Below, one piece after another: positions 1 through 64,000 of a stretch of DNA of 64,000 nt (the stretch's first letter is position 1; each line of letters starts with the position of its first letter). The position numbers and the translations under genes were made by a program. The notes beneath the pieces were generated by a model, which was given only the letters and a program-made list of their open reading frames with translations, did not search any database and was not told the origin of the DNA. Source of the stretch: Nitrospira sp. (lineage in GTDB: Bacteria; Nitrospirota; Nitrospiria; Nitrospirales; Nitrospiraceae); assembly GCA_015709715.1 (NCBI GenBank), contig CP054184.1, positions 2,341,001 to 2,405,000 of the forward strand, given 5' to 3'.

Positions 1-1
1 G

Positions 2-1468
2 GCGCAGGAGTTTTTCGATCAGGGGCTTCGCCTGATCTATGCCTTCAACCATGACGAGGCCATCGCGGCCTTCAGCGAAGCGTCGCGGCTGGATCCTGAA
101 GCGGCCATGCCTTACTGGGGTGTGGCGTTGGCGCTGGGGCCGAACATCAATTCGGCCATGGATGCCAAGGCGGAAGCCCGGGCGGTGGAGGCGCTGAAAC
201 AGGCGAGCCAGCAGGCTGCCCAGGCGTCGCCCCGTGAGCGCGCCTACGTCGAAACACTGGCGACTCGGTACTCGCTCAAGAAAACGGGGAGCAGGCGAGC
301 GAAGGATGAAGCCTATGCGAAGGCCATACGCCGGCTCGCGCAGCAGTATCCGGACGACGTCGATGCGGCGACCTTGGCGGCGGAAGCCTTGATGGTGCTG
401 AGGCCGTGGGACTATTGGCGAGCCGATGGCAAGCCGCAGCCGGGGACGGAGGAAATCGTCGCCACCTTGGAGGCGGTGCTCCGGCGAACGCCTGACCATC
501 CCGGCGCCTGCCATCACTACATCCATGCGGTCGAAGCCTCCCTTGAACCCCAACGGGCGCTTGAGTGCGCCGCGCGATTGCCCGCGCTCATGCCCGGTGC
601 CGGCCACCTGGTGCATATGCCGGCGCACATCTATATGCGGCTCGGACGGTATGAACAGGCGTCGGAGCAGAATGCGGTCGCTGCGAAGGTCGATCAGGAT
701 TACCTGGCCGGGCAGCACCATTCTGAGGGTTTCTATGCGTCGGGATACTATGCACACAACCTGCATTTTCTGAATGCGTCTCTGATGATGGAGGGGCGGA
801 GCGCCGAGGCGCTGCAAGCCGCTCGTGAACTGCTGGCCAAGGAGCCGATGCAGGATCTCTTTGCCCCGACCCTGCTGTTGACCATGGCGCGGTTCGGTCA
901 GTGGCCCGACTTGATTCGCCAGCCGCCGCCTCCCAAGACGCTGCGGCTCACCACGGGGCTCTGGCACTATGTACGTGGCCTCGCGTTTGCCGCCACGACC
1001 CGGTGGGGCAGCGTGGAGGGGGAGTTGGCGAATCTCCGCAAGGCCCTCAAGCAATTCGCGCGGGCGAAGACGAGTGAAGCAAAAACGAGCCACGCGATCC
1101 TTCAGGTGGCGGAACGGGTCTTGGCCGGTGAGCTGGCCGCGCGGCGCGGTGACTACGATGATGGCATTCGCGCCTTGCAGGAGGCCTTGCGACTGGAAGC
1201 CGCCTTGCCCTACAGCGAGCCGCCGTTTTGGCTGCAACCGGTTCGACACAACCTGGGGGCGGTCCTGCTCCTGGCGGGGCGTCCGGCCGACGCGGAAGCG
1301 GTCTATCGGGAAGACCTGCGGCTCAATCCCAACAACGGCTGGGCCCTCCAGGGACTCGTCCAAAGTTTGCGGGCCCAGAACAAGGCTGGTGAAGCGGAAG
1401 AGGAAGAGCGCCGCTTTCAAGCCGCGTGGGCCAAGGCGGATGTGACCTTGCTGAGCTCCCGATTCTAG
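2..1468 (+). CDS. TPR-repeat protein (5' end outside window)
   Basis: The open frame runs in from the window edge, so the N-terminus is missing and 488 residues are visible. The frame upstream of the first ATG (107) encodes a helical TPR-like stretch (FFDQGLRLIYAFNHDEAIAAF), so 107 is not the start. The protein is built of helical pairs typical of tetratricopeptide repeats, clear near the start and again near residues 385-460 (LGAVLLLAGRPADAEAVYRE). TPR proteins act as protein-protein scaffolds; no catalytic motif is visible. The central HYIHAVEAS and HMPAHIYMRLGRYEQA segments resemble large bacterial TPR proteins of unknown role. The next gene starts 49 bp downstream on the same strand. Confidence 0.8.
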   Translation, partial: AQEFFDQGLRLIYAFNHDEAIAAFSEASRLDPEAAMPYWGVALALGPNINSAMDAKAEARAVEALKQASQQAAQASPRERAYVETLATRYSLKKTGSRRAKDEAYAKAIRRLAQQYPDDVDAATLAAEALMVLRPWDYWRADGKPQPGTEEIVATLEAVLRRTPDHPGACHHYIHAVEASLEPQRALECAARLPALMPGAGHLVHMPAHIYMRLGRYEQASEQNAVAAKVDQDYLAGQHHSEGFYASGYYAHNLHFLNASLMMEGRSAEALQAARELLAKEPMQDLFAPTLLLTMARFGQWPDLIRQPPPPKTLRLTTGLWHYVRGLAFAATTRWGSVEGELANLRKALKQFARAKTSEAKTSHAILQVAERVLAGELAARRGDYDDGIRALQEALRLEAALPYSEPPFWLQPVRHNLGAVLLLAGRPADAEAVYREDLRLNPNNGWALQGLVQSLRAQNKAGEAEEEERRFQAAWAKADVTLLSSRF

Positions 1469-1517
1469 CCATGCGGCGCGGAGGAGCGGATCGAACAAGA
1501 AACGGGAGAACGTCGGG

Positions 1518-2324
1518 ATGGAATATGTGTTTCAGACGGTTGAGGAACGGCGTGAGTTGGAACGGTTGCACCTGATCGAACGGATGTTCGATCCCGGCAC
1601 CCAGCGCCGGATGCTGGCGACCGGTCTCACGACGGGATGGCATTGCCTGGAGGTCGGGGCAGGCGCCGGGTCCATCGTCCGGTGGTTGCAGCAGCGGGTA
1701 GGGCCTTCGGGGCGAGTGGTGGCGGTGGACACGAACCCGCGGTTTTTGCGGGGCGGCGTCGATTCGGCCGTGGAGATTGTATCGGGGGACATCTGTGAGG
1801 TCGATCTCCAACCGGCCGCGTTCGACCTCGTGCATGCCCGTTATGTGCTGATCCACGTCGCGGACTACCAAAAGGCCTTCGAACGGATGTTGCGCTGCGT
1901 CAAGCCCGGAGGGTGGGTCATGGTCGAGGAGCCGGATTTTCAGGCCGCCCGGGCGGTGACGGGGTCCGACGAGGCTCGGGGCAGCTTCGCGCGGGTGAGC
2001 GCCGCCATCGAACAGATGTTTCTCACGCTCGGTATGGACCATGCGCTGGGAGCCAAGCTGCCGGTCCTATTTCAGCGGCATGATCTGAGCCAGCTGACGG
2101 TGGAGCATGAGGGGCACCTGTCGTCAGGCGGCCAACCGGTCGCCCAGGTCATGAAGTTGTCGGCCGAACAATTGCGGGACAAGTACCTGGCGACGGGACG
2201 GGTCACGGGAGAGGACATCGACCGGTATTGCCGCTGTGCGGACGATCCGGAGGTCTGGTCCATCTATTACGCGACCGTGGCGGTTACCGGGTGGTGGCAG
2301 CCGCAATGCGGCGGAATGTCGTGA
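1518..2324 (+). CDS. class I SAM-dependent methyltransferase
   Basis: A 268-residue protein with a Rossmann methyltransferase fold. Motif I is CLEVGAGAG at residues 43-51, the acidic end of beta2 is VVAVDTNP (D71), and the post-I region FDLVHARYVLIHV is typical of small-molecule methyltransferases of the UbiE/Methyltransf_11/25 type. The sequence does not give the substrate. The next gene (2335) starts 10 bp after the stop, so the two are probably co-transcribed. A GGGAGAACGTCGGG stretch before the ATG offers a ribosome binding site. Confidence 0.8.
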   Translation: MEYVFQTVEERRELERLHLIERMFDPGTQRRMLATGLTTGWHCLEVGAGAGSIVRWLQQRVGPSGRVVAVDTNPRFLRGGVDSAVEIVSGDICEVDLQPAAFDLVHARYVLIHVADYQKAFERMLRCVKPGGWVMVEEPDFQAARAVTGSDEARGSFARVSAAIEQMFLTLGMDHALGAKLPVLFQRHDLSQLTVEHEGHLSSGGQPVAQVMKLSAEQLRDKYLATGRVTGEDIDRYCRCADDPEVWSIYYATVAVTGWWQPQCGGMS

Positions 2325-2334
2325 GGAAGCGGCC

Positions 2335-2868
2335 ATGCGCTATGTGGTAGGGGTGATGGGGCCGGCCAAGGCCAGGAAAAAGGATATCGAGAACGCCCGC
2401 GTTCTCGGTGAATTGATTGCGCGGCGGGAGTGGGTGGTGCTCACTGGCGGCCGCGACGTGGGGGTCATGGATGCAGCTTGCCAGGGGGCCAAGCGAGTGC
2501 CAGGCAGCCTGACGATCGGCGTGTTGCCGTCGGCGCGGGAGCGCGTCTCCAAGTACGTCGATTTAGCCATCATTACGGACATGGGCAACGCGCGGAATAA
2601 TGTGAACGTCATGTCGAGCCACGTGGTGGTGGCCTGCGGACTGATGGGCGCCGGCACCGTGTCGGAAGTGGCGCTGGCCCTCAAGGCGGGCAAACCGGTG
2701 ATTGTGGTCGGCGCCACGCCGGTGGAAGAGAAGTTCTTCAAGAAGTTGGGACGGCGGTTGATTGCCGCCGTGGAGACTCCGGAAGAGGCGATCACCCTCA
2801 TGATGAGACAGTTCGAGCAACAGCAGCCCGATCTCGTGCAGGGGGCGCGGGCTTGGGGCGGCGTGTAG
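2335..2868 (+). CDS. LOG/SLOG-like nucleotide-binding protein (TIGR00725 type)
   Basis: A 177-residue Rossmann-like protein. TGGR (residues 37-40) and MGAGTVSE (104-111) correspond to the nucleotide-binding elements of the LOG/SLOG superfamily (GGGxxG and PGGxGTxxE in classical LOG enzymes). The first Pro-Gly is replaced by Met-Gly, as in the TIGR00725 branch, which has no proven cytokinin-riboside hydrolase activity. Start chosen at ATG 2335, 10 bp after the methyltransferase stop. The longer frame from 2236 would overlap that gene by about 90 bp and adds an Arg/Gly-rich shadow sequence. Confidence 0.75.
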   Translation: MRYVVGVMGPAKARKKDIENARVLGELIARREWVVLTGGRDVGVMDAACQGAKRVPGSLTIGVLPSARERVSKYVDLAIITDMGNARNNVNVMSSHVVVACGLMGAGTVSEVALALKAGKPVIVVGATPVEEKFFKKLGRRLIAAVETPEEAITLMMRQFEQQQPDLVQGARAWGGV

Positions 2869-2916
2869 ATCCGGCGATTTCGCGGTAGGATGATTCTACG
2901 CGTGGAGGATGGCGTG

Positions 2917-3540
2917 ATGGACAACCTACAACGAACCGTCAGGAATCTACTGCTGGTCCTGGCGCTCTTAGTGACCGGAGGATTGCTCGTCCAGGGACAG
3001 GCAGCCGAGCCGTCCGGCCTTGCCAAGGCCTATTTCGCCGGGGGCTGCTTCTGGTGCATGGAGGAAGTGTTTGAAAATGTGGCCGGCGTCACAGCTGTGA
3101 CCAGTGGGTTCATGGGAGGGAAGGTCGAACGCCCCACCTACGAGGAGGTGTCGACAGGCGGCACCGGCCATGCCGAATCGGTCGAGGTGCTCTACGATCC
3201 GGCCAAAGTCAGCTACGCCACGCTCCTGGGCGCCTTCTGGCGCAACGTGGACCCCGTGACCCCGAATGCCCAGTTCTGCGACCGGGGCAACCAGTATCGC
3301 GCGGCCATTTTTTACCTCACCGATGAGCAGCAACGGTTGGCGGAGGATTCCAAGCGTGTGTTGGAGGACTCGCACCGTTTCACGAAACCGATCGTGACGG
3401 AGATCGTGAAAGCGACCCAGTTTTATCCGGCTGAAGAGCATCATCAGGATTTTTATAAAAAGAACCCGATCCGATACAAATTCTACAAATACAACTGCGG
3501 ACGAGCCGATCGGTTGGAGGAGCTGTGGGGTGCACCATAG
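2917..3540 (+). CDS. msrA: peptide-methionine (S)-S-oxide reductase MsrA, exported
   Basis: A 207-residue protein with the GCFWCMEE signature at residues 43-50; Cys44 is the catalytic residue that reduces the S-epimer of methionine sulfoxide. The conserved GTGHAE region and the C-terminal YNCGR (possible resolving Cys) are present. Residues 1-30 form a signal peptide (basic n-region, LLLVLALLV core), so repair probably occurs in the periplasm. ATG 2917 is preferred over the in-frame ATG at 2890 because GGAGG at 2904-2908 lies 8 nt upstream of it and the signal peptide begins there. Confidence 0.92.
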   Translation: MDNLQRTVRNLLLVLALLVTGGLLVQGQAAEPSGLAKAYFAGGCFWCMEEVFENVAGVTAVTSGFMGGKVERPTYEEVSTGGTGHAESVEVLYDPAKVSYATLLGAFWRNVDPVTPNAQFCDRGNQYRAAIFYLTDEQQRLAEDSKRVLEDSHRFTKPIVTEIVKATQFYPAEEHHQDFYKKNPIRYKFYKYNCGRADRLEELWGAP

Positions 3541-3707
3541 AATGAGAGAATCCTCCGGCTGAATGGTGAGCGCTTCCAGTCAGGCTCGTCCGCCCGTTCG
3601 TTTCCCCCATTTTCTTGTCGAATCCTCCCTGCCGTGAAATAGTGGCTTGGTGTCGTCTTCCCTGTCGTGCGCCGCTGTTCTCATCGGCCCAACCGGAGGT
3701 TCAGACC

Positions 3708-4097
3708 ATGAGGCGTTTCTGCGCCCTTCGTGCTCACTGGCTCCTCGCCCTCTCCGCCCTCTCTTTCACTGCCGGTTGTTCGCAGGCTCCATCGATGCAG
3801 GGGCGTTCCCAGGAGGATCTCGGACGAGGCATCTTGTCCGGAACGTTGGGGATATATCGCCATTCGGTCGAGCCTGCCCCCGCTCCGCAGGTGTCCAGAG
3901 TGTTAGTGGGGCAGGTCCAGGTCCTCGAAGGAGGCGCGTACCTGGTGCGCGATCAACGAGGATACGAACATCGCATTCCTCACGACGAAAACACCCGGAT
4001 TGATCGTCCGGCCCATGTGGGCGACCGTATCCAGGGCTGGCTCGACCGGCAGGGCCGAGCCATCCTCATCAAAACGGTCAACGAGCCGGAACGGTAA
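3708..4097 (+). CDS. small lipoprotein with beta-rich (OB-like) C-terminal domain
   Basis: A 129-residue protein starting at ATG 3708, with GGAGGT at 3695-3700. A hydrophobic signal ends in the lipobox TAGC, so Cys24 would be lipidated. The mature C-terminus (VLVGQVQVLEGGAYLVRD followed by DRIQGWLDRQG) alternates short beta strands and resembles small OB-like stress lipoproteins. I do not recognise a family. It lies 31 bp upstream of a lytic transglycosylase, which suggests a cell-envelope role. Confidence 0.7.
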   Translation: MRRFCALRAHWLLALSALSFTAGCSQAPSMQGRSQEDLGRGILSGTLGIYRHSVEPAPAPQVSRVLVGQVQVLEGGAYLVRDQRGYEHRIPHDENTRIDRPAHVGDRIQGWLDRQGRAILIKTVNEPER

Positions 4098-4128
4098 CTC
4101 AAACCGCAGCTCGCTGTCTCCACCCCTC

Positions 4129-4674
4129 ATGGCACACCCCGACTGGAACGTCCGCTGGACTCCGCTGGCCCGTGCACTCTGTCCGATCCTGGTGGTGGGG
4201 AGCCTGCTCCTCGTCATGTCGCCTGAGCAGGGCTGGACGCCGGGCCTCAGCCATGATGAAGACGAAGCGCCCGATAGGCAGCCCTCCATCGCCGCGCTCA
4301 TTGCACTCCATGCGACGCACTATGCGTTGGATCCGGCCCTTTTGAAGGCAATCATCCAGGTCGAATCGAATTTCAATCCGCAGGCCGTGTCCCCGAAAGG
4401 CGCGATCGGCTTGATGCAACTCATGCCGCTGACGGCCTCGGCGCTGGACGTGTTGGACCCGTTCGATCCCAACGACAACATTCGCGCCGGTGCCGCGCTG
4501 TTGCGACGGTTGCTCGATCGATTCGGCGGGGATCTTTCGCTGGCATTGGCGGCCTACCATGTCGGAGAAGCGCGGGTCAGCCGGGCCGTCGGTCTCTCTT
4601 CCCTGTCCAGTACCAGGCTGTACGTCGAGCGGGTGCTCACCCATTACCATCGATTCGTCGCCGATGCTCGGTGA
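4129..4674 (+). CDS. lytic transglycosylase, SLT domain
   Basis: A 181-residue protein with an N-terminal hydrophobic segment (residues 17-30) as signal anchor and an SLT/lysozyme-like domain from about residue 55. The family signature is clear: VESNFNPQAVSPKGAIGL, with Glu79 as the expected catalytic acid, and GLMQLMP at 94-100. AAYHVGE supplies the downstream conserved block. These enzymes cut the MurNAc-GlcNAc bond of peptidoglycan and leave 1,6-anhydro ends. Start chosen at ATG 4129; the longer frame from 4000 overlaps the lipoprotein gene. Confidence 0.88.
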   Translation: MAHPDWNVRWTPLARALCPILVVGSLLLVMSPEQGWTPGLSHDEDEAPDRQPSIAALIALHATHYALDPALLKAIIQVESNFNPQAVSPKGAIGLMQLMPLTASALDVLDPFDPNDNIRAGAALLRRLLDRFGGDLSLALAAYHVGEARVSRAVGLSSLSSTRLYVERVLTHYHRFVADAR

Positions 4675-4696
4675 CGGATCCGGGTGGAGTTTCGGG

Positions 4697-4726
4697 TTGT
4701 GTCCCGGTCGGAAGTTCCGGTATACA
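4697..4726 (+). promoter_or_regulatory. sigma70-type promoter for the aminotransferase gene
   Basis: TTGTGT at 4697-4702 and TATACA at 4721-4726 are separated by 18 bp. The site is about 45 bp upstream of the ATG at 4772 and just past the stop of the preceding gene. Prediction from consensus only. Confidence 0.45.
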
Positions 4727-4771
4727 GGCTCACAGTGACGCCGACCAGAATCCATCGACAACGAGGACCCT

Positions 4772-5929
4772 ATGCGGACCGGTAACCAGCGCATGGAGCA
4801 GATGGCCCAATCCGAGATTCGTGCGATGACGCAGGCTTGCGCACGGGTCAACGGCATTAACATGGCGCAGGGGGTCTGTGATACGGGGGTGCCGTCGCCG
4901 GTGGCCCAAGCCGCGCAACGAGCCATCGACCTGGGGGTCAATATTTATACTCGATACGACGGGTTGCCGGAGTTGCGGCAGGCCATCGCGAAGAAGCTGG
5001 CTTCTTACAATCAACTCACGGTCGACCCCGAGCAGGAGGTGACCGTCAGCGCCGGCGCCACGGGGTCCTTTCACTGTGCCTGCCTGGCCTTGCTGAGCCC
5101 CGGCGATGAAGTCATCGTGTTTGAACCGTACTACGCCTACCACATCAGCGCGCTCGTAGCGGTGGAGGCTGTGCCGCGAGTCGTCCGGATGCATCCTCCG
5201 GACTGGAGCGTGTCGCGTGACGAGCTGCAGCAGGCGATCACGGGGCGCACCAAGGCGATCATCCTCAATTCGCCCGGCAATCCGTCCGGTAAGGTCTTCA
5301 CGCGCGAGGAACTCGAATGGGTGGCCGCCCTCGCCCGCCGGCACGATCTCTTCGTCTTCACCGACGAGATCTACGAGTACTTCTTGTTCGATGCACGACG
5401 GCACATCAGCATCGCCACGTTGCCGGATATGGCGGAGCGGACCATCACCATCGGCGGCTATTCGAAGACCTTCAGCATCACAGGCTGGCGAATCGGCTAC
5501 AGCGCCGCCCATGCCAAATGGGCGCAGCTTATCGGGGCCATGAACGACCTGTTGTATGTCTGCGCGCCGGCGCCGTTGCAGTATGGGGTGGCGCGAGGGA
5601 TCGAAGAGTTGCCGACCTCCTTTTACCTCGAGCTTGCGCGTGAGTATCAGCAGAAGCGGGATCGTTTCTGCGGGGCTTTGGCAAAGGCGGGCCTCACGCC
5701 GTCGGTGCCGGAGGGGGCCTATTATGTACTGGCGGATATTTCCCGTCTGCCTGGCTCGACCGGCAAGGAACGGGCAATGTACCTGTTGGAGCAGACGGGG
5801 GTAGCAGGCGTGCCTGGAGAAGCCTTCTTCAGCAGCTCGGACGGGCACCGCTTCATGCGATTCTGTTTCGCCAAGACCGACGGCGATCTTGCCGAGGCCT
5901 GTGAGCGGCTCACTCGTCTTGCCTTGTGA
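4772..5929 (+). CDS. class I/II PLP-dependent aminotransferase
   Basis: A 385-residue fold-type I aminotransferase of the AspC/PatA kind. The Schiff-base lysine is K232 in GGYSKTFSITGWRIGY. SPGNPSG at 167-173 contains the conserved Asn, and TDEIYEYF holds the cofactor-contacting Asp and Tyr. The C-terminal FMRFCF provides the substrate-carboxylate Arg. The substrate cannot be fixed from sequence; aspartate, aromatic or branched acceptors are all possible. It has its own predicted promoter and no tightly linked pathway partner. Confidence 0.88.
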   Translation: MRTGNQRMEQMAQSEIRAMTQACARVNGINMAQGVCDTGVPSPVAQAAQRAIDLGVNIYTRYDGLPELRQAIAKKLASYNQLTVDPEQEVTVSAGATGSFHCACLALLSPGDEVIVFEPYYAYHISALVAVEAVPRVVRMHPPDWSVSRDELQQAITGRTKAIILNSPGNPSGKVFTREELEWVAALARRHDLFVFTDEIYEYFLFDARRHISIATLPDMAERTITIGGYSKTFSITGWRIGYSAAHAKWAQLIGAMNDLLYVCAPAPLQYGVARGIEELPTSFYLELAREYQQKRDRFCGALAKAGLTPSVPEGAYYVLADISRLPGSTGKERAMYLLEQTGVAGVPGEAFFSSSDGHRFMRFCFAKTDGDLAEACERLTRLAL

Positions 5930-6111
5930 CAGCCTTTCATAACCAATACCGTGGGTCGTATCAGGCTGAGACGGCCGACTGACTCAGCCCGTGTCAGGTC
6001 CGGTCAGTCCCATGTGAAAGCAGGCGCCCTGCTTGTGATGGGCTCCTGGTGGTGTTATGAGTTTATGTCTGAGGTCGCTCGAAACAAAGGAACAGGTGAG
6101 GTAGATACACA

Positions 6112-6603
6112 ATGAGCGTGAAACATTCGCCTGGATCGTTGATGGTGGTCGGTGTCATGGGGCTGTTGGTACAGGCCTGCAGCCATGCTCCTCTGACCTT
6201 GCAGGAGTCGTCCGTGTCTCCGGTTGTTGCGGAGAAGAGTTCAGCCGCGCAGGAGAACGCTGTCTTGGCCGGTGAGTGGGAGTATGAAGAGGGTGGAATG
6301 GTCGTGACGCTGCGGTTGGACCGGTTCGGCAATGGCACCTATGAGTTCAAGGACGGCCGCTTCCGAACCGATCTCTTGGCCGACCATCGCTGGAGCGGCA
6401 AGTGGGCACAGCAGGAGAATGACCGGGAAGGCGGGTTCGAGATCGCTCTGTCGCCTGACTATTCCGAAGGCGACGGACGTTGGTGGTATACCCGCATTGA
6501 AGGTGATACGGCTCCGACCAAACCAGGCGGCCGTTTCCATGTGATGAAAGTCCAGTCGACGGTGCAGAATCAGGCCCTGCCGGCGGAGCGTTCGTCGCAA
6601 TAG
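6112..6603 (+). CDS. hypothetical lipoprotein
   Basis: A 163-residue protein with a type II signal peptide; Cys23 follows LLVQA. GAGGT about 10 bp before the ATG is a good ribosome binding site. The mature part contains GEWEYEEGGMVVTLRLD and GKWAQ, an anti-parallel beta layout like small lipocalin-like or META-type outer-membrane-associated domains. No catalytic signature and no recognised family. It converges on the dehydrogenase gene with a 5 bp gap. Confidence 0.6.
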   Translation: MSVKHSPGSLMVVGVMGLLVQACSHAPLTLQESSVSPVVAEKSSAAQENAVLAGEWEYEEGGMVVTLRLDRFGNGTYEFKDGRFRTDLLADHRWSGKWAQQENDREGGFEIALSPDYSEGDGRWWYTRIEGDTAPTKPGGRFHVMKVQSTVQNQALPAERSSQ

Positions 6604-6608
6604 GCGCG

Positions 6609-7478
6609 TTACGCCTGCCCGGCGGGATCGATCCTCTCATAGACCGCCGAGTAGTCCATTTCCCCCAACCCCAGATCGATCGTGTCCTGGAGCAGGCTGC
6701 GGATCTCCTCGAGCCCCCCCGCTGCCAGGCCGGCCTGTGTTGCGGCATCGAGGACCAAGTTCACGTCTTTGAGCAGGTGGCGTGTCGAGAAGTTCGGCCG
6801 GTCATAGTTTCGGTCCGTCAGCCGCGGGAGCTTCTTGTCGAACATCGGAGCATAGAGGGCGCTCTTGCGGAGCAGTGCCATAAAATCCTCCACCGTGATG
6901 CCCGCTTGCCGCACCAGGCCCAGACTGAGGGCAAAGGCGGTGATCTCTGCGGCAATGAGCTGATTCAGCGCAAGCTTCAGCTGGGCCGCGGTTCCGACCG
7001 GGCCGATTAAGCGCACGTCGGACCCCAAGCTGCGCAAGAGCGCTTCCTGTTCGATAAATAACTCCGTCGTCGATCCGACCATGATGAGCAGATGACCGGC
7101 CAGCGCCTCCGCAATACTCCCAAGGACAGGCGCCTCCATGTAGCGACCTCCCAAACGTTCGACGGCCTGCTGGAGAGCCTGGCTCTCCTGCGGCCCAATC
7201 GTGCCCATCTGGATGATGGTGCGCCCTCGGATGGCTCGGCTCTCTTCGGGACCGAAGATGACCGCCTGAATGGCCGATGTATCCGAAAGCAGGAGCAGGA
7301 CCGCCTCTGCGGTGGCCATGGCTTCGGCGGCCTGGGAGGTGATGCGGATTCCGGCCTGCGCAAGCGCCCCCATCTTTTCAGGAGAACGGTTATAGGCGCT
7401 TACCTTGTGGCCGACGACGTGTAATCGTTTCGCCACAGCGTGCCCCAACAATCCTGTCCCCAACAGAGCGATGTGCAT
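6609..7478 (-). CDS. NAD(P)-dependent beta-hydroxyacid dehydrogenase (HIBADH family)
   Basis: A 289-residue protein. GTGLLG at residues 7-12 is the dinucleotide-binding loop. The catalytic lysine region is LKLALNQ with K168 and N172, and APVLGS (116-121) matches the substrate-binding block of 3-hydroxyisobutyrate, tartronate-semialdehyde and glyoxylate reductases. Start at 7478 (ATG) is preceded by GGAGGAG. The substrate cannot be assigned. The divergent neighbour on the right, a phosphatase, is on the same strand with a 65 bp gap. Confidence 0.82.
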   Translation of the reverse strand: MHIALLGTGLLGHAVAKRLHVVGHKVSAYNRSPEKMGALAQAGIRITSQAAEAMATAEAVLLLLSDTSAIQAVIFGPEESRAIRGRTIIQMGTIGPQESQALQQAVERLGGRYMEAPVLGSIAEALAGHLLIMVGSTTELFIEQEALLRSLGSDVRLIGPVGTAAQLKLALNQLIAAEITAFALSLGLVRQAGITVEDFMALLRKSALYAPMFDKKLPRLTDRNYDRPNFSTRHLLKDVNLVLDAATQAGLAAGGLEEIRSLLQDTIDLGLGEMDYSAVYERIDPAGQA

Positions 7479-7543
7479 GGATCTCCTCCTCACGGTACGG
7501 TCAAGGTCCGTATCGTACAGGGATGTGGTCCGGCTGAAAAGGT

Positions 7544-8356
7544 TCAGCGGGAGGAGGCAGGTCCGGCGGAGGCTCTGCGCCCGAGGCGGAGCAGCTGGGT
7601 GCGAGCGGCCTCCGGTGTCTTTGCGCCGATCGCCACGGTCCCCTGCAGGCGTGGGTCGGTCCGATTGAAGGCAAACGGCTCACCTGCCGGGGTCGTTGCA
7701 CTGCCGCCGCCTTCTTCAACGAGCAGGATGCCGGCGGCGATATCCCATTCGTTACCCCCTTGAAGCATCACCGCTGCGTCGGCCTGTTCCGACGCGACCA
7801 ATGCGAGGGCGTAGGCGATCGAACCGATCGGACGACAACGCATGTGTGGTTCCAGGGAGCGAAGGTGTCCGGCTCGATGTTCCCAGGGATTGACCAGCGC
7901 CACCGGGCGTTCGGCCACTGAAAATGGCGGTTGAGTGGGCGGGGCCTTGCGTTCCATGCGGAGGCCTTGATTGCGGATGGCCGAAAACAACTCGCCGGTG
8001 GAGGGGTTGAAGATGGCGGCGACGATCGGCCGTCCTTTCTCCACGAGGGCGGCCGATAGACAGAACTCCGGGACCCCTCGCACGAACGCCCTGGTACCGT
8101 CGATCGGATCCACGATCCACACGCGGGGTCGAGAGAGGCGGTCTGGACTATCCGCCGTTTCCTCCGACAACCAACCATCATCCGGAAAGGCGGCCGACAG
8201 GTGGTCGCGCAACATCTGGTTCACGGCCAGATCGGCCGAGGTGACCGGTGAGCGGTCCGCCTTCGTGTAGGTGTCAAATCCTTCCACTGCCAGCCGAAGC
8301 GCTTCCTGCCCGGCTCGAATCATGATATCGGCTAGAGTGGCCAGTTCTCGTTCCAT
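7544..8356 (-). CDS. inositol monophosphatase/CysQ-family phosphatase
   Basis: A 270-residue Mg2+-dependent phosphatase. The metal-binding motifs are EE at 66-67, DPIDGT at 83-88 and GGNEWDIAAG near residue 196. The family includes inositol-1-phosphatase, histidinol-phosphatase (HisN) and 3'(2'),5'-bisphosphate nucleotidase (CysQ). The layout with FVRG after DGT leans to CysQ/HisN, but the substrate is not certain. ATG 8356 is preferred to the upstream GTG at 8392, which adds no conserved sequence. Confidence 0.82.
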   Translation of the reverse strand: MERELATLADIMIRAGQEALRLAVEGFDTYTKADRSPVTSADLAVNQMLRDHLSAAFPDDGWLSEETADSPDRLSRPRVWIVDPIDGTRAFVRGVPEFCLSAALVEKGRPIVAAIFNPSTGELFSAIRNQGLRMERKAPPTQPPFSVAERPVALVNPWEHRAGHLRSLEPHMRCRPIGSIAYALALVASEQADAAVMLQGGNEWDIAAGILLVEEGGGSATTPAGEPFAFNRTDPRLQGTVAIGAKTPEAARTQLLRLGRRASAGPASSR

Positions 8357-8424
8357 GGTACACGCTACCAGGTCTTGAGCCCCCTTGACCACTGTCGAGG
8401 TTCCGCGTACAAGCTGAGAAAGGT

Positions 8425-9483
8425 ATGAAGCTCGTCCATAAACATTCCCGCAAGGCGGGACTGCCCCCCGGTACGCTGGTCCATATCGGAGAAAAGAAAT
8501 CCGAGACGGTCAAGATTACCGTGTATGAGTATGGGGAAGGCCAGTTCCACGAACGGTCCGTCGCGAAACCGGAAGAGGTGATCCTGGTGGGGGAACCGAC
8601 CGTCCGGTGGGTGGACATCGGCGGCATCCACAAGATGGAGGTCCTGGAGGCCTTTGGAAAACTGTTCGGGCTCCATCCACTCTTACTGGAAGACATCGCG
8701 AATACGGATCAGCGGCCCAAACTCGACGATTACGGCACCTATGGCTATGTCGTGCTGAAGATGCTCTACGAAGGGCGGCGCGAGGGCGATATCAACGTCG
8801 AGCAGGTCAGCCTGGTGTTCGGGGAGAATTTCCTTCTGTCATTTCAAGAGAACGGCGGCGATGTGTTTCAAGGAGTCAAGGAGCGTCTGCGGAATGGCAA
8901 GGGACGCCTGCGGCATGCCGGCGCCGACTATCTGCTCTATGCCTTGATGGACTCGATCGTCGATCGATACTTCGTGGTGCTGGAACACTTGGGGGAGAAA
9001 ATCGAAGCGTTGCAGGATCGCTGTGTCACCAATCCAGGCCCGGAGACATTGCGGGATATCCACACGCTCAAGCGACAGCTGCTGTTCCTGCGCCGCTCCG
9101 TCTGGCCCCTCCGCGAGGTGATGAACAACCTCTCGCGGTCGGATGGCCAATTTCTCCAGGGATCGACGAAGGTATTCTTTCGCGATGTGTACGACCACAT
9201 CATCCAGATCGGAGACACCATCGAAACCCTGCGCGAAATGGTGTCCTCGATGATGGAGGTCTACCTGTCGAGCGTGAGTTATCGCTTGAATACGGTCATG
9301 AAGGTCCTGACGATCATTACCACGATCTTCATGCCGTTGAGTTTCATCGCCAGCATTTACGGGATGAATTTTGAGCACATGCCGGAACTGAAATCGCCCT
9401 GGGGGTACCCGGCGGTGCTGGGTGTCATGGCCGTGACTGGAACGGCCATGCTGTATTTTTTCAAACAGAAGGATTGGTTGTAG
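8425..9483 (+). CDS. corA: magnesium/cobalt transporter CorA
   Basis: A 352-residue protein of normal length for CorA. It has a large N-terminal cytoplasmic domain, a long helix region, and two C-terminal membrane segments separated by the pore-lining GMN motif at residues 313-315 (YGMNFEHMPE). The C-terminus KQKDWL matches the family's basic end. Homopentameric channel for Mg2+ in the inner membrane. It is transcribed divergently from the phosphatase gene, with 68 bp between the starts. Confidence 0.93.
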   Translation: MKLVHKHSRKAGLPPGTLVHIGEKKSETVKITVYEYGEGQFHERSVAKPEEVILVGEPTVRWVDIGGIHKMEVLEAFGKLFGLHPLLLEDIANTDQRPKLDDYGTYGYVVLKMLYEGRREGDINVEQVSLVFGENFLLSFQENGGDVFQGVKERLRNGKGRLRHAGADYLLYALMDSIVDRYFVVLEHLGEKIEALQDRCVTNPGPETLRDIHTLKRQLLFLRRSVWPLREVMNNLSRSDGQFLQGSTKVFFRDVYDHIIQIGDTIETLREMVSSMMEVYLSSVSYRLNTVMKVLTIITTIFMPLSFIASIYGMNFEHMPELKSPWGYPAVLGVMAVTGTAMLYFFKQKDWL

Positions 9484-9501
9484 CGGAGAACCGAAAGGGG
9501 C

Positions 9502-9843
9502 TCAATCCATGAGCTCGACGCGATCGACGAAGTAGGTCGTTTCGCCGAAGCAGGTCGTGGGGATATAGCGATACTCCTTGTAGTGCAGCACTACGCGTTT
9601 TCCCATCTGGCCGTCCAACTTCTTGGCGACCGCCTCGTCCCAGACGCTGAAATTCCATAACACCGGCGCCACACCGGGAACCGTGGTCATCGCCAGTTCG
9701 CCTTCCTGCGTCTTGCAGACCCACCCTTTGCGGGAAAATTTCTGAAGGTAGCCGACGCGATCGCCATCCGAATAACTCCAGTTGAAGACGATCAAGAGAT
9801 AGGCCGCTGCGCCGAACAAGAGCACCGCAAGAAACCGTAGCAT
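9502..9843 (-). CDS. small membrane-anchored protein of unknown function
   Basis: A 113-residue protein with one N-terminal transmembrane segment (residues 2-21) and a soluble domain with aromatic and basic residues (KGWVCKTQEGELAM, WNFSVWD, YIPTTCFGETTYFVDRVE). Two cysteines in the exported part could form a disulfide. Similar small proteins are widespread in proteobacteria but I cannot name a function. The start lies 7 bp after the leuD stop, so it is probably the last gene of the leuCD transcript. Confidence 0.65.
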   Translation of the reverse strand: MLRFLAVLLFGAAAYLLIVFNWSYSDGDRVGYLQKFSRKGWVCKTQEGELAMTTVPGVAPVLWNFSVWDEAVAKKLDGQMGKRVVLHYKEYRYIPTTCFGETTYFVDRVELMD

Positions 9844-9850
9844 AGACCTC

Positions 9851-10480
9851 CTATTCTTGGGTGGCGTCTGGAAACAGCCAGGGGGCGTCGGCACGGCGGC
9901 GCCGCTCATAGGCGGCGATGGCATCGGCATGTTGGAGCGTCAGGCCAATGGCGTCCAGGCCGCGATAGAGACAATCTTTTCGGAAGGGATCGATGGCGAA
10001 GGGATAGGACGTGCCGTCCGGGGTGGTGACCCGTTGGGCGGCGAGGTCCACCGTGAGGCGATACCCTTCCTGGGCGGCGACTCCCTCGAACAGGGCTTGA
10101 ATTTCGACCCCCGCCAACACCACCGGCAGAATGCCGTTCTGAAAACAATTGTTGTAGAAAATGTCGGCAAAGCTGGGCGCGAGCACGCAACGGAATCCTT
10201 GGTCCAACAGGGCCCAGGGCGCATGTTCACGCGACGAGCCGCATCCGAAGTTATCCCTTGTCAACAGGATGGTAGCGTGTTGGTAGCGGGGCTGGTTGAG
10301 AAAGAAACTCGGATCCGGTGATCCATCCTTCAGGCGGCGCCAGTCGTAGAACAATCCTTCGCGTAACCCGGTCCGCTGGATGGTCTTCAAGAACTGTTTG
10401 GGAATGATTTGATCGGTGTCGACATTGAGCCGATCGAGGGGGGCCACGAGGCCTGTGAGTGTGGTGAAGGCTTGCATCAT
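9851..10480 (-). CDS. leuD: 3-isopropylmalate dehydratase small subunit LeuD
   Basis: A 209-residue protein, typical length for the bacterial small subunit. [13 protein letters not shown] near the N-terminus and [15 protein letters not shown] are the aconitase swivel-domain signatures. With LeuC it isomerises 2-isopropylmalate to 3-isopropylmalate in leucine synthesis in the cytoplasm. leuC ends 44 bp upstream on the same strand. Confidence 0.96.
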
Positions 10481-10524
10481 CTATCCTTTGTTATCTCATG
10501 CAGTCAGCCGAGCAGGCTGTGCTG

Positions 10525-11928
10525 TCAGGACCAATGGCGAATGTCTACGAAGTGCCCTTCGATGGCGGCGGCCACGGCCATGGCAGGGGAGACCAAATGG
10601 GTCCGCCCGCCCGCTCCCTGCCGGCCTTCGAAATTGCGGTTGCTGGTGGAGGCGCAGCGTTCGCCCGGTTGCAGCACGTCGGCGTTCATCGCAAGGCACA
10701 TGCTGCACCCCGCTTCCCGCCACTCGAAGCCCGATTCCTTGAAAATGCGATCCAGCCCTTCCTGCTCCGCCTGTTGTTTGACCAGCCCGGACCCGGGGAC
10801 GACCATGGCGTGGACCGTGCCTGCCACCTTTTTCCCCTTCGCGAAGGAGGCGGCGAGGCGTAGGTCTTCGATGCGTGAGTTGGTGCAGGAGCCGATGAAG
10901 ACTCGGTCGATCTTGATGTCGCGAATCGGCATGCCGGGCGTCAGCGCCATATACTCAAGGGCCCGTTCGGTGGCCTGCCGGAGCTTGGCATCGTCCATGG
11001 TCCGGGGATCAGGTACCGTTCCGTCCACACCCGTCACCATGCCTGGGCTGGTCCCCCATGTGACCTGCGGGGCAATAGACTCGGCCTTCAGCTCCACGAT
11101 CGCGTCGTAACGGGCGCCGGGGTCGGTCGTGAGTCGACGCCATGCCGCGACCGCCTGATCCCAGAGGGCGCCCTTGGGTGCCATCGGCCGGCCCTTGATG
11201 TAAGCAAACGTGGTCTCATCCGGGGCCACCATCCCGGCGCGGGCTCCGCCTTCGATGGACATGTTGCAGAGGGTCATCCGACCCTCCATGCTCAGGCTGC
11301 GAATGGTCGAGCCCGTGTACTCGATGACGTAGCCGGTACCGCCGGCCGTGCCGATTTTGCCGATGATGGCGAGGATCACATCTTTGGCGGAGCAGCGCGG
11401 GGAGAGTCGGCCCTCCACCCTGACTTCCATCGTTTTCGGGCGCTTCTGCACCAGGCATTGTGTGGCCAGCACATGCTCGACCTCGCTCGTCCCGATTCCG
11501 AAGGCCAGCGCACCGAAGGCGCCATGGGTGGAGGTGTGCGAATCGCCACAGACGATTGTCATGCCCGGCAACGTGAACCCCTGTTCCGGCCCGATGACAT
11601 GGACTACCCCCTGCCGGATGTCGTTCATCCCGAATAGGGTAATGCCGAAAGCGGCACAATTGTCTTCCAAGGTTTGAATCTGCTTGGCACTGATTGGGTC
11701 GGCAATGGCGAGACGACGATCCGTGGTCGGAACGTTGTGGTCGGGCACTGCCAGCGCGGCGGCGGCCCGGCGCGGCGTCCGCCCCGCGACCCTCAATCCT
11801 TCGAACGCTTGCGGTGAGGTCACTTCGTGCACCAGGTGCCGATCGATATAGAGCAGGGTGGTGCCGTCGGCTTCAGCCCGCACCACGTGCTCGTCCCAGA
11901 TTTTTTCGAATAATGTGTGCGCGGCCAT
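10525..11928 (-). CDS. leuC: 3-isopropylmalate dehydratase large subunit LeuC
   Basis: A 467-residue aconitase-family subunit. The three 4Fe-4S ligands are visible as Cys348 in GSCTNSR and Cys408/Cys411 in CSMCLAMN. The N-terminal [17 protein letters not shown] is the standard LeuC block. First gene of the leuC-leuD-hypothetical minus-strand operon. The 159 bp upstream of the start (11929-12087), shared with a divergent small gene, must hold its promoter; I see no clear leader peptide or T-box there. Confidence 0.96.
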
Positions 11929-12087
11929 GGTTCTACTCCTTCATAGCGCCGTGCGACCGAGACGCCGGAACGGCGCGGAAATACAGCGGCATCATTATAC
12001 ATGCGAGCAGGCCCGTCGCATCAAGGGCAAAGGGGCCGGCGCGTAAACTCTCTTTAGATTTTTCGACCGGCATCCGATAGAGGGGCC

Positions 12088-12318
12088 ATGGCACAGGAAC
12101 CTCCCGAGAGCGAACGCATCACGATCCCGCGTTGGACGATCAAGCGCGACCCGCGGGCCTTGGGCTGTTCGGTGTGTGGCTCGGCCATCGTGAAGATCAC
12201 GGCAGAGTGGAGGCAGGTGTCCTTCTGCACCTGCCGCTTGATCGAATACCGCGTGTTGCCGCGCGCCCCCAAGGCCTTGCCGGCTCCTCCGGCCGCCGAC
12301 CTACGGAACGACCCCTGA
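12088..12318 (+). CDS. small Cys-motif protein, possible zinc site
   Basis: A 76-residue protein with four cysteines in a CxxC ... CxC layout (Cys27, Cys30, Cys47, Cys49), which suggests a single metal-binding knuckle. The C-terminus is proline/alanine rich and probably disordered. GAGGGG stands 2-3 bp before the ATG, closer than usual. Not a recognised family. It is transcribed away from leuC. Confidence 0.5.
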   Translation: MAQEPPESERITIPRWTIKRDPRALGCSVCGSAIVKITAEWRQVSFCTCRLIEYRVLPRAPKALPAPPAADLRNDP

Positions 12319-12427
12319 TCGCCCGTCTGGTTGTGCGACTGCACGGACCATCGCCCGCCTTTCTGATGAATCGTGACTGCCCACTTGGTGCGATCACCTT
12401 CTGATCGCGACACAGAAGGAGGATTCG

Positions 12428-12967
12428 ATGAAGCGAGCCGTGGAATTATTGGTATTGCTGAGCCTCCTTCTGACGGTAGATCTCACCGAAGCGCGGGATC
12501 GCCTATCGGCCTCATCGGCCGGCGCGGCCAAGTCTGCCATTGAACAGCAGTCCCTACGTCTCTGCGTGGGCAGCGACCTGCCCGGCAATTGGCGACTGGT
12601 TCAATTCGGAGCGCCCCGTCGCTTCAAGAACTCGCAGGCTCCGTACCTTTTTCCTCACCAGACGTTTCAGTATTCCGTCGAAGGCAGCATGCGGTCTGTG
12701 CATTCGCGGCAGCCGATTCCTGATCGGTTGGATCGCCTGTTCGCCTCCGTGCCGTCGGCCTTGAGTTATCGCATCGACGGCGCCGGCCGCGTGGTCCTCA
12801 CGGTCGACGGGCAACGCACTGCCGTGGAGACCTGGTCCTGCCTGGTCGTAAGTCGTGGTGGCTACGATCAGACTCAGGAGATGGCCCTGCAACCGGGCGA
12901 CCTGGTCATGACGTTGCACGGCTCGCAGGGACAACCCCTCTTCGTGCGCCAGTTGCGCAGGGTCTAG
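12428..12967 (+). CDS. hypothetical exported protein
   Basis: A 179-residue protein with a clear Sec signal peptide (basic MKR start, LLVLLSLLLTV core, cleavage near TEA). AGGAGG before the ATG is a strong ribosome binding site. The mature domain has two cysteines (LRLCVGS and WSCLVV) and a beta-rich C-terminus ending PGDLVMTLHGSQGQPLFVRQL. No known family recognised; probably periplasmic. Confidence 0.6.
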   Translation: MKRAVELLVLLSLLLTVDLTEARDRLSASSAGAAKSAIEQQSLRLCVGSDLPGNWRLVQFGAPRRFKNSQAPYLFPHQTFQYSVEGSMRSVHSRQPIPDRLDRLFASVPSALSYRIDGAGRVVLTVDGQRTAVETWSCLVVSRGGYDQTQEMALQPGDLVMTLHGSQGQPLFVRQLRRV

Positions 12968-13046
12968 TTGCCGACCGATTGCATCGGGCCCTCCATCGTG
13001 GTACGACCGTGCGGATATCTGTTCGCCGGTTGTTCCCTGAGGAGCC

Positions 13047-13562
13047 ATGCACGAAACGGAAGAGATCTGGTCTCGGCCGTCGGTCATCGAATGGAGTCAA
13101 CACTTGCTGGACAGCTACCGCCACTGGATCGGTCGGGAATTGTTGCCGCGGGCGGGATCACCGGCTGAGCAGGCGTGCGCGCTCTTTCTGGCTCCCTTCG
13201 TCGTGGTGTCGCACGGGATAGAAGCCGACCCGATTCTCAACTACGGCTCGGACCTTGCGTTGCGCCTGTGGGAGACCAGCTGGGAGGAATTCCGCCGCAC
13301 CCCCTCGCGTTTGACGGCGGAACCGGTGAACCGGGCGGAACGAGAACGGTTGTTGGAGCAGGCCCGTACGCGGGGGTTTGTCGAGCGCTATCGGGGCGTA
13401 AGGGTGTCGAGCCAGGGACGACGTTTTCTGGTCGATCAGGCAACCGTGTGGAACGTGATCGACTCGGCCGGTCTTCAGATCGGGCAGGCCGCGACCTTTT
13501 CAGGCTGGACCTTCCTCCAGCCGGCGGAACCGAGGGATCAGGGTTCCGCCGACCGGGACTGA
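13047..13562 (+). CDS. MEKHLA-domain protein
   Basis: A 171-residue protein whose body matches the MEKHLA domain: WSQHLLDSYRHWIGRELL at the N-terminal side, NYGSDLALRLWE in the middle and QATVWNVIDSAGLQIGQAA at the end. The domain is PAS-like and occurs alone in bacteria and at the C-terminus of plant HD-ZIP III factors; the ligand is unknown. Its 3' end overlaps the convergent DUF1653 gene by 63 bp. Confidence 0.75.
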   Translation: MHETEEIWSRPSVIEWSQHLLDSYRHWIGRELLPRAGSPAEQACALFLAPFVVVSHGIEADPILNYGSDLALRLWETSWEEFRRTPSRLTAEPVNRAERERLLEQARTRGFVERYRGVRVSSQGRRFLVDQATVWNVIDSAGLQIGQAATFSGWTFLQPAEPRDQGSADRD

Positions 13563-13718
13563 TTCGAGAAACATCTCCATCGGTCTGATCCACAGACTCC
13601 CTTCCCCATAGAGCTGCCGATAGACCACAAACTCTTCTTCGGTCTCGGAGTGGCGAGCCACGCCGACAACCTCGTAGTCTTGGCCCTTGTAGTGCCGATA
13701 GCGACCTGGTTTGATCAT
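13500..13718 (-). CDS. DUF1653 protein
   Basis: A 72-residue protein with the DUF1653 pattern: PGRYRHYKGQDYEVVGVARH, then EEFVVYRQLYG and LWIRPMEMFLE. The family is a small SH3-like beta barrel of unknown role. Start at 13718 is preceded by AGGA; an upstream ATG at 13745 would add nine unconserved residues. The last 63 bp overlap the end of the convergent MEKHLA gene. Confidence 0.85.
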   Translation of the reverse strand: MIKPGRYRHYKGQDYEVVGVARHSETEEEFVVYRQLYGEGSLWIRPMEMFLESVPVGGTLIPRFRRLEEGPA

Positions 13719-13765
13719 GGTGTATCCTGTTCGGCGAATGATCACAATAGTGTAACGAACCCTGC

Positions 13766-15175
13766 ATGTCGCGACAACTCGACTCCGTTCCAGAGCGGCG
13801 ACACGATGTCGTCGTCATCGGCGGTGGGTCGGCCGGCTATGCGGCGGCACGCACCGCCCGTGATGCCGGCGCCGACGTTGCCATCGTCGATGAAGGTCCC
13901 TTAGGCGGCCTCTGCATCCTGCGGGGCTGCATGCCGACCAAAACCATCTTGCGATCGGCAGAAATCCTCGCGCTCATGCGGCGCGCGCGCGAATTCGGGC
14001 TGGCACCCACCCAGGTCCGCGCCGACCTATCGGCCATCGTCGACCGAAAGAATCGCTTGGTGCAGGAGTTTGCGCAGGACCGTATCGCATCGCTGTGCGA
14101 TTCAAAGTTCACCCTGTACGAGTCGCGCGCCGAGTTTGTGTCGCCCCAGGAGATACTTGCGGGCGATGTGCGTGTTCGCGCCCAGGTCTTCGTCATTGCC
14201 ACCGGTTCCGAAATCAACGACGTGCCCATTCCCGGCTTGCAGGAGGCCGGCTATTTCACCAGTGACACGATCCTTGATCTTCGGCAGCTGCCGAACTCCA
14301 TGCTCGTGTTGGGCGGGGGAATGGTGGCGGTGGAAATCGGACAATTCTTCGCCCGCATCGGGACCAAAGTCACGATGCTGCAGCGTGGTCCCACCCTGTT
14401 GGCCGACTTGGATAGCGACATCGGCTCGGCGCTGGAAGGCGCCTTTCGCGAGGAAGGCATCGAAGTCCTGACGAATTGCACCTTGCAGGGCATCACGGCG
14501 ACGCCCGGGACCAAAAGCCTGCAATTCGTGCGCGAAGGCGTTGTGCAGAGCCGTTCGGCCGACGCCCTCTTCCAGGCGCTAGGGCGCCGGCCTCGTCTTG
14601 GAGGGCTGCACCTGGAGGCGGCTGAGGTGCTGGTGGAGGACGGTCATGTCGCCGTCGGGCCTGATATGCGGACCTCCCAACCGCACATTTTCGCCGTCGG
14701 CGATGTGAACGACCTGACGCCGATCGTCCATCTGGCCATCCAGCAAGGAGAGGTGGCCGGCTTCAATGCGACGCACCCGCAGGAGCCTCCGCGGACGATC
14801 GACCACCGGCTCGACGTGGAAGCGGTGTTCACCGATCCGCAAGTCGCGGTGGTGGGCCTCAGCGAGCGGCAATGTCGGCAACGGCGGATCCCGTACCTGG
14901 TGGCTTCCTACCCATTTGCCGATCACGGCAAGGCGATGTGTTTGGGCGCTGCCCATGGGTTCGTCAAACTCCTGTGTGACCCGACGCGCGGCGAAGTGCT
15001 CGGGGCGCAGATCGTCGGACCAGAGGCGGCGGAACTGATCCATGAATTGATCGCCGTCATGTATTTTCACGGGACCGCACAGGATCTCCTCCGCATTCCT
15101 CACTACCATCCTACGCTGGCGGAGATTGTCACGTATCCGGCGGAATCCATCCTTGAGCAAATGAGCCGACCATGA
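13766..15175 (+). CDS. FAD-dependent pyridine nucleotide-disulfide oxidoreductase
   Basis: A 469-residue flavoprotein of the dihydrolipoamide dehydrogenase/mercuric reductase family. FAD loop GGGSAG at residues 19-24; redox pair Cys50 and Cys55 in GGLCILRGCMPTK; NAD(P) loop GGGMVAVEIGQ; C-terminal HYHPTLAEIV with the catalytic His-Glu pair. The usual DLDH spacing is CVNVGC; here it is CILRGC, so this is not a standard Lpd. No HMA domain or C-terminal Cys pair for mercury is seen. It probably reduces an unidentified disulfide or quinone. It overlaps the next gene by 4 bp (ATGA). Confidence 0.85.
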   Translation: MSRQLDSVPERRHDVVVIGGGSAGYAAARTARDAGADVAIVDEGPLGGLCILRGCMPTKTILRSAEILALMRRAREFGLAPTQVRADLSAIVDRKNRLVQEFAQDRIASLCDSKFTLYESRAEFVSPQEILAGDVRVRAQVFVIATGSEINDVPIPGLQEAGYFTSDTILDLRQLPNSMLVLGGGMVAVEIGQFFARIGTKVTMLQRGPTLLADLDSDIGSALEGAFREEGIEVLTNCTLQGITATPGTKSLQFVREGVVQSRSADALFQALGRRPRLGGLHLEAAEVLVEDGHVAVGPDMRTSQPHIFAVGDVNDLTPIVHLAIQQGEVAGFNATHPQEPPRTIDHRLDVEAVFTDPQVAVVGLSERQCRQRRIPYLVASYPFADHGKAMCLGAAHGFVKLLCDPTRGEVLGAQIVGPEAAELIHELIAVMYFHGTAQDLLRIPHYHPTLAEIVTYPAESILEQMSRP

Positions 15176-15855
15176 GACCGATCTTGGGCGCCTGCGTTGC
15201 CGTGCTGCTTGGGCTGGGAGCCGTGGCTTGCGGTCAACAGACGTGGGACAGTGCCATGCAAGCCGGTGATGCGGCGCTGCAGCGGGGACAATACCAGGAA
15301 GCGGAACGTATTTTTTCGCTCGCGGTCCGCAAGGCGGAGGAATTCGGTCCACAGGACCGACGGCTGGCCGTGGCCTTGAGCCATCTGGGCCAGGTCTATA
15401 GCGCGCAGGGAAAATTTGTGGAGGCAGAGCCGGTCTACCTCCAGGCGCTCAAGATCTATCAGGACGTGCATGGGGAGAATCATCTCGACGTCGCCGCCAT
15501 GTTAAACAATCTCGGTGTGTTGCATCGCAAGCATGGGCAGTTTGCCGATGCGCAACGACTCTTGACGCGGGCACTCTCCATCAAAGAGCGGTTGCTGGGT
15601 GTGGACCATTTGGACGTGGCCTTGGCGCTGAGCAATCTCGCGGCGATGCATGTAGCTCAGGGTGATGCCGGTCAGGCTGCGGGATTCCTTGCGCGCGCCT
15701 TGAGCATACGAGAAAAGCAATTGGGGCCTGATCATCTGGAGGTGGCCAAGACCCTGGAAGAGTATGCGGGCGCACTCCGGAAGCTCGGGCGCCAAGTAGA
15801 GGCTGAGCCGTTGGAAGCGAGGGTTGCGGCAATCCGGAGCAAGACGATGCCGTGA
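15172..15855 (+). CDS. TPR lipoprotein (kinesin-light-chain-like repeats)
   Basis: A 227-residue lipoprotein: the signal ends at LGAVA followed by Cys20. The rest contains tandem 42-residue TPRs with the pattern (V/A)ALSHLGQVYSAQGKFVEAEPVYLQAL, repeated at about 62, 104 and 146. This is the TPR_12/kinesin-light-chain subtype used for protein docking. Translation is coupled to the oxidoreductase by an ATGA overlap, so the two may act together at the inner or outer membrane. Confidence 0.82.
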   Translation: MRPILGACVAVLLGLGAVACGQQTWDSAMQAGDAALQRGQYQEAERIFSLAVRKAEEFGPQDRRLAVALSHLGQVYSAQGKFVEAEPVYLQALKIYQDVHGENHLDVAAMLNNLGVLHRKHGQFADAQRLLTRALSIKERLLGVDHLDVALALSNLAAMHVAQGDAGQAAGFLARALSIREKQLGPDHLEVAKTLEEYAGALRKLGRQVEAEPLEARVAAIRSKTMP

Positions 15856-15924
15856 GGCGTCTCCATGTGTGAGTTGAACAGGTAGTCAGGGTCAGTGTAG
15901 CGTACGGGTTCCTAGGAAGAGACC

Positions 15925-16140
15925 ATGTCGGACTTGCGGACCAATGCGATGATTGCGCGCGGAGTCGGCGTCGCCTGTATCTCCGCAGGGTTCATGCTTG
16001 GTATCTATGGGCTGGAGCATCCTGAGACGCTGTGGTTGCGGACGGCACTGGGCCTGTTGGTGACCGGGATGCTGGCTCAGGGGTATGCGATGTATTGTTC
16101 GATTCAATGGGTGAGACGCCAGCGTGATTCAAAGTGGTAA
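15925..16140 (+). CDS. small two-helix membrane protein
   Basis: A 71-residue protein with two predicted membrane helices (about 8-27 and 37-58), a short loop with EHPETLWLR, and a basic C-terminus. TAGGAAGAGACC lies ahead of the ATG. No family recognised. The following SmpA-like gene begins 4 bp after the stop. Confidence 0.55.
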   Translation: MSDLRTNAMIARGVGVACISAGFMLGIYGLEHPETLWLRTALGLLVTGMLAQGYAMYCSIQWVRRQRDSKW

Positions 16141-16144
16141 CAGC

Positions 16145-16615
16145 ATGAAGGACGGCACCTCGGGCCGGAGGCACCTGCGCGGCTGGCAGTGCGGCCTGCT
16201 TTTTGTGCTCTGCGCCCTATTCCTGGGCGGGTGCGGCGGGCCCTGGCGCGACCAATACTTGAAAGGCGGCGTCCGGAAGCTGACTCAGGACGACGTAGTC
16301 GAGAAGTTCGGTCCTCCCCATACGGCGAAAACCCCTGTCTTGGGTGGGGACACCGTCTGGACGTACCGTGTACCGATGGGGGATCGGGAAGTTCATCCCT
16401 GGGATCCCAGCACCTTGACCGCCGGGCGTAAGACCAAGGCGCCTCCCTCCCCTTCGCCCTTCGGCAAGAGTTTGGCGGGCAGTGAAGAGCCCTATCGGGA
16501 GCCGCTCTACTGTTATCGTTACACCCTGGCCTTCGACGAACAGAAGATCCTCAAGGAGTGGAAACGGGAGGAATGTGTTCCCCGCCAAACAGAGGACGAG
16601 GGGGCGTCTCAGTAA
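16145..16615 (+). CDS. SmpA/OmlA-like lipoprotein
   Basis: A 156-residue protein with a lipobox LGGC (Cys30). The segment LTQDDVVEKFGPPHTAKTPVLGG followed by VWTYR follows the BLIP/SmpA fold rule (short helix, G-x-P, beta hairpin). In proteobacteria SmpA/BamE assists outer-membrane protein assembly. This protein is only a fold relative, with a Pro/Ser-rich insert and a Cys-containing tail. ATG 16145 chosen; an in-frame GTG at 16124 overlaps the previous gene. Confidence 0.6.
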   Translation: MKDGTSGRRHLRGWQCGLLFVLCALFLGGCGGPWRDQYLKGGVRKLTQDDVVEKFGPPHTAKTPVLGGDTVWTYRVPMGDREVHPWDPSTLTAGRKTKAPPSPSPFGKSLAGSEEPYREPLYCYRYTLAFDEQKILKEWKREECVPRQTEDEGASQ

Positions 16616-16629
16616 GGCCGAGCCACACG

Positions 16630-17454
16630 ATGCAAGACTACCTGCCGGTTATCGGGTCCAGCGTCTTTTTCGATCTCCTGAAATCCCTTCTGCTGCTGTT
16701 GCTGCTCCTCATTACCCGCACCCTCCTGGTTCGCTCGATCGCGCGCAATGCGACCTTGTCGATTGAGGCGAAGCGCCGTTGGATCGTCACGGTCCGCAAC
16801 AGTACCGTGCTCAGTTTGAGTGTCGGGTTGGTGGTAATTTGGGCGCATGAGTTGGAAGCCTTCGCCGTGTCCTTGGTGGCCCTGGCGGCCGCGGTAGTCC
16901 TTGCGACCAAAGAGTTGATCCTCTGCTGGAGTGGAGCTGCCTTACGAGTGGGCGGCGGTGTCTATGCCGTGGGTGATCGGATCCAGCTAGGAAATTATCG
17001 CGGCGTGGTACTGGACCATGGGGCATTTGCGACCAAGTTGCTGGAAATCGGGCCGGGTCAGACGTCGCATCTATACACAGGCCGCATCGTCATGTTTCCC
17101 AACAGTTTGCTGTTAAGCAGTCCGCTGGTCAAAGAAAACCCATCGCAGGAGTACGGTTTGTATGTCTTGTGTGTACCGCTGCAGAGCCACGAGAATTGGC
17201 GCGCGGCGGAACATGCGCTCCTCGAAGCTGCCAGAGCGGAATGTGCTCCCTTCATGGACGAAATGGGTCGGCAGATGAAGCTGTTGGAACAGCGCAACCT
17301 GCTGGAAGCGCCGTCGCCCGATCCGCGTGTGACCATCCAACTCCCTGAGCCAGGCCGAATCCACCTCGTGCTACGGTTCCCTGCTCCGGACCGAGGCCGC
17401 TCCCGAGTGGAACAGGCCATCCTCCGGCGGTACCTCGCGGCCATGCGTCCCTGA
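16630..17454 (+). CDS. MscS-family mechanosensitive channel
   Basis: A 275-residue membrane protein. Hydrophobic helices at about 9-30, 56-75 and 79-110 (last with AAAVVLATKELI) precede the MscS beta domain, where VGDRIQLGNYRGVV matches the conserved GDxVxxxxxxGxV block. PNSLLLSSPLVKENPS follows the usual MscS IPNxxL element. Probably a small osmotic release channel of the inner membrane. ATG 16630 is 14 bp after the SmpA-like gene; a longer frame from 16558 overlaps it. Confidence 0.8.
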   Translation: MQDYLPVIGSSVFFDLLKSLLLLLLLLITRTLLVRSIARNATLSIEAKRRWIVTVRNSTVLSLSVGLVVIWAHELEAFAVSLVALAAAVVLATKELILCWSGAALRVGGGVYAVGDRIQLGNYRGVVLDHGAFATKLLEIGPGQTSHLYTGRIVMFPNSLLLSSPLVKENPSQEYGLYVLCVPLQSHENWRAAEHALLEAARAECAPFMDEMGRQMKLLEQRNLLEAPSPDPRVTIQLPEPGRIHLVLRFPAPDRGRSRVEQAILRRYLAAMRP

Positions 17455-17621
17455 CGGCGGCGGGGTCTGCCGCTCTGATCACGGCGCAGGAGCCGGTCTC
17501 CCCGCAAAAACCGGCAAATTAATTGGCAACTGATCGGCTTGCAGGTATTCATAGGTACCGCGCTCGATCGATCCCTTCAGGGAATCGGGCGTCGGAGTTC
17601 AACCTTGAGGGAGGTCTGTCG

Positions 17622-18026
17622 ATGAGAAGGTCGATCGGGTGGGTGGTTGCCGCCGCCGTCATGGGCGTCAGTTCGTTTGCCTTCGCCGACGAGCTGGGGA
17701 TGGGAAGAATGTCGGAGGACATGCGCCAGGAAATGGGTGGGATTTCGGATGAGATGAAGGCGCACAAGGATGTGATGGTTGAGGACCTCAAGAGCCAGAA
17801 GGAGTCCACGAAGAGTCAGATGAAGGCGAAACGTGAAGAGGCGAAGGCCAAGCGAAAGCAGGCCCAAGCTGCAGCGAAGGCCAAGAAGGAGCAGCTCAAG
17901 GCCAAAGCCAAGGCGAAGAAGGACGCGGCGCATGCCAAGGCGAAGGAAGCAAAGAGTGCGGCTGCTGATATGGCTCAAGGGGTCGAGGATACAAAACAAG
18001 ACTTCATTGACGCGGTTCGGAACTGA
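17622..18026 (+). CDS. exported Lys/Ala/Glu-rich coiled-coil protein
   Basis: A 134-residue protein with a signal peptide cleaved near SSFAFA-DE, then a highly charged helical region rich in KAKKEQLKAKAKAKK-type repeats (about residues 65-115). Low-complexity alanine/lysine composition implies a long single helix or coiled coil in the periplasm. GAGG lies upstream of the ATG at 17622. No family assigned. A strong intrinsic terminator follows. Confidence 0.65.
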   Translation: MRRSIGWVVAAAVMGVSSFAFADELGMGRMSEDMRQEMGGISDEMKAHKDVMVEDLKSQKESTKSQMKAKREEAKAKRKQAQAAAKAKKEQLKAKAKAKKDAAHAKAKEAKSAAADMAQGVEDTKQDFIDAVRN

Positions 18027-18078
18027 CGCACCAGACGAGGTGGCGGGAAGGCTCTCTTCACCGCCGGTGAGCGATGAC

Positions 18079-18121
18079 GGCCTGCAGTCGATCTCTCGAC
18101 TCGCAGGCCGCCGTGTTTTTT
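18079..18121 (+). terminator. Rho-independent terminator
   Basis: GGCCTGC-A-GTCGA pairs with TCGAC-TC-GCAGGCC around a four-base loop, followed by GCCGTG and a run of six T (18116-18121). It sits 50 bp after the coiled-coil gene and upstream of exonuclease III. Confidence 0.8.
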
Positions 18122-18131
18122 CCCGTCCGAG

Positions 18132-18161
18132 TTGTTGGCGTTGCCGGTGCTCTGGTAGAAT
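18132..18161 (+). promoter_or_regulatory. predicted promoter of the exonuclease III gene
   Basis: TTGTTG (18132-18137), an 18 bp spacer and TAGAAT (18156-18161). The ATG lies only 12 bp beyond the -10, so the transcript would have a leader of a few bases. Consensus-based. Confidence 0.4.
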
Positions 18162-18173
18162 CCGCGTCTCGCC

Positions 18174-18947
18174 ATGAAAATTGCGACCTTCAACGTCAAT
18201 TCACTTCGGAAGCGCCTGTCCATCGTCCTGGGGTGGCTCGAGCAGCATCAGCCCGACGTATTGTGTCTTCAGGAGACCAAAGTTCAGGACAGCGAATTTC
18301 CCTTGGCTGCGCTGGCGACCTCCGGTTACGAAATTACCTTTCGCGGCATGAAATCGTACAACGGGGTCGCGATCCTCAGCCGCACGAAGCCCGAGGCGAT
18401 CGCCTATGGATTTGATGATGGTGGGGATGTCGAAGATGCGCGCCTGTTGCGGGTGGTCATTCGAGGGATTCCGATCGTCAATACCTACGTTCCGCAGGGC
18501 TTTGAAATCGATTCACCCAAATACCAGTACAAGTTATCCTGGTTCGACCGGCTGCGGAACTATTTCGACTCTCACTTCTCCCCGAAGGAGCCGGCGATCT
18601 GGTGTGGGGACATGAATGTGGCCCCAAGACCCATTGATGTCCACAGTCCGGAGAAGCATCTCAAACACGTCTGTTATCACGAAGACGCGCGCAACGCCTA
18701 TGGGAAGACAATTGCGTGGGGCTTCGAAGATGTGTTCTGCAAACTGTATCCAGATCGCCAGCAATTCACATTTTGGGATTACCGAGCTCCGAGTTCATTC
18801 GCTTCCAATAAGGGATGGCGAATCGATCATATCTTGGCAACCCCCCCGCTGGCCGAACAGTGTCTGCGGGCTGACGTGGACATTAATCCACGGCGCGCCA
18901 GCGATCCGTCCGATCATACGGTGCTCTGGGCAGAATTCAACATCTGA
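18174..18947 (+). CDS. xth: exodeoxyribonuclease III (AP endonuclease)
   Basis: A 257-residue protein of the ExoIII/EEP family. MKIATFNVNSLRKR (metal-binding Asn), LCLQETKVQD (catalytic Glu), WCGDMNVAPRPIDV (Asp/Asn) and the C-terminal SDHTVLWAEF (Asp-His pair) are all present. Removes 3' blocks and cuts at abasic sites in base-excision repair. Length and motifs are normal. Confidence 0.94.
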   Translation: MKIATFNVNSLRKRLSIVLGWLEQHQPDVLCLQETKVQDSEFPLAALATSGYEITFRGMKSYNGVAILSRTKPEAIAYGFDDGGDVEDARLLRVVIRGIPIVNTYVPQGFEIDSPKYQYKLSWFDRLRNYFDSHFSPKEPAIWCGDMNVAPRPIDVHSPEKHLKHVCYHEDARNAYGKTIAWGFEDVFCKLYPDRQQFTFWDYRAPSSFASNKGWRIDHILATPPLAEQCLRADVDINPRRASDPSDHTVLWAEFNI

Positions 18948-19000
18948 CCTTCCATCGAGTCGAAACGGGGCTGTGTCCCGTCCGGACTCTTGAGGTCTCC

Positions 19001-19180
19001 TCACTGTAACGCCTCCACCGGTTCCAACAACAACTGCTCAGCCATTCGTGTGCGCCGATTTTGTTCGATCAGAGGATCGACGATTGATCCACAGTTGATA
19101 CATCGCCATACAAACGTTTCCGGAGAAAAATCGGGGCGCCATTCATCGACCATAAATCCTTTGCATCGTCCGCATGTCAT
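19001..19180 (-). CDS. 59-residue zinc-ribbon-like protein
   Basis: A short gene read on the minus strand from ATG 19180 to TGA at 19001-19003. A perfect Shine-Dalgarno (GGAGGT, complement of 19188-19193) lies 7 bp before the start. The protein has CGRC at residues 3-6 and CINC at 27-30, the two knuckles of a small zinc ribbon, then a charged helical tail. Similar short ribbon proteins occur in Nitrospira-type genomes; function unknown. It faces exonuclease III tail to tail. Confidence 0.65.
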   Translation of the reverse strand: MTCGRCKGFMVDEWRPDFSPETFVWRCINCGSIVDPLIEQNRRTRMAEQLLLEPVEALQ

Positions 19181-19305
19181 GGCTTCTACCTCCTTCAGTT
19201 TGTATTCCCTCGGGGGGACGTACCCACGAGAGGAAAGGTAACAGCGGGAGATTAGAGAGGAGTTAGCGAGATGTTAAAACAATTTAATCCTCAATGGTGA
19301 GGAAT

Positions 19306-19440
19306 ATGAATGACTTGAGACTCGACGATTGGACAAATCAGCAGGCCTGTGGCGCAGGTCTGTCTAAGGGAGAAGATGCGAATCGTGCGCGGCCAACATC
19401 AACCACTGACTTTCTTGACAGATATCCGATGATCCGATAA
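19306..19440 (+). CDS. possible 44-residue peptide
   Basis: ATG 19306 is preceded by GGTGAGGAAT and the frame stays open to TAA at 19438-19440. The product is charged, has one Cys and no membrane segment or known motif. It could equally be non-coding leader DNA ahead of the PilZ gene. Confidence 0.2.
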   Translation: MNDLRLDDWTNQQACGAGLSKGEDANRARPTSTTDFLDRYPMIR

Positions 19441-19441
19441 C
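19415..19441 (+). promoter_or_regulatory. possible promoter of the PilZ gene
   Basis: A perfect -35 hexamer TTGACA (19415-19420) is followed after 15 bp by GATAAC (19436-19441), a weak -10 with short spacing. The ATG at 19453 is 11 bp further. Confidence 0.3.
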
Positions 19442-19452
19442 GGTTGAACGCT

Positions 19453-19965
19453 ATGGGTAAACCGCTGATCTGCCCGCAATGCGGACAAGCCAATGTGTTG
19501 CGTTCCCGCTGCCGAACGCTCCTTGAGCGCTTACAGTCGCTCGCCTGTTTCGTGCCCTTCCATTGTCAGTCCTGTACCTATCGCTTCCCCGCTCCTCGAT
19601 GGGGCCGCGGAGCGGGGGGGCGGATCATGGACAGGCGGGAGCATCTCCGCATTCCGGTGCATCTTTTTCTGTCGTTTTCCGGCGGAAAAGTTCGGGGTGA
19701 AGGCGTGGTGTTGGACATTTCGATGGGTGGGTGCATCATCGAGAGCCAAGCGGCGGTGCATGTGGACGATATCTTCTATCTCCAGATTGCGCTGGACAAG
19801 GATCAACCACCTCTGGAGGTGGCGGCCATGGTCCGGTCCGTGAGCTCGCGGGGGATCGCCTTCAAATTTCTCCGGGCCGCTCAAGAAAATCAACGGCTCC
19901 TCGCCTTCGTGCAGGCCAAGACCGAGTCTTTGGGGAGTAGTCACGCGGCTGCAGTCAAAGACTGA
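19453..19965 (+). CDS. zinc-ribbon plus PilZ-domain protein
   Basis: A 170-residue protein. Residues 7-41 carry two CxxC knuckles (C7/C10 and C38/C41), a rubredoxin-like zinc ribbon. From about residue 60 a PilZ domain follows, with RREHLR (61-66) and DISMGG (88-93), the RxxxR and D-x-S-x-x-G determinants of cyclic-di-GMP binding. This suggests a second-messenger receptor, though output is unknown. ATG 19453 chosen over an upstream TTG (19444); neither has a strong ribosome site. Confidence 0.8.
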   Translation: MGKPLICPQCGQANVLRSRCRTLLERLQSLACFVPFHCQSCTYRFPAPRWGRGAGGRIMDRREHLRIPVHLFLSFSGGKVRGEGVVLDISMGGCIIESQAAVHVDDIFYLQIALDKDQPPLEVAAMVRSVSSRGIAFKFLRAAQENQRLLAFVQAKTESLGSSHAAAVKD

Positions 19966-19982
19966 CGCTGAGTCTTCCGGCC

Positions 19983-20210
19983 GGAATCAGCGAACCCTTC
20001 CGCGACCTTCAGAGTCAGCTGGAAGGCACCGAAAACCGCGTCGCCGTCGCGCGCAAGCGGTATATCGACAAGGTGGCCGAATTCAACAAGATGGTTCGTT
20101 ACTTTCCCACAAATCTCACGGCCAAATTTCTCCTGCACCTGGAGGAGAAGTCCAACTTCACGGTGGCGGATGAGGAGGCCGTGGCCACTCCTCCGACCGT
20201 GAAGTTCTAA
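19983..20210 (+). pseudogene. decayed lemA remnant (C-terminal part)
   Basis: Reading codons from 19983 to the TAA at 20208-20210 gives about 75 residues matching the C-terminal helix and tail of LemA proteins: LQSQLEGTENRVAVARKRY, then FNKMVRYFPTNL and the family-typical C-terminal VKF. No start codon, signal segment or N-terminal helices precede it; instead the frame runs into the end of the PilZ gene. I read it as a truncated relic. The lack of a start makes expression unlikely. Confidence 0.7.
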
Positions 20211-20240
20211 CTGGGACTTATTGACAGGAAAGGAGCGCCG

Positions 20241-20503
20241 ATGTGGCTGTTGGGTCGAGGACAAGCCGCTGCCTTCGTCGGCACATGGCCGGCCACGATC
20301 CGTCTCCTCGCCTCTCGCGAACGCATGCATCAGAAGGTGGCGTTGAGGGCGGAACGCGCCTTCGCCCATTATGGGATCGGTCGAACTCGGCGTGGAACGG
20401 GCTTGCTGCTCATGGTCTCGTTGCTCGAGCGCGAGGTCCCCTCACCCGTGTCTGTCCTGTCGTTGAAGGTGACAATCCGAACGAGGTGATCCAGGATATC
20501 TGA
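20241..20503 (+). pseudogene. decayed TPM-domain gene downstream of lemA remnant
   Basis: ATG 20241 has AAGGAG upstream. The first 65 codons include RAERAFAHYGIGRTRRGTG and LLLMVSLLEREV, matching the core of TPM-domain (YgcG-type) proteins that normally follow lemA. After LEREV the frame departs from the family. A neighbouring frame then gives GDNPNEV near the end (stop 20501-20503), like the C-terminal segment of the same family. An internal deletion plus frameshift is the simplest reading. Confidence 0.6.
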
Positions 20504-20524
20504 TGCCATTTCCTTAACCGGCGA

Positions 20525-20553
20525 TGGACGCTTCCGCGCGGTTTCGCTACAAT
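20525..20553 (+). promoter_or_regulatory. predicted promoter of murJ, near-leaderless
   Basis: TGGACG (20525-20530), 17 bp, TACAAT (20548-20553). The murJ ATG at 20562 is only 8 bp after the -10, so transcription would start at or next to the start codon. Confidence 0.4.
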
Positions 20554-20561
20554 CCCTCCCA

Positions 20562-22190
20562 ATGTCCGAGCCCACCGCTTCTGCCGAAACATCTCGCCAG
20601 ACTCCGAACGAAAACCATTCCGTGGTCAAGGCGGCCGGTCTCATCGGCGTGGCCACCTTTTCCAGCCGTATTCTCGGCTTTGTGCGGGACATGGTGCTCG
20701 CACGGTTGTTCGGCGCGACCCCTGCGGCCGATGCCTTCTTCGTCGCCTACCGTATTCCCAACCTCTTGCGCGAACTGTTCGCGGAAGGGTCTATGTCGGC
20801 CGCATTCATTCCGGTCTTCACCGAATACCAGACGCTCAAGACCAAGCGGGATGCCTGGGAGTTGGCCAGCGCGACCTTCACCACGTTGTTGACCATCGTG
20901 ACCGCCGTAACGATGCTGGGGATTGCTGCGGCCCCGGCCATCGTCTGGCTCTTGGCGCCAGGGTTCCATGCCAGCCCCGACAAGCTGGCCCTCACCTCGC
21001 TCTTGACGCGCGTCATGTTTCCCTACTTGCTGTTCGTCAGTCTGGCGGCGCTGGCGATGGGAATTCTCAACTCCCTCCGGGCCTTTGCGGCCCCGGCCTT
21101 CTCGCCGGTCTTCTTCAACATCTGCACCATCGCCTGTGCGCTGGTTCTCTCACCCCTGTTGGCCGAGCCGATCGTCGGCGTCGCGATCGGGATCGTCGCC
21201 GGCGGTGCCGCACAGTTCCTCATGCAACTTCCCGGCTTGCGGGGGCGAGGCATGTTGTTCGGTTTCAGGTTCAACCCCGGTCATCCCGGCGTCAAACGCA
21301 TCGGTCGGCTGATGATTCCTTCGCTGCTGGGACTGTCCGTCACCCAGATCAATATTACGGTCAGTACAATCCTGGCCTCGTTTTTTGCCGGAGGACCGAC
21401 CTATCTGTTCTACGGTATGCGGCTGATCCAATTTCCGCTCGGCATCTTCGGCGTCGCCCTTGCCACCGCGATTCTGCCGACCCTTTCGGCGCAAGCCGCC
21501 CGTGGTGCGTTGGATGAGTTGCGCGCGACGCTCGGCTTCGGTCTGCGGATGATTTTCTTTATCATTCTCCCGGCCATGCTGGGGCTCATCCTCCTGCGAC
21601 AACCCATCGTGCATCTGTTTTTCGAACATGGCTCGTTCACATCGGGCGACACGCAAGCCACAGCGACAGCGGTGCTCTGTTACGCTGCGGGACTCTGGGC
21701 CTTTGCCGGCGTACGCATCATCGTCTCCGCGTTTTATTCTTTGCAGGACACGAAAACACCGGCGGTGACTGCGGGCATTGCTGTGGTGGCCAACATTCTC
21801 CTCTCAGTGTGGTTGATGACGTGGTTGCAGGCGGCGGGCTTGGCCCTCGCCACGGCATTGGCCTCCATGCTGAACGGCAGTATCCTGGTGGCCGTGTTGC
21901 ATCGGCGTCTGGGGTCGGTGGATTGGGCGACGATCGGTCGCTCGGCGCTGCGAGTCCTGGCGGCCTCCGTTCCGCTCGTGGCAATCTGTCTGTGGGTTGC
22001 GGAGTCTGCCGTGTGGTCCGCGCCGGGGGCGTGGGTGGCCAAGACCGCGGTGTTGGCCGGAGGGATCGGCGCGAGCGTGTTCGGGTACTTGGGGCTGCAT
22101 ATCTGGATGGGCTCGGAGGAGTTGGACGTCGTCTTGGGCATGGTCAAACGCAAATTTGGTCGGCTGACTCGTCGAGCGGGAGGGAATTGA
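20562..22190 (+). CDS. murJ: lipid II flippase MurJ
   Basis: A 542-residue protein with about 14 hydrophobic helices. The N-terminal block FSSRILGFVRDMVLARLFG and ADAFFVAYRIPNLLRELFAEG is diagnostic of MurJ/MviN; conserved charged residues in FVRD and NLLRELFAEGSMSAAFIPV line the central cavity. It flips undecaprenyl-linked peptidoglycan precursor to the periplasm. It is followed after 3 bp by ogt. Confidence 0.95.
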   Translation: MSEPTASAETSRQTPNENHSVVKAAGLIGVATFSSRILGFVRDMVLARLFGATPAADAFFVAYRIPNLLRELFAEGSMSAAFIPVFTEYQTLKTKRDAWELASATFTTLLTIVTAVTMLGIAAAPAIVWLLAPGFHASPDKLALTSLLTRVMFPYLLFVSLAALAMGILNSLRAFAAPAFSPVFFNICTIACALVLSPLLAEPIVGVAIGIVAGGAAQFLMQLPGLRGRGMLFGFRFNPGHPGVKRIGRLMIPSLLGLSVTQINITVSTILASFFAGGPTYLFYGMRLIQFPLGIFGVALATAILPTLSAQAARGALDELRATLGFGLRMIFFIILPAMLGLILLRQPIVHLFFEHGSFTSGDTQATATAVLCYAAGLWAFAGVRIIVSAFYSLQDTKTPAVTAGIAVVANILLSVWLMTWLQAAGLALATALASMLNGSILVAVLHRRLGSVDWATIGRSALRVLAASVPLVAICLWVAESAVWSAPGAWVAKTAVLAGGIGASVFGYLGLHIWMGSEELDVVLGMVKRKFGRLTRRAGGN

Positions 22191-22193
22191 GCG

Positions 22194-22700
22194 ATGCGCG
22201 CCATCATATTTCAGTCGTCCTGGGGTTGGGTGACGGTTGCGGCTTCCTCAAAAGGGGTGACCGCTATCGATCTATCGCCGACTGTACCTCGCAAGGAGGT
22301 ATTCGCCGCGGCATGTGGCGAGGACGCAGCCGTGACGAAGCTGCTGGGTGATGCACGGGCACAACTTCTCGCGTACTTTGCGGGTACGATGCGGGAATTT
22401 TCATTGCCCTTGGACTTGTCAGGGGGGACGTCGTTTCAGCGGAAAGTGTGGACCGCCATCCAGCGGATCCCCTACGGACGTGTTCGATCCTATCAATGGG
22501 TGGCACTTCGAGTAGGAGGAAAACAATATGCCAGGGCGGTGGGGATGGCGCTCGGCGCGAATCCCGTACCAGTGGTCGTGCCCTGTCACCGGATCATTGC
22601 CCACGACGGCTCGCTGGGCGGTTTCTCCTGCGGCCTGACGTTGAAGCGGCGGTTGCTGGCATTGGAAGGCACGCTTGCGCAGCTCCGGAGGGTACGATAG
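22194..22700 (+). CDS. ogt: methylated-DNA-protein-cysteine methyltransferase
   Basis: A 168-residue protein. The active-site PCHR motif is in VVVPCHRII with Cys131 as methyl acceptor, and GGFSCGLTLKRRLLALE is the usual following block. FQRKVWTAIQRIPYGRVRSY is the helix-turn-helix that inserts an Arg finger in DNA. It repairs O6-alkylguanine by suicide transfer. The weakly conserved N-terminal domain is typical. Stop to dtd start is 16 bp. Confidence 0.94.
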   Translation: MRAIIFQSSWGWVTVAASSKGVTAIDLSPTVPRKEVFAAACGEDAAVTKLLGDARAQLLAYFAGTMREFSLPLDLSGGTSFQRKVWTAIQRIPYGRVRSYQWVALRVGGKQYARAVGMALGANPVPVVVPCHRIIAHDGSLGGFSCGLTLKRRLLALEGTLAQLRRVR

Positions 22701-22716
22701 GCGGGACGGATCGACG

Positions 22717-23166
22717 ATGAGAGCGGTCATCCAGCGGGTGTCGCAGGCCTCCGTGGAGGTGGAAGGACAGGTCGTCGGTAGGATCGCGGCCGGATTGGTC
22801 GTCCTGCTGGGGGTGGCCCAGGGCGACGCCGAACCGGACCTCCTATATGTCGTCGACAAAATCCGAACGCTCCGCATCTTCGCAGATGGCACGGGCAAAA
22901 TGAATCGCGCAGTGATGGATGTTGGGGGCGCTCTGCTGGTGATCTCACAATTTACCTTGCTGAGCGAGACGGCGAAGGGACGCCGACCGGGGTTTGACCG
23001 TGCCGCCCCGCCGGATGACGCGCGGAGGTGGTATGAACAAGCGATCAGCCGCTGGAAAGCCGCTGGTCTGCCGGTCGAAACCGGGGTGTTCGGCGCGCAT
23101 ATGCAGGTCACATTGACCAACGATGGACCGGTGACCTTCATCCTGGGCAGTCGACGGGAGCCATAA
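22717..23166 (+). CDS. dtd: D-aminoacyl-tRNA deacylase
   Basis: A 149-residue protein of standard length. MRAVIQRVSQASVEVEG at the N-terminus, SQFTLL in the middle and TNDGPVTF near the C-terminus are the DTD signature elements (the latter with the Gly-cisPro-like chirality filter region). It removes D-amino acids and glycine mischarged on tRNA. Start 22717 chosen; the longer frame overlaps ogt. Confidence 0.95.
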   Translation: MRAVIQRVSQASVEVEGQVVGRIAAGLVVLLGVAQGDAEPDLLYVVDKIRTLRIFADGTGKMNRAVMDVGGALLVISQFTLLSETAKGRRPGFDRAAPPDDARRWYEQAISRWKAAGLPVETGVFGAHMQVTLTNDGPVTFILGSRREP

Positions 23167-23229
23167 CGATGTCGGACAAGCGGCTCAAGTTTCGAGCGAC
23201 GGTGCCGACAAAGAAACGCGGGCGCAGGG

Positions 23230-23259
23230 TTCGAGCGACGCAACCTCTTCTGTTATACT
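23230..23259 (+). promoter_or_regulatory. possible promoter upstream of 23295
   Basis: TTCGAG (23230-23235), 18 bp, TATACT (23254-23259). The -10 is good, the -35 weak. Its position supports ATG 23295 rather than 23169 as the start of the next gene. Confidence 0.35.
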
Positions 23260-23294
23260 GGCGTCAAAGGGCAGGGATTGCCCGGGAGGTCGTG

Positions 23295-23861
23295 ATGGGA
23301 AGTCCTGTTTCGCGCAGCCATCCACTCCGTCAACTGTTCGGGGCGCTGACCGAAAAGAGCTTCACCGAACATCTCGGGTGGCCGGATCTCAATGTCACCG
23401 AGTACGTGTCCAATCTCCTCGTCGAATTCACCCACACCGATCAACTCTACCAAATCCGTAACCGACAGGGCCGTGCGGCAGACTCCGTCGTCGACATGCT
23501 GTTTGAATCGGAGGTGCTCCTGGAGGCCCAGTCCTTCGATCGCGAACGTGAGGTCCATCGCCACATCGGCGACTATACGTTGTTCATGACCGGGTTGTTC
23601 CCCGAATACCTGCGCCGCTTGAAAACTGCCGGCCTGGTCTACCACAAAGATTTTCTGGTGGATTACGTCAAGACGGGCAAGCGTTCCTATGGACTGGTGG
23701 CGGAGTATGGGGGGTATGATCCTGAGCAGGATTCCCCGCTCTTTCGAAAGCTCTCGGAAAATTTTGAACTGTGCGTGACCGGCCTGGGGTTCGTCCGTAG
23801 CGATTTGGATCGTATGCAAGATCCCGCCTACCGTCACATGAAGACGCTGCTGCTCAATTGA
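23295..23861 (+). CDS. conserved hypothetical protein
   Basis: A 188-residue soluble protein. Start chosen at ATG 23295 because GGGAGG at 23284-23289 precedes it; the longer frame to 23169 adds an Arg/Lys-rich stretch of unlikely sequence. Visible blocks are HLGWPDLNVTEYVSNLL, DMLFESEVLLEAQSF, REVHRHIGDYTLFMTGLFPE and FELCVTGLGFVRSDLD. The HIGDYTLFMTGLFPE block looks like a buried helical core of a family known only as hypothetical. Its last codons overlap the TTG start of the next gene. Confidence 0.65.
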   Translation: MGSPVSRSHPLRQLFGALTEKSFTEHLGWPDLNVTEYVSNLLVEFTHTDQLYQIRNRQGRAADSVVDMLFESEVLLEAQSFDREREVHRHIGDYTLFMTGLFPEYLRRLKTAGLVYHKDFLVDYVKTGKRSYGLVAEYGGYDPEQDSPLFRKLSENFELCVTGLGFVRSDLDRMQDPAYRHMKTLLLN

Positions 23862-24796
23862 GACAATCCCGCCCGATTCTCCTGGTCCATGGTGGTGCGG
23901 GTCGACGCGCCATGACGCTCACCCAAGCCGCTTGCATCGAGTCGGCCTTGATTGAGGGGCGACAGTTGCTCGTGGCCGGGGCTCCGGCGTTGTCGGTCGT
24001 GGAGGCGGTGATTCGCAGGTTCGAAGCGTCCGGACTCTTCAATGCCGGATTGGGCTCCAATCAGCAGCTCGACGGGGTACAGCGGATGGATGCTTCCATC
24101 ATGGAGGGCGATCGGCTGCGCGCCGGAGCCGTGGCTTCCGTCGAGGCCCTCGTCCATCCCATTACGGCGGCTCGACTGGTGATGGAGAAAACCTCTCACG
24201 TCTTCCTGGTGGGGCCGCCGGCCACGCGGTTTGCTCGATATTGCGGCCTGGAGCGAGCGCCAGGGAAGAAGGCCGGAAGGCAGGCGAGACAGGGAGCCTC
24301 ACCTTCGAGTCGGGCGCCGGGTCGCCTGCTCCGTCTGCATCAAGCGCTGTCTCGGGCTGGGCGTATCCAAGCCCGCAGTCTGGGCAAGGAAACGGTCGGC
24401 GCCGTCGCGCTCGACCTGAATGGCACCGTTGCCGCCGGTGCCTCGACTGGCGGCGTGGATGTCATGTTGCCGGGCCGGGTCGGCGATACCCCGTTGATCG
24501 GCTGCGGCGTCTACGCGGATAACGAGGGTGGGGCCGTTTCAATGACGGGGTTGGGCGAAAGCATCATGCGCGTCGCAGTGGCCAAAGAGATCGTCGATCT
24601 TCTGGAGCAGGGAGCCGGGCCCCTGTTCGCGGCGAACCGTGTGTTGAAAAAGGTGGTGCAGCGGGTACGGGGCGCCGCAGGCGTCCTCGTGCTCTGTCCG
24701 GACGGTCGGTTCGCGATCAGGCACAGCACGCCGCATATGGCCGCCGGGTTTGTCGGCGGAGACGGCCGGCCCACGGTTCGTGACCGGTTTGCCTAG
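23858..24796 (+). CDS. isoaspartyl peptidase/L-asparaginase (Ntn hydrolase)
   Basis: A 312-residue precursor. HGGAG near residue 11 and GSNQQLDG/MDASIMEG are the alpha-subunit motifs. The nucleophile is Thr179 in GKETVGAVALD, where autocleavage would create the beta subunit, and STGG plus GCGVYADNEGGA follow. Family enzymes hydrolyse isoaspartyl dipeptides and asparagine. Start is TTG 23858, which overlaps the previous stop by 4 bp; the first ATG (23912) would delete the HGGAG motif. The pre-Thr linker is Lys/Arg/Ser-rich and appears disordered. Confidence 0.85.
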   Translation: MRQSRPILLVHGGAGRRAMTLTQAACIESALIEGRQLLVAGAPALSVVEAVIRRFEASGLFNAGLGSNQQLDGVQRMDASIMEGDRLRAGAVASVEALVHPITAARLVMEKTSHVFLVGPPATRFARYCGLERAPGKKAGRQARQGASPSSRAPGRLLRLHQALSRAGRIQARSLGKETVGAVALDLNGTVAAGASTGGVDVMLPGRVGDTPLIGCGVYADNEGGAVSMTGLGESIMRVAVAKEIVDLLEQGAGPLFAANRVLKKVVQRVRGAAGVLVLCPDGRFAIRHSTPHMAAGFVGGDGRPTVRDRFA

Positions 24797-24806
24797 GCGC
24801 GCGAGA

Positions 24807-24835
24807 GGCTGATACAGTGAGGCGAGGTATCAGCC
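24807..24835. repeat. perfect 9-bp inverted repeat abutting a start codon
   Basis: GGCTGATAC (24807-24815) and GTATCAGCC (24827-24835) are perfect complements across an 11-base spacer. The right arm ends one base before the ATG at 24837. It could be an operator, an mRNA hairpin hiding the start, or a T-less terminator for the gene before. Confidence 0.55.
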
Positions 24836-24836
24836 C

Positions 24837-25271
24837 ATGGCAGCTCTTTTTCATCTGGCGTTTCCGGTGCATGATCTGACCGCGGCGAAGCGGTTTTACG
24901 TCGACGGCTTGGGCTGCGTGCTGGGTCGGGAATCGTCCACGGCCGTCACGTTCGGGCTCGCCGGCCATCAACTGGTGGCGCATCTCGCCCCCCTCCCGAA
25001 GACGCCGCAGCAAGGGATCTATCCGCGACATTTTGGACTCGTGCTCACCGAGGAGGAGGAGTGGCAGGCAATGGTCGATCGTGCCAGGAGCCTGGGGCTC
25101 TCGTTTTACCAGCAACCGAGGACACGATTCGCGGGAACGGCGGTCGAACATCGCACCTTCTTTCTGGAAGATCCCTCTCATAACCTGCTCGAGTTCAAAC
25201 ATTACCGCTTTGCATCGGCCATCTTCGGCGAACGAGCCATCGCCGCGGTCGGAGACGCCGACTCCCACTAG
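24837..25271 (+). CDS. VOC (glyoxalase/bleomycin-resistance fold) protein
   Basis: A 144-residue protein with the paired beta-alpha-beta-beta-beta layout. LAFPVHDLTAAKRFYVDGLG opens the first module, and HFGLVLTEEEEW and EHRTFFLEDPSHNLLEFKHY (metal-binding Glu in the LEFK strand) form the second. The latter resembles dioxygenase-like VOC members. Substrate unknown. It converges with mtgA (33 bp between stops). Confidence 0.8.
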   Translation: MAALFHLAFPVHDLTAAKRFYVDGLGCVLGRESSTAVTFGLAGHQLVAHLAPLPKTPQQGIYPRHFGLVLTEEEEWQAMVDRARSLGLSFYQQPRTRFAGTAVEHRTFFLEDPSHNLLEFKHYRFASAIFGERAIAAVGDADSH

Positions 25272-25304
25272 GGACGTCCGACGCGTGGTCCGCGTCCAAG
25301 GCGT

Positions 25305-26090
25305 TCAGTCCTGGGTCAGAGACAGCTCTTCTGATTCTGCGCTGCGGCGCCCGTTGGAAATGGCGTGGGGGCGTCTTCCGCTTCTCCGTTCCAACCAGCG
25401 GATGATGTGATGCTGCCGTCGATTCAAGTAGGCGGTATGACGAATGGGATCGTACCGGCGAGGTGAGGGAAGAATCGCCGCCAGCAGGGCGGCTTCCTCG
25501 ACGGTGAGCTCCTTGGCTGGTTTGCCGAAATGGTGCCGGGCCGCTGCTTCAGCTCCGAATACGCCTTGTCCCCACTCGGCGACGTTCAGGTAGAGCTCCA
25601 GGATGCGTTCTTTGGTCAAACGGTGCTCCAGCGCGCGTGTGATCAAGGCTTCACGAGCCTTCCGGAGCAGCGACCGTTCCGAGGACAGATAGAGGTTCTT
25701 GGCTAGTTGCTGGGTGATGGTGCTGCCGCCGCGTTTAAACTCGCCCACTTCCAGGTTGTAGAGGGCCGCATCTTTGATGCCCTCCCAGTCGAACCCTTCA
25801 TGGGCGAAGAACGACGCATCCTCCGCCGCGACCACGGCCCGTTGAAGCGAGGGAGCGATGCGTGATAGCGGCATCCACATATACTGAATGCGCAGGGAAC
25901 GGCCCTGTTCCTTGGCCTGCGCTCGTCGGGCCTCCATGAGCGCCGTTTCGGTGGGATGGCGTTGGGCGAGCGCAGCCACGTCCGGCAGCGTCGCCAGCCA
26001 ATAAGCCCCCACCGCTCCCGCCGGGAGAGCGACGAGCACCGTGAACCAGAGGAGCACGCGTCCGAACCGACTGCCTGTTGACTTGCCCAT
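25305..26090 (-). CDS. mtgA: monofunctional peptidoglycan glycosyltransferase MtgA
   Basis: A 261-residue GT51 enzyme. One N-terminal membrane helix (about 10-33) precedes the catalytic domain. The motifs AAEDASFFAHEGFDWEG (catalytic Glu), RGGSTITQQLAKNLYL and RILELYLNVAEWG are all present; there is no transpeptidase domain. It polymerises lipid II into glycan strands in the periplasm. ATG 26090 chosen; an in-frame GTG at 26123 would extend it by 11 residues. Confidence 0.93.
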   Translation of the reverse strand: MGKSTGSRFGRVLLWFTVLVALPAGAVGAYWLATLPDVAALAQRHPTETALMEARRAQAKEQGRSLRIQYMWMPLSRIAPSLQRAVVAAEDASFFAHEGFDWEGIKDAALYNLEVGEFKRGGSTITQQLAKNLYLSSERSLLRKAREALITRALEHRLTKERILELYLNVAEWGQGVFGAEAAARHHFGKPAKELTVEEAALLAAILPSPRRYDPIRHTAYLNRRQHHIIRWLERRSGRRPHAISNGRRSAESEELSLTQD

Positions 26091-26183
26091 TCCCGTCGCT
26101 CTATCTAGAGGTATCTCGTCCACCCATCGAGACGAGGCGGAATGTGAGCGCCCGCCTTCATTGCGGCGGGAACGAATGACGAC

Positions 26184-26786
26184 ATGAAGCTACTCGGCGC
26201 CGAGTTTATCAAAAGTTGCGGGGCTCCAGCACAGTTTCCTGCCGAGCGGCTACCCGAGATCGCTTTCGCGGGCAGATCCAACGTCGGCAAGTCCTCACTC
26301 ATCAATTCGCTCTTGCACCGGCGCAAGCTGGCCAAGGTCAGCAAGACTCCCGGCAAAACGCGGGCGGTGAATTTCTTTGCCGTCCGCACCAGCGATCCCG
26401 CCCTCTCGACTCTGACGCTGGTCGATCTTCCCGGTTATGGGTATGCCAAGGTGTCGAAAAGCACACGGGCGCAATGGGGGCCGTTGATCGAACAGTACCT
26501 TGCCGAGCGTCAGACGCTGGGCGCGGTGATTCTGTTGATCGAGTCGCGGGTGTGGACGCCGCAGGACGTCATGACGGTCCGCTGGGTCCAATCCCTGGGA
26601 TGCGGTCTCATCGTCGTGTTGACGAAGGCGGACAAACTGAAGCGAAGCGAACGCGACGCGGCGGTCACGGCCGTGAAGGCCGCTTGTGAGCTGAGTCCGG
26701 ACGTGCCGGTCATACTGTATTCGGCCGAGACGCATGAAGGCCGAGACGCGCTCTGGGGCGAGATTCGCGCGCAGCTCAGAACTTGA
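26184..26786 (+). CDS. engB: ribosome-assembly GTPase EngB/YsxC
   Basis: A 200-residue TRAFAC GTPase. G1 GRSNVGKSS at residues 30-38, G2 region KVSKTPGKTRAVNFF, G3 DLPGYGYAKVSK and G4 TKADKL are all visible. It is needed for large-subunit maturation in bacteria. Divergent from mtgA (93 bp between starts). Its last 11 bp overlap the end of the convergent SurA-like gene. Confidence 0.95.
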   Translation: MKLLGAEFIKSCGAPAQFPAERLPEIAFAGRSNVGKSSLINSLLHRRKLAKVSKTPGKTRAVNFFAVRTSDPALSTLTLVDLPGYGYAKVSKSTRAQWGPLIEQYLAERQTLGAVILLIESRVWTPQDVMTVRWVQSLGCGLIVVLTKADKLKRSERDAAVTAVKAACELSPDVPVILYSAETHEGRDALWGEIRAQLRT

Positions 26787-27771
26787 TCTCGATGTAGGCC
26801 TTGTTCTTCAAATCCGCCATCCAGATCTGATACTGGTCTTCGGTCTTTTGTTGGAAGACCAGGGATTGGATTTCGGTCTTGACCTGCTCGTAAGGGCGGA
26901 ACTGCCGAGGTTTCTTGTCGTCGATGCGGACGATATGCAGCCCTTCCGGCGTTTCGACGATGTCCGTGATGTCTCCGATCTGAAGCGCGGTCAGGGCCTG
27001 TTCCAAAACCGGAATCAGCTCACCTTGCCGGACTAACCCCAAGCGTCCACCACGAGACGCATCGGGCCCGTCGGAAAAGCGCAACGCCAGTTCCTCGAAG
27101 GACTCACCTTGTTTCAGCGTGGCCAGCAAGGCCTCTGCGCGACCTTGGGCAATGGCGCGGTCTTCCTGGCCGCGCGGCTTGATCAGAATTTGGCTCAGCT
27201 GATATTCCTCGGGGTAGGCGAACCGGTCGCGGTGTTCCTGGTAATACCGTTTCATTTCGGAATCCGCCACCATGATCACGCCGCGGACTTCCCGATCGAC
27301 CACCCGCATCAATGTCAACTGTTCGCGCACGCTCCGGGCAGTATTGGGGTCGGTGCTGTCGATCTTCTCGCCTTGCTTTTTCATTTCCTCTACGGCCTGG
27401 ACCACCTCTTGATCGGATACATCCAAGCCCTTTTTCTGGGCGGCTTGGAGCTGGAGCTTTCGCTCGATGAGTTTGGTCACCGCCATGGCTTCGGCGGTCT
27501 TGATGCGTCGCTCCAATTCTTCGCCCTGGTACAGTTTGCGAAGCCGCTCCTGGTCGGGGAATAAGTCCCGCTTCAATTCCGAGAGCATGATCAGGTCGGA
27601 ATTGACGACCGCCACGATGCGATCCTCAAGCTTGGCCGCGCTGACGGGCGAGGCGCAGAGGCACAACAGGCAGAGCCACCAACCGTATCGACCGACCGCT
27701 CGGGCTCGCAGCCGGCCGGGCCGATTCAGGCTGGTGAAGGCAGTGGTCAAGGAAGAGGTCCCCTCGTTCAT
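26776..27771 (-). CDS. SurA-like periplasmic PPIase
   Basis: A 331-residue exported protein with an internal signal peptide (about 33-47, ending SPVSAA). A SurA_N-type helical region starts at KLEDRIVAVVNSDLIMLSELKRDL, followed by a parvulin (PpiC) domain (YQLSQILIKPRGQ, SFEELALRFSDGPDASRGGRLGLV, TPEGLHIVRI). The single parvulin domain makes it shorter than E. coli SurA. It probably folds outer-membrane proteins. Start 27771 (ATG) chosen over 27792. Confidence 0.85.
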   Translation of the reverse strand: MNEGTSSLTTAFTSLNRPGRLRARAVGRYGWWLCLLCLCASPVSAAKLEDRIVAVVNSDLIMLSELKRDLFPDQERLRKLYQGEELERRIKTAEAMAVTKLIERKLQLQAAQKKGLDVSDQEVVQAVEEMKKQGEKIDSTDPNTARSVREQLTLMRVVDREVRGVIMVADSEMKRYYQEHRDRFAYPEEYQLSQILIKPRGQEDRAIAQGRAEALLATLKQGESFEELALRFSDGPDASRGGRLGLVRQGELIPVLEQALTALQIGDITDIVETPEGLHIVRIDDKKPRQFRPYEQVKTEIQSLVFQQKTEDQYQIWMADLKNKAYIEIKF

Positions 27772-27875
27772 AGAAATTTGGATTGTACACAATCGACGGG
27801 TCGGAAAGGGAGCATGCCGGTGGTGAAAAAGAGGCAGGCTGCGATGTGCAGTCGAGGGGGAGCCGGGAGAACGCC

Positions 27876-28790
27876 TTACGGGTGGCCTGCGCCGTCGGTC
27901 ACATACCGGGCGGCGTCGGCGAGGCGGATCGTGGCCCCGGAGCGGAGCTCCGCGAAGATATCATCCAACCGCTTCCGGCGTTTCTCGGCGAGCAGTTCTT
28001 GTCGAAGCCGTTCTCGGGTGGCCTGGTCGGCTTGGAGTATCTCGGGCTCCAACGGGCTCACCTTCATGAGGTAGTAGCCCTTCTCCGTCTTGATGGGATC
28101 GCTGATGGCGCCTGGATGGAGGGTCGGAACGAGCGCGTCCAACTCAGGTTCGAGCAATCCTCTGCGATAGGGGCCCAGCTCTCCGCCTTTGCCGCGGCTG
28201 CGTTCATCGATCGAATACCGCTGCGCGAAGCGCGAGAAGTTGCCACCGCCCTCCACCTGCCGTTTCAAATCCTTGGCAGCATAAATGTTCGGGAGCAGCA
28301 TGACCGAGACCTGCACTTTGGGATTGGCCAGCAGCTGGTTGGCATGTTTTTCCAGGTACTGGTCCAATTCGTCTTTGGTGACCTCGACCTTGGTCTTGAT
28401 GCGGTCTTTGAGCAACTCGTCTAGGATCAGCTGTTCCCGATACCGCAACGTCTTTTCACGGATGTCGTCCGACTGATCCAAACCTTGTTTTCGGGCCTCT
28501 TGCATCAGCAGTTCGCGCATGATCAGCTCGTCCAGGAATCGCCTCTTTCCGCCTTCCTTGTCGTACCGAGCCCGGGTGGCTTGCGAGAGTTCGCCCCACC
28601 GCATGTCGAACTCGGACTGCGTGATGGCACGGCCGTTGATCATCGCCACGACGGGTTCTTCCTGGGGCGGTTCCGCGCAACCGGTCAACCAGGCGCATGC
28701 GCAGAGGCCGAAAGCGGCGATGCTGAGGCGGACGGTCTGGCCTGCGGTCTGTCGAGCGGGCGATGGCGTCATGCGGGTGGAGTGGAGCAT
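27876..28790 (-). CDS. PpiC-type peptidyl-prolyl isomerase lipoprotein
   Basis: A 304-residue protein with lipobox LTGC (Cys38). After an N-terminal helical chaperone-like segment (MINGRAITQSEFDMRWGEL), a parvulin domain is recognised by VSVMLLPNIY, FSRFAQRYSIDERSRGKGGELGPY and KTEKGYYLMKV. Membrane-tethered foldase, similar to PrsA. It lies between mfd (12 bp) and the SurA-like gene (104 bp) on the same strand; the two PPIases may share clients. Confidence 0.85.
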   Translation of the reverse strand: MLHSTRMTPSPARQTAGQTVRLSIAAFGLCACAWLTGCAEPPQEEPVVAMINGRAITQSEFDMRWGELSQATRARYDKEGGKRRFLDELIMRELLMQEARKQGLDQSDDIREKTLRYREQLILDELLKDRIKTKVEVTKDELDQYLEKHANQLLANPKVQVSVMLLPNIYAAKDLKRQVEGGGNFSRFAQRYSIDERSRGKGGELGPYRRGLLEPELDALVPTLHPGAISDPIKTEKGYYLMKVSPLEPEILQADQATRERLRQELLAEKRRKRLDDIFAELRSGATIRLADAARYVTDGAGHP

Positions 28791-28802
28791 CCTCTGCGAA
28801 GG

Positions 28803-31800
28803 TCAGGGTAAGCCGGACTCGCGGCTCTGTTTGTTGGTATCACAGACGTTGAGGGTTTGCAAGATTGCGTTCAATTCAGGAAACACCAAACTCCAGTCTT
28901 CATGCGGCATCTGGAGATCGAAAGACACGGGCGAGAGAAAGCGAAGCCGTTTCTTGTAGCGGTCCATCAACGTCTGCACCGCCGATTCGGGGACCCGAGC
29001 CTTCACATCGAACGTGATCACCACGGCGTGGGTCTGCTCGACGACCGAACTCAGTCGCAGCTTCTTGGCCAGCAGCCGGATCTGCATCAGTTCGAAAAGG
29101 CGTTCCACCGGATCGGGCGGATGGCCGTACCGGTCTTCGATTTCGCCGTGCATCAACGCCAAGTCTCCGAGCTGATTGCACGACGAGAGCCGCTTGTAGA
29201 GCGACAAGCGATGATGAGTGTCCGCTACATAGTCTTCGGGGATGAAGGCGGACACGTTGAGCCGTAGCGTCGGATCCGGTTCTTCCTCCACCACCTGGCC
29301 GCGCAACCGTTGGACGGCCTGTTCGACCATCTGGAGATAGAGGTCCAATCCCACCGCGGCGATGTGTCCCGACTGCTGTTTTCCGAGCAGGTTCCCTGCA
29401 CCCCGAATTTCCAGGTCGGCGGCCGCGATGCGGAAGCCGGAGCCCAGCTCGGTAAATTGCTGGATAGCCGTCAGGCGCTTCTGGGCATCTTCGGAAAGGG
29501 TCCCTTCGTCCGGCACGAGGAAATACGCATAGGCCTGCTCGCCGCTGCGTCCCACCCGTCCTCGGAGCTGGTACAGCTGAGCCAGTCCGAAGGCATCGGC
29601 GCGGTTGACGATGATCGTGTTGGCGTTCGGTACGTCGAGGCCCGATTGTATGATGGCCGAGGCCAGCAGAATGTCAGCTTCCTTGTGAAAAAATTTCAAC
29701 ATGACCGCTTCGAGCGGCTTGGAGTCCATTTGGCCGTGAGCCATCACAATGCGGGCCTCAGGGACCAGCTCTTGAAGCCAGGCCCCCATGCGCTCCATGG
29801 TCTCCACGCGGTTATGGACGAAGTACGTCTGGCCGCCTCGTCCCAATTCGCGGAGGATCGCTTCGCGGATGGCCTTATCGTTGAAGCGGAGCACCTGCGT
29901 GCGGATCGCCAATCGCCCCGACGGAGGCGTCTCCATCACCGATAGGTCCCGCACACTTGCCATCGTCATCTGCAGGGTCCGCGGGATCGGTGTCGCCGTC
30001 AGGGTCAAGACGTCGACCTGGGTGCGCAGCTGCTTCAACCGCTCCTTGTGCTTCACGCCGAACCATTGTTCCTCGTCGATGATCACGAGGCCCAGGTTGC
30101 GGAATTGGACGTCCTTCTGCAGCAGCCGATGGGTGCCGATCACGATGTCGATGACGCCCGCCGCCACATCCTTGAGAGCGGCCTTGGTGTCCTTGGGGGA
30201 TCGAAACCGCGACAGGAGCGCGATCCGGGTCGGAAAGGGCGCGAACCGTTCGGTGAAGTTTTCATAATGCTGATGCGCCAGCAGGGTGGTCGGAACCAAG
30301 ACCGCGACCTGCCGGTTTTCCTCGATGGCCTTGAAGGCGGCGCGCATGGCGACCTCGGTTTTCCCGTAGCCCACATCGCCGCAGACGAGCCGATCCATCG
30401 GTTTCGTAGAGGCCATATCGTTGATGATGTCTTGGATCGCACGGCGCTGGTCCGGGGTTTCCTCATACTCGAACGCGGCTTCGAATTCGTGGTAGAGCAG
30501 GCTATCCTGGGCGTATGACGTGCGCTGGACCAGTTCTCGGTTCGCATACAGTTCGACGAGCTCATGCGCCATTTCCTCGATGTCTTTCTTGACCCGCGCC
30601 GTCGTTTTGGCCCAACTCGTGCCGCCCAGGCGATCCAACCGCGGCACGTGCGACTCTGCCCCCGCATACCGTTGCACCTGATGGAGGCGATCCAACGGGA
30701 CGTACAGTTTGTCCGTTCCGGCGAATTCCAGGACCAGGTAGTCGCTGTCGAACTCCTGGACCGACAAGCGCCGCAACCCCTGGTACCGGGCGATGCCGTA
30801 TTGCACATGGACGACGAAGTCGCCCACGTTCAGGTCCTCCAGCGACGACAGGAACGTCGCGGCCTTGCTCTTCGGCGGGGGCTTGTGTCGCGCGCCCTTG
30901 GCGAAGAGTTCCTCCTCGGTGAGGACGACGAGGCAGAGGTCGGCGGAGAGAAAGCCGGCCGAGACATCGCCGTTCAGTACGGCAAAGGGTGCCTTTTGGG
31001 CGCCGCCCGCGGAGAGGGCCGAGGGGGTCCATTCCACGGCTGGTCGGTCGTGTTCGCGGAACAGGGCCAACAAGCGGCCGACCTGTCCCTGGCTGCGCGC
31101 GACCAGCGCCACCGGCCCGTTCTCGCGCAATCGATCGAGCACGTCGAGCGTCTGGCTGAAGGCGGTCCCTCGCAGTCCGAGCCCGACGCTGGCCGGGGTT
31201 TGCGCAGGGCAGGACAACACGGGCGCCCAACTCGCATCGGGCGGCGTTACCGGTTCAAGGGCTAGGCAGGCACAGCGTTGCGTGTCCGCGAGGATCTGAT
31301 CCCACGTGAGATAGAGCCGGTCGGGAGTGGGGTAGGGATTCGGATCGGACCGGTCTTCATGACGGAGATAGCCCTCCTCGGCGGCCTTCCAACAGGTCTC
31401 GCTTTGGGCCTTGAGCGTGGCTGGTTGATCCAGCACGAGCAGGGGCGGCTGGGGAAAATAATCGAGCACGCTATCCATGGCTCCGTAGACGGCCGGGGCA
31501 TGCCATTCGGCGTCGGCGGTCAGGGGGGCGAGTGCGTCGGGCGCATCCTCGGGGCGAATCAATTCGCGCGCCGGCAGGACCAGCGCCTGTTTGATTTTGT
31601 CGGTCGACTGTTGCGTCGAAGGGTCGAACAGGCGCAGCGATTCGATCGTGTCACCGAGAAATTCGACTCGCAGCGGGTCGGGATAGGCCGTGGAATAGAT
31701 GTCGACGATGCCTCCGCGGATGCTGAACTCGCCGGGGATTTCCACCACCGAACTCTTCTGGTACCCCAATCGCAAGAGGCTGGAGACGAGCGTCTCGCGC

Positions 31801-32276
31801 TCGATGGTCCCGTTCGGTTGGAATTGGAGGATTGCGTCGTGCAGGACCAGGGCGGGAAGCACCCGTTGCGTCAGGGCGGGAACCGACGTGAACAGCACGG
31901 TGCGCGGCGTCGTGCTGAGGCGATGGAGCGTGCGCATGCGCCGAGCCACCAGGTCGATGTGCGGCGCCGTCGACTCATAGGGCAGGGTCTCCCATTTGGG
32001 GAAACAGGCCAAGTCGTCGCCGGACTGACCGAGGAGCGTGCGGAAGAACAGGGTGTCGGCATGCAACCGTTCCGCCTCCTCATCGCTTTTGGCTACGATC
32101 AACCAGCTGCGATCGGGGAACGGATGCGCGGGCAGCCGATGGGTCAGGAGGGCCAGGCTGAACCCGGCCGTCGAGCCATGCAGTCCGGTGAGACAGGGTT
32201 TACCCTCTCCTGCGCGGAGGGCTTCGAGCGCAGGCATGAGCCACTGACTGAGATGGGCGGGAATGGGAGGGGGCAC
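28803..32276 (-). CDS. mfd: transcription-repair coupling factor Mfd
   Basis: A 1157-residue protein of full family length. UvrB-homology region at the N-terminus, RNA polymerase interaction domain (DLNVGDFVVHVQYGIARYQGL), then the RecG-like translocase with GDVGYGKTEVAMRAAF (Walker A), IIDEEQWFGVKHKERL (Walker B DEEQ) and GRVGRSGEQAYAYFLV (motif VI), and a C-terminal autoinhibitory domain. It releases stalled RNA polymerase and recruits UvrA. rfaE2 ends 7 bp upstream. Confidence 0.97.
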   Translation of the reverse strand: MPPPIPAHLSQWLMPALEALRAGEGKPCLTGLHGSTAGFSLALLTHRLPAHPFPDRSWLIVAKSDEEAERLHADTLFFRTLLGQSGDDLACFPKWETLPYESTAPHIDLVARRMRTLHRLSTTPRTVLFTSVPALTQRVLPALVLHDAILQFQPNGTIERETLVSSLLRLGYQKSSVVEIPGEFSIRGGIVDIYSTAYPDPLRVEFLGDTIESLRLFDPSTQQSTDKIKQALVLPARELIRPEDAPDALAPLTADAEWHAPAVYGAMDSVLDYFPQPPLLVLDQPATLKAQSETCWKAAEEGYLRHEDRSDPNPYPTPDRLYLTWDQILADTQRCACLALEPVTPPDASWAPVLSCPAQTPASVGLGLRGTAFSQTLDVLDRLRENGPVALVARSQGQVGRLLALFREHDRPAVEWTPSALSAGGAQKAPFAVLNGDVSAGFLSADLCLVVLTEEELFAKGARHKPPPKSKAATFLSSLEDLNVGDFVVHVQYGIARYQGLRRLSVQEFDSDYLVLEFAGTDKLYVPLDRLHQVQRYAGAESHVPRLDRLGGTSWAKTTARVKKDIEEMAHELVELYANRELVQRTSYAQDSLLYHEFEAAFEYEETPDQRRAIQDIINDMASTKPMDRLVCGDVGYGKTEVAMRAAFKAIEENRQVAVLVPTTLLAHQHYENFTERFAPFPTRIALLSRFRSPKDTKAALKDVAAGVIDIVIGTHRLLQKDVQFRNLGLVIIDEEQWFGVKHKERLKQLRTQVDVLTLTATPIPRTLQMTMASVRDLSVMETPPSGRLAIRTQVLRFNDKAIREAILRELGRGGQTYFVHNRVETMERMGAWLQELVPEARIVMAHGQMDSKPLEAVMLKFFHKEADILLASAIIQSGLDVPNANTIIVNRADAFGLAQLYQLRGRVGRSGEQAYAYFLVPDEGTLSEDAQKRLTAIQQFTELGSGFRIAAADLEIRGAGNLLGKQQSGHIAAVGLDLYLQMVEQAVQRLRGQVVEEEPDPTLRLNVSAFIPEDYVADTHHRLSLYKRLSSCNQLGDLALMHGEIEDRYGHPPDPVERLFELMQIRLLAKKLRLSSVVEQTHAVVITFDVKARVPESAVQTLMDRYKKRLRFLSPVSFDLQMPHEDWSLVFPELNAILQTLNVCDTNKQSRESGLP

Positions 32277-32283
32277 GGGTTCC

Positions 32284-32766
32284 TTAGGCTGTGGTGGCGC
32301 GAATCCGTTGCACTAACATGGTCGTCGATACGCCGGGCACGAGGGGGATGGTCTGGACGCGTCCGCCGCGGGCCTCGACGATCTCCCGTCCTACGATGCG
32401 ATCGAGCGGCCAGTCTCCGCCTTTCACCAGCACATCCGGTTGAATGGCCGCGATCAACGCCCCCGGGTCTGGTTCAGAAAAAATCACCACAGAGTCCACG
32501 CAGGCCAGGGCCGCCAGGACTTCTGCCCGTTGGGCCTCCGGGACGATCGGGCGGTTCTGGCCCTTGTTCAGGCTGCGGACCGACTCGTCTGAATTCACAC
32601 CGACTACCAGCAGGTCTCCCAGGTTGCGGGCGGCTTGCAGGTAGCGGACATGGCCGATGTGCATTAGGTCGAAGCAGCCATTCGTGAAGACGACGCGGTG
32701 ACCCTGACGGTGACGATCTGCCACAAGGGCGGTGAGTTGATCGCGAGAAGTAATCTTCGTTTGCAT
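32284..32766 (-). CDS. rfaE2: D-glycero-beta-D-manno-heptose 1-phosphate adenylyltransferase
   Basis: A 160-residue single-domain protein equal to the C-terminal half of HldE. VFTNGCFDLMHIGHVRYLQ contains the HxGH nucleotidyltransferase motif, and ISDR-equivalent STTMLVQRI closes the domain. It makes ADP-heptose for the lipopolysaccharide core. The kinase half (HldE-N/RfaE1) is not in this window, but gmhA is in the same gene run. Confidence 0.92.
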   Translation of the reverse strand: MQTKITSRDQLTALVADRHRQGHRVVFTNGCFDLMHIGHVRYLQAARNLGDLLVVGVNSDESVRSLNKGQNRPIVPEAQRAEVLAALACVDSVVIFSEPDPGALIAAIQPDVLVKGGDWPLDRIVGREIVEARGGRVQTIPLVPGVSTTMLVQRIRATTA

Positions 32767-32787
32767 GCTCGTGTCGATTGAAAGGCC

Positions 32788-34032
32788 TCATCTTAGGGGG
32801 AGGTCGTCGTGCGAATCAATGCCTCGCCCTCTCCCTGGTCTTCGTGTTACGCCACCCCGTCGCGTGGGCGCGCCCTCCTTACCCTGAGGAAGGCCTCCGA
32901 GCCGGACCACGTGGCTGCCATGCCGCTCGATCAGTTGATCGAGCGCGGCCACCGCATCACGTTGTCGTCGGTCGAAGAGCGGTTCAGGGGCCGGCACCAG
33001 ATCGGAAAGACCCAGCCCGACCAGCCGGTACCGCATCCGCGGCTGCATCAATCCGTTCAACGCCCGGCGAATGTCGGGCCACATGGCTGGGTCGTAGTTC
33101 AGCGCGGTGGGGAACCGACGTTGGCGCGTCGTGATATGGAAGTGGGCGTCCTTCAGTTTGACCGTGAAGGAGCCGGCGGCCAGCCCTTCAAGCCGCAGGT
33201 CGTGCGCCAACTGCTCGAGAAAGCCATGGACGACGGGCTCCAACAGGGCGGGGTCATCGGTGTCTTCCTCGAAGGTCGTTTCGTAGCTGACGCTCTTGCT
33301 CTCGCGACCCGCCACGACCGGTTCGGTATCCTGTCCGCCGGCCAACGCTCGGAGCGGTGCCAGGCGCGTACCGAGCAGATGGGTGAGCAGCGGCGCAAAC
33401 CGGGGTTCCAGCAGATCGGCGATGATCCGTAGGCCGAGACGCTCGACCGATTCTGCCGATTTGGGCCCGATCCCCGGCAGGGATCGAAGGGGAAGCGGCC
33501 CGAGAAAGGCGGCTTCAGAGCCGGGCGTGATCACCGCGAGCCCGTCCGGCTTGTGCGCGTCGGCGGCGATCTTCGCGACCGTCTTGCCGGTGGCCAGGGC
33601 GATTGTGCAGGTCAGTCCGGTCGCTTCACGAATGGCGGCCTTGAGCGCGACTCCCAACGCCGTGGGATCGGGATGGCGCGTCTGCAAAGTGGTGGTCTCG
33701 GCGTAAAACTCGTCGATGCTGGTCCATTCGGTGGCAGGAAAAAACCGATCGGTCACCTCCTGAAGGCGACGGTGAAGGCGACGGTACAGGGGGCGGTCCG
33801 GCGGCACCAGGATGAGGTGGGGACAGAGGCGCAAGGCTTGAATGGTCGGCATGGCTGACCGAACGCCGAAGCGCCGGAGTGCATAGCTGGCTGCGGCAAT
33901 GATGCCGCGCGGCGGCGGGCCACCAACCGCGACCGGTTTTCCAGCCAATGAGGGATCGGCCAGCACGGCGGCGGAGGCAAACATGGCGTCGATATCGCCG
34001 AACAGAATCTGACGAGGCCATCGGTCGGTCAT
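32788..34032 (-). CDS. dinB: Y-family DNA polymerase (DinB/Pol IV type)
   Basis: A 414-residue polymerase. The catalytic acids lie in GDIDAMFAS (first Asp, steric-gate Phe conserved) and TSIDEFY (Asp-Glu). The palm/finger block YALRRFGVRSAMP and helix-hairpin LPGIGPKSAESVERLG are typical. SIDEFY replaces the commoner SIDEAY, and the first motif has Met for the usual first Phe, so this is a divergent DinB branch. Translesion synthesis. No beta-clamp motif is clear at the C-terminus. Confidence 0.88.
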   Translation of the reverse strand: MTDRWPRQILFGDIDAMFASAAVLADPSLAGKPVAVGGPPPRGIIAAASYALRRFGVRSAMPTIQALRLCPHLILVPPDRPLYRRLHRRLQEVTDRFFPATEWTSIDEFYAETTTLQTRHPDPTALGVALKAAIREATGLTCTIALATGKTVAKIAADAHKPDGLAVITPGSEAAFLGPLPLRSLPGIGPKSAESVERLGLRIIADLLEPRFAPLLTHLLGTRLAPLRALAGGQDTEPVVAGRESKSVSYETTFEEDTDDPALLEPVVHGFLEQLAHDLRLEGLAAGSFTVKLKDAHFHITTRQRRFPTALNYDPAMWPDIRRALNGLMQPRMRYRLVGLGLSDLVPAPEPLFDRRQRDAVAALDQLIERHGSHVVRLGGLPQGKEGAPTRRGGVTRRPGRGRGIDSHDDLPLR

Positions 34033-34039
34033 GAGGCTT

Positions 34040-34624
34040 CTAGCGTGCGTGAAACGGTAAGGCCAGCTGCAAGCTCTCCGTCTGGTCTTCTTGTACGGGT
34101 GAGACTTCGCGCAAGGGGCCGCGACAGGCTCCGCAGCGGTGCCGACGCGGATGGATGCTGCGACGTTGCCGCCGGTAAAGGTCGCCGCAGGTCTGGCAAC
34201 GCCAGGCGTATTTCGCCAAAGCGGCCACCTCGCGTCCCAAGGAGTGATAGACCGTGATTCCCAAGCCTTCTTGATTCATCCGTGCCATCATCCGGCGAAA
34301 GTCTAGGCCGTGGTTGGGGCGTCGTTTGAGAATATCGTACTGCCACTGGTGGATCATTTCGTGCGCGAGCGTGGAGCGGGTCTCTTGCTCCCACTCCGAC
34401 TCGTCGCGGCGGAGGAGGACCGACGAGAGTCGGATCCGGCGGCGGCTGCAGTCGTCCCGTTCGGGCCTGGGTGGTTGACGAGGGCCGACCCGGCAGACGA
34501 ACAGGCCGGCGGAAGCAGTGAGCCGGCTACTCCATTCGATGCGAATCGGCGGCAGGCAGCTGCGGAAAAAGCGGAGATTCAGTTCTTGCCAGAGGCTCTG
34601 CAAGGATGGTTCGGAAGACGACAT
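34040..34624 (-). CDS. SprT-like zinc metalloprotease-domain protein
   Basis: A 194-residue protein. The HExxH site is AHEMIHQW (His88, Glu89, His92), and His105 in NHGLDF is the third ligand expected in SprT/Spartan domains. A C-terminal zinc ribbon carries CQTC and CGAC pairs. SprT-like proteases act on DNA-protein crosslinks; this gene lies 7 bp upstream of dinB, which fits a damage-tolerance role. Length is within the family. Confidence 0.85.
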   Translation of the reverse strand: MSSSEPSLQSLWQELNLRFFRSCLPPIRIEWSSRLTASAGLFVCRVGPRQPPRPERDDCSRRRIRLSSVLLRRDESEWEQETRSTLAHEMIHQWQYDILKRRPNHGLDFRRMMARMNQEGLGITVYHSLGREVAALAKYAWRCQTCGDLYRRQRRSIHPRRHRCGACRGPLREVSPVQEDQTESLQLALPFHAR

Positions 34625-34675
34625 GCGATCTCTTCCCGACGTCGTAGGATGGGCCGGCCAGCCGGGTGCGTTCGA

Positions 34676-35674
34676 TCAGCGGCCTGAGAGTTCCTCGATG
34701 ACGGCGGCGGCCAACAGCGGCACCATGATTTCGTGGTGCCCCGTCAAGGCATACCCCTTGCCGCCTTTCTGGGTGGGGCGGCGGACGACGTTGGTCATGG
34801 GGCGATAGTGCGTGAGGAAGTCCATGTTCACCGTCGTGATGTCGGTCAGGGAATGGCCGAGATTCCGTCCGAGCGAGACGGCCTTGAGGAACACTTCCGG
34901 CAAAATGACGGCCGACCCAAGATTCAGGTAGACGCCACCCTCCATCTCCGCGACGACCGCGGCCAAGCGCCGAAAATCCAATAACGAGCCCGCGCCGATC
35001 GCCGCGCCGTCGGCTGACGGATGCATGTGGATGATGTCGGTGCCGACCGCCACATGCACGGTCACCGGAACCCCCAGCCGGATGCCCGTGGCCAGCAGGC
35101 TGGTGGCGCGGTTAGGGAACTGCTGCTTGTGCCGTTGAATGTAGCGCCCGAGCGACTCGCCCAGGCCCCACCCTTCCTTCATGCCCAGGGTGATGGCTTC
35201 GTTGAGCAGGCGGCCGGTTTCCTCCGCCATTCCGAACCGGCCGGAGTCGATTTCGGCGTCCACCTCCTCGGAGGTGTGGCCCATGAAGGCTAGCTCGAAG
35301 TCATGGATGATCACGGCGCCGTTCATGGCAAGGGCGGTGACGATCCCGCGTTTCATCAGGTCGACGAGCAGCGGGCCCAATCCCACCTTCACCACGTGCG
35401 CGCCCATCCCGACGATGACCGGGCGGCCTCCGCGATGGGCCTTGGCGATGGCTCGGGCCACTTCGCGCAGGGTCTTGACCGCGAGGATATCCGGAAGCGA
35501 GTCGAGAAACCGCGAGAAGGAGCCGCCGCGCTTCCAGACCTTGGCGAAGTTCGACACTTGGACCTTGCTGTGACGGCGTTGAAGCGGATAGGTCTTCAGG
35601 CGCGAGGCATCGATCGGCGGGATCAGCGCAGGCGGCTCGGCGGATCGGCTGGTGCGTTTACGGGTGATCGGCAA
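34676..35674 (-). CDS. conserved protein of unknown function in the heptose gene run
   Basis: A 332-residue protein starting at TTG 35674, 17 bp inside the end of gmhA, with GAGG 12 bp upstream; the longer frame antisense to gmhA is not real. The core has a Rossmann-like look: GGRPVIVGMGAHVVKVGLGP, MNGAVIIHDFELAFMGHTSE, RFGMAEETGRLLNEAI. Conserved His/Glu/Asp (IHDFE, GHTSEEVDAEI, DIIHMHPSADG) could be a metal or substrate site. Possibly distantly deoxyhypusine-synthase-like; I cannot assign a reaction. Confidence 0.7.
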   Translation of the reverse strand: MPITRKRTSRSAEPPALIPPIDASRLKTYPLQRRHSKVQVSNFAKVWKRGGSFSRFLDSLPDILAVKTLREVARAIAKAHRGGRPVIVGMGAHVVKVGLGPLLVDLMKRGIVTALAMNGAVIIHDFELAFMGHTSEEVDAEIDSGRFGMAEETGRLLNEAITLGMKEGWGLGESLGRYIQRHKQQFPNRATSLLATGIRLGVPVTVHVAVGTDIIHMHPSADGAAIGAGSLLDFRRLAAVVAEMEGGVYLNLGSAVILPEVFLKAVSLGRNLGHSLTDITTVNMDFLTHYRPMTNVVRRPTQKGGKGYALTGHHEIMVPLLAAAVIEELSGR

Positions 35675-36236
35675 GGACCTGATCCTCAATGAGTTCGCAC
35701 AGGACGTGACCCAAGGTGATATGGCTTTCCTGTATGCGGGCGGTCGAGGTGGAGGGCACGACGAAGGCGACATCGACGAGGCCTGCCAGTTTGCCGCCTG
35801 TGCCACCGGTCCAGGCGATGGTCGTCAGGCCGAGGTCCTTGGCTGCCACCACCCCGTTCACCACGTTGGCCGAGTTGCCGCTCGTGCTGATAGCGATGGC
35901 GATGTCGCCCTTCTGCCCATGGGCGCGGACCTGGCGGGCGAACAGTGCCTCGAAGCCGTAGTCGTTGGCGATGCAGGTGATGGCGGCGATGTCCGTGGCG
36001 AGGGCGATGGCCGGCAGGGGGGCGCGCTCGCACTTGTAGCGACCGACGAACTCGGCGGCGATGTGAGCCGCATCGGTCGCGCTGCCGCCGTTGCCGAAGA
36101 GCAGCACCTTTCGCCCCTCGCGAAACGCTCGACCCATCAGCTGCGCAACCTGCGCGATTTTCTCGGCATGGTCGCGTACGAAACGCCGTTTGACCTCAGC
36201 GCTCTCGTCAAAAGCCTTGATGGCGAAATCTTGCAT
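35658..36236 (-). CDS. gmhA: D-sedoheptulose-7-phosphate isomerase GmhA
   Basis: A 192-residue SIS-fold protein. GNGGSATDAAHIAAEFVGRY is the classic GmhA signature, and STSGNSANVVN plus QESHITLGHVLCELIED hold the catalytic Glu and His. First step of ADP-heptose synthesis for lipopolysaccharide. First gene of the minus-strand run that continues with the unknown protein, sprT-like, dinB, rfaE2 and mfd. Start 36236 chosen over 36272. Its upstream region is only 79 bp from the R-M island boundary. Confidence 0.94.
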   Translation of the reverse strand: MQDFAIKAFDESAEVKRRFVRDHAEKIAQVAQLMGRAFREGRKVLLFGNGGSATDAAHIAAEFVGRYKCERAPLPAIALATDIAAITCIANDYGFEALFARQVRAHGQKGDIAIAISTSGNSANVVNGVVAAKDLGLTTIAWTGGTGGKLAGLVDVAFVVPSTSTARIQESHITLGHVLCELIEDQVLADHP

Positions 36237-36315
36237 GGCGCGGATTGTAGGGAAGGTAGAAATCTCTGTCAAACTTAAGAAAGCCCGGGCGAAAGAGGAA
36301 AAGCCTGACAGGGAA

Positions 36316-36851
36316 TCAATCGAAAAGTGAAACTAACTTCTTTTCCGGCATCTCTAAGACGTCATCATCAAACGGTAAAAGGTTTTCGATGTTCCGTCTG
36401 TCAAATCTATAACGACTGCCCTGCAAGTATCCTTCGTTCATCTCAATGGCAGTCCATCTGCGAGATTCGCGCTCACAGGCCTCACCGGTCGTATTACTTC
36501 CGGCGAATGGGTCGAGCACTAGATCGGACGGGTTGGTCAAGAAGCGAATAAAGAAGAGCGGTATTTGGATCGGAAATCTAGCAGGATGAGGCTTGACTCC
36601 GGATTTCTTGCAAGCCTCCATATAATACCCATTGCTATCGTTATTTCCGAACGTCAGTAAATTTGATGGAATCGCTCCACCATTATCCCGAAACTTGTTG
36701 GTAATTGTGTGTCCAGAGGGGCGTGCTTTAGGGCGATATCCTTTAGAAAGCAATCGCTTCATGTCCGGACTGTATTCATTCAGCACTTTTTGGTTGTTTG
36801 CCTTAGGGGTCGGAGTTTTGGATAACCACCATATGCAATTCACCGAATCCT
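36316..36851 (-). pseudogene. DNA methyltransferase, C-terminal fragment
   Basis: This is the 3' part of a beta-class DNA methyltransferase cut off by an IS3-family insertion. It encodes NCIWWLSKTPTPKANNQKVL, then FPIQIPLFFIRFLTNP and VLDPFAGSNTTGEAC (motif I, SAM binding). Joined to the N-terminal fragment (41464-41881) after removal of the insertion, the frame is continuous for 954 bp (317 residues) and reads VKDSVNCIWW across the seam. Composition is AT-richer than the neighbours. Confidence 0.85.
36849..36851. repeat. target-site duplication CCT (left), partner 41461-41463
   Basis: CCT flanks both ends of the IS3-family element. Keeping one copy restores the methyltransferase reading frame. 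Confidence 0.8.
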
Positions 36852-36942
36852 AGAGGGGGCTCCGGAAATTCGGACAGTGTGATCAGTGGTAGCCTGGCTT
36901 CAGCAAAGCCACCGCGAGGTGGCGACACAAAGGAGCGAGGTA

Positions 36943-37242
36943 ATGAAGAGGACGAGACGGAACCACGGAGCGACCTTTAAGGCCCAGGTGGCCTTGGCCG
37001 CAGTCAAAGGTGACAAGACGGTGGCCGAGTTGGCCGAGCAGTTCAGGGTCCATCCCACCCAGATCACCGAATGGAAGCAACAGCTGCTGGCTCGGGCGGC
37101 GGATGTGTTTGGCGGCTCAAAACCGCCGTCGGAGGCGCCGGATCTCAAGACCCTGCATGCCAAGATCGGGCAACTGACCCTCGAGAATGATTTTTTAGAA
37201 GGCGCGCTCACCAAGGCGGGCTTGCTGAGCGCAAAGCGATGA
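36943..37242 (+). CDS. IS3-family OrfA (transposase helix-turn-helix part)
   Basis: A 99-residue protein starting at ATG 36943: RNHGATFKAQVALAAVKGD and TVAELAEQFRVHPTQITEWK are the HTH of IS3-type OrfA, followed by a leucine-zipper-like helix (LHAKIGQLTLENDFLEGAL). It binds the IS ends. It overlaps orfB by 4 bp (ATGA), where coupled translation or frameshifting would occur. Confidence 0.92.
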   Translation: MKRTRRNHGATFKAQVALAAVKGDKTVAELAEQFRVHPTQITEWKQQLLARAADVFGGSKPPSEAPDLKTLHAKIGQLTLENDFLEGALTKAGLLSAKR

Positions 37243-37770
37243 GTGATCGCACCCATCCATTACCGATCGGGCGACAATGCCAGGTGCTGCAGCTGGCCCG
37301 GTCGACCGCGTACTACCAATCGAAGCCTGTCTCCGCCGCGACGCTGGCACTCATGCGCCGGATCGACGAGCTCCATCTGCAGTATCCGTTTGCTGGCGCT
37401 CGCATGCTGCGGGATTTGTTACGGCAGGAGGGCCATGCCATTGGGAGACGACAGGTCGCGACGCTGATGCGACGGATGGGCATCGCGGCGATCTATCGGA
37501 AGCCGAGGACCAGCCAGCGGCATCCTGCCCATCGGATTTATCCCTATCTGCTGCGTCAGCTGACGATCACGCGGCCGAATCATGTGTGGGCGTCTGATAT
37601 CACGTACATTCCGATGCGGCGTGGCTTCGTGTATTTATGCGCGATTCTCGATTGGGCCAGTCGCCGGGTGTTGGCGTGGCGGCTGTCCAACACGTTGACC
37701 ACAGACTTCTGCGTGGAGGCGGTACGGGAGGCAGTCACCCGGTATGGCACACCCGAGATCTTCAACACGG
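37239..37770 (+). pseudogene. IS3-family OrfB transposase, 5' part
   Basis: Start ATG 37239. Contains the N-terminal YPFAGARMLRDLL region and the first catalytic Asp in WASDITYIP of the DDE integrase core. The frame is cut at FNT by the IS21-family insertion at 37771. The rest continues at 41098. Spliced, the two parts make 276 residues (831 bp, a whole number of codons). Confidence 0.9.
37766..37770. repeat. target-site duplication CACGG (left), partner 41093-41097
   Basis: The 5 bp duplication flanks the IS21-family element. Removing the element and one copy restores FNTDQG in orfB. Confidence 0.85.
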
Positions 37771-37852
37771 TGTCAACACCGATGATGTTTGTCCCCAAAT
37801 CACCGACGTAGAATGTCCCCTGTTCACCGGTCTTCCTGTCCGCTCGTCGATA

Positions 37853-38632
37853 TCATGGTGTCTCGGCGGGCTCGTCGTCCCCGATCGGTCGACGTCCCAG
37901 GAGCCCGGCCTTTTTCTTCTCACGGAGCCGGTAACTCTCGCCTTTGATATTAATGGTGGTCGCGTGATGGAGGAGGCGGTCCAGGATGGCCGTTGCCAGC
38001 ACGTGGTCGTTGAACACCTCGCCCCAATCCGCAAAGCTTTTGTTGCTGGTCACGATCAGGCTGCCCCGCTCGTAGCGGCGGACGAGCAGGCGGAAGAAGA
38101 GCCTGGCTTCGTCGCGCGAGAGCGGCAGATAGCCGAGTTCATCGAGGATCAGCAGCCGAGGATACGCCAGCTGTTGTAACGTGCGCTCGAGGCGATTCTC
38201 ATGGCGCGCCCGGATCAAGCGCCCCATGAGGCTCTCTAACGTTAAGAAGAGGACCGAGGCGCCCGCTTCGACGGCTTTGACGCCGAGCGCAATGGCCAGA
38301 TGGGTTTTCCCGACGCCGGGAGGACCCAGCAGAATGATATTTTCCGTCCGGTCGATAAAACTGAGTCCGGCGAGCTCCCGAATCACCTTCCGATCGATGG
38401 AGGGCTGGAACTCAAATTCAAACTGGTCCAGGGTCTTCAGCCATGGGAACCGCGCGAGCTTCAACCGACTTTCAATCCCACGCTGCTGGCGACCCCGCCA
38501 TTCTGCGTCCAAGGCGCGGAAGAGAAACCCTTGGTAATCGAGATCGCCTTTGGCGGCCTGCTCACAGACTCCATCGAGTTGCGCGAGCAAATGGTCCATC
38601 TTGAGGCGTTCGAGCAGGTGCGTTAGCTCCAT
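37853..38632 (-). CDS. istB: IS21-family IstB ATPase
   Basis: A 259-residue AAA+ protein starting at ATG 38632. Walker A LLGPPGVGKTHLAIALG, Walker B LLILDELGYLPL and sensor I VTSNKSFADW are complete, with a C-terminal basic tail. It regulates the IstA transposase. The start overlaps the istA end by 10 bp. The longer frame from 38764 overlaps istA and is discarded. Confidence 0.95.
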   Translation of the reverse strand: MELTHLLERLKMDHLLAQLDGVCEQAAKGDLDYQGFLFRALDAEWRGRQQRGIESRLKLARFPWLKTLDQFEFEFQPSIDRKVIRELAGLSFIDRTENIILLGPPGVGKTHLAIALGVKAVEAGASVLFLTLESLMGRLIRARHENRLERTLQQLAYPRLLILDELGYLPLSRDEARLFFRLLVRRYERGSLIVTSNKSFADWGEVFNDHVLATAILDRLLHHATTINIKGESYRLREKKKAGLLGRRPIGDDEPAETP

Positions 38633-39807
38633 GTGCTCACCTCCTCGTATGCGCTCAAGGGCCGCCGTTCGACCTCCAGCGCCGTCGTCCACAGGGCGGC
38701 ATGATGGTCTGGGACGGTGACCCAGCCGGCGGTCGCCGGCACCAGGGTGTGCCGCGCGATGCACATCTCCCCGTCGAAGACCATCACCACGCCGTCAAGC
38801 GACAGCCGCACCGAGACACGGCGGCCAGCGAGGGCGGCCGGGACGCTGTAGCGATTGCCGCGCACCTCAATATAGGCGTCCCAGCTCACCTGGCGCAGTT
38901 CCCAATAGGAGGTGTCGTAGCGCCGTGCGGGGAGTGGCTGCAGCACCGGCGCCTCGGTCGCAAACCGCTCCGCCACAATTTGACGGACGGTGCCGTGGCG
39001 GCGCTGGTCGGCTTCTTCCCGGAGCCAGTGCTCCGCCTGTTGATTGAGATGGGCCCCACTCTCGAAGTGGCGATAGCGGACGAAGAAGTGGTGTTTGATG
39101 TAGCCGACCATCCGTTCGTCCTTGCCCTTCGTCTGCGCGCGGGCTGGACGACACGCTTTCGGGACGAAGCCGTAGTGCCCTGCCAGATCGAGGAAGCGCG
39201 GATGGAACTGCACCACGCCGCTCCGCGGATGCTCCAGCACGGCCGCCTTCTGGGTATCGACCAGGACTTCTCGCGGGACGCCGCCAAACCATTCGAAGGC
39301 GCGAATCAGCCCCTCGTAGGTATGTTCGGCATCGGTTGAGTCGCTGCACCAGAAATGCACGCGCCGGGAGAAGCCCAGCGTGTTGACGATAAAGGCGACG
39401 GTCGTCGTCCGTCCGGCAATCTCCGGCTGGATGGTCGCCCAGTCACTCTGGAGCTGGTGCCCCGGCTCGGTTTCAAACCGCACGGTCGCGCGGCTGGGGC
39501 GGAGCGTCCGCTTGGGCCGGATGTAGTCCCGCAGGATCGAGACCTGCCCGGTATACCCCTTCGCCTGTAATTCGCGGAAGATCACCACGGCGTTCCAGAC
39601 CCCGGCAGTCAGGAGGCGATCGATGTCGGCCCGGTACGGATCCAGCTGACTACGCCGCCGGCCCCGGCGCCCTTCGGGCGCCTTGCCTCGCCCGAGCGCC
39701 CGCCGAATCGTCTTTGGATGCACGCCGAGCTGCCGTGCAATATCGCAGAGGTAGACTCCCTGTCGAATGAGTGCTTGTATCACGATAACGTCCTCCTTTC
39801 TCAGCAT
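38623..39807 (-). CDS. istA: IS21-family IstA transposase
   Basis: A 394-residue DDE transposase. N-terminal HTH (RQLGVHPKTIRRALG), integrase core beginning QSDWATIQPEIAG, and KGKDERMVGYIKHHF with the catalytic Glu region. Start at ATG 39807 is preceded by GGAGGAGGG; an upstream ATG at 39852 lacks this. It forms a two-gene unit with istB. Confidence 0.93.
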   Translation of the reverse strand: MLRKEDVIVIQALIRQGVYLCDIARQLGVHPKTIRRALGRGKAPEGRRGRRRSQLDPYRADIDRLLTAGVWNAVVIFRELQAKGYTGQVSILRDYIRPKRTLRPSRATVRFETEPGHQLQSDWATIQPEIAGRTTTVAFIVNTLGFSRRVHFWCSDSTDAEHTYEGLIRAFEWFGGVPREVLVDTQKAAVLEHPRSGVVQFHPRFLDLAGHYGFVPKACRPARAQTKGKDERMVGYIKHHFFVRYRHFESGAHLNQQAEHWLREEADQRRHGTVRQIVAERFATEAPVLQPLPARRYDTSYWELRQVSWDAYIEVRGNRYSVPAALAGRRVSVRLSLDGVVMVFDGEMCIARHTLVPATAGWVTVPDHHAALWTTALEVERRPLSAYEEVSTWS

Positions 39808-39870
39808 CCGTCCCTCCTCCTGTGCTGGTGTGTCCAGGAGGGACATTGTCATCGCTGTTGAGGGGACTTC

Positions 39871-39874
39871 CTAG
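39871..39874. repeat. target-site duplication CTAG (left), partner 41052-41055
   Basis: A palindromic 4 bp CTAG site flanks the IS5-family element, as is usual for this family. Confidence 0.8.
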
Positions 39875-41051
39875 GGAAGGTCTGATTTATTCTCTTTGCA
39901 TGATGTGCTAAGGGTAGCGCAGCACTGAACTGGAGGCGTGCCCCATGCAGCAACAGACGTTTGCCGAAGTCTCGTTTGAACAGTATCGCAAGCCCACCCG
40001 CCGGGAGCAGTTTCTCAACGAGATGAACCAGGTTGTTCCATGGGCGGAATTGGTAGCGGCGATCGAGCCGGTCTACCCCAAGGCCGAGGGCCCAGGGCGT
40101 CCGCCCGTGGGTGTCGAACGCATGTTGCGCCTCCATTGTCTGCAACAGTGGTTTAACCTGTCGGACCCGGCGGTGGAGGAAGCGCTGTACGACTCACACG
40201 CCATGCGGCAGTTCGTGGGGATTGATCTGGGCCGCGAGCCCGTACCGGATGAAACCACCATCTGTAAGTTTCGGCATCTGCTGGAAGCCCACCACTTGGG
40301 CGCACAGCTCTTTGCGCGGATCGGCGCGTATCTGGCTGCCCACGGGCTGAAGGTCAGCCGGGGCACGATCGTGGATGCCACGATCATCAATGCGCCCAGT
40401 TCGACGAAGAATCGCCAGAAAGAGCGAGATCCGGAGATGCATCAGACCAAGAAGGGGAACCAGTGGTATTTCGGCATGAAGGCGCATATTGGAGTGGACA
40501 GCCGGACGAAGCTGGTTCACTCAGTGGCGGCCACGGCGGCGAATGTCCATGACAGCCAGGTGTTGCCGGAGTTGCTGCATGGACAGGAGACACGAGTATG
40601 GGGCGATGCCGCCTATAGCGGGCAACGCGACATGATTCAGCACCATGCTCCCCATGCCAAGAGCTTCGTCCAGACGAAAGCCCATCGCCATCGGCCCTTG
40701 AGCGAGACGGAGCGGGCCCGCAATCGGACGAAGTCGAAGGTTCGTGCCAAAGTCGAGCATGTGTTCTTGGTGATCAAGCGGATCTTCGGGTGGGCCAAAG
40801 TGCGGTACCGGGGGCTCGCGAAGAATGCGCACTGGTTGTCTATCAGTTGCGGCTTGGCGAATCTGTATGTAGCACGCCGGCACTTGCTGGCGGCAGCCTA
40901 GCGGACGGGGGTGCGAACGGGGCGCGGGCCGCCTGACGGCGGAGGAATCCGAGAAAGGCGCTCTCGGACCAGCGGGTTCCCAGCTGATGGCCCGTCTTGA
41001 TCCACCGAGAAACAGATTGCTTCGTGGAAACGCGAATTAATCAGACGTTCC
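39875..41051 (+). mobile_element. IS5-family insertion sequence inside the IS21-family element
   Basis: A 1177 bp element. Terminal repeats 39875-39892 and 41034-41051 match at 16 of 18 positions (GGAAGGTCTGATTTATTC-type). CTAG is duplicated at 39871-39874 and 41052-41055. It landed in the non-coding right end of the IS21 element, downstream of the istA promoter side, and carries one intact transposase gene. Confidence 0.9.
39945..40901 (+). CDS. IS5-family transposase
   Basis: A 318-residue DDE transposase. N-terminal DUF772-type region (LRLHCLQQWFNLSDPAVEEALY), VPDETTICKFRHLLE, then the acidic triad in VDATIINAP, WGDAAYSGQRDM and KVEHVFLVIKRIFG. All three catalytic positions are intact and length is normal. 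Probably still functional, in contrast to the host IS3. Confidence 0.95.
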   Translation: MQQQTFAEVSFEQYRKPTRREQFLNEMNQVVPWAELVAAIEPVYPKAEGPGRPPVGVERMLRLHCLQQWFNLSDPAVEEALYDSHAMRQFVGIDLGREPVPDETTICKFRHLLEAHHLGAQLFARIGAYLAAHGLKVSRGTIVDATIINAPSSTKNRQKERDPEMHQTKKGNQWYFGMKAHIGVDSRTKLVHSVAATAANVHDSQVLPELLHGQETRVWGDAAYSGQRDMIQHHAPHAKSFVQTKAHRHRPLSETERARNRTKSKVRAKVEHVFLVIKRIFGWAKVRYRGLAKNAHWLSISCGLANLYVARRHLLAAA

Positions 41052-41097
41052 CTAGATCGGTGTTCAGGAGACTTCTATCATCGGTGCTGACACACGG

Positions 41098-41396
41098 ATC
41101 AAGGCTGCCAGTTCACCAGCCAGGAATTCACCGGGTTTCTCAAAGACCAGGGTATCCAGATCAGTATGGATGGGACGGGACGGTGGCGGGACAATGTGTT
41201 TGTCGAACGGCTGTGGCGGAGCCTCAAATACGAAGAGGTCTATCTGCACGCGTACGAGACCGTCCGAGACGCCCAGGACGGGATGGTACGGTATCTGACC
41301 TTCTATAATCAGCTCAGGCCGCATCGCGCGCTTGACGGACGCACGCCCGATCGCGTGTACTGGGAGAGCGTGCCTGCACGGCCTACGGCCGCGTAG
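41098..41396 (+). pseudogene. IS3-family OrfB transposase, 3' part
   Basis: Continues the interrupted orfB: after the CACGG repeat the codons read DQGCQFTSQEFTGFLKDQG (second catalytic Asp), then NVFVERLWRSLKYEEVY (catalytic Glu) and [16 protein letters not shown]. Stop at 41394-41396. The IS21-family insertion separates the first catalytic Asp from the other two residues. Confidence 0.9.
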
Positions 41397-41460
41397 GCGT
41401 ACACCGCCCGGCACCACTTAGGAACTGAAAGATTCTGTCCAAAGAAGCGGAGCCATCTCA

Positions 41461-41881
41461 CCTTTACTCGGATTTTGCGGACAGTGACCCACTCAGCAGG
41501 TGATGGTAACTTAGCGGGGTTGTGCCAATAAAACTCCTGAGCAAGGTGAAAACCGGTTTCTTTACACAAAGCGATAAGCAGTTCGAAATGGTAGAGCGAG
41601 CGAGTAGGGCGTCCTTGTTGCCAACTACCCCCTAAGTCGATGACTAGGCTCCCGTCTGGCCTCAGAAGCCTAAAGAATTCTTCTGCAAAACCCATGAACC
41701 ATGCCACATATTCTGCCTGGGACTTATTGCCATACTCTTTCTTGAAGTGGAGTGCGTATAGAGGAGACGTAAGAATTAAATTTACGCTCTCAGAGGGAAG
41801 CTTTCGCATTAGGGAGAGAGAGTCGCCAAGGTAGGCATGGCCCAAAGAGGTGCTATAGAATGGCGTGAATGGAAATTTCAT
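41461..41881 (-). pseudogene. DNA methyltransferase, N-terminal fragment
   Basis: Starts at ATG 41881, whose ATGA overlaps the endonuclease stop. [22 protein letters not shown] and [18 protein letters not shown] place catalytic motif IV first, so the gene is beta class (target-recognition between motifs IV and I), as in PvuII-type m4C enzymes. Motif IV reads SPLY where SPPY is expected. The fragment ends at RIRVK, where the IS3-family element enters. Confidence 0.85.
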
Positions 41882-42454
41882 CTCGGCCGAGCCCCAGAGG
41901 ATTTCCGGCGCAAGCATTCGTTTATAGCTGCTTCTAGAGAGGAATGCCAGGGGGGTGTTGCTGTGAATGGCACGGGGTGCATTATTTTCAAGCACTCTAT
42001 TTCGTTTGGCCTGACTTCCAGTTTTGCGGTGCAAACGAATAGGTATTCCCAGTGCTTCGTATGATTAAAAAGGCACGCGGCAAGGATATCAAATTCATTT
42101 CGTCGATCCTCGCGTATTCGTTCCATCCTTTGAATTGCGTGTTTTCTGCAGCTCGATTCTGTAACTGGGAGGGGAACGAAAAAGTTGCCTGCTCCGTATA
42201 TTCTTGCATTCGATCTTCAGGGGATGCCCTTGGCACTCCACCAAGAAATCTGGTTGTCCGTCCTTATCCGTCCAAACAAACTCTGCCACAAGCCCCTTCC
42301 TTTTTAGTCGCTGGATCTCCTTTAGCAGGAAGTACTCGGCGAGCTTGCCTTTGACATCGATTATCGTGCGAAACCCTTTCTGAATAGCAGATAGAATGTC
42401 TGATGCATCCGCGTTCAAGTCGTGCTCCAGTGGATGGGTTCGCATGGTTCCCAT
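41878..42454 (-). pseudogene. type II restriction endonuclease, frameshifted
   Basis: Start chosen at ATG 42454 (another at 42445). A PD-(D/E)xK nuclease core is visible: WTDKDGQPDFLVECQG and LKIECKN. The frame stops at 42095, but the +1 frame continues the homologous sequence ([30 protein letters not shown]) to 41878. The shift lies at about 42100-42112, one extra base or two missing. It lies between controller and methyltransferase as in PvuII-like systems. A sequencing error is possible. Confidence 0.7.
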
Positions 42455-42662
42455 CCTTCGGAAATAAGTCACGAATAGCGACACCAAGTGCTTGAGCAAT
42501 ATCTGCAATAACGGCCAAGGTGATATTCCGTTCTCCTCGCTCGATGCCGCCAATGTAGGTCCAATGATGCCCGGCTCGCTCGGCAAGTTGCTCTTGCGTC
42601 CAACCTTTCTTGAGTCGCAGCTGTCGAACTCGCATGCCGAGGCGCTGTTGGAGAGGCTTCAT
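42264..42662 (-). CDS. restriction-modification controller protein (HTH_XRE)
   Basis: A 132-residue frame; the first 75 residues are a C-protein: RVRQLRLKKGWTQEQLAERAG, TYIGGIERGERNITLAVI, IAQALGVAIRDLFP. Known C-proteins are about 75-85 residues, so the last 57 or so residues here, which overlap the endonuclease gene in another frame, are probably not conserved. C-proteins delay endonuclease expression and activate their own promoter. There is no ribosome binding site before the ATG, consistent with a leaderless transcript. Confidence 0.75.
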   Translation of the reverse strand: MKPLQQRLGMRVRQLRLKKGWTQEQLAERAGHHWTYIGGIERGERNITLAVIADIAQALGVAIRDLFPKDGNHANPSTGARLERGCIRHSICYSERVSHDNRCQRQARRVLPAKGDPATKKEGACGRVCLDG

Positions 42663-42700
42663 GCTGGGAGGAAAGCAGAGGGGAAGCTTATCGGTCTAGA

Positions 42701-42711
42701 GACTATGAGTA
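42701..42711 (-). promoter_or_regulatory. possible C-box (controller operator)
   Basis: On the minus strand the bases read TACTCATAGTC, close to the GACTTATAGTC-type half-operators described for C-proteins (9 of 11). It is 39 bp upstream of the controller ATG. I see no convincing second half-site. Confidence 0.35.
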
Positions 42712-42819
42712 TTGCTTGGACGAAGGGAACGTCCGGAGGTTTTTGCGTTGCCTTCGCGAAATCGTGGGGATGTGCCTGTCGCCCATTCGGGGTCTGTTGA
42801 ACCGGCTAGCCGGAAGAAG

Positions 42820-43761
42820 TCACTTACTGACTGGAGGAGGAGGCGAGGGTTGTTTCCCGATCATGTTCATGGCCAGCGTCAGCATGGACCCCACGTCCGA
42901 CAGATTGGCGGGGAGCACGAGGGTATTGCTGCTCTTGGCCAGTTCGCCGAACTTGCCGATGTACTGCTCTGCCACTCGCAACTGCACCGCTTCGTAGCCG
43001 CCGGGAACCTGGGTAGCCTCGGCGACCTTCCGGAGCCCCTCGGCGGTGGCGGTGGCAATGGCCATGATGGCCGCGGCGGCCCCTTCGGCTTCGTTGATCT
43101 GCTGCTGCTTCTTGGCCTCCGAGGCCTTGATGACCTGTTGCTTTTCGCCCTCCGCCTGGTTGATGGCGGCGTCGCGTTCGCCTTCGGAAGTGAGAATCAC
43201 CGCGCGCTTCTCCCGTTCTGCGCGCATCTGTTTTTCCATCGCGTTAAGCACGTCTTTCGGCGGGGTGATGTTCTTGATCTCATAACGCAGGACTTTGACG
43301 CCCCAGGGTTCCGTAGCCTTGTCCAACTCCGCGACCACCTGACTGTTGATATTGGTCCGTTCCTCGAAGGTGCGGTCGAGTTCGATCTTGCCGATTTCGC
43401 TGCGGAGCGCGGTCTGAGCCAATTGGGTGATGGCGAACCGGTAATCGCTGATGCCGTAGGAGGCTCGCTGCGGGTCCAACACCTTCGAATATAGGATCCC
43501 GTCGACGCCGACCTGGACGTTGTCCCGCGTAATGCAGATCTGCTCCGGAATGTCGATGGCCGTTTCTTTCAGCGAATGTTTATATTGCACGCTGTCGAGA
43601 AACGGGAGCAGGATGTGAAAGCCCGCGCCGAGTGTCCGTGAGTAGCGACCCAAGCGTTCGACCACATAGGCGCTTTGCTGCGGCACGACCCGCGCCGTTT
43701 TCGAAATCACCAACAGGACCAAGCCTGCGAGAAATACGAAGACCCAGAGTCCGCCCGGCAT
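42820..43761 (-). CDS. SPFH/stomatin-like membrane protein (QmcA type)
   Basis: A 313-residue protein with an N-terminal membrane helix (about 6-22), then the SPFH domain (VPQQSAYVVERLGRYSRTL, PGFHILLPFLDSV type, EQICITRDNVQVGVDGILY), a long coiled coil (KQMRAEREKRAVILTSEGERD) and a C-terminal tail. Slipin/QmcA proteins form membrane-associated rings. GGAGGA 7 bp before ATG 43761 fixes the start. It is in tandem with NfeD (27 bp gap), the usual partner. Confidence 0.9.
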   Translation of the reverse strand: MPGGLWVFVFLAGLVLLVISKTARVVPQQSAYVVERLGRYSRTLGAGFHILLPFLDSVQYKHSLKETAIDIPEQICITRDNVQVGVDGILYSKVLDPQRASYGISDYRFAITQLAQTALRSEIGKIELDRTFEERTNINSQVVAELDKATEPWGVKVLRYEIKNITPPKDVLNAMEKQMRAEREKRAVILTSEGERDAAINQAEGEKQQVIKASEAKKQQQINEAEGAAAAIMAIATATAEGLRKVAEATQVPGGYEAVQLRVAEQYIGKFGELAKSSNTLVLPANLSDVGSMLTLAMNMIGKQPSPPPPVSK

Positions 43762-43788
43762 GCCGCTCTCCTCCATGATGATCCGCCC

Positions 43789-44223
43789 TCACTCAGGTTT
43801 GATCCACAGGGTGATTCCGTCCACCCGGTCGACGCGGACGCGCTGCCCGTTGCGCAGCGGTCCGTCGCCGCCGTTCCGTGCGTTCCAGACGCTGCCCCGA
43901 CATTCGGCCTTCCCCAGGCTGCCGGGCGCCAGGTCCTCAAGGGCCAGCGCCGTTTCACCGACCATCGTATCCATAGGGGAGAGGCCGCCCGAGGTGTTCG
44001 ACATGAGGCGGCGGAGCGACGGCCGGAGAAGGAGCAGCGAGGCCACGGAGATGACCGAGAACAACAGCCACGACATCCAGTCCGGCGCGACGAAGCCCAG
44101 CCCGACCAGCAGGCCGACGGCCAGCGCGCCGATGCCGAAGAACAGCATATAGAATCCGCCCGGCGTGACGACCTCGCCGCCCAGCAGAGCGAGTCCCAAC
44201 AACGCCCACAGCCACCAGCTCAT
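43789..44223 (-). CDS. NfeD-like protein
   Basis: A 144-residue protein: WWLWALLGLALLGGEVVTPGGFYMLFFGIGALAVGLL and a second helical pair form the membrane part, and a C-terminal OB domain follows (TMVGETALALEDLAPG, GQRVRVDRVDGITLWIKP). This is the short NfeD form lacking the ClpP-like protease domain. It pairs with slipin-type proteins in operons, as here. Confidence 0.9.
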   Translation of the reverse strand: MSWWLWALLGLALLGGEVVTPGGFYMLFFGIGALAVGLLVGLGFVAPDWMSWLLFSVISVASLLLLRPSLRRLMSNTSGGLSPMDTMVGETALALEDLAPGSLGKAECRGSVWNARNGGDGPLRNGQRVRVDRVDGITLWIKPE

Positions 44224-44327
44224 TGCGGCTCCTCGAGCGGGACGGTTTGTCGATCGCACGTCCCCGCTGGCGAAAGTCTAAGCGGCTTCCCGTAGAGGGT
44301 CAAGAACTGTGCAAGATGGCTCGTTCG

Positions 44328-44356
44328 TTGAAGCAGCCGGAAGGTGGTGGTATAGT
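44328..44356 (+). promoter_or_regulatory. sigma70-type promoter of the CARF gene
   Basis: TTGAAG (44328-44333), exactly 17 bp, TATAGT (44351-44356). The ATG at 44366 lies 9 bp beyond the -10, so the mRNA would be leaderless or nearly so. No ribosome binding site is seen there, which agrees. Confidence 0.55.
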
Positions 44357-44365
44357 CCGGCGGTC

Positions 44366-45622
44366 ATGGCGCCAGACAGCCCCGTCAAAGCCCTCGTCCT
44401 CGCCTTCACCGACGCATCGGCGCCGGCGGCCTATGTGATCAACCGGCTACAACCGGAGCTGCTGTGCTTCTTCGTCCCGGAGTCGGCCAAGGCGCAGGTG
44501 GAGGCGGCCGTGCAACCCTTGGTGCGGCAGATGCCGAAGCGGTGGGATTGGGTCGTCACGCCCGATCCGAGCGACGTCATTGCCTGTCACCAGGCCCTGT
44601 CGCGGTCTCTTCACGATCTCTTTCAAACCTGGGACGTCCGGATGGGCGAGGTCGTTGTCGATTTGACCGGGGCTACGGCTGCCATGGCTGCCGCCTTGGC
44701 CTCTGCGAGCCAGCCCTGGACCTCGCGCGTCATCAGCCTGGTCGATGCGCAGGGGACGGAGGAATCGGAGCCCATCGTCATCGATGGCATCGGCAAACGC
44801 TGGGTGCAAGGGAACCCATGGGATGACGCGGCAGTCGTCGTGCGGCGCGAGGCCTGCGAGGCTTTCAACCATGGCTCATTCAAGTCGGCGGCGATCCTGT
44901 TTCATACGCTCGAAGCCAGGGTTAGCGGCGGCCAGAAGCCGCTCTATCGCGCACTCGGCGATTTGGCATTGGGGTATGGATTGTGGGAACAGTTTCACTA
45001 TCGACAGGCCTGGGAGAAACTCAAGACTTCTTTTAAGGCGCTCGACATGGCCTCGCTTTGGGGGGGACCACCGGGCTTGAAAGCGCTGCTTCCCGCCATC
45101 AAGGCGAACAGCGGATTTTTAGAAAAACTCGTGCTGGATCCGGCCGAGGTGAAGGACGGAGTCGTCCTGGATTTGCTGGCCCATGCGCATCGCCGCGCGC
45201 AGGTGGACCACGATCCCGAGCGAGCGATGGCGACGCTCGTGCGGGCGCTGGAAGCCGTCGCCCAACGACAGCTATTCAAACAACACAAAATCAAAACGTG
45301 GGATGTGCAGCCGGACCAGCTGCCGGCGGACCTCCGCGACACCTGTCGCACCTGTTGCCTGGACGATGTCGATGGGAAATACAAGCTGCCCTGGCAGGGA
45401 CAATTCCGCGTACTGGCCGGATTGGGTGATCAGACGGGCCAGGCGTTTCTTCGTGAGTGGCCCAAGATGAAGCCGCTGATCGATGCCGCTAACCACGCGG
45501 TGCTCGGCCATGGGTTTGAGGCGATCAAGGCCGAGCGGGTGCAGCAGCTGGCCGAGATCGTCATGAAACTCAGCGGCGTCACCGACAACGCGTTGCCCAA
45601 GTTCCCGGTGCTCGCTCTCTAG
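44366..45622 (+). CDS. CARF-domain protein, Cas02710/TIGR02710-like
   Basis: A 418-residue protein. The N-terminal CARF fold has the key VVVDLTGATAAMAAALA (residues 97-113), corresponding to the D-x-T-G-G-T-K nucleotide-binding motif, with Ala for the usual Lys. The C-terminal helical part (AVVVRREACEAFNHGSFKSAAILFHTLEARV and HYRQAWEKLK) resembles the Cas_Cas02710 family. Such proteins sense cyclic oligoadenylates in type III CRISPR systems. There is no CRISPR array or cas gene in this window, so its role is unproven. No HEPN RxxxxH motif was seen. Confidence 0.7.
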   Translation: MAPDSPVKALVLAFTDASAPAAYVINRLQPELLCFFVPESAKAQVEAAVQPLVRQMPKRWDWVVTPDPSDVIACHQALSRSLHDLFQTWDVRMGEVVVDLTGATAAMAAALASASQPWTSRVISLVDAQGTEESEPIVIDGIGKRWVQGNPWDDAAVVVRREACEAFNHGSFKSAAILFHTLEARVSGGQKPLYRALGDLALGYGLWEQFHYRQAWEKLKTSFKALDMASLWGGPPGLKALLPAIKANSGFLEKLVLDPAEVKDGVVLDLLAHAHRRAQVDHDPERAMATLVRALEAVAQRQLFKQHKIKTWDVQPDQLPADLRDTCRTCCLDDVDGKYKLPWQGQFRVLAGLGDQTGQAFLREWPKMKPLIDAANHAVLGHGFEAIKAERVQQLAEIVMKLSGVTDNALPKFPVLAL

Positions 45623-45644
45623 GCGCCGATAGCCGCACCGCGCG

Positions 45645-46046
45645 ATGGATGTGCGCATCTACTACGAGGACACCGACTGCGGCGGAGTGGTGTATTACGC
45701 CAATTATCTGAAGTATTTCGAACGGGCGCGGACGCAGTATCTGGAAGAGCGCGGCCTCTCGGTCTCGGGGCTACGGGATCAAGGGACGCAGTTCGTGGTC
45801 GTGCATGCGGAGGTGGACTATCGCTCCCCGGCCCGGTATGGCGAGACCCTGATTGTGGAAACCACGCTGGGACCGGTCAGCCAAGCTTCTTTTACCTTTG
45901 CCCATGTCGTGCGCGAACGACAGAGTGGTCGCCTGGTGGTCGAGGGCGCGGCCAAGTTGGTGACGGTGGACGATCAGTTGAAGGTGAAGCGGCTCGACAA
46001 ATCGACTCTGGCTACGTTACAAGGACCTCCACAGACGAGGGGCTAA
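45645..46046 (+). CDS. ybgC: acyl-CoA thioesterase YbgC
   Basis: A 133-residue hot-dog-fold protein. YYEDTDCGGVVYYANYLKYFERART carries the catalytic Asp11. This is the 4-hydroxybenzoyl-CoA thioesterase subfamily linked to the Tol-Pal system, though tol genes are absent here. Start ATG 45645 is 22 bp after the CARF gene. The stop overlaps the next ATG in TAATG. Confidence 0.92.
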   Translation: MDVRIYYEDTDCGGVVYYANYLKYFERARTQYLEERGLSVSGLRDQGTQFVVVHAEVDYRSPARYGETLIVETTLGPVSQASFTFAHVVRERQSGRLVVEGAAKLVTVDDQLKVKRLDKSTLATLQGPPQTRG

Positions 46047-46153
46047 TGGAGAAACTCGGTACATGGTTGGCCATCACCGGCGTGGCAATCGGCTTCGTCG
46101 TCCTCGCCTGGCTGCTCTTCTCGGAGAATCCAAAAGATAAGAAAAAGAAATAG
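46046..46153 (+). CDS. 35-residue single-helix membrane peptide
   Basis: ATG at 46046-46048 shares its A with the ybgC stop (TAATG), giving translational coupling. The product has one membrane helix (LAITGVAIGFVVLAWLLF) and a lysine-rich C-terminus (NPKDKKKK). Size and coupling suggest a small accessory membrane protein of the ybgC operon. No known family. Confidence 0.55.
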   Translation: MEKLGTWLAITGVAIGFVVLAWLLFSENPKDKKKK

Positions 46154-46200
46154 AGCCATGATTGCGGCGCTGTCCCTGCTGCACTCGTGAATGGTGCGGG

Positions 46201-46506
46201 CTAGGTGTCCAGAGGGACCGCCTTGGCTCGGCTGCGGAGAAATGCCAACAGCGGATCGAGCTGAGGCACCATGCTCATGTCATCCACCACCGCGCGCAGA
46301 ATCTGCCCGGCCTCTTCGACGACCACCTCATAGCTGGTCAGGTCGCGACCCCGTTCTGTTTTCCGTACTCCGATCTCCTGGAGTTTGGCTTGTTCTACCA
46401 AATGGGTCAACCGGAGCCCCTCGCTTGGTGACAGTGTGGCGGTATCCAGGTCGCATCCGAGGACGAGACCTCCAAATCCTCCCGTTTGACGGAAGCGCAC
46501 TTTCAT
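46201..46506 (-). CDS. emfourin-like protealysin inhibitor
   Basis: A 101-residue protein: MKVRFRQTGGFGGLVLGCDLD, EGLRLTHLVEQA, TSYEVVVEEAG and a C-terminal DPLLAFLRSRA. This matches the emfourin (M4in) inhibitor family, which in other bacteria is encoded next to protealysin-like M4 proteases and binds them tightly. It follows the protease gene (46511) with 4 bp between, so the two are probably translated together. Confidence 0.82.
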   Translation of the reverse strand: MKVRFRQTGGFGGLVLGCDLDTATLSPSEGLRLTHLVEQAKLQEIGVRKTERGRDLTSYEVVVEEAGQILRAVVDDMSMVPQLDPLLAFLRSRAKAVPLDT

Positions 46507-46510
46507 AACG

Positions 46511-47578
46511 TCAGAATCCTACGGCTTTCCAGGCTTTCACCACGGCCTTGTATTCGGCGCTGCCGGCGCCATACAGGGTGGATGCCGTTTCTGTCGAGCT
46601 CTCGACCATATCGTGAAACTGGCTGGTGGAGGTCAGTTTCAATAATGTCTTGTACCAGATTTGGCCGGCACGCTCCCAGGCCTTTCCGCCGATCTCGGTC
46701 GCGACCAGGTAGAATGCGTGATTGGGGATGCCGGAATTGATATGTACACCGCCATTGTCGCTCGAGCCATTGTACTTGTTCCTGAGGTGTTTGGGTTGGG
46801 GATCGGTTCCCAGCAAAGGATCATTCTCGTAAGCCTTTTCGGCTTTGAAAGTGCGAAGAGATTTGGCGGTAGTCGCCGGACCCATGATGTCATTCCCGAT
46901 CAGCCAGTCGGCGCTCTTGACCGACTGCCGCCGGCGCCACTGCTTCACCAGGCTGCCGAACACGTCGGCGAAGTGTTCATTGAGAGCACCCGGTTCGTTC
47001 GAATAGACCAGGTTGCAGGTGTGTGAAATGATACCGTGTGAGAGTTCATGTCCGACGACGTCCAACGATTTGGTGAATCGGATGAAGATTCGACCGTCTC
47101 CGTCGCCATAACACATCTGTTCGCCGGTCCAGAAAGCGTTATTGAGATTGCGTCCCAGGTGGACACTGGAAATGAGACTCATGCCACGATCGTCCAGCGA
47201 GTTCCGCTGAAATACTTTCTTGTAAAAATTGTAGGTGGTTCCCGAATGGGTGTAGGCCTCGTTCACCGCCGGATCGTCGCTCCGCGGGTCCCTTTCCTCC
47301 CGCATGAGTGTGCCGGGGAGATCGTTGAAGTTGCCGTGCTTCACATCGTAGACCAACCGATGGCATTTCGCGGATGGTGAGGGGACTGCGGCCCACCCCG
47401 CCATCATGGCCAAGGTAGACCGGACAGCGCGCGCAGCGGACCCCGCAGCGATGGCGTCGATCGCCAGCTGCCGAACCTTGCTGTCGTCCGACTTGGCCAG
47501 CTGATCGAAGACATAAGGTGGAATGATGGAGCAGAAAGTCTGGCACTCAGACGAATGGGTTCTCTGATCAATCTGCAT
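46511..47578 (-). CDS. protealysin-like M4 metalloprotease
   Basis: A 355-residue protein. HELSH at residues 177-181 supplies two zinc ligands and the catalytic Glu178, and GALNEHFADVFG has Glu201. GGVHINSGIPNHAFYL contains the transition-state His region. The short propeptide (CSIIPPYVFDQLAK) marks the protealysin branch, and there is no signal peptide; such enzymes may act inside cells or be released without Sec. AGGAG stands 6 bp before the ATG. Confidence 0.93.
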   Translation of the reverse strand: MQIDQRTHSSECQTFCSIIPPYVFDQLAKSDDSKVRQLAIDAIAAGSAARAVRSTLAMMAGWAAVPSPSAKCHRLVYDVKHGNFNDLPGTLMREERDPRSDDPAVNEAYTHSGTTYNFYKKVFQRNSLDDRGMSLISSVHLGRNLNNAFWTGEQMCYGDGDGRIFIRFTKSLDVVGHELSHGIISHTCNLVYSNEPGALNEHFADVFGSLVKQWRRRQSVKSADWLIGNDIMGPATTAKSLRTFKAEKAYENDPLLGTDPQPKHLRNKYNGSSDNGGVHINSGIPNHAFYLVATEIGGKAWERAGQIWYKTLLKLTSTSQFHDMVESSTETASTLYGAGSAEYKAVVKAWKAVGF

Positions 47579-47847
47579 AGGTCACTCCTGCTGGTGAGCC
47601 GCGTCTTGAGAGTAGGTGAAATGCTTCGTGAGGAAGAAAGCAATCTGGATGCCGCGAGAGGGAGTGGGGGAAGGGAGTGGATTTGTTCGCGTTAAAATAC
47701 GGGCAATTCACCCCGGCCGTTTCGATGTAGGGGAGACGTATCGGAAGTGATACCGCTTGTGTATCGCAACGGATACGAACTGAGCGAGGGACCGACGGTG
47801 GGGAGAGGCCTTGCTGCTGCCCAGCCACGAGGCTGCCCTACGGAACC

Positions 47848-48150
47848 CTATGGACGAGACTGAGGCCCGCTGCTTCGCGTGAGGGCATCGATGGGGCCGG
47901 TGACTTCCACTTGAACCTTGACTCCTTCGATTGTCGTCGGAAGCTGCTTCGTCACGGTTGCATCGTGAACACCGATCACGATTACGGGGTCGCCTAGGAG
48001 GCCTTGTCCTATTCCCACCATTTCCACGCCGGCGATGCTCATGAGCCGACGACGGTTCGTTTCCAAGACTCGTTCTATCGTACTTTGCGGTACGTCGCGC
48101 TCGCTGGGTGCGTAGGGCATGGCTGCCTCTTCGTGCGCGTGCTCGTCCAT
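47848..48150 (-). CDS. stand-alone copy of the neighbour protease's N-terminal domain
   Basis: A 100-residue protein starting at ATG 48150 (AGGAG upstream). GVEMVGIGQGLLG, VIVIGVHDA and KVQVEVTGPIDA align with GVGIALGASDY, LQIYVVES and TGFIDA of the protease at 48283-49512 (its residues 105-175). It has no catalytic residues. Lying between that protease and the M4 protease, it may be a separate propeptide-like or inhibitory module, an inference by analogy with emfourin. Confidence 0.6.
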   Translation of the reverse strand: MDEHAHEEAAMPYAPSERDVPQSTIERVLETNRRRLMSIAGVEMVGIGQGLLGDPVIVIGVHDATVTKQLPTTIEGVKVQVEVTGPIDALTRSSGPQSRP

Positions 48151-48282
48151 AGTTTCTCCTTGGGCAGAGGGCCTCGGATACGATTGTACTCTCCAAGACG
48201 ACGTGCTGCAAAGCAGTCTGCCAGGAAGAGGTGGAAGGAGGGGCACGTTTCATTCGTGCCCCTCGCGATCCTACGGTCGCCG

Positions 48283-49512
48283 TTAGGTGTACAGTCTGAT
48301 AGCAAGGGCGGAGAGCACGTGGGTGATTCGATTCGCAAAGGTCCAGCCGCCGCCTCCGGCGAAGAGCAGGCCGACCGGACTACGACGACCGTCCCACGTC
48401 CAGATGAGCGAACCCGAGTCCCCGCCCGCGCTGAAATCTCCGGACAGTCCCTTGATGCCGATCTGGTCGCGAAAATGGGCTACTCGGCCGCCGCCGTAAC
48501 CGACGTTTACGCTGACGCCCACCGACATGATACGTCCGGTGGTGATCTGAGTGGTCCGTCCGGACTTGCCGACCAGCATCCCAAGTTGAGCGGCCACGGG
48601 CGCGCTGCTGACGGTAAAGAAGCGCGGCTGGCCCTGTTGGAGATAGACCAATTCCTTGCGGACCCGATCCGGCCAAGCCCAACCGGTCGCAGCATCTACG
48701 TAATTGACGGTCCCGCCGCTGAAGTTGATGGGAACAAATCGTTCCAAAATAGCGATTTGATCTTTCGGGCACGCTCCACCGTCGTAGGGGCCCGGCTGGC
48801 AAATGCAATCACCGTATGCGGCATTGTTTGAATTGGCCAGTACATGGTTATTGCTCAAGATCATCAGGCGCGAGTTGCGGGGCGCACTCAGTCCGGTCGC
48901 CAAGCACCCCAATGTGCCGGCGGTGATCCGAAAATGGCCGGCCGAAATCCCTCCCGGGGCCGGTCTCATCCTGAAGCGGTGCGGTTGTGCATCGATGAAT
49001 CCGGTACGGACGATGGACAACGGAACATCGTCTCCGCTCAGGACTGAAATTCCCATCGACTCTACCATCACCGACTTCATCACGTCCGCCGATGTCGATT
49101 CAACGACATAGATTTGCAGGCAGGGCATTCCTGGCTCTAGGCTCATACTCATGCCGTCGGCCTGGCCGTAATCGGATGCGCCCAGCGCGATCCCCACGCC
49201 CACGATATTGTTCATTCCGGTGTACGTATCCTCGGCCAGTGCCCTGGTTCTCATGGAGGCGGCCTTCAACTGCTCCTCTACTTGATGTTTGATGTCCAGA
49301 AGTTGAGCATCCACTCCCAGGACCGCCGCCCTTGTCTCTGCCGCTGCGGCCTCTTCGGCGTTGTCCGGTGTGGGTTCCTCAAATTGCTCTGTCGTCGCCT
49401 CCTCATACTCGTGCTCAGTGTCCTGCGGCGGCTTCGGCGACGGAGGGTCCTGGAATCCTTGTTGCTCGACCCGTCTTTTCGGCTCATCTTTTCTGGGAGT
49501 CTTCTCAGCCAT
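48283..49512 (-). CDS. trypsin-fold serine protease, atypical
   Basis: A 409-residue protein. The first 60 residues are Pro/Glu-rich and unstructured, without a signal peptide. A small domain follows (about 100-176, NNIVGVGIALG to FIDA), then a chymotrypsin-type protease with His223 (ILSNNHVLAN), probable Asp273 (NYVDAAT) and Ser366 (GGDSGSLIW). The gene is on the minus strand with the V8-like protease upstream. Substrate unknown; the arrangement resembles plant NAL1-like proteins, but only loosely. Confidence 0.85.
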   Translation of the reverse strand: MAEKTPRKDEPKRRVEQQGFQDPPSPKPPQDTEHEYEEATTEQFEEPTPDNAEEAAAAETRAAVLGVDAQLLDIKHQVEEQLKAASMRTRALAEDTYTGMNNIVGVGIALGASDYGQADGMSMSLEPGMPCLQIYVVESTSADVMKSVMVESMGISVLSGDDVPLSIVRTGFIDAQPHRFRMRPAPGGISAGHFRITAGTLGCLATGLSAPRNSRLMILSNNHVLANSNNAAYGDCICQPGPYDGGACPKDQIAILERFVPINFSGGTVNYVDAATGWAWPDRVRKELVYLQQGQPRFFTVSSAPVAAQLGMLVGKSGRTTQITTGRIMSVGVSVNVGYGGGRVAHFRDQIGIKGLSGDFSAGGDSGSLIWTWDGRRSPVGLLFAGGGGWTFANRITHVLSALAIRLYT

Positions 49513-49574
49513 GATCGTTCTCCCTCAAATCATGAATTGATGCGATGAGTTTGTCGTGGTGCGACGGCTTCGGC

Positions 49575-49667
49575 TCAAGGAGCGATCAGCGAGTCGAACG
49601 TCGCCTCGCAACCATCGTTCTGCGCGCCGGATTCAGGCTGCGAGCAATAGTGAGTAGGAGCCGCCAT
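49575..49667 (-). CDS. possible 30-residue Cys-containing peptide
   Basis: Minus-strand ATG at 49667 has GAGGGG 6 bp upstream and runs to TGA at 49575-49577. The product has two Cys (THYCSQPE and DGCEATF). It sits in the gap between the 49681 gene and the trypsin-like protease. Could be a processed peptide, or chance; no relatives known to me. Confidence 0.25.
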   Translation of the reverse strand: MAAPTHYCSQPESGAQNDGCEATFDSLIAP

Positions 49668-49680
49668 TGTCATCCCCTCT

Positions 49681-49902
49681 TCATGGGATGATCTCGAGTT
49701 CCGTCACGGTCGTATCGCTGTCGGGCGCCCGCCGAAGCACGCGAACACGCTGACCCGGTCGGAGCACGCCCGGGTCGACGAGGACTCCGGCTCGATATAT
49801 GCGCACATTCTCATCCAGCACCACGTCTTCTCTCACGGAGTCACTCTGCAACACTAATTGCAGTGGCCAGCTTTCCATTATGTGAATGATCGTGGTTTCC
49901 AT
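49681..49902 (-). CDS. small beta-rich protein of unknown function
   Basis: A 73-residue protein from ATG 49902: METTIIHIMESWPLQLVLQ, NVRIYRAGVLVDPGVLRPGQRVRVLRR. The pattern of alternating strands with a PGQRVRV turn suggests a small OB- or SH3-like fold. There is no clear ribosome binding site. It lies between the V8-like and trypsin-like protease genes on the same strand. No family recognised. Confidence 0.5.
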   Translation of the reverse strand: METTIIHIMESWPLQLVLQSDSVREDVVLDENVRIYRAGVLVDPGVLRPGQRVRVLRRAPDSDTTVTELEIIP

Positions 49903-49970
49903 CGAGATGGTGTATCCCAACCGAGGCGGACAACCCCTTCGGTTGCCCGCCCACGGTCACCGGCATGGAA

Positions 49971-50975
49971 TCAGCTGTTCCGCCAGCTCATCATGTTGTT
50001 GAACACTGCCGTAACGATTCGAGTCGAACTGTTGGGGCAGCCACCATAGGCGTGGATACCGACGGCATGGCGCTGACCGTTCTGAAAGCGCCATGTCGGA
50101 CTGCCGCTTTGGCCACCGTAGGTATCAAGCATGTAATAGATCTTGCGAGCCGTGACATTGGTCACGCGTCCCGCGTTGTACCATTGGGTGCCGAATGGTT
50201 TGTCGCCGGGATACCCCGAATTGTTTACCAGGAGATTCTGTAGAGAGGCATCGGTCAACGCCGCAAATCCGAAGTAGCCCAGTTGATTGCCAAGATTGGG
50301 ACTCGGCAGGATGATGCATCCATAATCGTAGTTGGGGTCGCTGTTTTGTGTCCAGCCAGTGACGCTTCGGAAGGACGTTCCGATCATGGATCCGTACGGA
50401 CGAATGGCCCCTCTCATGCCGGGAATGACTTCGATCTGACGCGCCCACCCACCGTTGGCCCGTGAATACACGCAATGGCCGGCCGTCATGACCGCTTTGG
50501 GCCCGATGAACCAACCGGTGCAGCCACCGCTCGCACCATTTGGAAACGTGATAATGAGCTTGCAAATCCACCGCCATGGCACGATGGTCGTGTTTGTCAC
50601 CTCGACACGATCGTCTCTGCCGCACACGGTTTCAGGAACAAATCCCTCTGGTCGACACTCGCCAAGCTCCAGCAGCTCGTCGGTCAGGATTTCCTTGGGC
50701 ATTCCTTCGCCCAGCGCACGCTGAGGATCAAATCCCGACAAACTCTCCAGTTCTCCGCCAAGCGCGGCCCCGTCGAAGCTCTCAGCGACTTGATCGACGA
50801 CGATGGCGGCTTCCCCTGCGCTGCCTTCGCCGCCGCCTTCGCTGCTCACCGGAGCGTGTGGTGAACGCGCGGATTCTCCCGTGCCTCCCTCACCGCTGCA
50901 GCCACATCCAGGCTTTGAGCCGCCGCTATCGGCCGGCTTTTCAGATTCGGACTTGCTTTCATTGTGTTTCGACAT
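49971..50975 (-). CDS. V8-like (glutamyl-endopeptidase-type) serine protease
   Basis: A 334-residue protein. The first 60 residues are low complexity (Ser/Glu/Gly, CGCSGEGG) and then acidic; no signal peptide. The triad is His167 (VMTAGHCVY), Asp217 (NYDYGCIIL) and Ser290 (YGGQSGSPTW). GGCTGWFIGPK and CKLIITFPNG are typical S1B features. It is the first gene of the minus-strand protease set. Zymogen processing would have to occur in the acidic N-region. Confidence 0.88.
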   Translation of the reverse strand: MSKHNESKSESEKPADSGGSKPGCGCSGEGGTGESARSPHAPVSSEGGGEGSAGEAAIVVDQVAESFDGAALGGELESLSGFDPQRALGEGMPKEILTDELLELGECRPEGFVPETVCGRDDRVEVTNTTIVPWRWICKLIITFPNGASGGCTGWFIGPKAVMTAGHCVYSRANGGWARQIEVIPGMRGAIRPYGSMIGTSFRSVTGWTQNSDPNYDYGCIILPSPNLGNQLGYFGFAALTDASLQNLLVNNSGYPGDKPFGTQWYNAGRVTNVTARKIYYMLDTYGGQSGSPTWRFQNGQRHAVGIHAYGGCPNSSTRIVTAVFNNMMSWRNS

Positions 50976-51323
50976 ACGAACACCTCCCTTTCCGATCGAT
51001 GAAGTGAACCGTCAATGTGGGTGACGACGCTTCAGGGAGGAAGCAAAACCGGTACTCAAAAGATGGAGCAGGGGGCTTCGCTTATTTGATGCCGCGATAC
51101 GAATGGAAGGATTGCTTGGGGCGGGAGACCACGAGACAAGGGTGTATCTAAACGAAAATGCGTGCTTTACCCAAAGAGATACAGGGACATAAGCCTTCCT
51201 GCCATCTGCAGAGGCGAGGCTTCCTTCGGCTCTTCCGGGAATGTCTCGTCGAAGTGCGGAGAGAGCGATGGAGACTGACGCCGCCCGCTCTATCGGAGGG
51301 GCCGGTGGTCGGAACCGGGCCGG
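50976..51323. other. 348 bp without a credible gene
   Basis: Between the start of the V8-like protease (50975) and the end of the SGNH hydrolase (51324). Frames here are short shadows. It should contain the promoter of the protease set; I cannot point to a convincing -35/-10. Confidence 0.5.
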
Positions 51324-52586
51324 TCAAGATCCAGGCGGAATGGAAGGGGAACGAACCGTCAGCTGGGACTTGCTCAAGAGGCCGTCGAGTTCTCGACTCA
51401 CCAGTTCGGCGACGATGCGGTGACCGCGTTCATCCGGATGGGCGAGGTCCAGATAGAGACTGGGGTCTTGTGCCAGCACCTGTCCCGCTTCGACGACGAC
51501 GGCGCCGTACTCGCGCGCCACGGCCCGCACGATGTCGTTGTACTCGCTGTCGAGTCGTAACGGTCGTCCGCCGTGCGTCAATTTCCACGGGGGAAGCGTG
51601 AGCATCGCCATGCGCGTCGCCTCGCCCGCGGCCCCCTGCCGTTCAAGTAAGCCGGCCAGGTATTTTCTGGCCAGGTCGGAAAACCAATTGTCCATGTTGA
51701 CGGCAATGCGTAACTCAGCCTCGGCCTGCTCGTTGCGCCCTTGCGCCAAGTGCGCGAGTCCGGCGCGCAGGTGCTCGGCGTGCGCCGGATTGTCTTGAAA
51801 GGTGATGAATAGCAGGGGGACCTCGCGCTCCCGACAGAACCGCGCGATTCCCTCCAGGTTGGCGCGATAGTGCTCGGGCGAGACACGCGTGGGCGCCGTG
51901 CGCGCGTCCACCGCCAGGCCACCGTCTCCGTCGCCTTTCAGGAGCCCGGCCTTGACCAGTAGGCGCTGGATCAAGCGGTAGAGATAGATCTTTTCGCGCA
52001 CGACGTCGGTGCGATGGAGCAGTGCCTCACGTTCGAACTTCTCTCGACTGTCCGCCGCTTCCGCGGACGGCACCACACGCCGATCGTTGAAGCTGAAGGA
52101 GGCAATCACCATATCCGGGTGGACGGCATCAAAATATTTGCGCAGGGAGGCATAACCCTGAAAAGACGAGTAGCCGCTGACGCCCAGGTTGATCACATCC
52201 GCATCGGAACGCAGCGCATCCAGCACTTCGGGAAAGGCTTGGCTGGTCGGCACGCCCCACCCGAAAGTGTTGGAGTCGCCGATCGCCAAGATGCGCTTGT
52301 GGGCCGTATCCCGGACTTGCGCGGTATCGATGGTGAAGAAGCCGTGGGCGTCGAACTCGCGAAGGTACTGCGACGAATCCCGATGCCGCAACTCTCCTGC
52401 GACCAACCCGTTGAAATGGGGGCGGCGTTCCCATCCCAGGTCCGCCGCATATTGATACCAGTCGGTCGGTGTCGACGAGAGGTCGGCCCGCACGGAGAAG
52501 ACGACCCGAGACAGGCCTTCCAACGCCAGGAGTGAGGCGAGGGTCAGCCCCAATCCGATCAGGGGCGCGGTCCAACGACGAGTCAT
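51324..52586 (-). CDS. SGNH/GDSL-family hydrolase, membrane-anchored
   Basis: A 420-residue protein with an N-terminal hydrophobic segment (about 8-30). The catalytic serine block is AIGDSNTFGWG (Ser105), followed by GVSGYSSFQGY (Gly/oxyanion) and a C-terminal DLAHPDERGH with the Asp-His pair. The internal helical segment (RAGLAHLAQGRNEQAEAELRIA) is a TPR-like insert. Such proteins de-acetylate or hydrolyse envelope polysaccharide esters. Confidence 0.8.
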   Translation of the reverse strand: MTRRWTAPLIGLGLTLASLLALEGLSRVVFSVRADLSSTPTDWYQYAADLGWERRPHFNGLVAGELRHRDSSQYLREFDAHGFFTIDTAQVRDTAHKRILAIGDSNTFGWGVPTSQAFPEVLDALRSDADVINLGVSGYSSFQGYASLRKYFDAVHPDMVIASFSFNDRRVVPSAEAADSREKFEREALLHRTDVVREKIYLYRLIQRLLVKAGLLKGDGDGGLAVDARTAPTRVSPEHYRANLEGIARFCREREVPLLFITFQDNPAHAEHLRAGLAHLAQGRNEQAEAELRIAVNMDNWFSDLARKYLAGLLERQGAAGEATRMAMLTLPPWKLTHGGRPLRLDSEYNDIVRAVAREYGAVVVEAGQVLAQDPSLYLDLAHPDERGHRIVAELVSRELDGLLSKSQLTVRSPSIPPGS

Positions 52587-52763
52587 ACCCGAACTCCGAT
52601 GAGGGGTGAGATCGCCTCGCGCGTGCCGATCTGCGCGGGGCGGCGTACGCCGGTTGGATCAGTATTGAGGAAGCGATGCATCTTGCCAAGCAAAGCGCAA
52701 AGTTTTGCAGGGGGAGCGGACCCAGAGGCGGCGTAGAGGGAAGATGAAGCCGGGAAACGGGCG

Positions 52764-53435
52764 TTACGGCGGGGCTGTCAGGTCGGTCCGTACCCAGGTG
52801 AGGTAAAAGAGCGCTGTGTATTGATCGTAGCGCGTGCGGCCGATGATCGTGGCCGAAGATCCCTTGTATTCGCCGGTGTGGTTGTCGAACACGTCCAGGT
52901 GGAAGCGCGCATAGCCGCTTTGCGACTGCAATTTATAGAGCGTCAATTCCGGCAATGCGAAGGGCACGATGACGCTTTGAATGGGCGGCATGCCGATGAA
53001 GGTCAGCCCCTGCATCGTGCCCAGCGCCTCGATGGCAATCTTGACTACGTAGGGAGGGCGATCTTCCCGGTGCTTGATCCGGTACCCCATTTGCCCGAGC
53101 GCGACGGCGACCGTGTCCTTGACGAGGAGAAAATCCACCGCCGGGTCCTGCACGACGCCGCTGGTCTGGTCGCGCATGTTCAGCCGCGCGCGATCGATGT
53201 AGAACCCGCTCGCTTCCAGATAGACCTCAGCCTGGGCCGGCAGGGTGAGGGTCAAGTTGGTGAGCGCGCGATCCACCGCCTTCGTCAGCAACAGTTGCTC
53301 GACGGCCGTGCGGGGAGTGCGGGAAATCTCCTGCTCGATGGCACAGCCGGCGCACAGAAGCAGAACCGCTGCCGAATGCATGATGCCGCGCCAGTGATGG
53401 CGACGGTTGCAACCTGCGACGACGCGACGCTCCAT
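52764..53435 (-). CDS. hypothetical lipoprotein (possibly DUF6655)
   Basis: A 223-residue protein; LLLCAGC ends the signal (Cys31) from ATG 53435. Body: TAVEQLLLTKAVDRALTNLTL, LEASGFYIDRARLNMRD and a C-terminal TIIGRTRYDQYTALFYLTW. The pattern recalls the DUF6655 lipoproteins, a tentative match. The gene is divergent from the next lipoprotein; the longer ORF start at 53603 overlaps it and is rejected. Confidence 0.6.
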   Translation of the reverse strand: MERRVVAGCNRRHHWRGIMHSAAVLLLCAGCAIEQEISRTPRTAVEQLLLTKAVDRALTNLTLTLPAQAEVYLEASGFYIDRARLNMRDQTSGVVQDPAVDFLLVKDTVAVALGQMGYRIKHREDRPPYVVKIAIEALGTMQGLTFIGMPPIQSVIVPFALPELTLYKLQSQSGYARFHLDVFDNHTGEYKGSSATIIGRTRYDQYTALFYLTWVRTDLTAPP

Positions 53436-53601
53436 AGGAGACCATCCTGCCAAGTTCAGCCGGCCAATTCCACGGAATAGTTGAGGGGCCTCTCCTTTCA
53501 AGAGCTTCGGGTCAATACGTGCAAACCGGTGCCTCTGGCTTGCTCCTTGCTCCTCTCCAGGATGAGACTCCAGGAGAAACGTTGCGAAAGGAGGATCAGC
53601 C

Positions 53602-54012
53602 ATGAAACGCCGCTATACCATGCTAGGCGCGATCGGCATGATGGTTCTCGTCACCGGCTGCGTCGCCCAGCACACATGCAGCAGTCAGGACATGATTGGG
53701 ATGAAGGAGAAGGGATTTGCCGTGGACGAAATCAACAGCCTCTGCACCACCTACAAGCTACAGGATGAAGCGATTCAGGCCATGTCACAGGCGCTCCAGA
53801 GCGAATTTGCAAAATCCCGGCAAGGCGGTGCTCAAACGACCCCGGTGACGGCGGCGAACGCTGCCCAGGCCCACTCGCCTGGAGGATGGGCACCTCAGGC
53901 CGCCACCTGTACGACGCAGGTTGGGACCTGTCGCTTGATACAACCGGTGGATCGCGGGCTGGACTGCACCTGCTTCACGCTCTACGGGCAGATTCCGGGC
54001 GTGACACAGTAG
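53602..54012 (+). CDS. Cys-rich lipoprotein
   Basis: A 136-residue protein with lipobox LVTGC (Cys20) and a strong ribosome site (GGAGGATCAGCC before ATG 53602). The mature chain has cysteines in TCSSQD, LCTTYK, ATCTTQVGTCR and LDCTCF, likely disulfides. Ala/Gln/Pro-rich linker in the middle. Function unknown. Confidence 0.65.
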   Translation: MKRRYTMLGAIGMMVLVTGCVAQHTCSSQDMIGMKEKGFAVDEINSLCTTYKLQDEAIQAMSQALQSEFAKSRQGGAQTTPVTAANAAQAHSPGGWAPQAATCTTQVGTCRLIQPVDRGLDCTCFTLYGQIPGVTQ

Positions 54013-54032
54013 GCCGACGATCCGCTGCCGTC

Positions 54033-54713
54033 TCAGCCTTGGCAGCAGCCCTTGCGGTCCGTCTCCGGCCCGATGGATGAAGCCGGTGCCGCCTCCGCCG
54101 CGACGCGCGGTATGCCGTCCTCCGCATCCTTCGCCAACACCAACTTTTTCAGCCGAGCCCATGGAAACTCCGGGCCCGGGTCGCTACGCCGCGTCGGATC
54201 GAGCTTGGCGTGGGAGACCACATGCTTCAGGTTGGGGTACTTGGCCCAGCAGTACCGCACGAGCTGCGCGGTCGCGCGGACCTGCCACTCGGAAAAGGCG
54301 TCTCGGCTGAGTTGACTGTTCACGACCTCGATGCCGAGCGACCAATGGTTCACACGGTCGACCCCGCCATTGACGTCGGGGTGGCAACACGCGTTGCGCA
54401 CATGCCATGCGGCTCGGGCCTCCGGGGCGCAGGCCCAGACGAGCTGTCCATGTTGCGGCTCGTCTTCATCGGGCACCAGCCATTGGAACGAGGCCTTGCC
54501 CTCCTTCATCACCGAGACGGCTCCTGCTGAACTGGAGCCGGCGGTGGCGTGAACCACCACTGCTTTGATGCCTAAGATCGCATCGAAGATGCGGCTCGAC
54601 GTGCTGGTTTCCCAATAGGCCTGGATGCCGGGGTACCAGACTTCGTTCAGGATTACGCCGGACGGACGCCCTTTTCGCGGCAGATTGAATTGATACTTGA
54701 TGGGATTGGGCAT
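54033..54713 (-). CDS. N-acetylmuramoyl-L-alanine amidase (AmiD/AmpD type)
   Basis: A 226-residue amidase_2 protein. Zinc ligands fit His55 (VVVHATAG), His168 (VVSHAKLDP) and Asp178 (RRSDPGPEFPW), with Glu129 (SLGIEV) as a possible catalytic residue. No signal peptide at the start ATG 54713 (GGGAGG upstream), so it may be cytoplasmic (AmpD-like recycling) or non-classically exported. The longer frame to 55037 is not needed. Confidence 0.85.
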   Translation of the reverse strand: MPNPIKYQFNLPRKGRPSGVILNEVWYPGIQAYWETSTSSRIFDAILGIKAVVVHATAGSSSAGAVSVMKEGKASFQWLVPDEDEPQHGQLVWACAPEARAAWHVRNACCHPDVNGGVDRVNHWSLGIEVVNSQLSRDAFSEWQVRATAQLVRYCWAKYPNLKHVVSHAKLDPTRRSDPGPEFPWARLKKLVLAKDAEDGIPRVAAEAAPASSIGPETDRKGCCQG

Positions 54714-55402
54714 GGGGACCTCCCTGGTTCGATCAGCTGTCGGACTCGTTCGGTAGATGCGTCGCTCTGCTCTCTGGTCCAGGGTGCCGGATAGTACCGC
54801 ATGACATCGGTATCGGCGTTCATTACTGCGAACGGCGCAAGGTCGTCGCCCCGCCACTGTCGGAGCGTGAGGCGGGAGGTGGCGATGGGAGCCTATCCAT
54901 CCAGGGAGTCGGTGCACGGGCTTCGCCGAGTACGCAGTCTTGATCGGCATAACGCCCATGGTTCGGGGACGTAACGGGGTGCCTGGCTCAAGTCTGGACG
55001 CTCTGACAGCCTCTGCAAGGGCGTTCACCCACAACACGCCAGCCGCGATGTTATCGAAGCGAGCACATCGACTCCGATTTCCTCCAGAGCAAGACGAACA
55101 CCGACGAATCTTGTAGGTTGTGAGAATTCCGTCTGGCTTAGCTAGTCGACCAGGACAATATCAAGGTGCATATACTCGCTTTTCAAGATTTTGCGTCACC
55201 GAACGCCTATGCTGTGGGGTGCGAGCCGCAACGCGGTGAAGCATCCCGCACGAGCGCCTTGCGGGGGCAATTTGTGTGACAGATGCGTCACTTAAAATGG
55301 GGCACAGAGCTGCCCGACGCTTGGCTTCATCCGCCGAAAACCGCGAAGGGATTTGAGATCGGATGCAAGCCGTTATTGGGCTACGGATCTGTAAGACCTT
55401 GC
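54714..55402. other. 689 bp without a convincing gene
   Basis: Only short Arg-rich frames in both strands. GTGAC-AGATGC-GTCAC at 55276-55291 is a small inverted repeat. No tRNA, repeat or IS end was recognised. Confidence 0.5.
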
Positions 55403-55882
55403 TCACTGCTGACCGACGAGATGGCGAATGTGCATGTAGTGGTCGTCAAGGTGGATTCCGCAACTTTCCAGAAACGACAGAATCCCCTCAAGATCGCCTT
55501 TCATTCCGACAACGATTCCACGAAGCTGTTGCTCAACTCTCGCCTTCTGGACCGGGCTGTCCATCAGTGCAAGTTGCGGGTAGACTTGCGACCACACCGC
55601 ATAATGGTTCTCCATGGACTGTTCAAGAACCTTGATGTGTTGGAGCTGGCTGGGCGGGAGATTCACAAGATCCTGAGCCGTGATCCGCTGGACAACCTGG
55701 CCATGGGAGCTTGCAACAATATCCGCATCAGATTTCTCGATCTTGAGTCTGTGCTCCTTTGGAACGTCTGGTGTCGGCCGTTTCGTAATGAACCTCTCAA
55801 TTTGGTCCGCCATCTTGTCGAACAACTCAATGGCTGATGTGGCGGCGCCAATCGCAGCGATGATTGTCGCTATGTCAACCAT
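55403..55882 (-). CDS. hypothetical helical protein
   Basis: A 159-residue protein from ATG 55882 (CAGGAGTAAG upstream). An N-terminal hydrophobic helix (ATIIAAIGAATSAIELF) may be membrane-associated, followed by charged helices (FITKRPTPDVPKEHRL, VEQQLRGIVVGMKGDLEG). The layout recalls membrane-proximal regions of effector-like proteins, but no family is evident. Lower GC than the surroundings. Confidence 0.55.
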   Translation of the reverse strand: MVDIATIIAAIGAATSAIELFDKMADQIERFITKRPTPDVPKEHRLKIEKSDADIVASSHGQVVQRITAQDLVNLPPSQLQHIKVLEQSMENHYAVWSQVYPQLALMDSPVQKARVEQQLRGIVVGMKGDLEGILSFLESCGIHLDDHYMHIRHLVGQQ

Positions 55883-56079
55883 ATGCCTTACTCCTGTTCT
55901 GAAGGGACCTATTCGTCTCGTCGCCCAATTAATAGGCCTTCTGCAGCCTACCCGCGCGACAAGTAGTCCTGATCATCGAAATATCGTGTCGGTCCTCCAG
56001 TAAATGGGTGGCAAGTGGTCTGAAGTCCTGGCCACAAGCCATGATAACGAAAGAACATGTCTAAGCGTTCCACGCGCTT

Positions 56080-56721
56080 TCACCCCCTCCTCCCGAATCC
56101 CTCCCCCATCATCACGTCTGCCACGTTCTGGCCGTTCACGTATACGTCGGCGAGCGTGCGGCCGTAGACATCGTGGCCATGGGGTACGATGTCGATGGCT
56201 CCTTGCTGCATCAGTTGTCCCAGTCGCAAGGCGGCCTCTCGTCCTCCCGGTTCCGATAACTCCGGCGCGTTATATCCTCGGATGCGAATTCGGTCCGTGC
56301 CGTAGCGAATGGTATCGCCGTCCACGGTTCGCACCTGCCAGCTCTCCACGCTCCGGGCGAATCCGCCGATCGAGAGGAATTGACGCGGCAGGGAGCGTAG
56401 CCCCCCGTGGCCTCGGGATGTTTTCGCAAAGGGGTTCTTGTGCGGCCGCGGCCCTCGTTCGTGGTGACTCCTCTTGAACCGTGGCGCTTGATGCTGGGAG
56501 AGCGGCGCCTGATCGCCTTGTCTAAGGGACCAACAATGGTCGCAATGGAAGGGGCTGGGGCAGTCCGTGGGAGAGGGGGCGGCCGGCGCGGGTGTATAGG
56601 TGCGCAGAGTCGAGCGAGGTGCTTCCGAGGGGTCGTAGGCGGAAGTGATCGACGGGAGCAGGTATCCGCACAGGACGACCAGGGGCGCGAGCCGGATGCC
56701 GGGCACGAATCGTTGAGCCAT
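56080..56721 (-). CDS. exported SNase-like (thermonuclease-fold) protein
   Basis: A 213-residue protein with an N-terminal signal (PLVVLCGYLLPSITSA) from ATG 56721, a Pro/Arg/His-rich linker, and an SNase domain in the C-terminal third: VRTVDGDTIRYG, IRIRGYNAPEL, GREAALRLGQLM, GHDVYGRTLADVYV. The conserved Asp/Arg/Glu set of staphylococcal nuclease is mostly visible (D in VDGD, R in RIRG, E in APEL). Probably a secreted nuclease. Confidence 0.8.
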   Translation of the reverse strand: MAQRFVPGIRLAPLVVLCGYLLPSITSAYDPSEAPRSTLRTYTPAPAAPSPTDCPSPFHCDHCWSLRQGDQAPLSQHQAPRFKRSHHERGPRPHKNPFAKTSRGHGGLRSLPRQFLSIGGFARSVESWQVRTVDGDTIRYGTDRIRIRGYNAPELSEPGGREAALRLGQLMQQGAIDIVPHGHDVYGRTLADVYVNGQNVADVMMGEGFGRRG

Positions 56722-56892
56722 GGGACTGCGACCTCCTTGTTTCGTTGCGAAAGAAGCAGTCTCCATGCCATGACAGCTGGGGAGGGTTCCGCGGTTGACA
56801 AGCCAAAAAACCGCGTGCTCAAATGCCCACCGGACTCAGGAGTCCTTCACGCATCGATCAGTAGACTCGCGACGATCACGGAGGTTGAACTC

Positions 56893-57126
56893 ATGGATAT
56901 GTTTGGCAAAGTGGGACTGGTCGAGATTCCGATCTTGATCGCGCCGGATCAAAAGGCCTGGATGGATCGCATGATCAAGGAGGGCAAGATCGCCATTCCC
57001 CCGGGTGGGACGCTCGAAAAGGGCTCACTCTATTCGATGTTCGTCCGCATGCTCCTGCACAATGCGATGGAAGAACAGAAGCGGCAGGAAGCGCTGGAGA
57101 TGGACGACGAGGACGACGACGAATAG
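56893..57126 (+). CDS. small acidic protein
   Basis: A 77-residue protein from ATG 56893 with GGAGG upstream. MDMFGKVGLVEIPILIAPDQKAW, then KIAIPPGGTLEKGSLYSMFVRM and a tail of Asp/Glu (MDDEDDDE). Possibly a small helical regulator. The longer frame upstream is antisense to the SNase gene and rejected. Confidence 0.55.
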   Translation: MDMFGKVGLVEIPILIAPDQKAWMDRMIKEGKIAIPPGGTLEKGSLYSMFVRMLLHNAMEEQKRQEALEMDDEDDDE

Positions 57127-57153
57127 GGAGGCTGCCGTTGTATCGGAATGGAT

Positions 57154-57183
57154 GCATTCCGTATCGGTTCCGATACGGAATGC
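57154..57183. terminator. perfect 14-bp-arm hairpin between convergent genes
   Basis: GCATTCCGTATCGG at 57154-57167 and its exact complement at 57170-57183, with a two-base centre. It lies between the ends of the acidic-protein gene (57126) and hemL (57202), where it may serve both directions as a terminator or RNA stabiliser. No T tract. The preceding bases 57142-57157 partly repeat the same motif. Confidence 0.6.
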
Positions 57184-57201
57184 GGTCCGCCCGAATGGGG
57201 G

Positions 57202-58485
57202 TCAGAGGTTCTTGAGCGCGTTGTGAGCCGCCTTGATGGTGCGCTCGATGTCTCGTGGGGTGTGGGCCAGCGACATGAAGGCCGCCTCGAACTGGGAGGG
57301 GGCCAAGTACACGCCGTCTTCCAGCATCTGGTGAAAGAATTTCCCATAGGTCTTGGTGTCGGCCTTCTTGGCCGACGCCCAATCCACCACCGGTCCTGCC
57401 GTAAAGAACGCGCACATCATGGAGGCGATGCGGGTCTGAGTGAGGGCCACGCCAGCCTTTTTCGCGGCCTTGCCGATGCCATCGGCCAGCGCGGCTGAGC
57501 GTTGCTCGAGTTGCTCATAGACGCCGGGCTTTTTCAGCCGTTTCAAGGTCTCGATCCCGGCGGTCACGGCCAGCGGATTACCTGACAGGGTCCCCGCCTG
57601 ATAGACCGGTCCGGCCGGGGCGATCAGTTTCATGATGTCCTTGGCGCCGCCGTAGGCGCCCACAGGCAGGCCGCCTCCGATGATCTTTCCTAGGATCGTG
57701 AGGTCGGGTTTGATGTCGTAGAGGGTTTGCGCCCCGCCGTACTGAACGCGGAAACCGGAAATGACCTCATCGAAGACCAGCAACATGCCATGGGCGTCGG
57801 TCAATCGGCGCAAGGCCTGGAGGAATTCCGGCGTGGGGGGGATCACGCCCATGTTACCTGCGATGGGTTCGACGATGACGCAGGCCAACTGCCGGAAGTA
57901 CTTCTTGATGAGCTGCTCGACCGCTTGGATGTCGTTGTACGGCGCGGTGAGGGTGTGCTTGGTGAAGTCCTCCGGGACGCCGGGGCAATCGGGAATACCC
58001 AGGGTTGCGAGGCCTGATCCAGCCTTGGCCAGGAGATAGTCGCTGTGGCCGTGATAACAGCCTTCGAATTTGAGGATGCCGTCGCGTTTGGTGTAGGCGC
58101 GGGCGACGCGGATAGCGCTCATGACCGCTTCGGTGCCTGAGCTTACCAACCGCACCAACTCCATAGAGGGGAGGGCTTCGCGAATCATCGTGGCGAGCTG
58201 AATTTCCAACTCGGTCGGGGCGCCGTAACTCGTACCGTTGGCGGCGGCCTGCTGAATGGCTTTCGTCACGCTGGCCGGCGCATGGCCTAAGATCATCGGT
58301 CCCCAAGACAGCACATAGTCGATGTAGCTGTTCTCGTCCACGTCGTACAGCCGCGAGCCTTTGGCACGGGCGATAAAACGGGGTTGCCCTCCCACCGAAC
58401 GAAAGGCCCGCACCGGGCTGTTGACCCCACCGGGAATGATCTGTTGCGCCTCTGCAAAGAGTTGTTCGGACCGTTGTGTCTTCAT
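57202..58485 (-). CDS. hemL: glutamate-1-semialdehyde 2,1-aminomutase
   Basis: A 427-residue PLP enzyme. The lysine is K267 in LGKIIGGGLPVGAYGG; GVNSPVRAF and SSGTEAVMSAIRVAR are the family blocks. It converts GSA to 5-aminolevulinate in C5 tetrapyrrole synthesis. Start ATG 58485. No other hem gene is in the window. Confidence 0.96.
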   Translation of the reverse strand: MKTQRSEQLFAEAQQIIPGGVNSPVRAFRSVGGQPRFIARAKGSRLYDVDENSYIDYVLSWGPMILGHAPASVTKAIQQAAANGTSYGAPTELEIQLATMIREALPSMELVRLVSSGTEAVMSAIRVARAYTKRDGILKFEGCYHGHSDYLLAKAGSGLATLGIPDCPGVPEDFTKHTLTAPYNDIQAVEQLIKKYFRQLACVIVEPIAGNMGVIPPTPEFLQALRRLTDAHGMLLVFDEVISGFRVQYGGAQTLYDIKPDLTILGKIIGGGLPVGAYGGAKDIMKLIAPAGPVYQAGTLSGNPLAVTAGIETLKRLKKPGVYEQLEQRSAALADGIGKAAKKAGVALTQTRIASMMCAFFTAGPVVDWASAKKADTKTYGKFFHQMLEDGVYLAPSQFEAAFMSLAHTPRDIERTIKAAHNALKNL

Positions 58486-58811
58486 ACGCCTCTTTCCGTA
58501 AGCCGTGAATTGGGGCGCACCCTACCATGGGAAATTCAAAACGGTCAATGCGCTGCCGGCCTTAGGGTGACACCGGCGCTGACATGGCCATGCCTACCCA
58601 GGTGTCCTGACATAGGAAACGCTGGGCGGAGGGACGCGGAAGGCCTAAAAGGGGCAGGAATCGTCACAATGCCGCGTTGTGTACGGACCGACAGAACGAT
58701 GGAACAACGTATCGTGCTGAAAACATTGCGAGATGGTCCGGCGGGCGTGATTGGTGCGACTCTTGCGCCCCTGCGCTCGGACTGTCGCTCGCTTCGAAGG
58801 GGGGATCTCCA
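58486..58811. other. 326 bp intergenic without a credible gene
   Basis: Between the hemL start and a small gene at 58812. Frames on both strands are Arg/Pro-rich shadows. It would hold the hemL promoter. Confidence 0.5.
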
Positions 58812-59054
58812 GTGAAAGTGCTGTGTGCCTGGTGCCTACGAGAAGGAAAGCCGGCGTTCATGCGAGAGAAGCTGCCATTGGAAGACCCCAGCGAAACGCA
58901 CGGGTTATGCACCGACCACTTTCACTCCCTCCGCGCCGGAGTGCAACTGACCATGAGGGCGAGCCGATGGTGGGTCCGTCCGTTGACCCGCCTCCGTTGG
59001 ATGCTTACCGGCTGGGTGCATCGGCGGGTGGGTTGTTGGTTGCCCCTCTGCTGA
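58812..59054 (+). CDS. small CxxC protein
   Basis: An 80-residue protein from GTG 58812, 7 bp after GGGGGG (AAGGGGGGATCTCCA). VLCAWCLREGKPAFMREKLPLEDPSETHGLCTDH: Cys5, Cys8 and a later Cys plus His suggest a metal site. The C-terminus is Arg/Trp-rich. Similar short proteins are common in Nitrospira-like genomes. The longer frame from 58677 is less likely. Confidence 0.5.
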   Translation: MKVLCAWCLREGKPAFMREKLPLEDPSETHGLCTDHFHSLRAGVQLTMRASRWWVRPLTRLRWMLTGWVHRRVGCWLPLC

Positions 59055-59071
59055 CCAGGCCGCTCGACCTC

Positions 59072-59479
59072 TTAGCCCAGTGTGCCCCGCAAGAGGTTCA
59101 ATCCCTGTTCGACCAAGTTGGAATCCGGGAGTTTGCCCTCCGGCGTGAGTTTGTCGATGAGGCCGGGAAGGAGGGCGGCCAGTTGGCCGCCGGCGGCCTC
59201 CGAACTCAGCCCCGTCTGTGCGGCAAGTTGTTTCAGTAGGTCACCGCCCAATCCCTGCCGGACCTGTTCAGCCGAGATGGGCAGGTTCTGACCGGTGCCC
59301 ACCCACGAGTTCACGATGTCGCCCAGACCATTCTTCTGAAAGGCTTGCACCAAGCCGCTGAGTCCGCCGATGTGACTGTTTTGCCCCAACAGGCCGATGA
59401 CGGCCTGCAGCAGGGGATTCTTCTCACCGCTTCCCAACATCCCCGCCGCTGCCTGTCCAACGTGATCCAAGAGACCCAT
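59072..59479 (-). CDS. YidB/DUF937-like protein
   Basis: A 135-residue protein from ATG 59479 (AGGAGGTCAGC upstream). GLLDHVGQAAAGML, GGLSGLVQAFQKNGLGDIVNSWVGTGQN and AEQVRQGLG are YidB/DUF937 blocks. A helical, glycine-rich fold; biological role unknown. It follows the barstar gene in the same direction with 31 bp between. Confidence 0.85.
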   Translation of the reverse strand: MGLLDHVGQAAAGMLGSGEKNPLLQAVIGLLGQNSHIGGLSGLVQAFQKNGLGDIVNSWVGTGQNLPISAEQVRQGLGGDLLKQLAAQTGLSSEAAGGQLAALLPGLIDKLTPEGKLPDSNLVEQGLNLLRGTLG

Positions 59480-59510
59480 GCTGACCTCCTGTGAAATGGG
59501 AACCGTTCGT

Positions 59511-60029
59511 TTACCGCGTCGACTTTTTTGCCTTGCCGCCCTTGCGTTCCATGGCCAGAGGGGGGGCGAACCAATTGTGGCGCGCATGTTTGTGTCGGTC
59601 CGAGACGACCAGTACGGCATGGAAGGGTAATCCATTGCCCGTCGCGTCGTCCGACTCCTTCAGGCTCCAGGCCTCTCCGGCCTCGCTCAGGATTTCCACA
59701 AAGGTTTCGAAATCATCCTCTTCGTCGGGCTTGGTCAAGACCTGATCGGCGTCGATGACCACCACCAGATATCCCTTGGCCGGCAACCAATCCAGATCAG
59801 CCAAACATTCTTCCAACGCATCCCAGTTGTGGCCGAAGTAGTCGGGGAAGGAGAAGACTCGGCTGAACTCGTCCAAGAGGCCTCCCTTGGTCTTGCACTT
59901 TTTCCCGGCGATCGTCTTGGTGATGAAATGTGCGGGAACGGACAGGACTTTCTCAAGGGACTCTCCCTCCGCCTGCACGTACAGGTGAGCCCAGGGTTTC
60001 TTGATCGATTGGAGCGCGGTCAGTGACAT
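59511..60029 (-). CDS. barstar-like ribonuclease inhibitor
   Basis: A 172-residue protein. Barstar fold elements: GLLDEFSRVFSFPDYFGHNWDALEECLADLDWL (helix 2 with the acidic face) and YLVVVIDADQVL. The N- and C-terminal extensions exceed classic barstar (about 90 residues). It neutralises a barnase-type RNase; a cognate-looking RNase gene lies 6 bp upstream on the same strand. Without a signal peptide it would stay in the cytoplasm. Confidence 0.85.
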   Translation of the reverse strand: MSLTALQSIKKPWAHLYVQAEGESLEKVLSVPAHFITKTIAGKKCKTKGGLLDEFSRVFSFPDYFGHNWDALEECLADLDWLPAKGYLVVVIDADQVLTKPDEEDDFETFVEILSEAGEAWSLKESDDATGNGLPFHAVLVVSDRHKHARHNWFAPPLAMERKGGKAKKSTR

Positions 60030-60035
60030 GCGTCC

Positions 60036-60464
60036 TCAGTTCATCGGAGTAAAAGAGTTGTAATGGTCGTGCGTGTAATACGCCTTGTCGGTCCGCTGTT
60101 CAATGACGATCCGCTCGGCGCCGCGATTCTTGCCCGGCACCTTCGGATGGACGTCGTATTCCCGATAGCGTCCGCGAGGGAGTTTGCGCTCGCGATTCTG
60201 AAAGCTACGCCCGCCGACGTACCCCGGCGGCGGCTCGCCATATCGCTCCTCAATCGCCTTCAACGTCGCCCGGGCGGAAGCGGGAATGGTTTGGTGAGTG
60301 TCGGTCCCATCCTGGTCTGTCGTGATGCGGTCGTGAATCGAAGGGGCGGCTTCGGTCGAGAGCGGAGCGGGGATGAAACTCGGTGCTCCCGCCCAGGCGA
60401 CGCCCAGGGAGAGCAGGAGTACGGCCCACAACAACAGGAGGCGAGCGGTAAATCGAATAGACAT
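60036..60464 (-). CDS. secreted guanyl-specific ribonuclease (barnase/RNase Sa type)
   Basis: A 142-residue protein with a signal peptide (RLLLLWAVLLLSLGVAWA). The catalytic set aligns as Glu102 (RYREYDV), Arg118 (GAERIV) and His134 (THDHY), as in RNase Sa/barnase. GYVGGRSFQNRE matches the family's base-recognition loop. It hydrolyses RNA after guanine. It precedes the inhibitor gene, so this is a toxin-immunity pair exported by Sec, possibly for competition. Confidence 0.85.
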   Translation of the reverse strand: MSIRFTARLLLLWAVLLLSLGVAWAGAPSFIPAPLSTEAAPSIHDRITTDQDGTDTHQTIPASARATLKAIEERYGEPPPGYVGGRSFQNRERKLPRGRYREYDVHPKVPGKNRGAERIVIEQRTDKAYYTHDHYNSFTPMN

Positions 60465-60549
60465 GGCGATCACTGATCCATGACTTCGACAGGGTCAGAC
60501 CCTAACATGTCACACTGGAGGGGTCAATGTGGCTGCGGAGGAGGATTTT

Positions 60550-60578
60550 TTGCCGCGTCGAGGTGCGTTTGTTAGAAT
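60550..60578 (+). promoter_or_regulatory. sigma70-type promoter of pyk
   Basis: TTGCCG (60550-60555), 17 bp, TAGAAT (60573-60578). About 60 bp upstream of pyk ATG 60639, so a leader of about 55 bases. Confidence 0.5.
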
Positions 60579-60638
60579 GACGCCAGTGCCGAAAGGATGG
60601 ACGGCGGATCGAGCTTTTCCCGCCAACAGAACAGGATC

Positions 60639-62090
60639 ATGCGCAAAGCGAAAATCGTCTGCACCATCGGTCCCGCCAGCGATGGACCGGCCGTCTTGGA
60701 ACAACTCATTCAGAGCGGCATGAATGCCGTCCGTTTGAATTTTTCCCACGGCACCCATGAATCGCATGGCCGCGCCATCAAGGCGGTTCGCGAGCAGGCT
60801 GAGCGTCAAGGTGTGGCGGTCGCCGTCATTCAGGACCTGCAGGGCCCCCGTCTCCGGGTGGGAGAGATTCCCGGCGGCGTCACCCTCGTGGCAGGTCAAG
60901 TCGTGCGGTTGCGAACTATGACGCTCCGCTCCGGCGGACAGCTCGGCGCCAGGACGGTGCTGGCCGGCGGTGGACCATTGAACATCCCCGTCACCTACCA
61001 TGCCATGGCTCAGGACGTGCGGCCTGGGGCGCGGATTCTGATCGACGACGGCCTGGTGGAGTTGAGGGCGGACCGAATTGTCGAAGGGGCGGTGGAATGC
61101 TCGGTGGTGGTCGGCGGTACAGTGACGTCGCACAAGGGCATGAATCTGCCGGGCACGGCCGTCAGTGCCCCCACCTTGACCGAGAAGGATCGGGAGGATC
61201 TGCGGTTCGGAGTTGCGCAGGGCGTCGATTACATTGCGCTCTCATTCGTGCGCGGTGCCGAGGATGTGCTGGCGGCCAAGCGGTTGATTGCCGATTGCGG
61301 CGGAGATGTGCCGATCATTGCCAAGATCGAACGCCACGAAGCGGTGAGCGAACTGGAGGCCATCTTGACCCATGCCGATGGGGTCATGGTCGCTCGAGGG
61401 GATTTAGGCGTCGAAATGGGGCCCGAGGCCGTGCCGGTCTTGCAGAAACGCATCATCGCCAGTGCGAACCGGCGCCGCCGGTTGGTCATTACCGCCACCC
61501 AGATGCTCGAATCGATGACGCGCCATACGCGCCCGACCAGGGCCGAGGCGTCGGATGTGGCCAATGCGGTGTTCGATGGGACGGACGCCGTGATGCTCTC
61601 GGCCGAAACCGCCATCGGGCAGTATCCGGTCGAGACCGTGCGAGTGATGGACCGTATCGTGCGTGCGGCGGAGGTGGAGACCGAACCCGGCGCCGTGCAC
61701 GGGACCCGGACGGAGGCGGGGCAGCTTCCCTTCCCCGAGGCTATCTGTCTGTCGGCTTCATCGGCCGCGGCCGTGACCGGCGCGGCGGCCATCGTCGCCT
61801 TCAGTGAACGCGGGGCTACCGCGCGACTGGTCTCGAAACAACGTCCCGTCGCGTCGATCATCGCCTTTACCCCCTTCGTCCCCATTCGGCAACGGATGGC
61901 GCTGTATTGGGGCGTCGTCCCCCACACGATGGCGCAGATCCCGACGACCGACGAGCGGGTGGCCGAGGCGGAGCGCCGGTTGAAGGCTGAAGGGCTGGTG
62001 CAGCGTGGGCAACGACTCGTGATCTTGTCCGGGACGAGGGTGGGAGAGCCCGGCGGAACCAACCTGATGAAATTGCACGAGGTGAGTTGA
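60639..62090 (+). CDS. pyk: pyruvate kinase
   Basis: A 483-residue enzyme. KIVCTIGPAS (4-13), LNFSHGTHESH, IIAKIERHEA (catalytic Lys) and MVARGDLGVEMGPE are standard motifs. ADP + phosphoenolpyruvate to ATP + pyruvate. ATG 60639 (AACAGGATC upstream) is preferred to 60597, which adds 14 unconserved residues. Followed by a 3 bp gap to the next gene, so an operon with the two downstream genes. Confidence 0.96.
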   Translation: MRKAKIVCTIGPASDGPAVLEQLIQSGMNAVRLNFSHGTHESHGRAIKAVREQAERQGVAVAVIQDLQGPRLRVGEIPGGVTLVAGQVVRLRTMTLRSGGQLGARTVLAGGGPLNIPVTYHAMAQDVRPGARILIDDGLVELRADRIVEGAVECSVVVGGTVTSHKGMNLPGTAVSAPTLTEKDREDLRFGVAQGVDYIALSFVRGAEDVLAAKRLIADCGGDVPIIAKIERHEAVSELEAILTHADGVMVARGDLGVEMGPEAVPVLQKRIIASANRRRRLVITATQMLESMTRHTRPTRAEASDVANAVFDGTDAVMLSAETAIGQYPVETVRVMDRIVRAAEVETEPGAVHGTRTEAGQLPFPEAICLSASSAAAVTGAAAIVAFSERGATARLVSKQRPVASIIAFTPFVPIRQRMALYWGVVPHTMAQIPTTDERVAEAERRLKAEGLVQRGQRLVILSGTRVGEPGGTNLMKLHEVS

Positions 62091-62093
62091 CGT

Positions 62094-62654
62094 ATGGGAA
62101 CAGGAGGGGCGCGAGGGCTGTTCTGCCTGCTCATGTTGGGCTGGTTCTGGTCGATGGCGATGCCGGCCGTTGCGCAGACCAATGCCATCTCCCATTCCCC
62201 CGCCAAGGTCGTGGAGAAGTACTTCGCCCTGGATAACAAGGGCGTGCGCCTCGACGCGACCTCGTTCGAGTCGGTGGCGAGTCTCGTGGAGTGGAAGGAG
62301 GAGCCGGCCTGGGGCAAGGTCATCGTGATCAGCGGCTTCACCGTGCCGGATGATTTTCGCCAATGGGAGATCGTCAATCGACTGGAGGTGGTGGTGCCGG
62401 TCGAGTTTCGGGTCTTGGGCGTGATGTACTTGGATACGGCAGGGTTTGTGCCGGAACCGGGAACGGAGCAAGTGCGGGTGCGGGTCAAGGTGCAGGGGGC
62501 GCGGTGGAAAATCGTGGAGCCGCTCGTGCCGCCTCATGTGGGGCAGAAACGAATGCTGAATTTTGTCCGGCAGGCCTTGTTGGAAGAAACAGACAGCGCG
62601 AGGCAGGCGTCGTTGACAGTCTTGCAGGCCGCGTTGCGAAAGGCGAAAGAATGA
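62094..62654 (+). CDS. hypothetical exported protein
   Basis: A 186-residue protein with a signal peptide (LFCLLMLGWFWSMAMPAVAQ). Mature part is a probable alpha/beta sandwich: SPAKVVEKYFALDNKGVRLDA, VVVPVEFRVLGVMYLDT, RVRVKVQGARWKIVEP. The SNTF2-like/DUF4878 look (helix then sheet) is only a guess. It lies between pyk and a phosphatase with which it overlaps (ATGA). Confidence 0.6.
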   Translation: MGTGGARGLFCLLMLGWFWSMAMPAVAQTNAISHSPAKVVEKYFALDNKGVRLDATSFESVASLVEWKEEPAWGKVIVISGFTVPDDFRQWEIVNRLEVVVPVEFRVLGVMYLDTAGFVPEPGTEQVRVRVKVQGARWKIVEPLVPPHVGQKRMLNFVRQALLEETDSARQASLTVLQAALRKAKE

Positions 62655-63301
62655 CGAAGAAAACGGAAGTCGATCTGCTCATCTTCGACCTCGATGGCAC
62701 GCTCATCGAATCGAAATGGGATATCGCCGACAGTGTCAACCTGACGTTGCGCGATTTAGGGGTGCCGGAACGGCCACAGGAGGAGATTTTCGGGTTTGTC
62801 GGCGACGGCGTGAAAAAGCTCCTGCGCCTCGCGGTGGGGGAAGGCAATCAGGATCTCTACGACGAGGCCCTGCGGGTTTTTCGAGGCCATTACCTCGCCC
62901 ATTGTCTGGATCGGACCATGTTTTATCCGGGGATCAACGAGGTGCTGATGCATTTCTCGGCCAAACCGAAGGCCGTCGCCACCAATAAGGCAATCGAATA
63001 CACGAACGTCATTTTGAACGGCCTTGGGCCGCAGCACTTTGCCTATGTGGTCGGCGGCGACAACGGGTTCGGCCTGAAACCGGAACCGGGGATGTTGCTT
63101 CACGTCATGGAGCAATTGGGGGTGGACAAAGACCGCACCGTGCTGATCGGCGACAGCACCAACGACATCAACGGCGGGCACAATGCGGGGATTCGCGTCT
63201 GCGCGGTGGGCTACGGCATGGGTAATCGCCGGAAGATGGCGGCCTGTCAGCCCGATTGGTTCATTGAACGACCGGAGGAACTGATGGAGCTTTTCCTATG
63301 A
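62651..63301 (+). CDS. HAD phosphatase, phosphoglycolate-phosphatase-like
   Basis: A 216-residue protein. DxDGT is FDLDGTL (Asp13 nucleophile, Asp15 acid), KAVATNK contains the Thr, FGLKPEPGML the Lys and GDSTNDINGGHNAG the acidic metal site. The cap is small helical. Overlaps the preceding stop and the next start by 4 bp each. Gph-type; substrate not proven. Confidence 0.85.
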   Translation: MTKKTEVDLLIFDLDGTLIESKWDIADSVNLTLRDLGVPERPQEEIFGFVGDGVKKLLRLAVGEGNQDLYDEALRVFRGHYLAHCLDRTMFYPGINEVLMHFSAKPKAVATNKAIEYTNVILNGLGPQHFAYVVGGDNGFGLKPEPGMLLHVMEQLGVDKDRTVLIGDSTNDINGGHNAGIRVCAVGYGMGNRRKMAACQPDWFIERPEELMELFL

Positions 63302-64000
63302 TCAGCAGCGGACGCGTGCGAATGGTAGGCGTCGTGGTCCTGGCCTGGTGCGTGGCGGCGACCGTCCCGGCGCAGGCGGATGCTCCCAGCTTGGCCGACC
63401 GAGTCATCGAACATAAGTTGGCGAACGGCATGACGGTGTTGCTGGTGGAGCGGCATCAAGCCCCCATTGTCAGCATCAACATGACGTTCGGCGTCGGCGG
63501 GGTCAATGAGCAGGTCGGACAGACCGGCTTGGCCCACCTGTACGAACACATGGCCTTTAAGGGCACGCGGAGCATCGGGACCACGGATTACGAACAGGAA
63601 CAGGCCGTTCTCGATGAATTGGCTCGGGTCGGGACCGAGCTTGACCAGCGCGAGCGGGACGAGGCCACCCGGGCACAAGCCGAAGGCAAGCAGCCGGTGC
63701 CGTCCCAGGCCCTGCAGCAACTCCAGCGGCGGTTCAAGGAACTGCAGGAGAAGGCCGGGGAGTTCGTGGTGGGCAATGAGATGGCCCTGCTCTATCAACG
63801 GCACGGGGGGGTGGGACTGAATGCCTCGACCGGAAAAGACATCACGCGATACGTGATCAGTCTTCCGTCCAACCGGTTGCCGCTCTGGGCGGCCTTGGAG
63901 TCCGACCGGATGGCCCACCCCGTGTTGCGTGAATTTTACAAGGAACGCGGCGTGGTGATGGAGGAGCGGCGGTTGCGGACGGACGACAGCCCGAACGGCC
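63298..64000 (+). CDS. M16 (insulinase) zinc protease, 3' end outside window
   Basis: The start ATG 63298 overlaps the HAD stop. A signal peptide (MVGVVVLAWCVAATVPAQA) precedes the M16 N-domain. HLYEHMAF gives the inverted HxxEH zinc site (His80, Glu83, His84). 234 residues are visible; the rest is beyond the window. Periplasmic M16 proteases degrade signal peptides and small proteins. Confidence 0.9.
   Translation, partial: MISSGRVRMVGVVVLAWCVAATVPAQADAPSLADRVIEHKLANGMTVLLVERHQAPIVSINMTFGVGGVNEQVGQTGLAHLYEHMAFKGTRSIGTTDYEQEQAVLDELARVGTELDQRERDEATRAQAEGKQPVPSQALQQLQRRFKELQEKAGEFVVGNEMALLYQRHGGVGLNASTGKDITRYVISLPSNRLPLWAALESDRMAHPVLREFYKERGVVMEERRLRTDDSPNG

Follow-up and report, generated by a model that had tools for sequence, protein, structure and literature searches.

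The conserved unit in a protease gene block of Nitrospira sp. is a protease together with its own small partner, and not the trio of proteases that the block contains. One such pair, P0003 and P0004, is the new part: a protease predicted to resemble NARROW LEAF 1 (NAL1) of plants is encoded next to a free-standing relative of its own N-terminal domain. The pair occurs in many bacterial phyla and may be a built-in regulator of the protease, of a kind for which no description was found. The window, i.e., the whole stretch of DNA analysed, comprises 64,000 nucleotides of contig CP054184.1. Open reading frame calls place six main genes (P0001 to P0006) in the block, all on the minus strand from 50975 to 46201. 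The features are as follows:

50975-49971, minus strand: P0001, 334 aa, predicted V8/glutamyl-endopeptidase-like S1 protease with a polar N-terminal tail of ~110 residues and no Sec-like leader
49920/49902-49681, minus strand: P0002, 74-79 aa (TTG start possible at 49920), orphan located after P0001
49673-49575, minus strand: doubtful gene of 32 aa with a GAGGGG-like site upstream, proposed from the sequence only
49512-48283, minus strand: P0003, 409 aa, predicted NAL1-like trypsin-fold protease
48150-47848, minus strand: P0004, 100 aa, predicted free-standing NAL1_N-like protein
47578-46511, minus strand: P0005, 355 aa, predicted protealysin-like M4 metalloprotease with a putative short PLN-type propeptide
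46506-46201, minus strand: P0006, 101 aa, predicted emfourin, starting 4 nt past P0005
~46150-51323, no strand: approximate extent of the lineage-specific insertion, flanked by genes for a 4HBT thioesterase and a GDSL lipase, its right edge bracketed to 50976-51323

The block is an acquired, one-off insertion specific to this lineage, because seven same-genus genomes keep the flanking genes adjacent to each other and lack the block. DNA similarity to same-genus genomes stops at ~46150, other cargo is present at the same spot in relatives, and the GC3 of all six genes is 0.64-0.70, against 0.72-0.79 in the neighbouring genes. The GC content by codon position is gene-like in P0002, P0004, and P0006. 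Promoter and terminator scans of the block gave matches at chance level. A role in anti-phage defence was considered and dropped, the PADLOC matches being at chance level only.

An earlier note, made from the letters of this stretch, had read the block as a dedicated system of three unrelated proteases. Its gene inventory was confirmed by the open reading frame calls and family matches, which place the proteases, the emfourin, and the small genes on one strand, and each protease keeps its catalytic residues (H223/D273/S366 in P0003, the zinc-binding HELSH...NE in P0005, and the triad motifs TAGHC, DYG, and GQSGSP in P0001). The dedicated system itself was not borne out: the P0001/P0003/P0005 trio did not turn up again among ~100 relatives or in the neighbourhood of 80 P0003-like proteases, and it is absent from the seven same-genus genomes. 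Nor are all three proteases unrelated, since P0001 and P0003 are predicted to share the trypsin fold, which leaves two folds. The statement that no known system has this combination stands insofar as the combination is unique among the genomes examined, but the M4-emfourin pair within it has already been described (PMC9505478). With regard to the co-occurrence that the note had proposed as a check, the trio is not conserved, but the proteases are not normally found alone, as the P0003-P0004 and P0005-P0006 pairs each recur. It is highly improbable that the block merely consists of chance neighbours, i.e., three unrelated degradative enzymes in a variable spot with incidental small ORFs; the occurrence of the trio in this genome only, the lack of a homologue of P0002, and the different cargo of relatives would fit such an origin, whereas the recurrence of two of the three protease-partner pairs in other genomes and the lower GC3 shared by all six genes argue against it.

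P0003 is predicted to be a NAL1-like trypsin-fold protease with its catalytic triad kept. It is composed of an acidic disordered tail (residues 1-50, of low pLDDT in the model), a helix (52-97), a NAL1_N-like domain (~100-171), and a catalytic domain (183-409). Over residues 82-409, its fold matches rice NAL1 (8pn2_A) with Z 24.7 and 288 residues aligned, and the next matches of the catalytic domain are alpha-lytic protease and the streptogrisins (Z ~20-21.6). The sequence match to PF25819 Nal1_C is weak (21.3 bits, under the cut-off of 26.1), and the three triad columns are invariant among 57 homologues. NCBIfam and Pfam provide no names or only weak ones for the P0003-like protease, the small protein, and the third gene of ~300 aa. 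The PHROGs entry phrog_20754 corresponds to P0003-like proteases; a phage origin of P0003 was rejected, as only one archaeal virus was matched by tblastn. The solved plant NAL1 protein retains its N-domain, so that this domain need not be an inhibitory propeptide, a point against an inhibitory role of P0004.

P0004 is, judging from profile and model comparisons, a free-standing homologue of the N-terminal domain (NAL1_N) of NAL1-like proteases. Its AF2 model (pLDDT ~91 over residues 30-80) was aligned by VIA-align to NAL1 residues 91-171 first (Z 7.9) and to the pro region of alpha-lytic protease next (Z 7.0), the latter also being the top match in Foldseek (E 6.6e-3, prob 1.00). In this pro region, the alignment is to the N-terminal half, and a Z of ~7 can reflect a common arrangement. 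The active-site plug of the alpha-lytic pro region is the part not clearly matched by P0004. No direct BLAST similarity was detected between P0003 and P0004, and the link between them runs via the family: Pfam PF25608 NAL1_N is matched by 17 of 50 stand-alone proteins, P0004 alone falls short of it, and the family profile A3, in which P0004 itself is included, recovers P0004 with E 4.4e-20. The small-domain profile gave no significant match to PDB sequences. Most stand-alone proteins stop no more than 2 residues after the domain, often with the ending ...AQ-stop.

The association of the two genes was examined with an alignment of the protease only; run against 84,980 species genomes, it yielded 80 P0003-like loci from many phyla. 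A stand-alone domain gene (no more than 135 aa) lies within ~2 kb of the protease in 62 of the 80 loci and often overlaps the protease gene; two loci beyond these 62 (L094 and L113) have a second copy of the domain fused in frame at the protease C-terminus, and L101 has a second copy within a longer overlapping frame. Partners located downstream on the same strand are at most 50 nt away in 26 of 44 cases and overlap the protease gene in 19. In three other genomes of the order, a P0003-like protease likewise has a P0004-like gene at its side, the small gene adjoining the protease of L024 encodes a protein 44% identical to P0004, and all four stand-alone domain matches among 100 relatives are next to the protease. 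Some relatives, such as G008, G023, and G015, have no stand-alone gene. No plasmid was matched by P0004 or its ortholog at E 1e-3; a Rubrobacter plasmid pair, reached via the protease, does contain a small domain protein, and in one annotated plasmid example both protease and partner are named 'hypothetical protein'. No description of a NAL1-like protease with a small partner was found in the open-access literature searched, which is weak evidence.

In a tree of protease N-domains and stand-alone proteins, the two form largely separate groups (7 label changes versus 48 in shuffles), which indicates that they have long been inherited together as partners and did not arise by duplication again and again. 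The distance matrices of proteases and partners are correlated with r 0.65 (permutation maximum 0.14), a value that still includes host relatedness.

It is probable that the acquired block forms an array of modules, each made up of a protease and a small partner, in which P0004 would act in trans on P0003 as a prodomain-like regulator, most likely an inhibitor. P0003-P0004 combines a NAL1-like protease with a free-standing relative of the NAL1 N-terminal prodomain-like domain, and P0005-P0006 is a protealysin and emfourin module. We infer the physical binding of P0003 and P0004, the inhibition, the release point, and the substrate. A precedent is provided by stand-alone subtilisin propeptide-like proteins, one of which is encoded beside subtilase genes, that are potent inhibitors (PMC6993865).

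It is unlikely that the free-standing domain instead helps the NAL1-like protease to fold or forms an oligomer with it as a subunit. In favour of this reading, the domain is able to remain joined to the protease, as in the C-terminal fusions of L094 and L113, and the rice NAL1 structures keep the N-domain in the mature chain; moreover, the alpha-lytic pro region is both a folding catalyst and an inhibitor. However, every protease examined has its own N-domain, so that a second copy would be redundant for folding, and the relatives mentioned above do without the stand-alone protein.

P0005 and P0006 are predicted to form a protealysin-emfourin pair of the kind already described, with P0006 as the putative inhibitor of P0005. 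P0005 matches PF02868 (E 2e-51) and PF01447 (E 4.5e-32), both above the cut-off, and its residues 14-354 align with protealysin 2vqx (E 3e-82). Its putative propeptide scores 16.8 bits against PF16485 (PLN_propep), below the cut-off of 28.1, and the protealysin alignment begins at residue 14. P0006 matches Emfourin PF20242 with 53.1 bits (cut-off 27), and an M4-emfourin pair is also present at L031. In Serratia proteamaculans, emfourin inhibits the protealysin of the same operon (PMC9505478).

P0001 is predicted to be a V8/glutamyl endopeptidase-like (S1B-like) protease with putative Glu specificity. It matches PF00089 (E 2.7e-8), and its best solved relative is the glutamyl endopeptidase 1p3c (E 6.6e-26). 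Relatives of P0001 were found in four genomes only in the phylum-wide search; a 50% identical homologue is encoded in G098. P0002 may be the partner of P0001 and act on it in the same way as P0004 on P0003, a guess from gene order only. No protein family was assigned to P0002 by the profile search, and no convincing homologue was found among 100 relatives. A conserved partnership of P0002 with V8-like proteases was rejected: its one weak match, in G098, falls within a frame that is unrelated, and the V8 homologue there is followed by an unrelated gene of 101 aa.

The earlier note had also pointed to the lack of Sec signals and to two disordered N-terminal tails, had taken the block for possible non-classically exported or intracellular zymogens, and had proposed to look for a secretion system nearby. 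No hydrophobic N-terminal segment was found in P0001, P0003, and P0005 by a crude Kyte-Doolittle test (11-residue maxima -0.2, -1.4, and 1.4), and the tails were recovered in P0001 (long and polar) and P0003. As for the secretion system, the genome has the tube gp19, Pvc16, and eCIS_core genes of an extracellular contractile injection system, but 1.6 Mb from the block. These features bear on an effector-immunity reading, in which the proteases would be antibacterial toxins without Sec signals, delivered through the contractile injection system, in vesicles, or by lysis, and immunity would be conferred by their small partners. Protealysin-emfourin has been proposed as such a pair (PMC9505478), and the injection system, the tails of P0001 and P0003, and the lineage-specific cargo at a variable spot are consistent with it. 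Some stand-alone ORFs (such as L070, L089, L095, and L119) have an apparent signal-peptide or lipobox-like leader while their cognate proteases have none, the layout expected for a periplasm-acting toxin; for the inhibitor reading this counts as a point against, as a leader on the partner only would put partner and protease in separate compartments, unless an internal Met is the true start. The leader start codons are ambiguous. On the other hand, nothing ties the tails to the distant injection system, and NAL1-like proteases of many Gram-positive and archaeal genomes are tail-free (median 12 residues ahead of the domain). Overall, this reading is possible but rather unlikely. A broader proposal appears doubtful, namely that NAL1_N-like stand-alone proteins are pan-bacterial inhibitors of trypsin-fold proteases derived from the prodomain, and that the block comprises three protease-inhibitor pairs (P0002 being a third, unrelated inhibitor) that serve, together with immunity, as toxins exported independently of Sec or as cell-death proteases.

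A conserved multi-phylum pair of a trypsin-fold protease and its free-standing N-domain would be the trypsin-fold counterpart of the subtilisin propeptide-like inhibitors. The regulation of plant NAL1, which is a crop-yield gene, is poorly understood, and pairs of the P0003-P0004 type suggest a function for the NAL1 N-domain. Array-like protease-partner clusters are also relevant to the question of why active non-Sec proteases are retained in the bacterial cytoplasm.

Compared with rice NAL1 (Pfam NAL1_N/Nal1_C), P0003 has a matching N-domain and catalytic domain with the triad kept, but it is bacterial, has an acidic disordered tail, and is encoded next to a gene that provides the N-domain once more as a free-standing protein. 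Alpha-lytic protease is the nearest non-NAL1 fold to the P0003 catalytic domain, as is its pro region to P0004; however, alpha-lytic protease is secreted and has its pro region in cis, whereas here the domain also occurs as a separate gene and a Sec leader is absent. P0005-P0006 resembles the protealysin-emfourin operon of Serratia proteamaculans (PMC9505478) in its near full-length matches, gene order, and apparent lack of a signal peptide, with a gap of 4 nt, but adjoins two serine proteases with small genes of their own. Similar to the stand-alone subtilisin propeptide-like inhibitors (MEROPS I9; SUB1-ProM, PMC6993865), P0004 would be a free-standing propeptide relative encoded beside a protease; those proteins inhibit subtilisins in eukaryotes, whereas the pair described here is bacterial, of the trypsin fold, and putatively inhibitory.

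The protease block consists of six genes, all on the minus strand, in the order protease, small protein, protease, small protein, protease, inhibitor.

P0001, minus strand, first: V8-like protease
P0002, minus strand, second: small protein, 79 aa
P0003, minus strand, third: trypsin-fold protease
P0004, minus strand, fourth: small protein, 100 aa
P0005, minus strand, fifth: protealysin-like M4 protease
P0006, minus strand, sixth: emfourin
44309-45622: Csm6-like gene (flank)
45645-46046: 4HBT thioesterase gene (flank)
51324-52586: GDSL lipase gene (flank)

The families of P0001, P0003, P0005 and P0006 were assigned by Pfam and PDB sequence searches. The earlier observation of a protease block with small genes is confirmed. 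The spacing is about 50-70 nt for P0001-P0002, 132 nt for P0003-P0004 and 4 nt for P0005-P0006, and perfect or near-perfect inverted repeats lacking T-runs (49918-49945 and 48238-48264) lie directly 3′ of each serine-protease gene, before its small gene.

The six-gene block is an insertion in this 4.16-Mb, single-contig genome (window, 2,341,001-2,405,000), whose relatives and genes suggest a Nitrospira-like bacterium. The Csm6-like, thioesterase, and lipase genes adjoin one another in same-genus genomes; in the seven that were read, none of P0001-P0006 is present between the flanks, and similarity to the window stops at about 46150. At this position some of the seven encode something else: a metallo-beta-lactamase-fold protein, an extra lipase, or a four-helix protein. 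GC3 is 0.64-0.70 for the block genes vs 0.72-0.79 for their neighbours. The Csm6-like HEPN-domain protein (PF09670, PF22205) is kept with conserved neighbours in 32 of 41 relatives.

The dedicated three-protease system proposed in the earlier note is not supported, since emfourin, P0001-like, and P0003-like genes each occur in a few of 100 relatives, never together, and the seven same-genus genomes lack the block. The conserved unit is a protease with its small partner. Protealysin and emfourin form one operon in which emfourin inhibits protealysin (PMC9505478); the pair also occurs in another genome (G054) and is annotated on plasmids of Rhizobium and Caballeronia. Just upstream of the emfourin gene, three Nitrospira-like relatives encode a protein of about 540-560 aa with an HETGH motif (L028 9650-11266, L029 8088-9743, L030 7687-9363). 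The L029 protein has no Pfam, NCBIfam, or PDB match, so the proteases guarded by emfourin may include a non-M4 metalloprotease. V8-like homologues were also seen in gene clusters elsewhere. On a Paenibacillus plasmid (L145 2812-5218), two S8 peptidase genes flank the homologue, and a 150-aa ORF overlaps its end and precedes the second S8 gene, giving a further protease cluster. In G019 (L039 6091-9866), one cluster encodes a V8-like homologue together with a VanY-type peptidase and an OmpA-domain protein; all three carry the motif FEAEPF at the N terminus, which may be a sorting tag that they have in common.

The main finding is the pairing of NARROW LEAF 1 (NAL1)-like proteases, such as P0003, with a free-standing copy of their N-terminal domain, which is widespread and, as far as could be found, undescribed. 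In three other genera (L024, L023, L022), a P0004-related gene lies downstream of the P0003 homologue, and its product aligns with the N-terminal domain of these proteases. An alignment of proteases only was searched against one genome from each of 84,980 species. Among the best 80 of 592 matched stretches, 62 contain a stand-alone copy (≤135 aa, found with a profile from four small proteins), a figure not extendable to all NAL1-like proteases because these are the closest relatives; several of the loci without one lie on short contigs. The 62 loci span Chloroflexota, Desulfobacterota, Gammaproteobacteria, Actinomycetota, Bacteroidota, Bacillota, and others. The stand-alone gene is downstream on the same strand in 44 loci (26 within 50 nt, 19 overlapping the protease gene), upstream on the same strand in nine, and convergent in three. 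In L094 and L113 a second copy instead forms the C-terminal part of the protease itself, and the L101 copy lies inside a longer overlapping frame. A 50-member profile (A3) gave 14 matches in 10 of 101 related genomes: the stand-alone ones (G000, G045, G084, G099) all adjoin a protease, and the others checked (all but the third G050 match) are N-domains of longer proteases. In a group made up of marine Gammaproteobacteria, Thermodesulfobacteria, and L022, a beta-rich protein of about 300 aa, of no known family and with a helical acidic N-terminus, sits between protease and stand-alone domain (L022 8124-9047; L043 4939-5877; L047-L056, about 4920-5890), making a three-gene cassette that possibly includes a substrate or cargo.

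Pfam NAL1_N is matched by 17 of 50 family members. The P0004 model (pLDDT >90 over residues 30-80) has the order helix-strand-strand-helix-strand. In the PDB, Foldseek places the alpha-lytic protease pro region first (E 6.6e-3) and also matches 3pro and 4pro, in which this region is complexed with the protease; VIA-align ranks NAL1 residues 91-171 first (Z 7.9, 2.0 Å over 63 residues) and the alpha-lytic pro region second (Z 7.0). Over both of its domains the P0003 model fits NAL1 (Z 24.7); for its catalytic domain, alpha-lytic protease and streptogrisins come next (Z about 20-21.6). Both proteins thus point to one pair of relatives. In 54 of 67 stand-alones the C terminus lies at most two residues from the domain end, and 20 of these finish with AQ-stop. 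In a tree of 144 domains, with few deep branches resolved, protease N-domains are mostly separate from stand-alones (7 label changes vs 48 in shuffles). Distances among proteases track those among their partners (r 0.65; permutation maximum 0.14), a correlation that common host phylogeny could suffice to produce. What is shown for the pairing is thus linkage, homology of the small protein to the N-domain family, fold, and co-inheritance.

As the earlier note held, P0001, P0003, and P0005 lack a Sec-like leader, and this is general in the NAL1-like family, where a hydrophobic segment precedes the N-domain in only 2 of 75 proteases. At about 4.004-4.025 Mb of the same chromosome (L139 18187 to L140 19601) lie genes for a contractile injection system of the extracellular type, encoding sheath-like, gp19 tube, Pvc16, AAA, and two eCIS_core/DUF4157 proteins. 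This system is a possible export route for leaderless proteins, and no link to P0001, P0003, or P0005 was found. An IS3-like transposase sequence close to it (L139 6128-6958) is the same as that at window 36886-37811.

The proposed role of P0004 is to keep P0003 inactive, acting in trans. Weak points of this inhibitor reading include the lack of direct BLAST similarity between the two proteins and one clade in which the protease start directly follows a strong ribosome-binding site, with no leader, and the stand-alone ORF seems to open with a signal peptide or lipobox. If these starts are right, such an arrangement favours a periplasmic immunity protein. The leader-type ORFs have a 4-nt overlap with the protease stop, and in most of them an internal Met is also present where the domain begins.

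Leader-type stand-alone ORFs
L070 4987-5271
L078 5011-5295
L079 4996-5280
L089 4945-5229
L090 2411-2695
L095 4984-5268
L099 4951-5223
L118 4762-5025
L119 4990-5280

Two known proteins also weigh against inhibition by P0004: within the pro region of alpha-lytic protease, its match covers the N-terminal half, and the solved NAL1 retains its own N-domain. On the other hand, stand-alone subtilisin propeptide-like inhibitors are known that are encoded beside subtilases (PMC6993865), and it is by analogy with these and with emfourin that P0004 would bind P0003, inhibit it, and release it.
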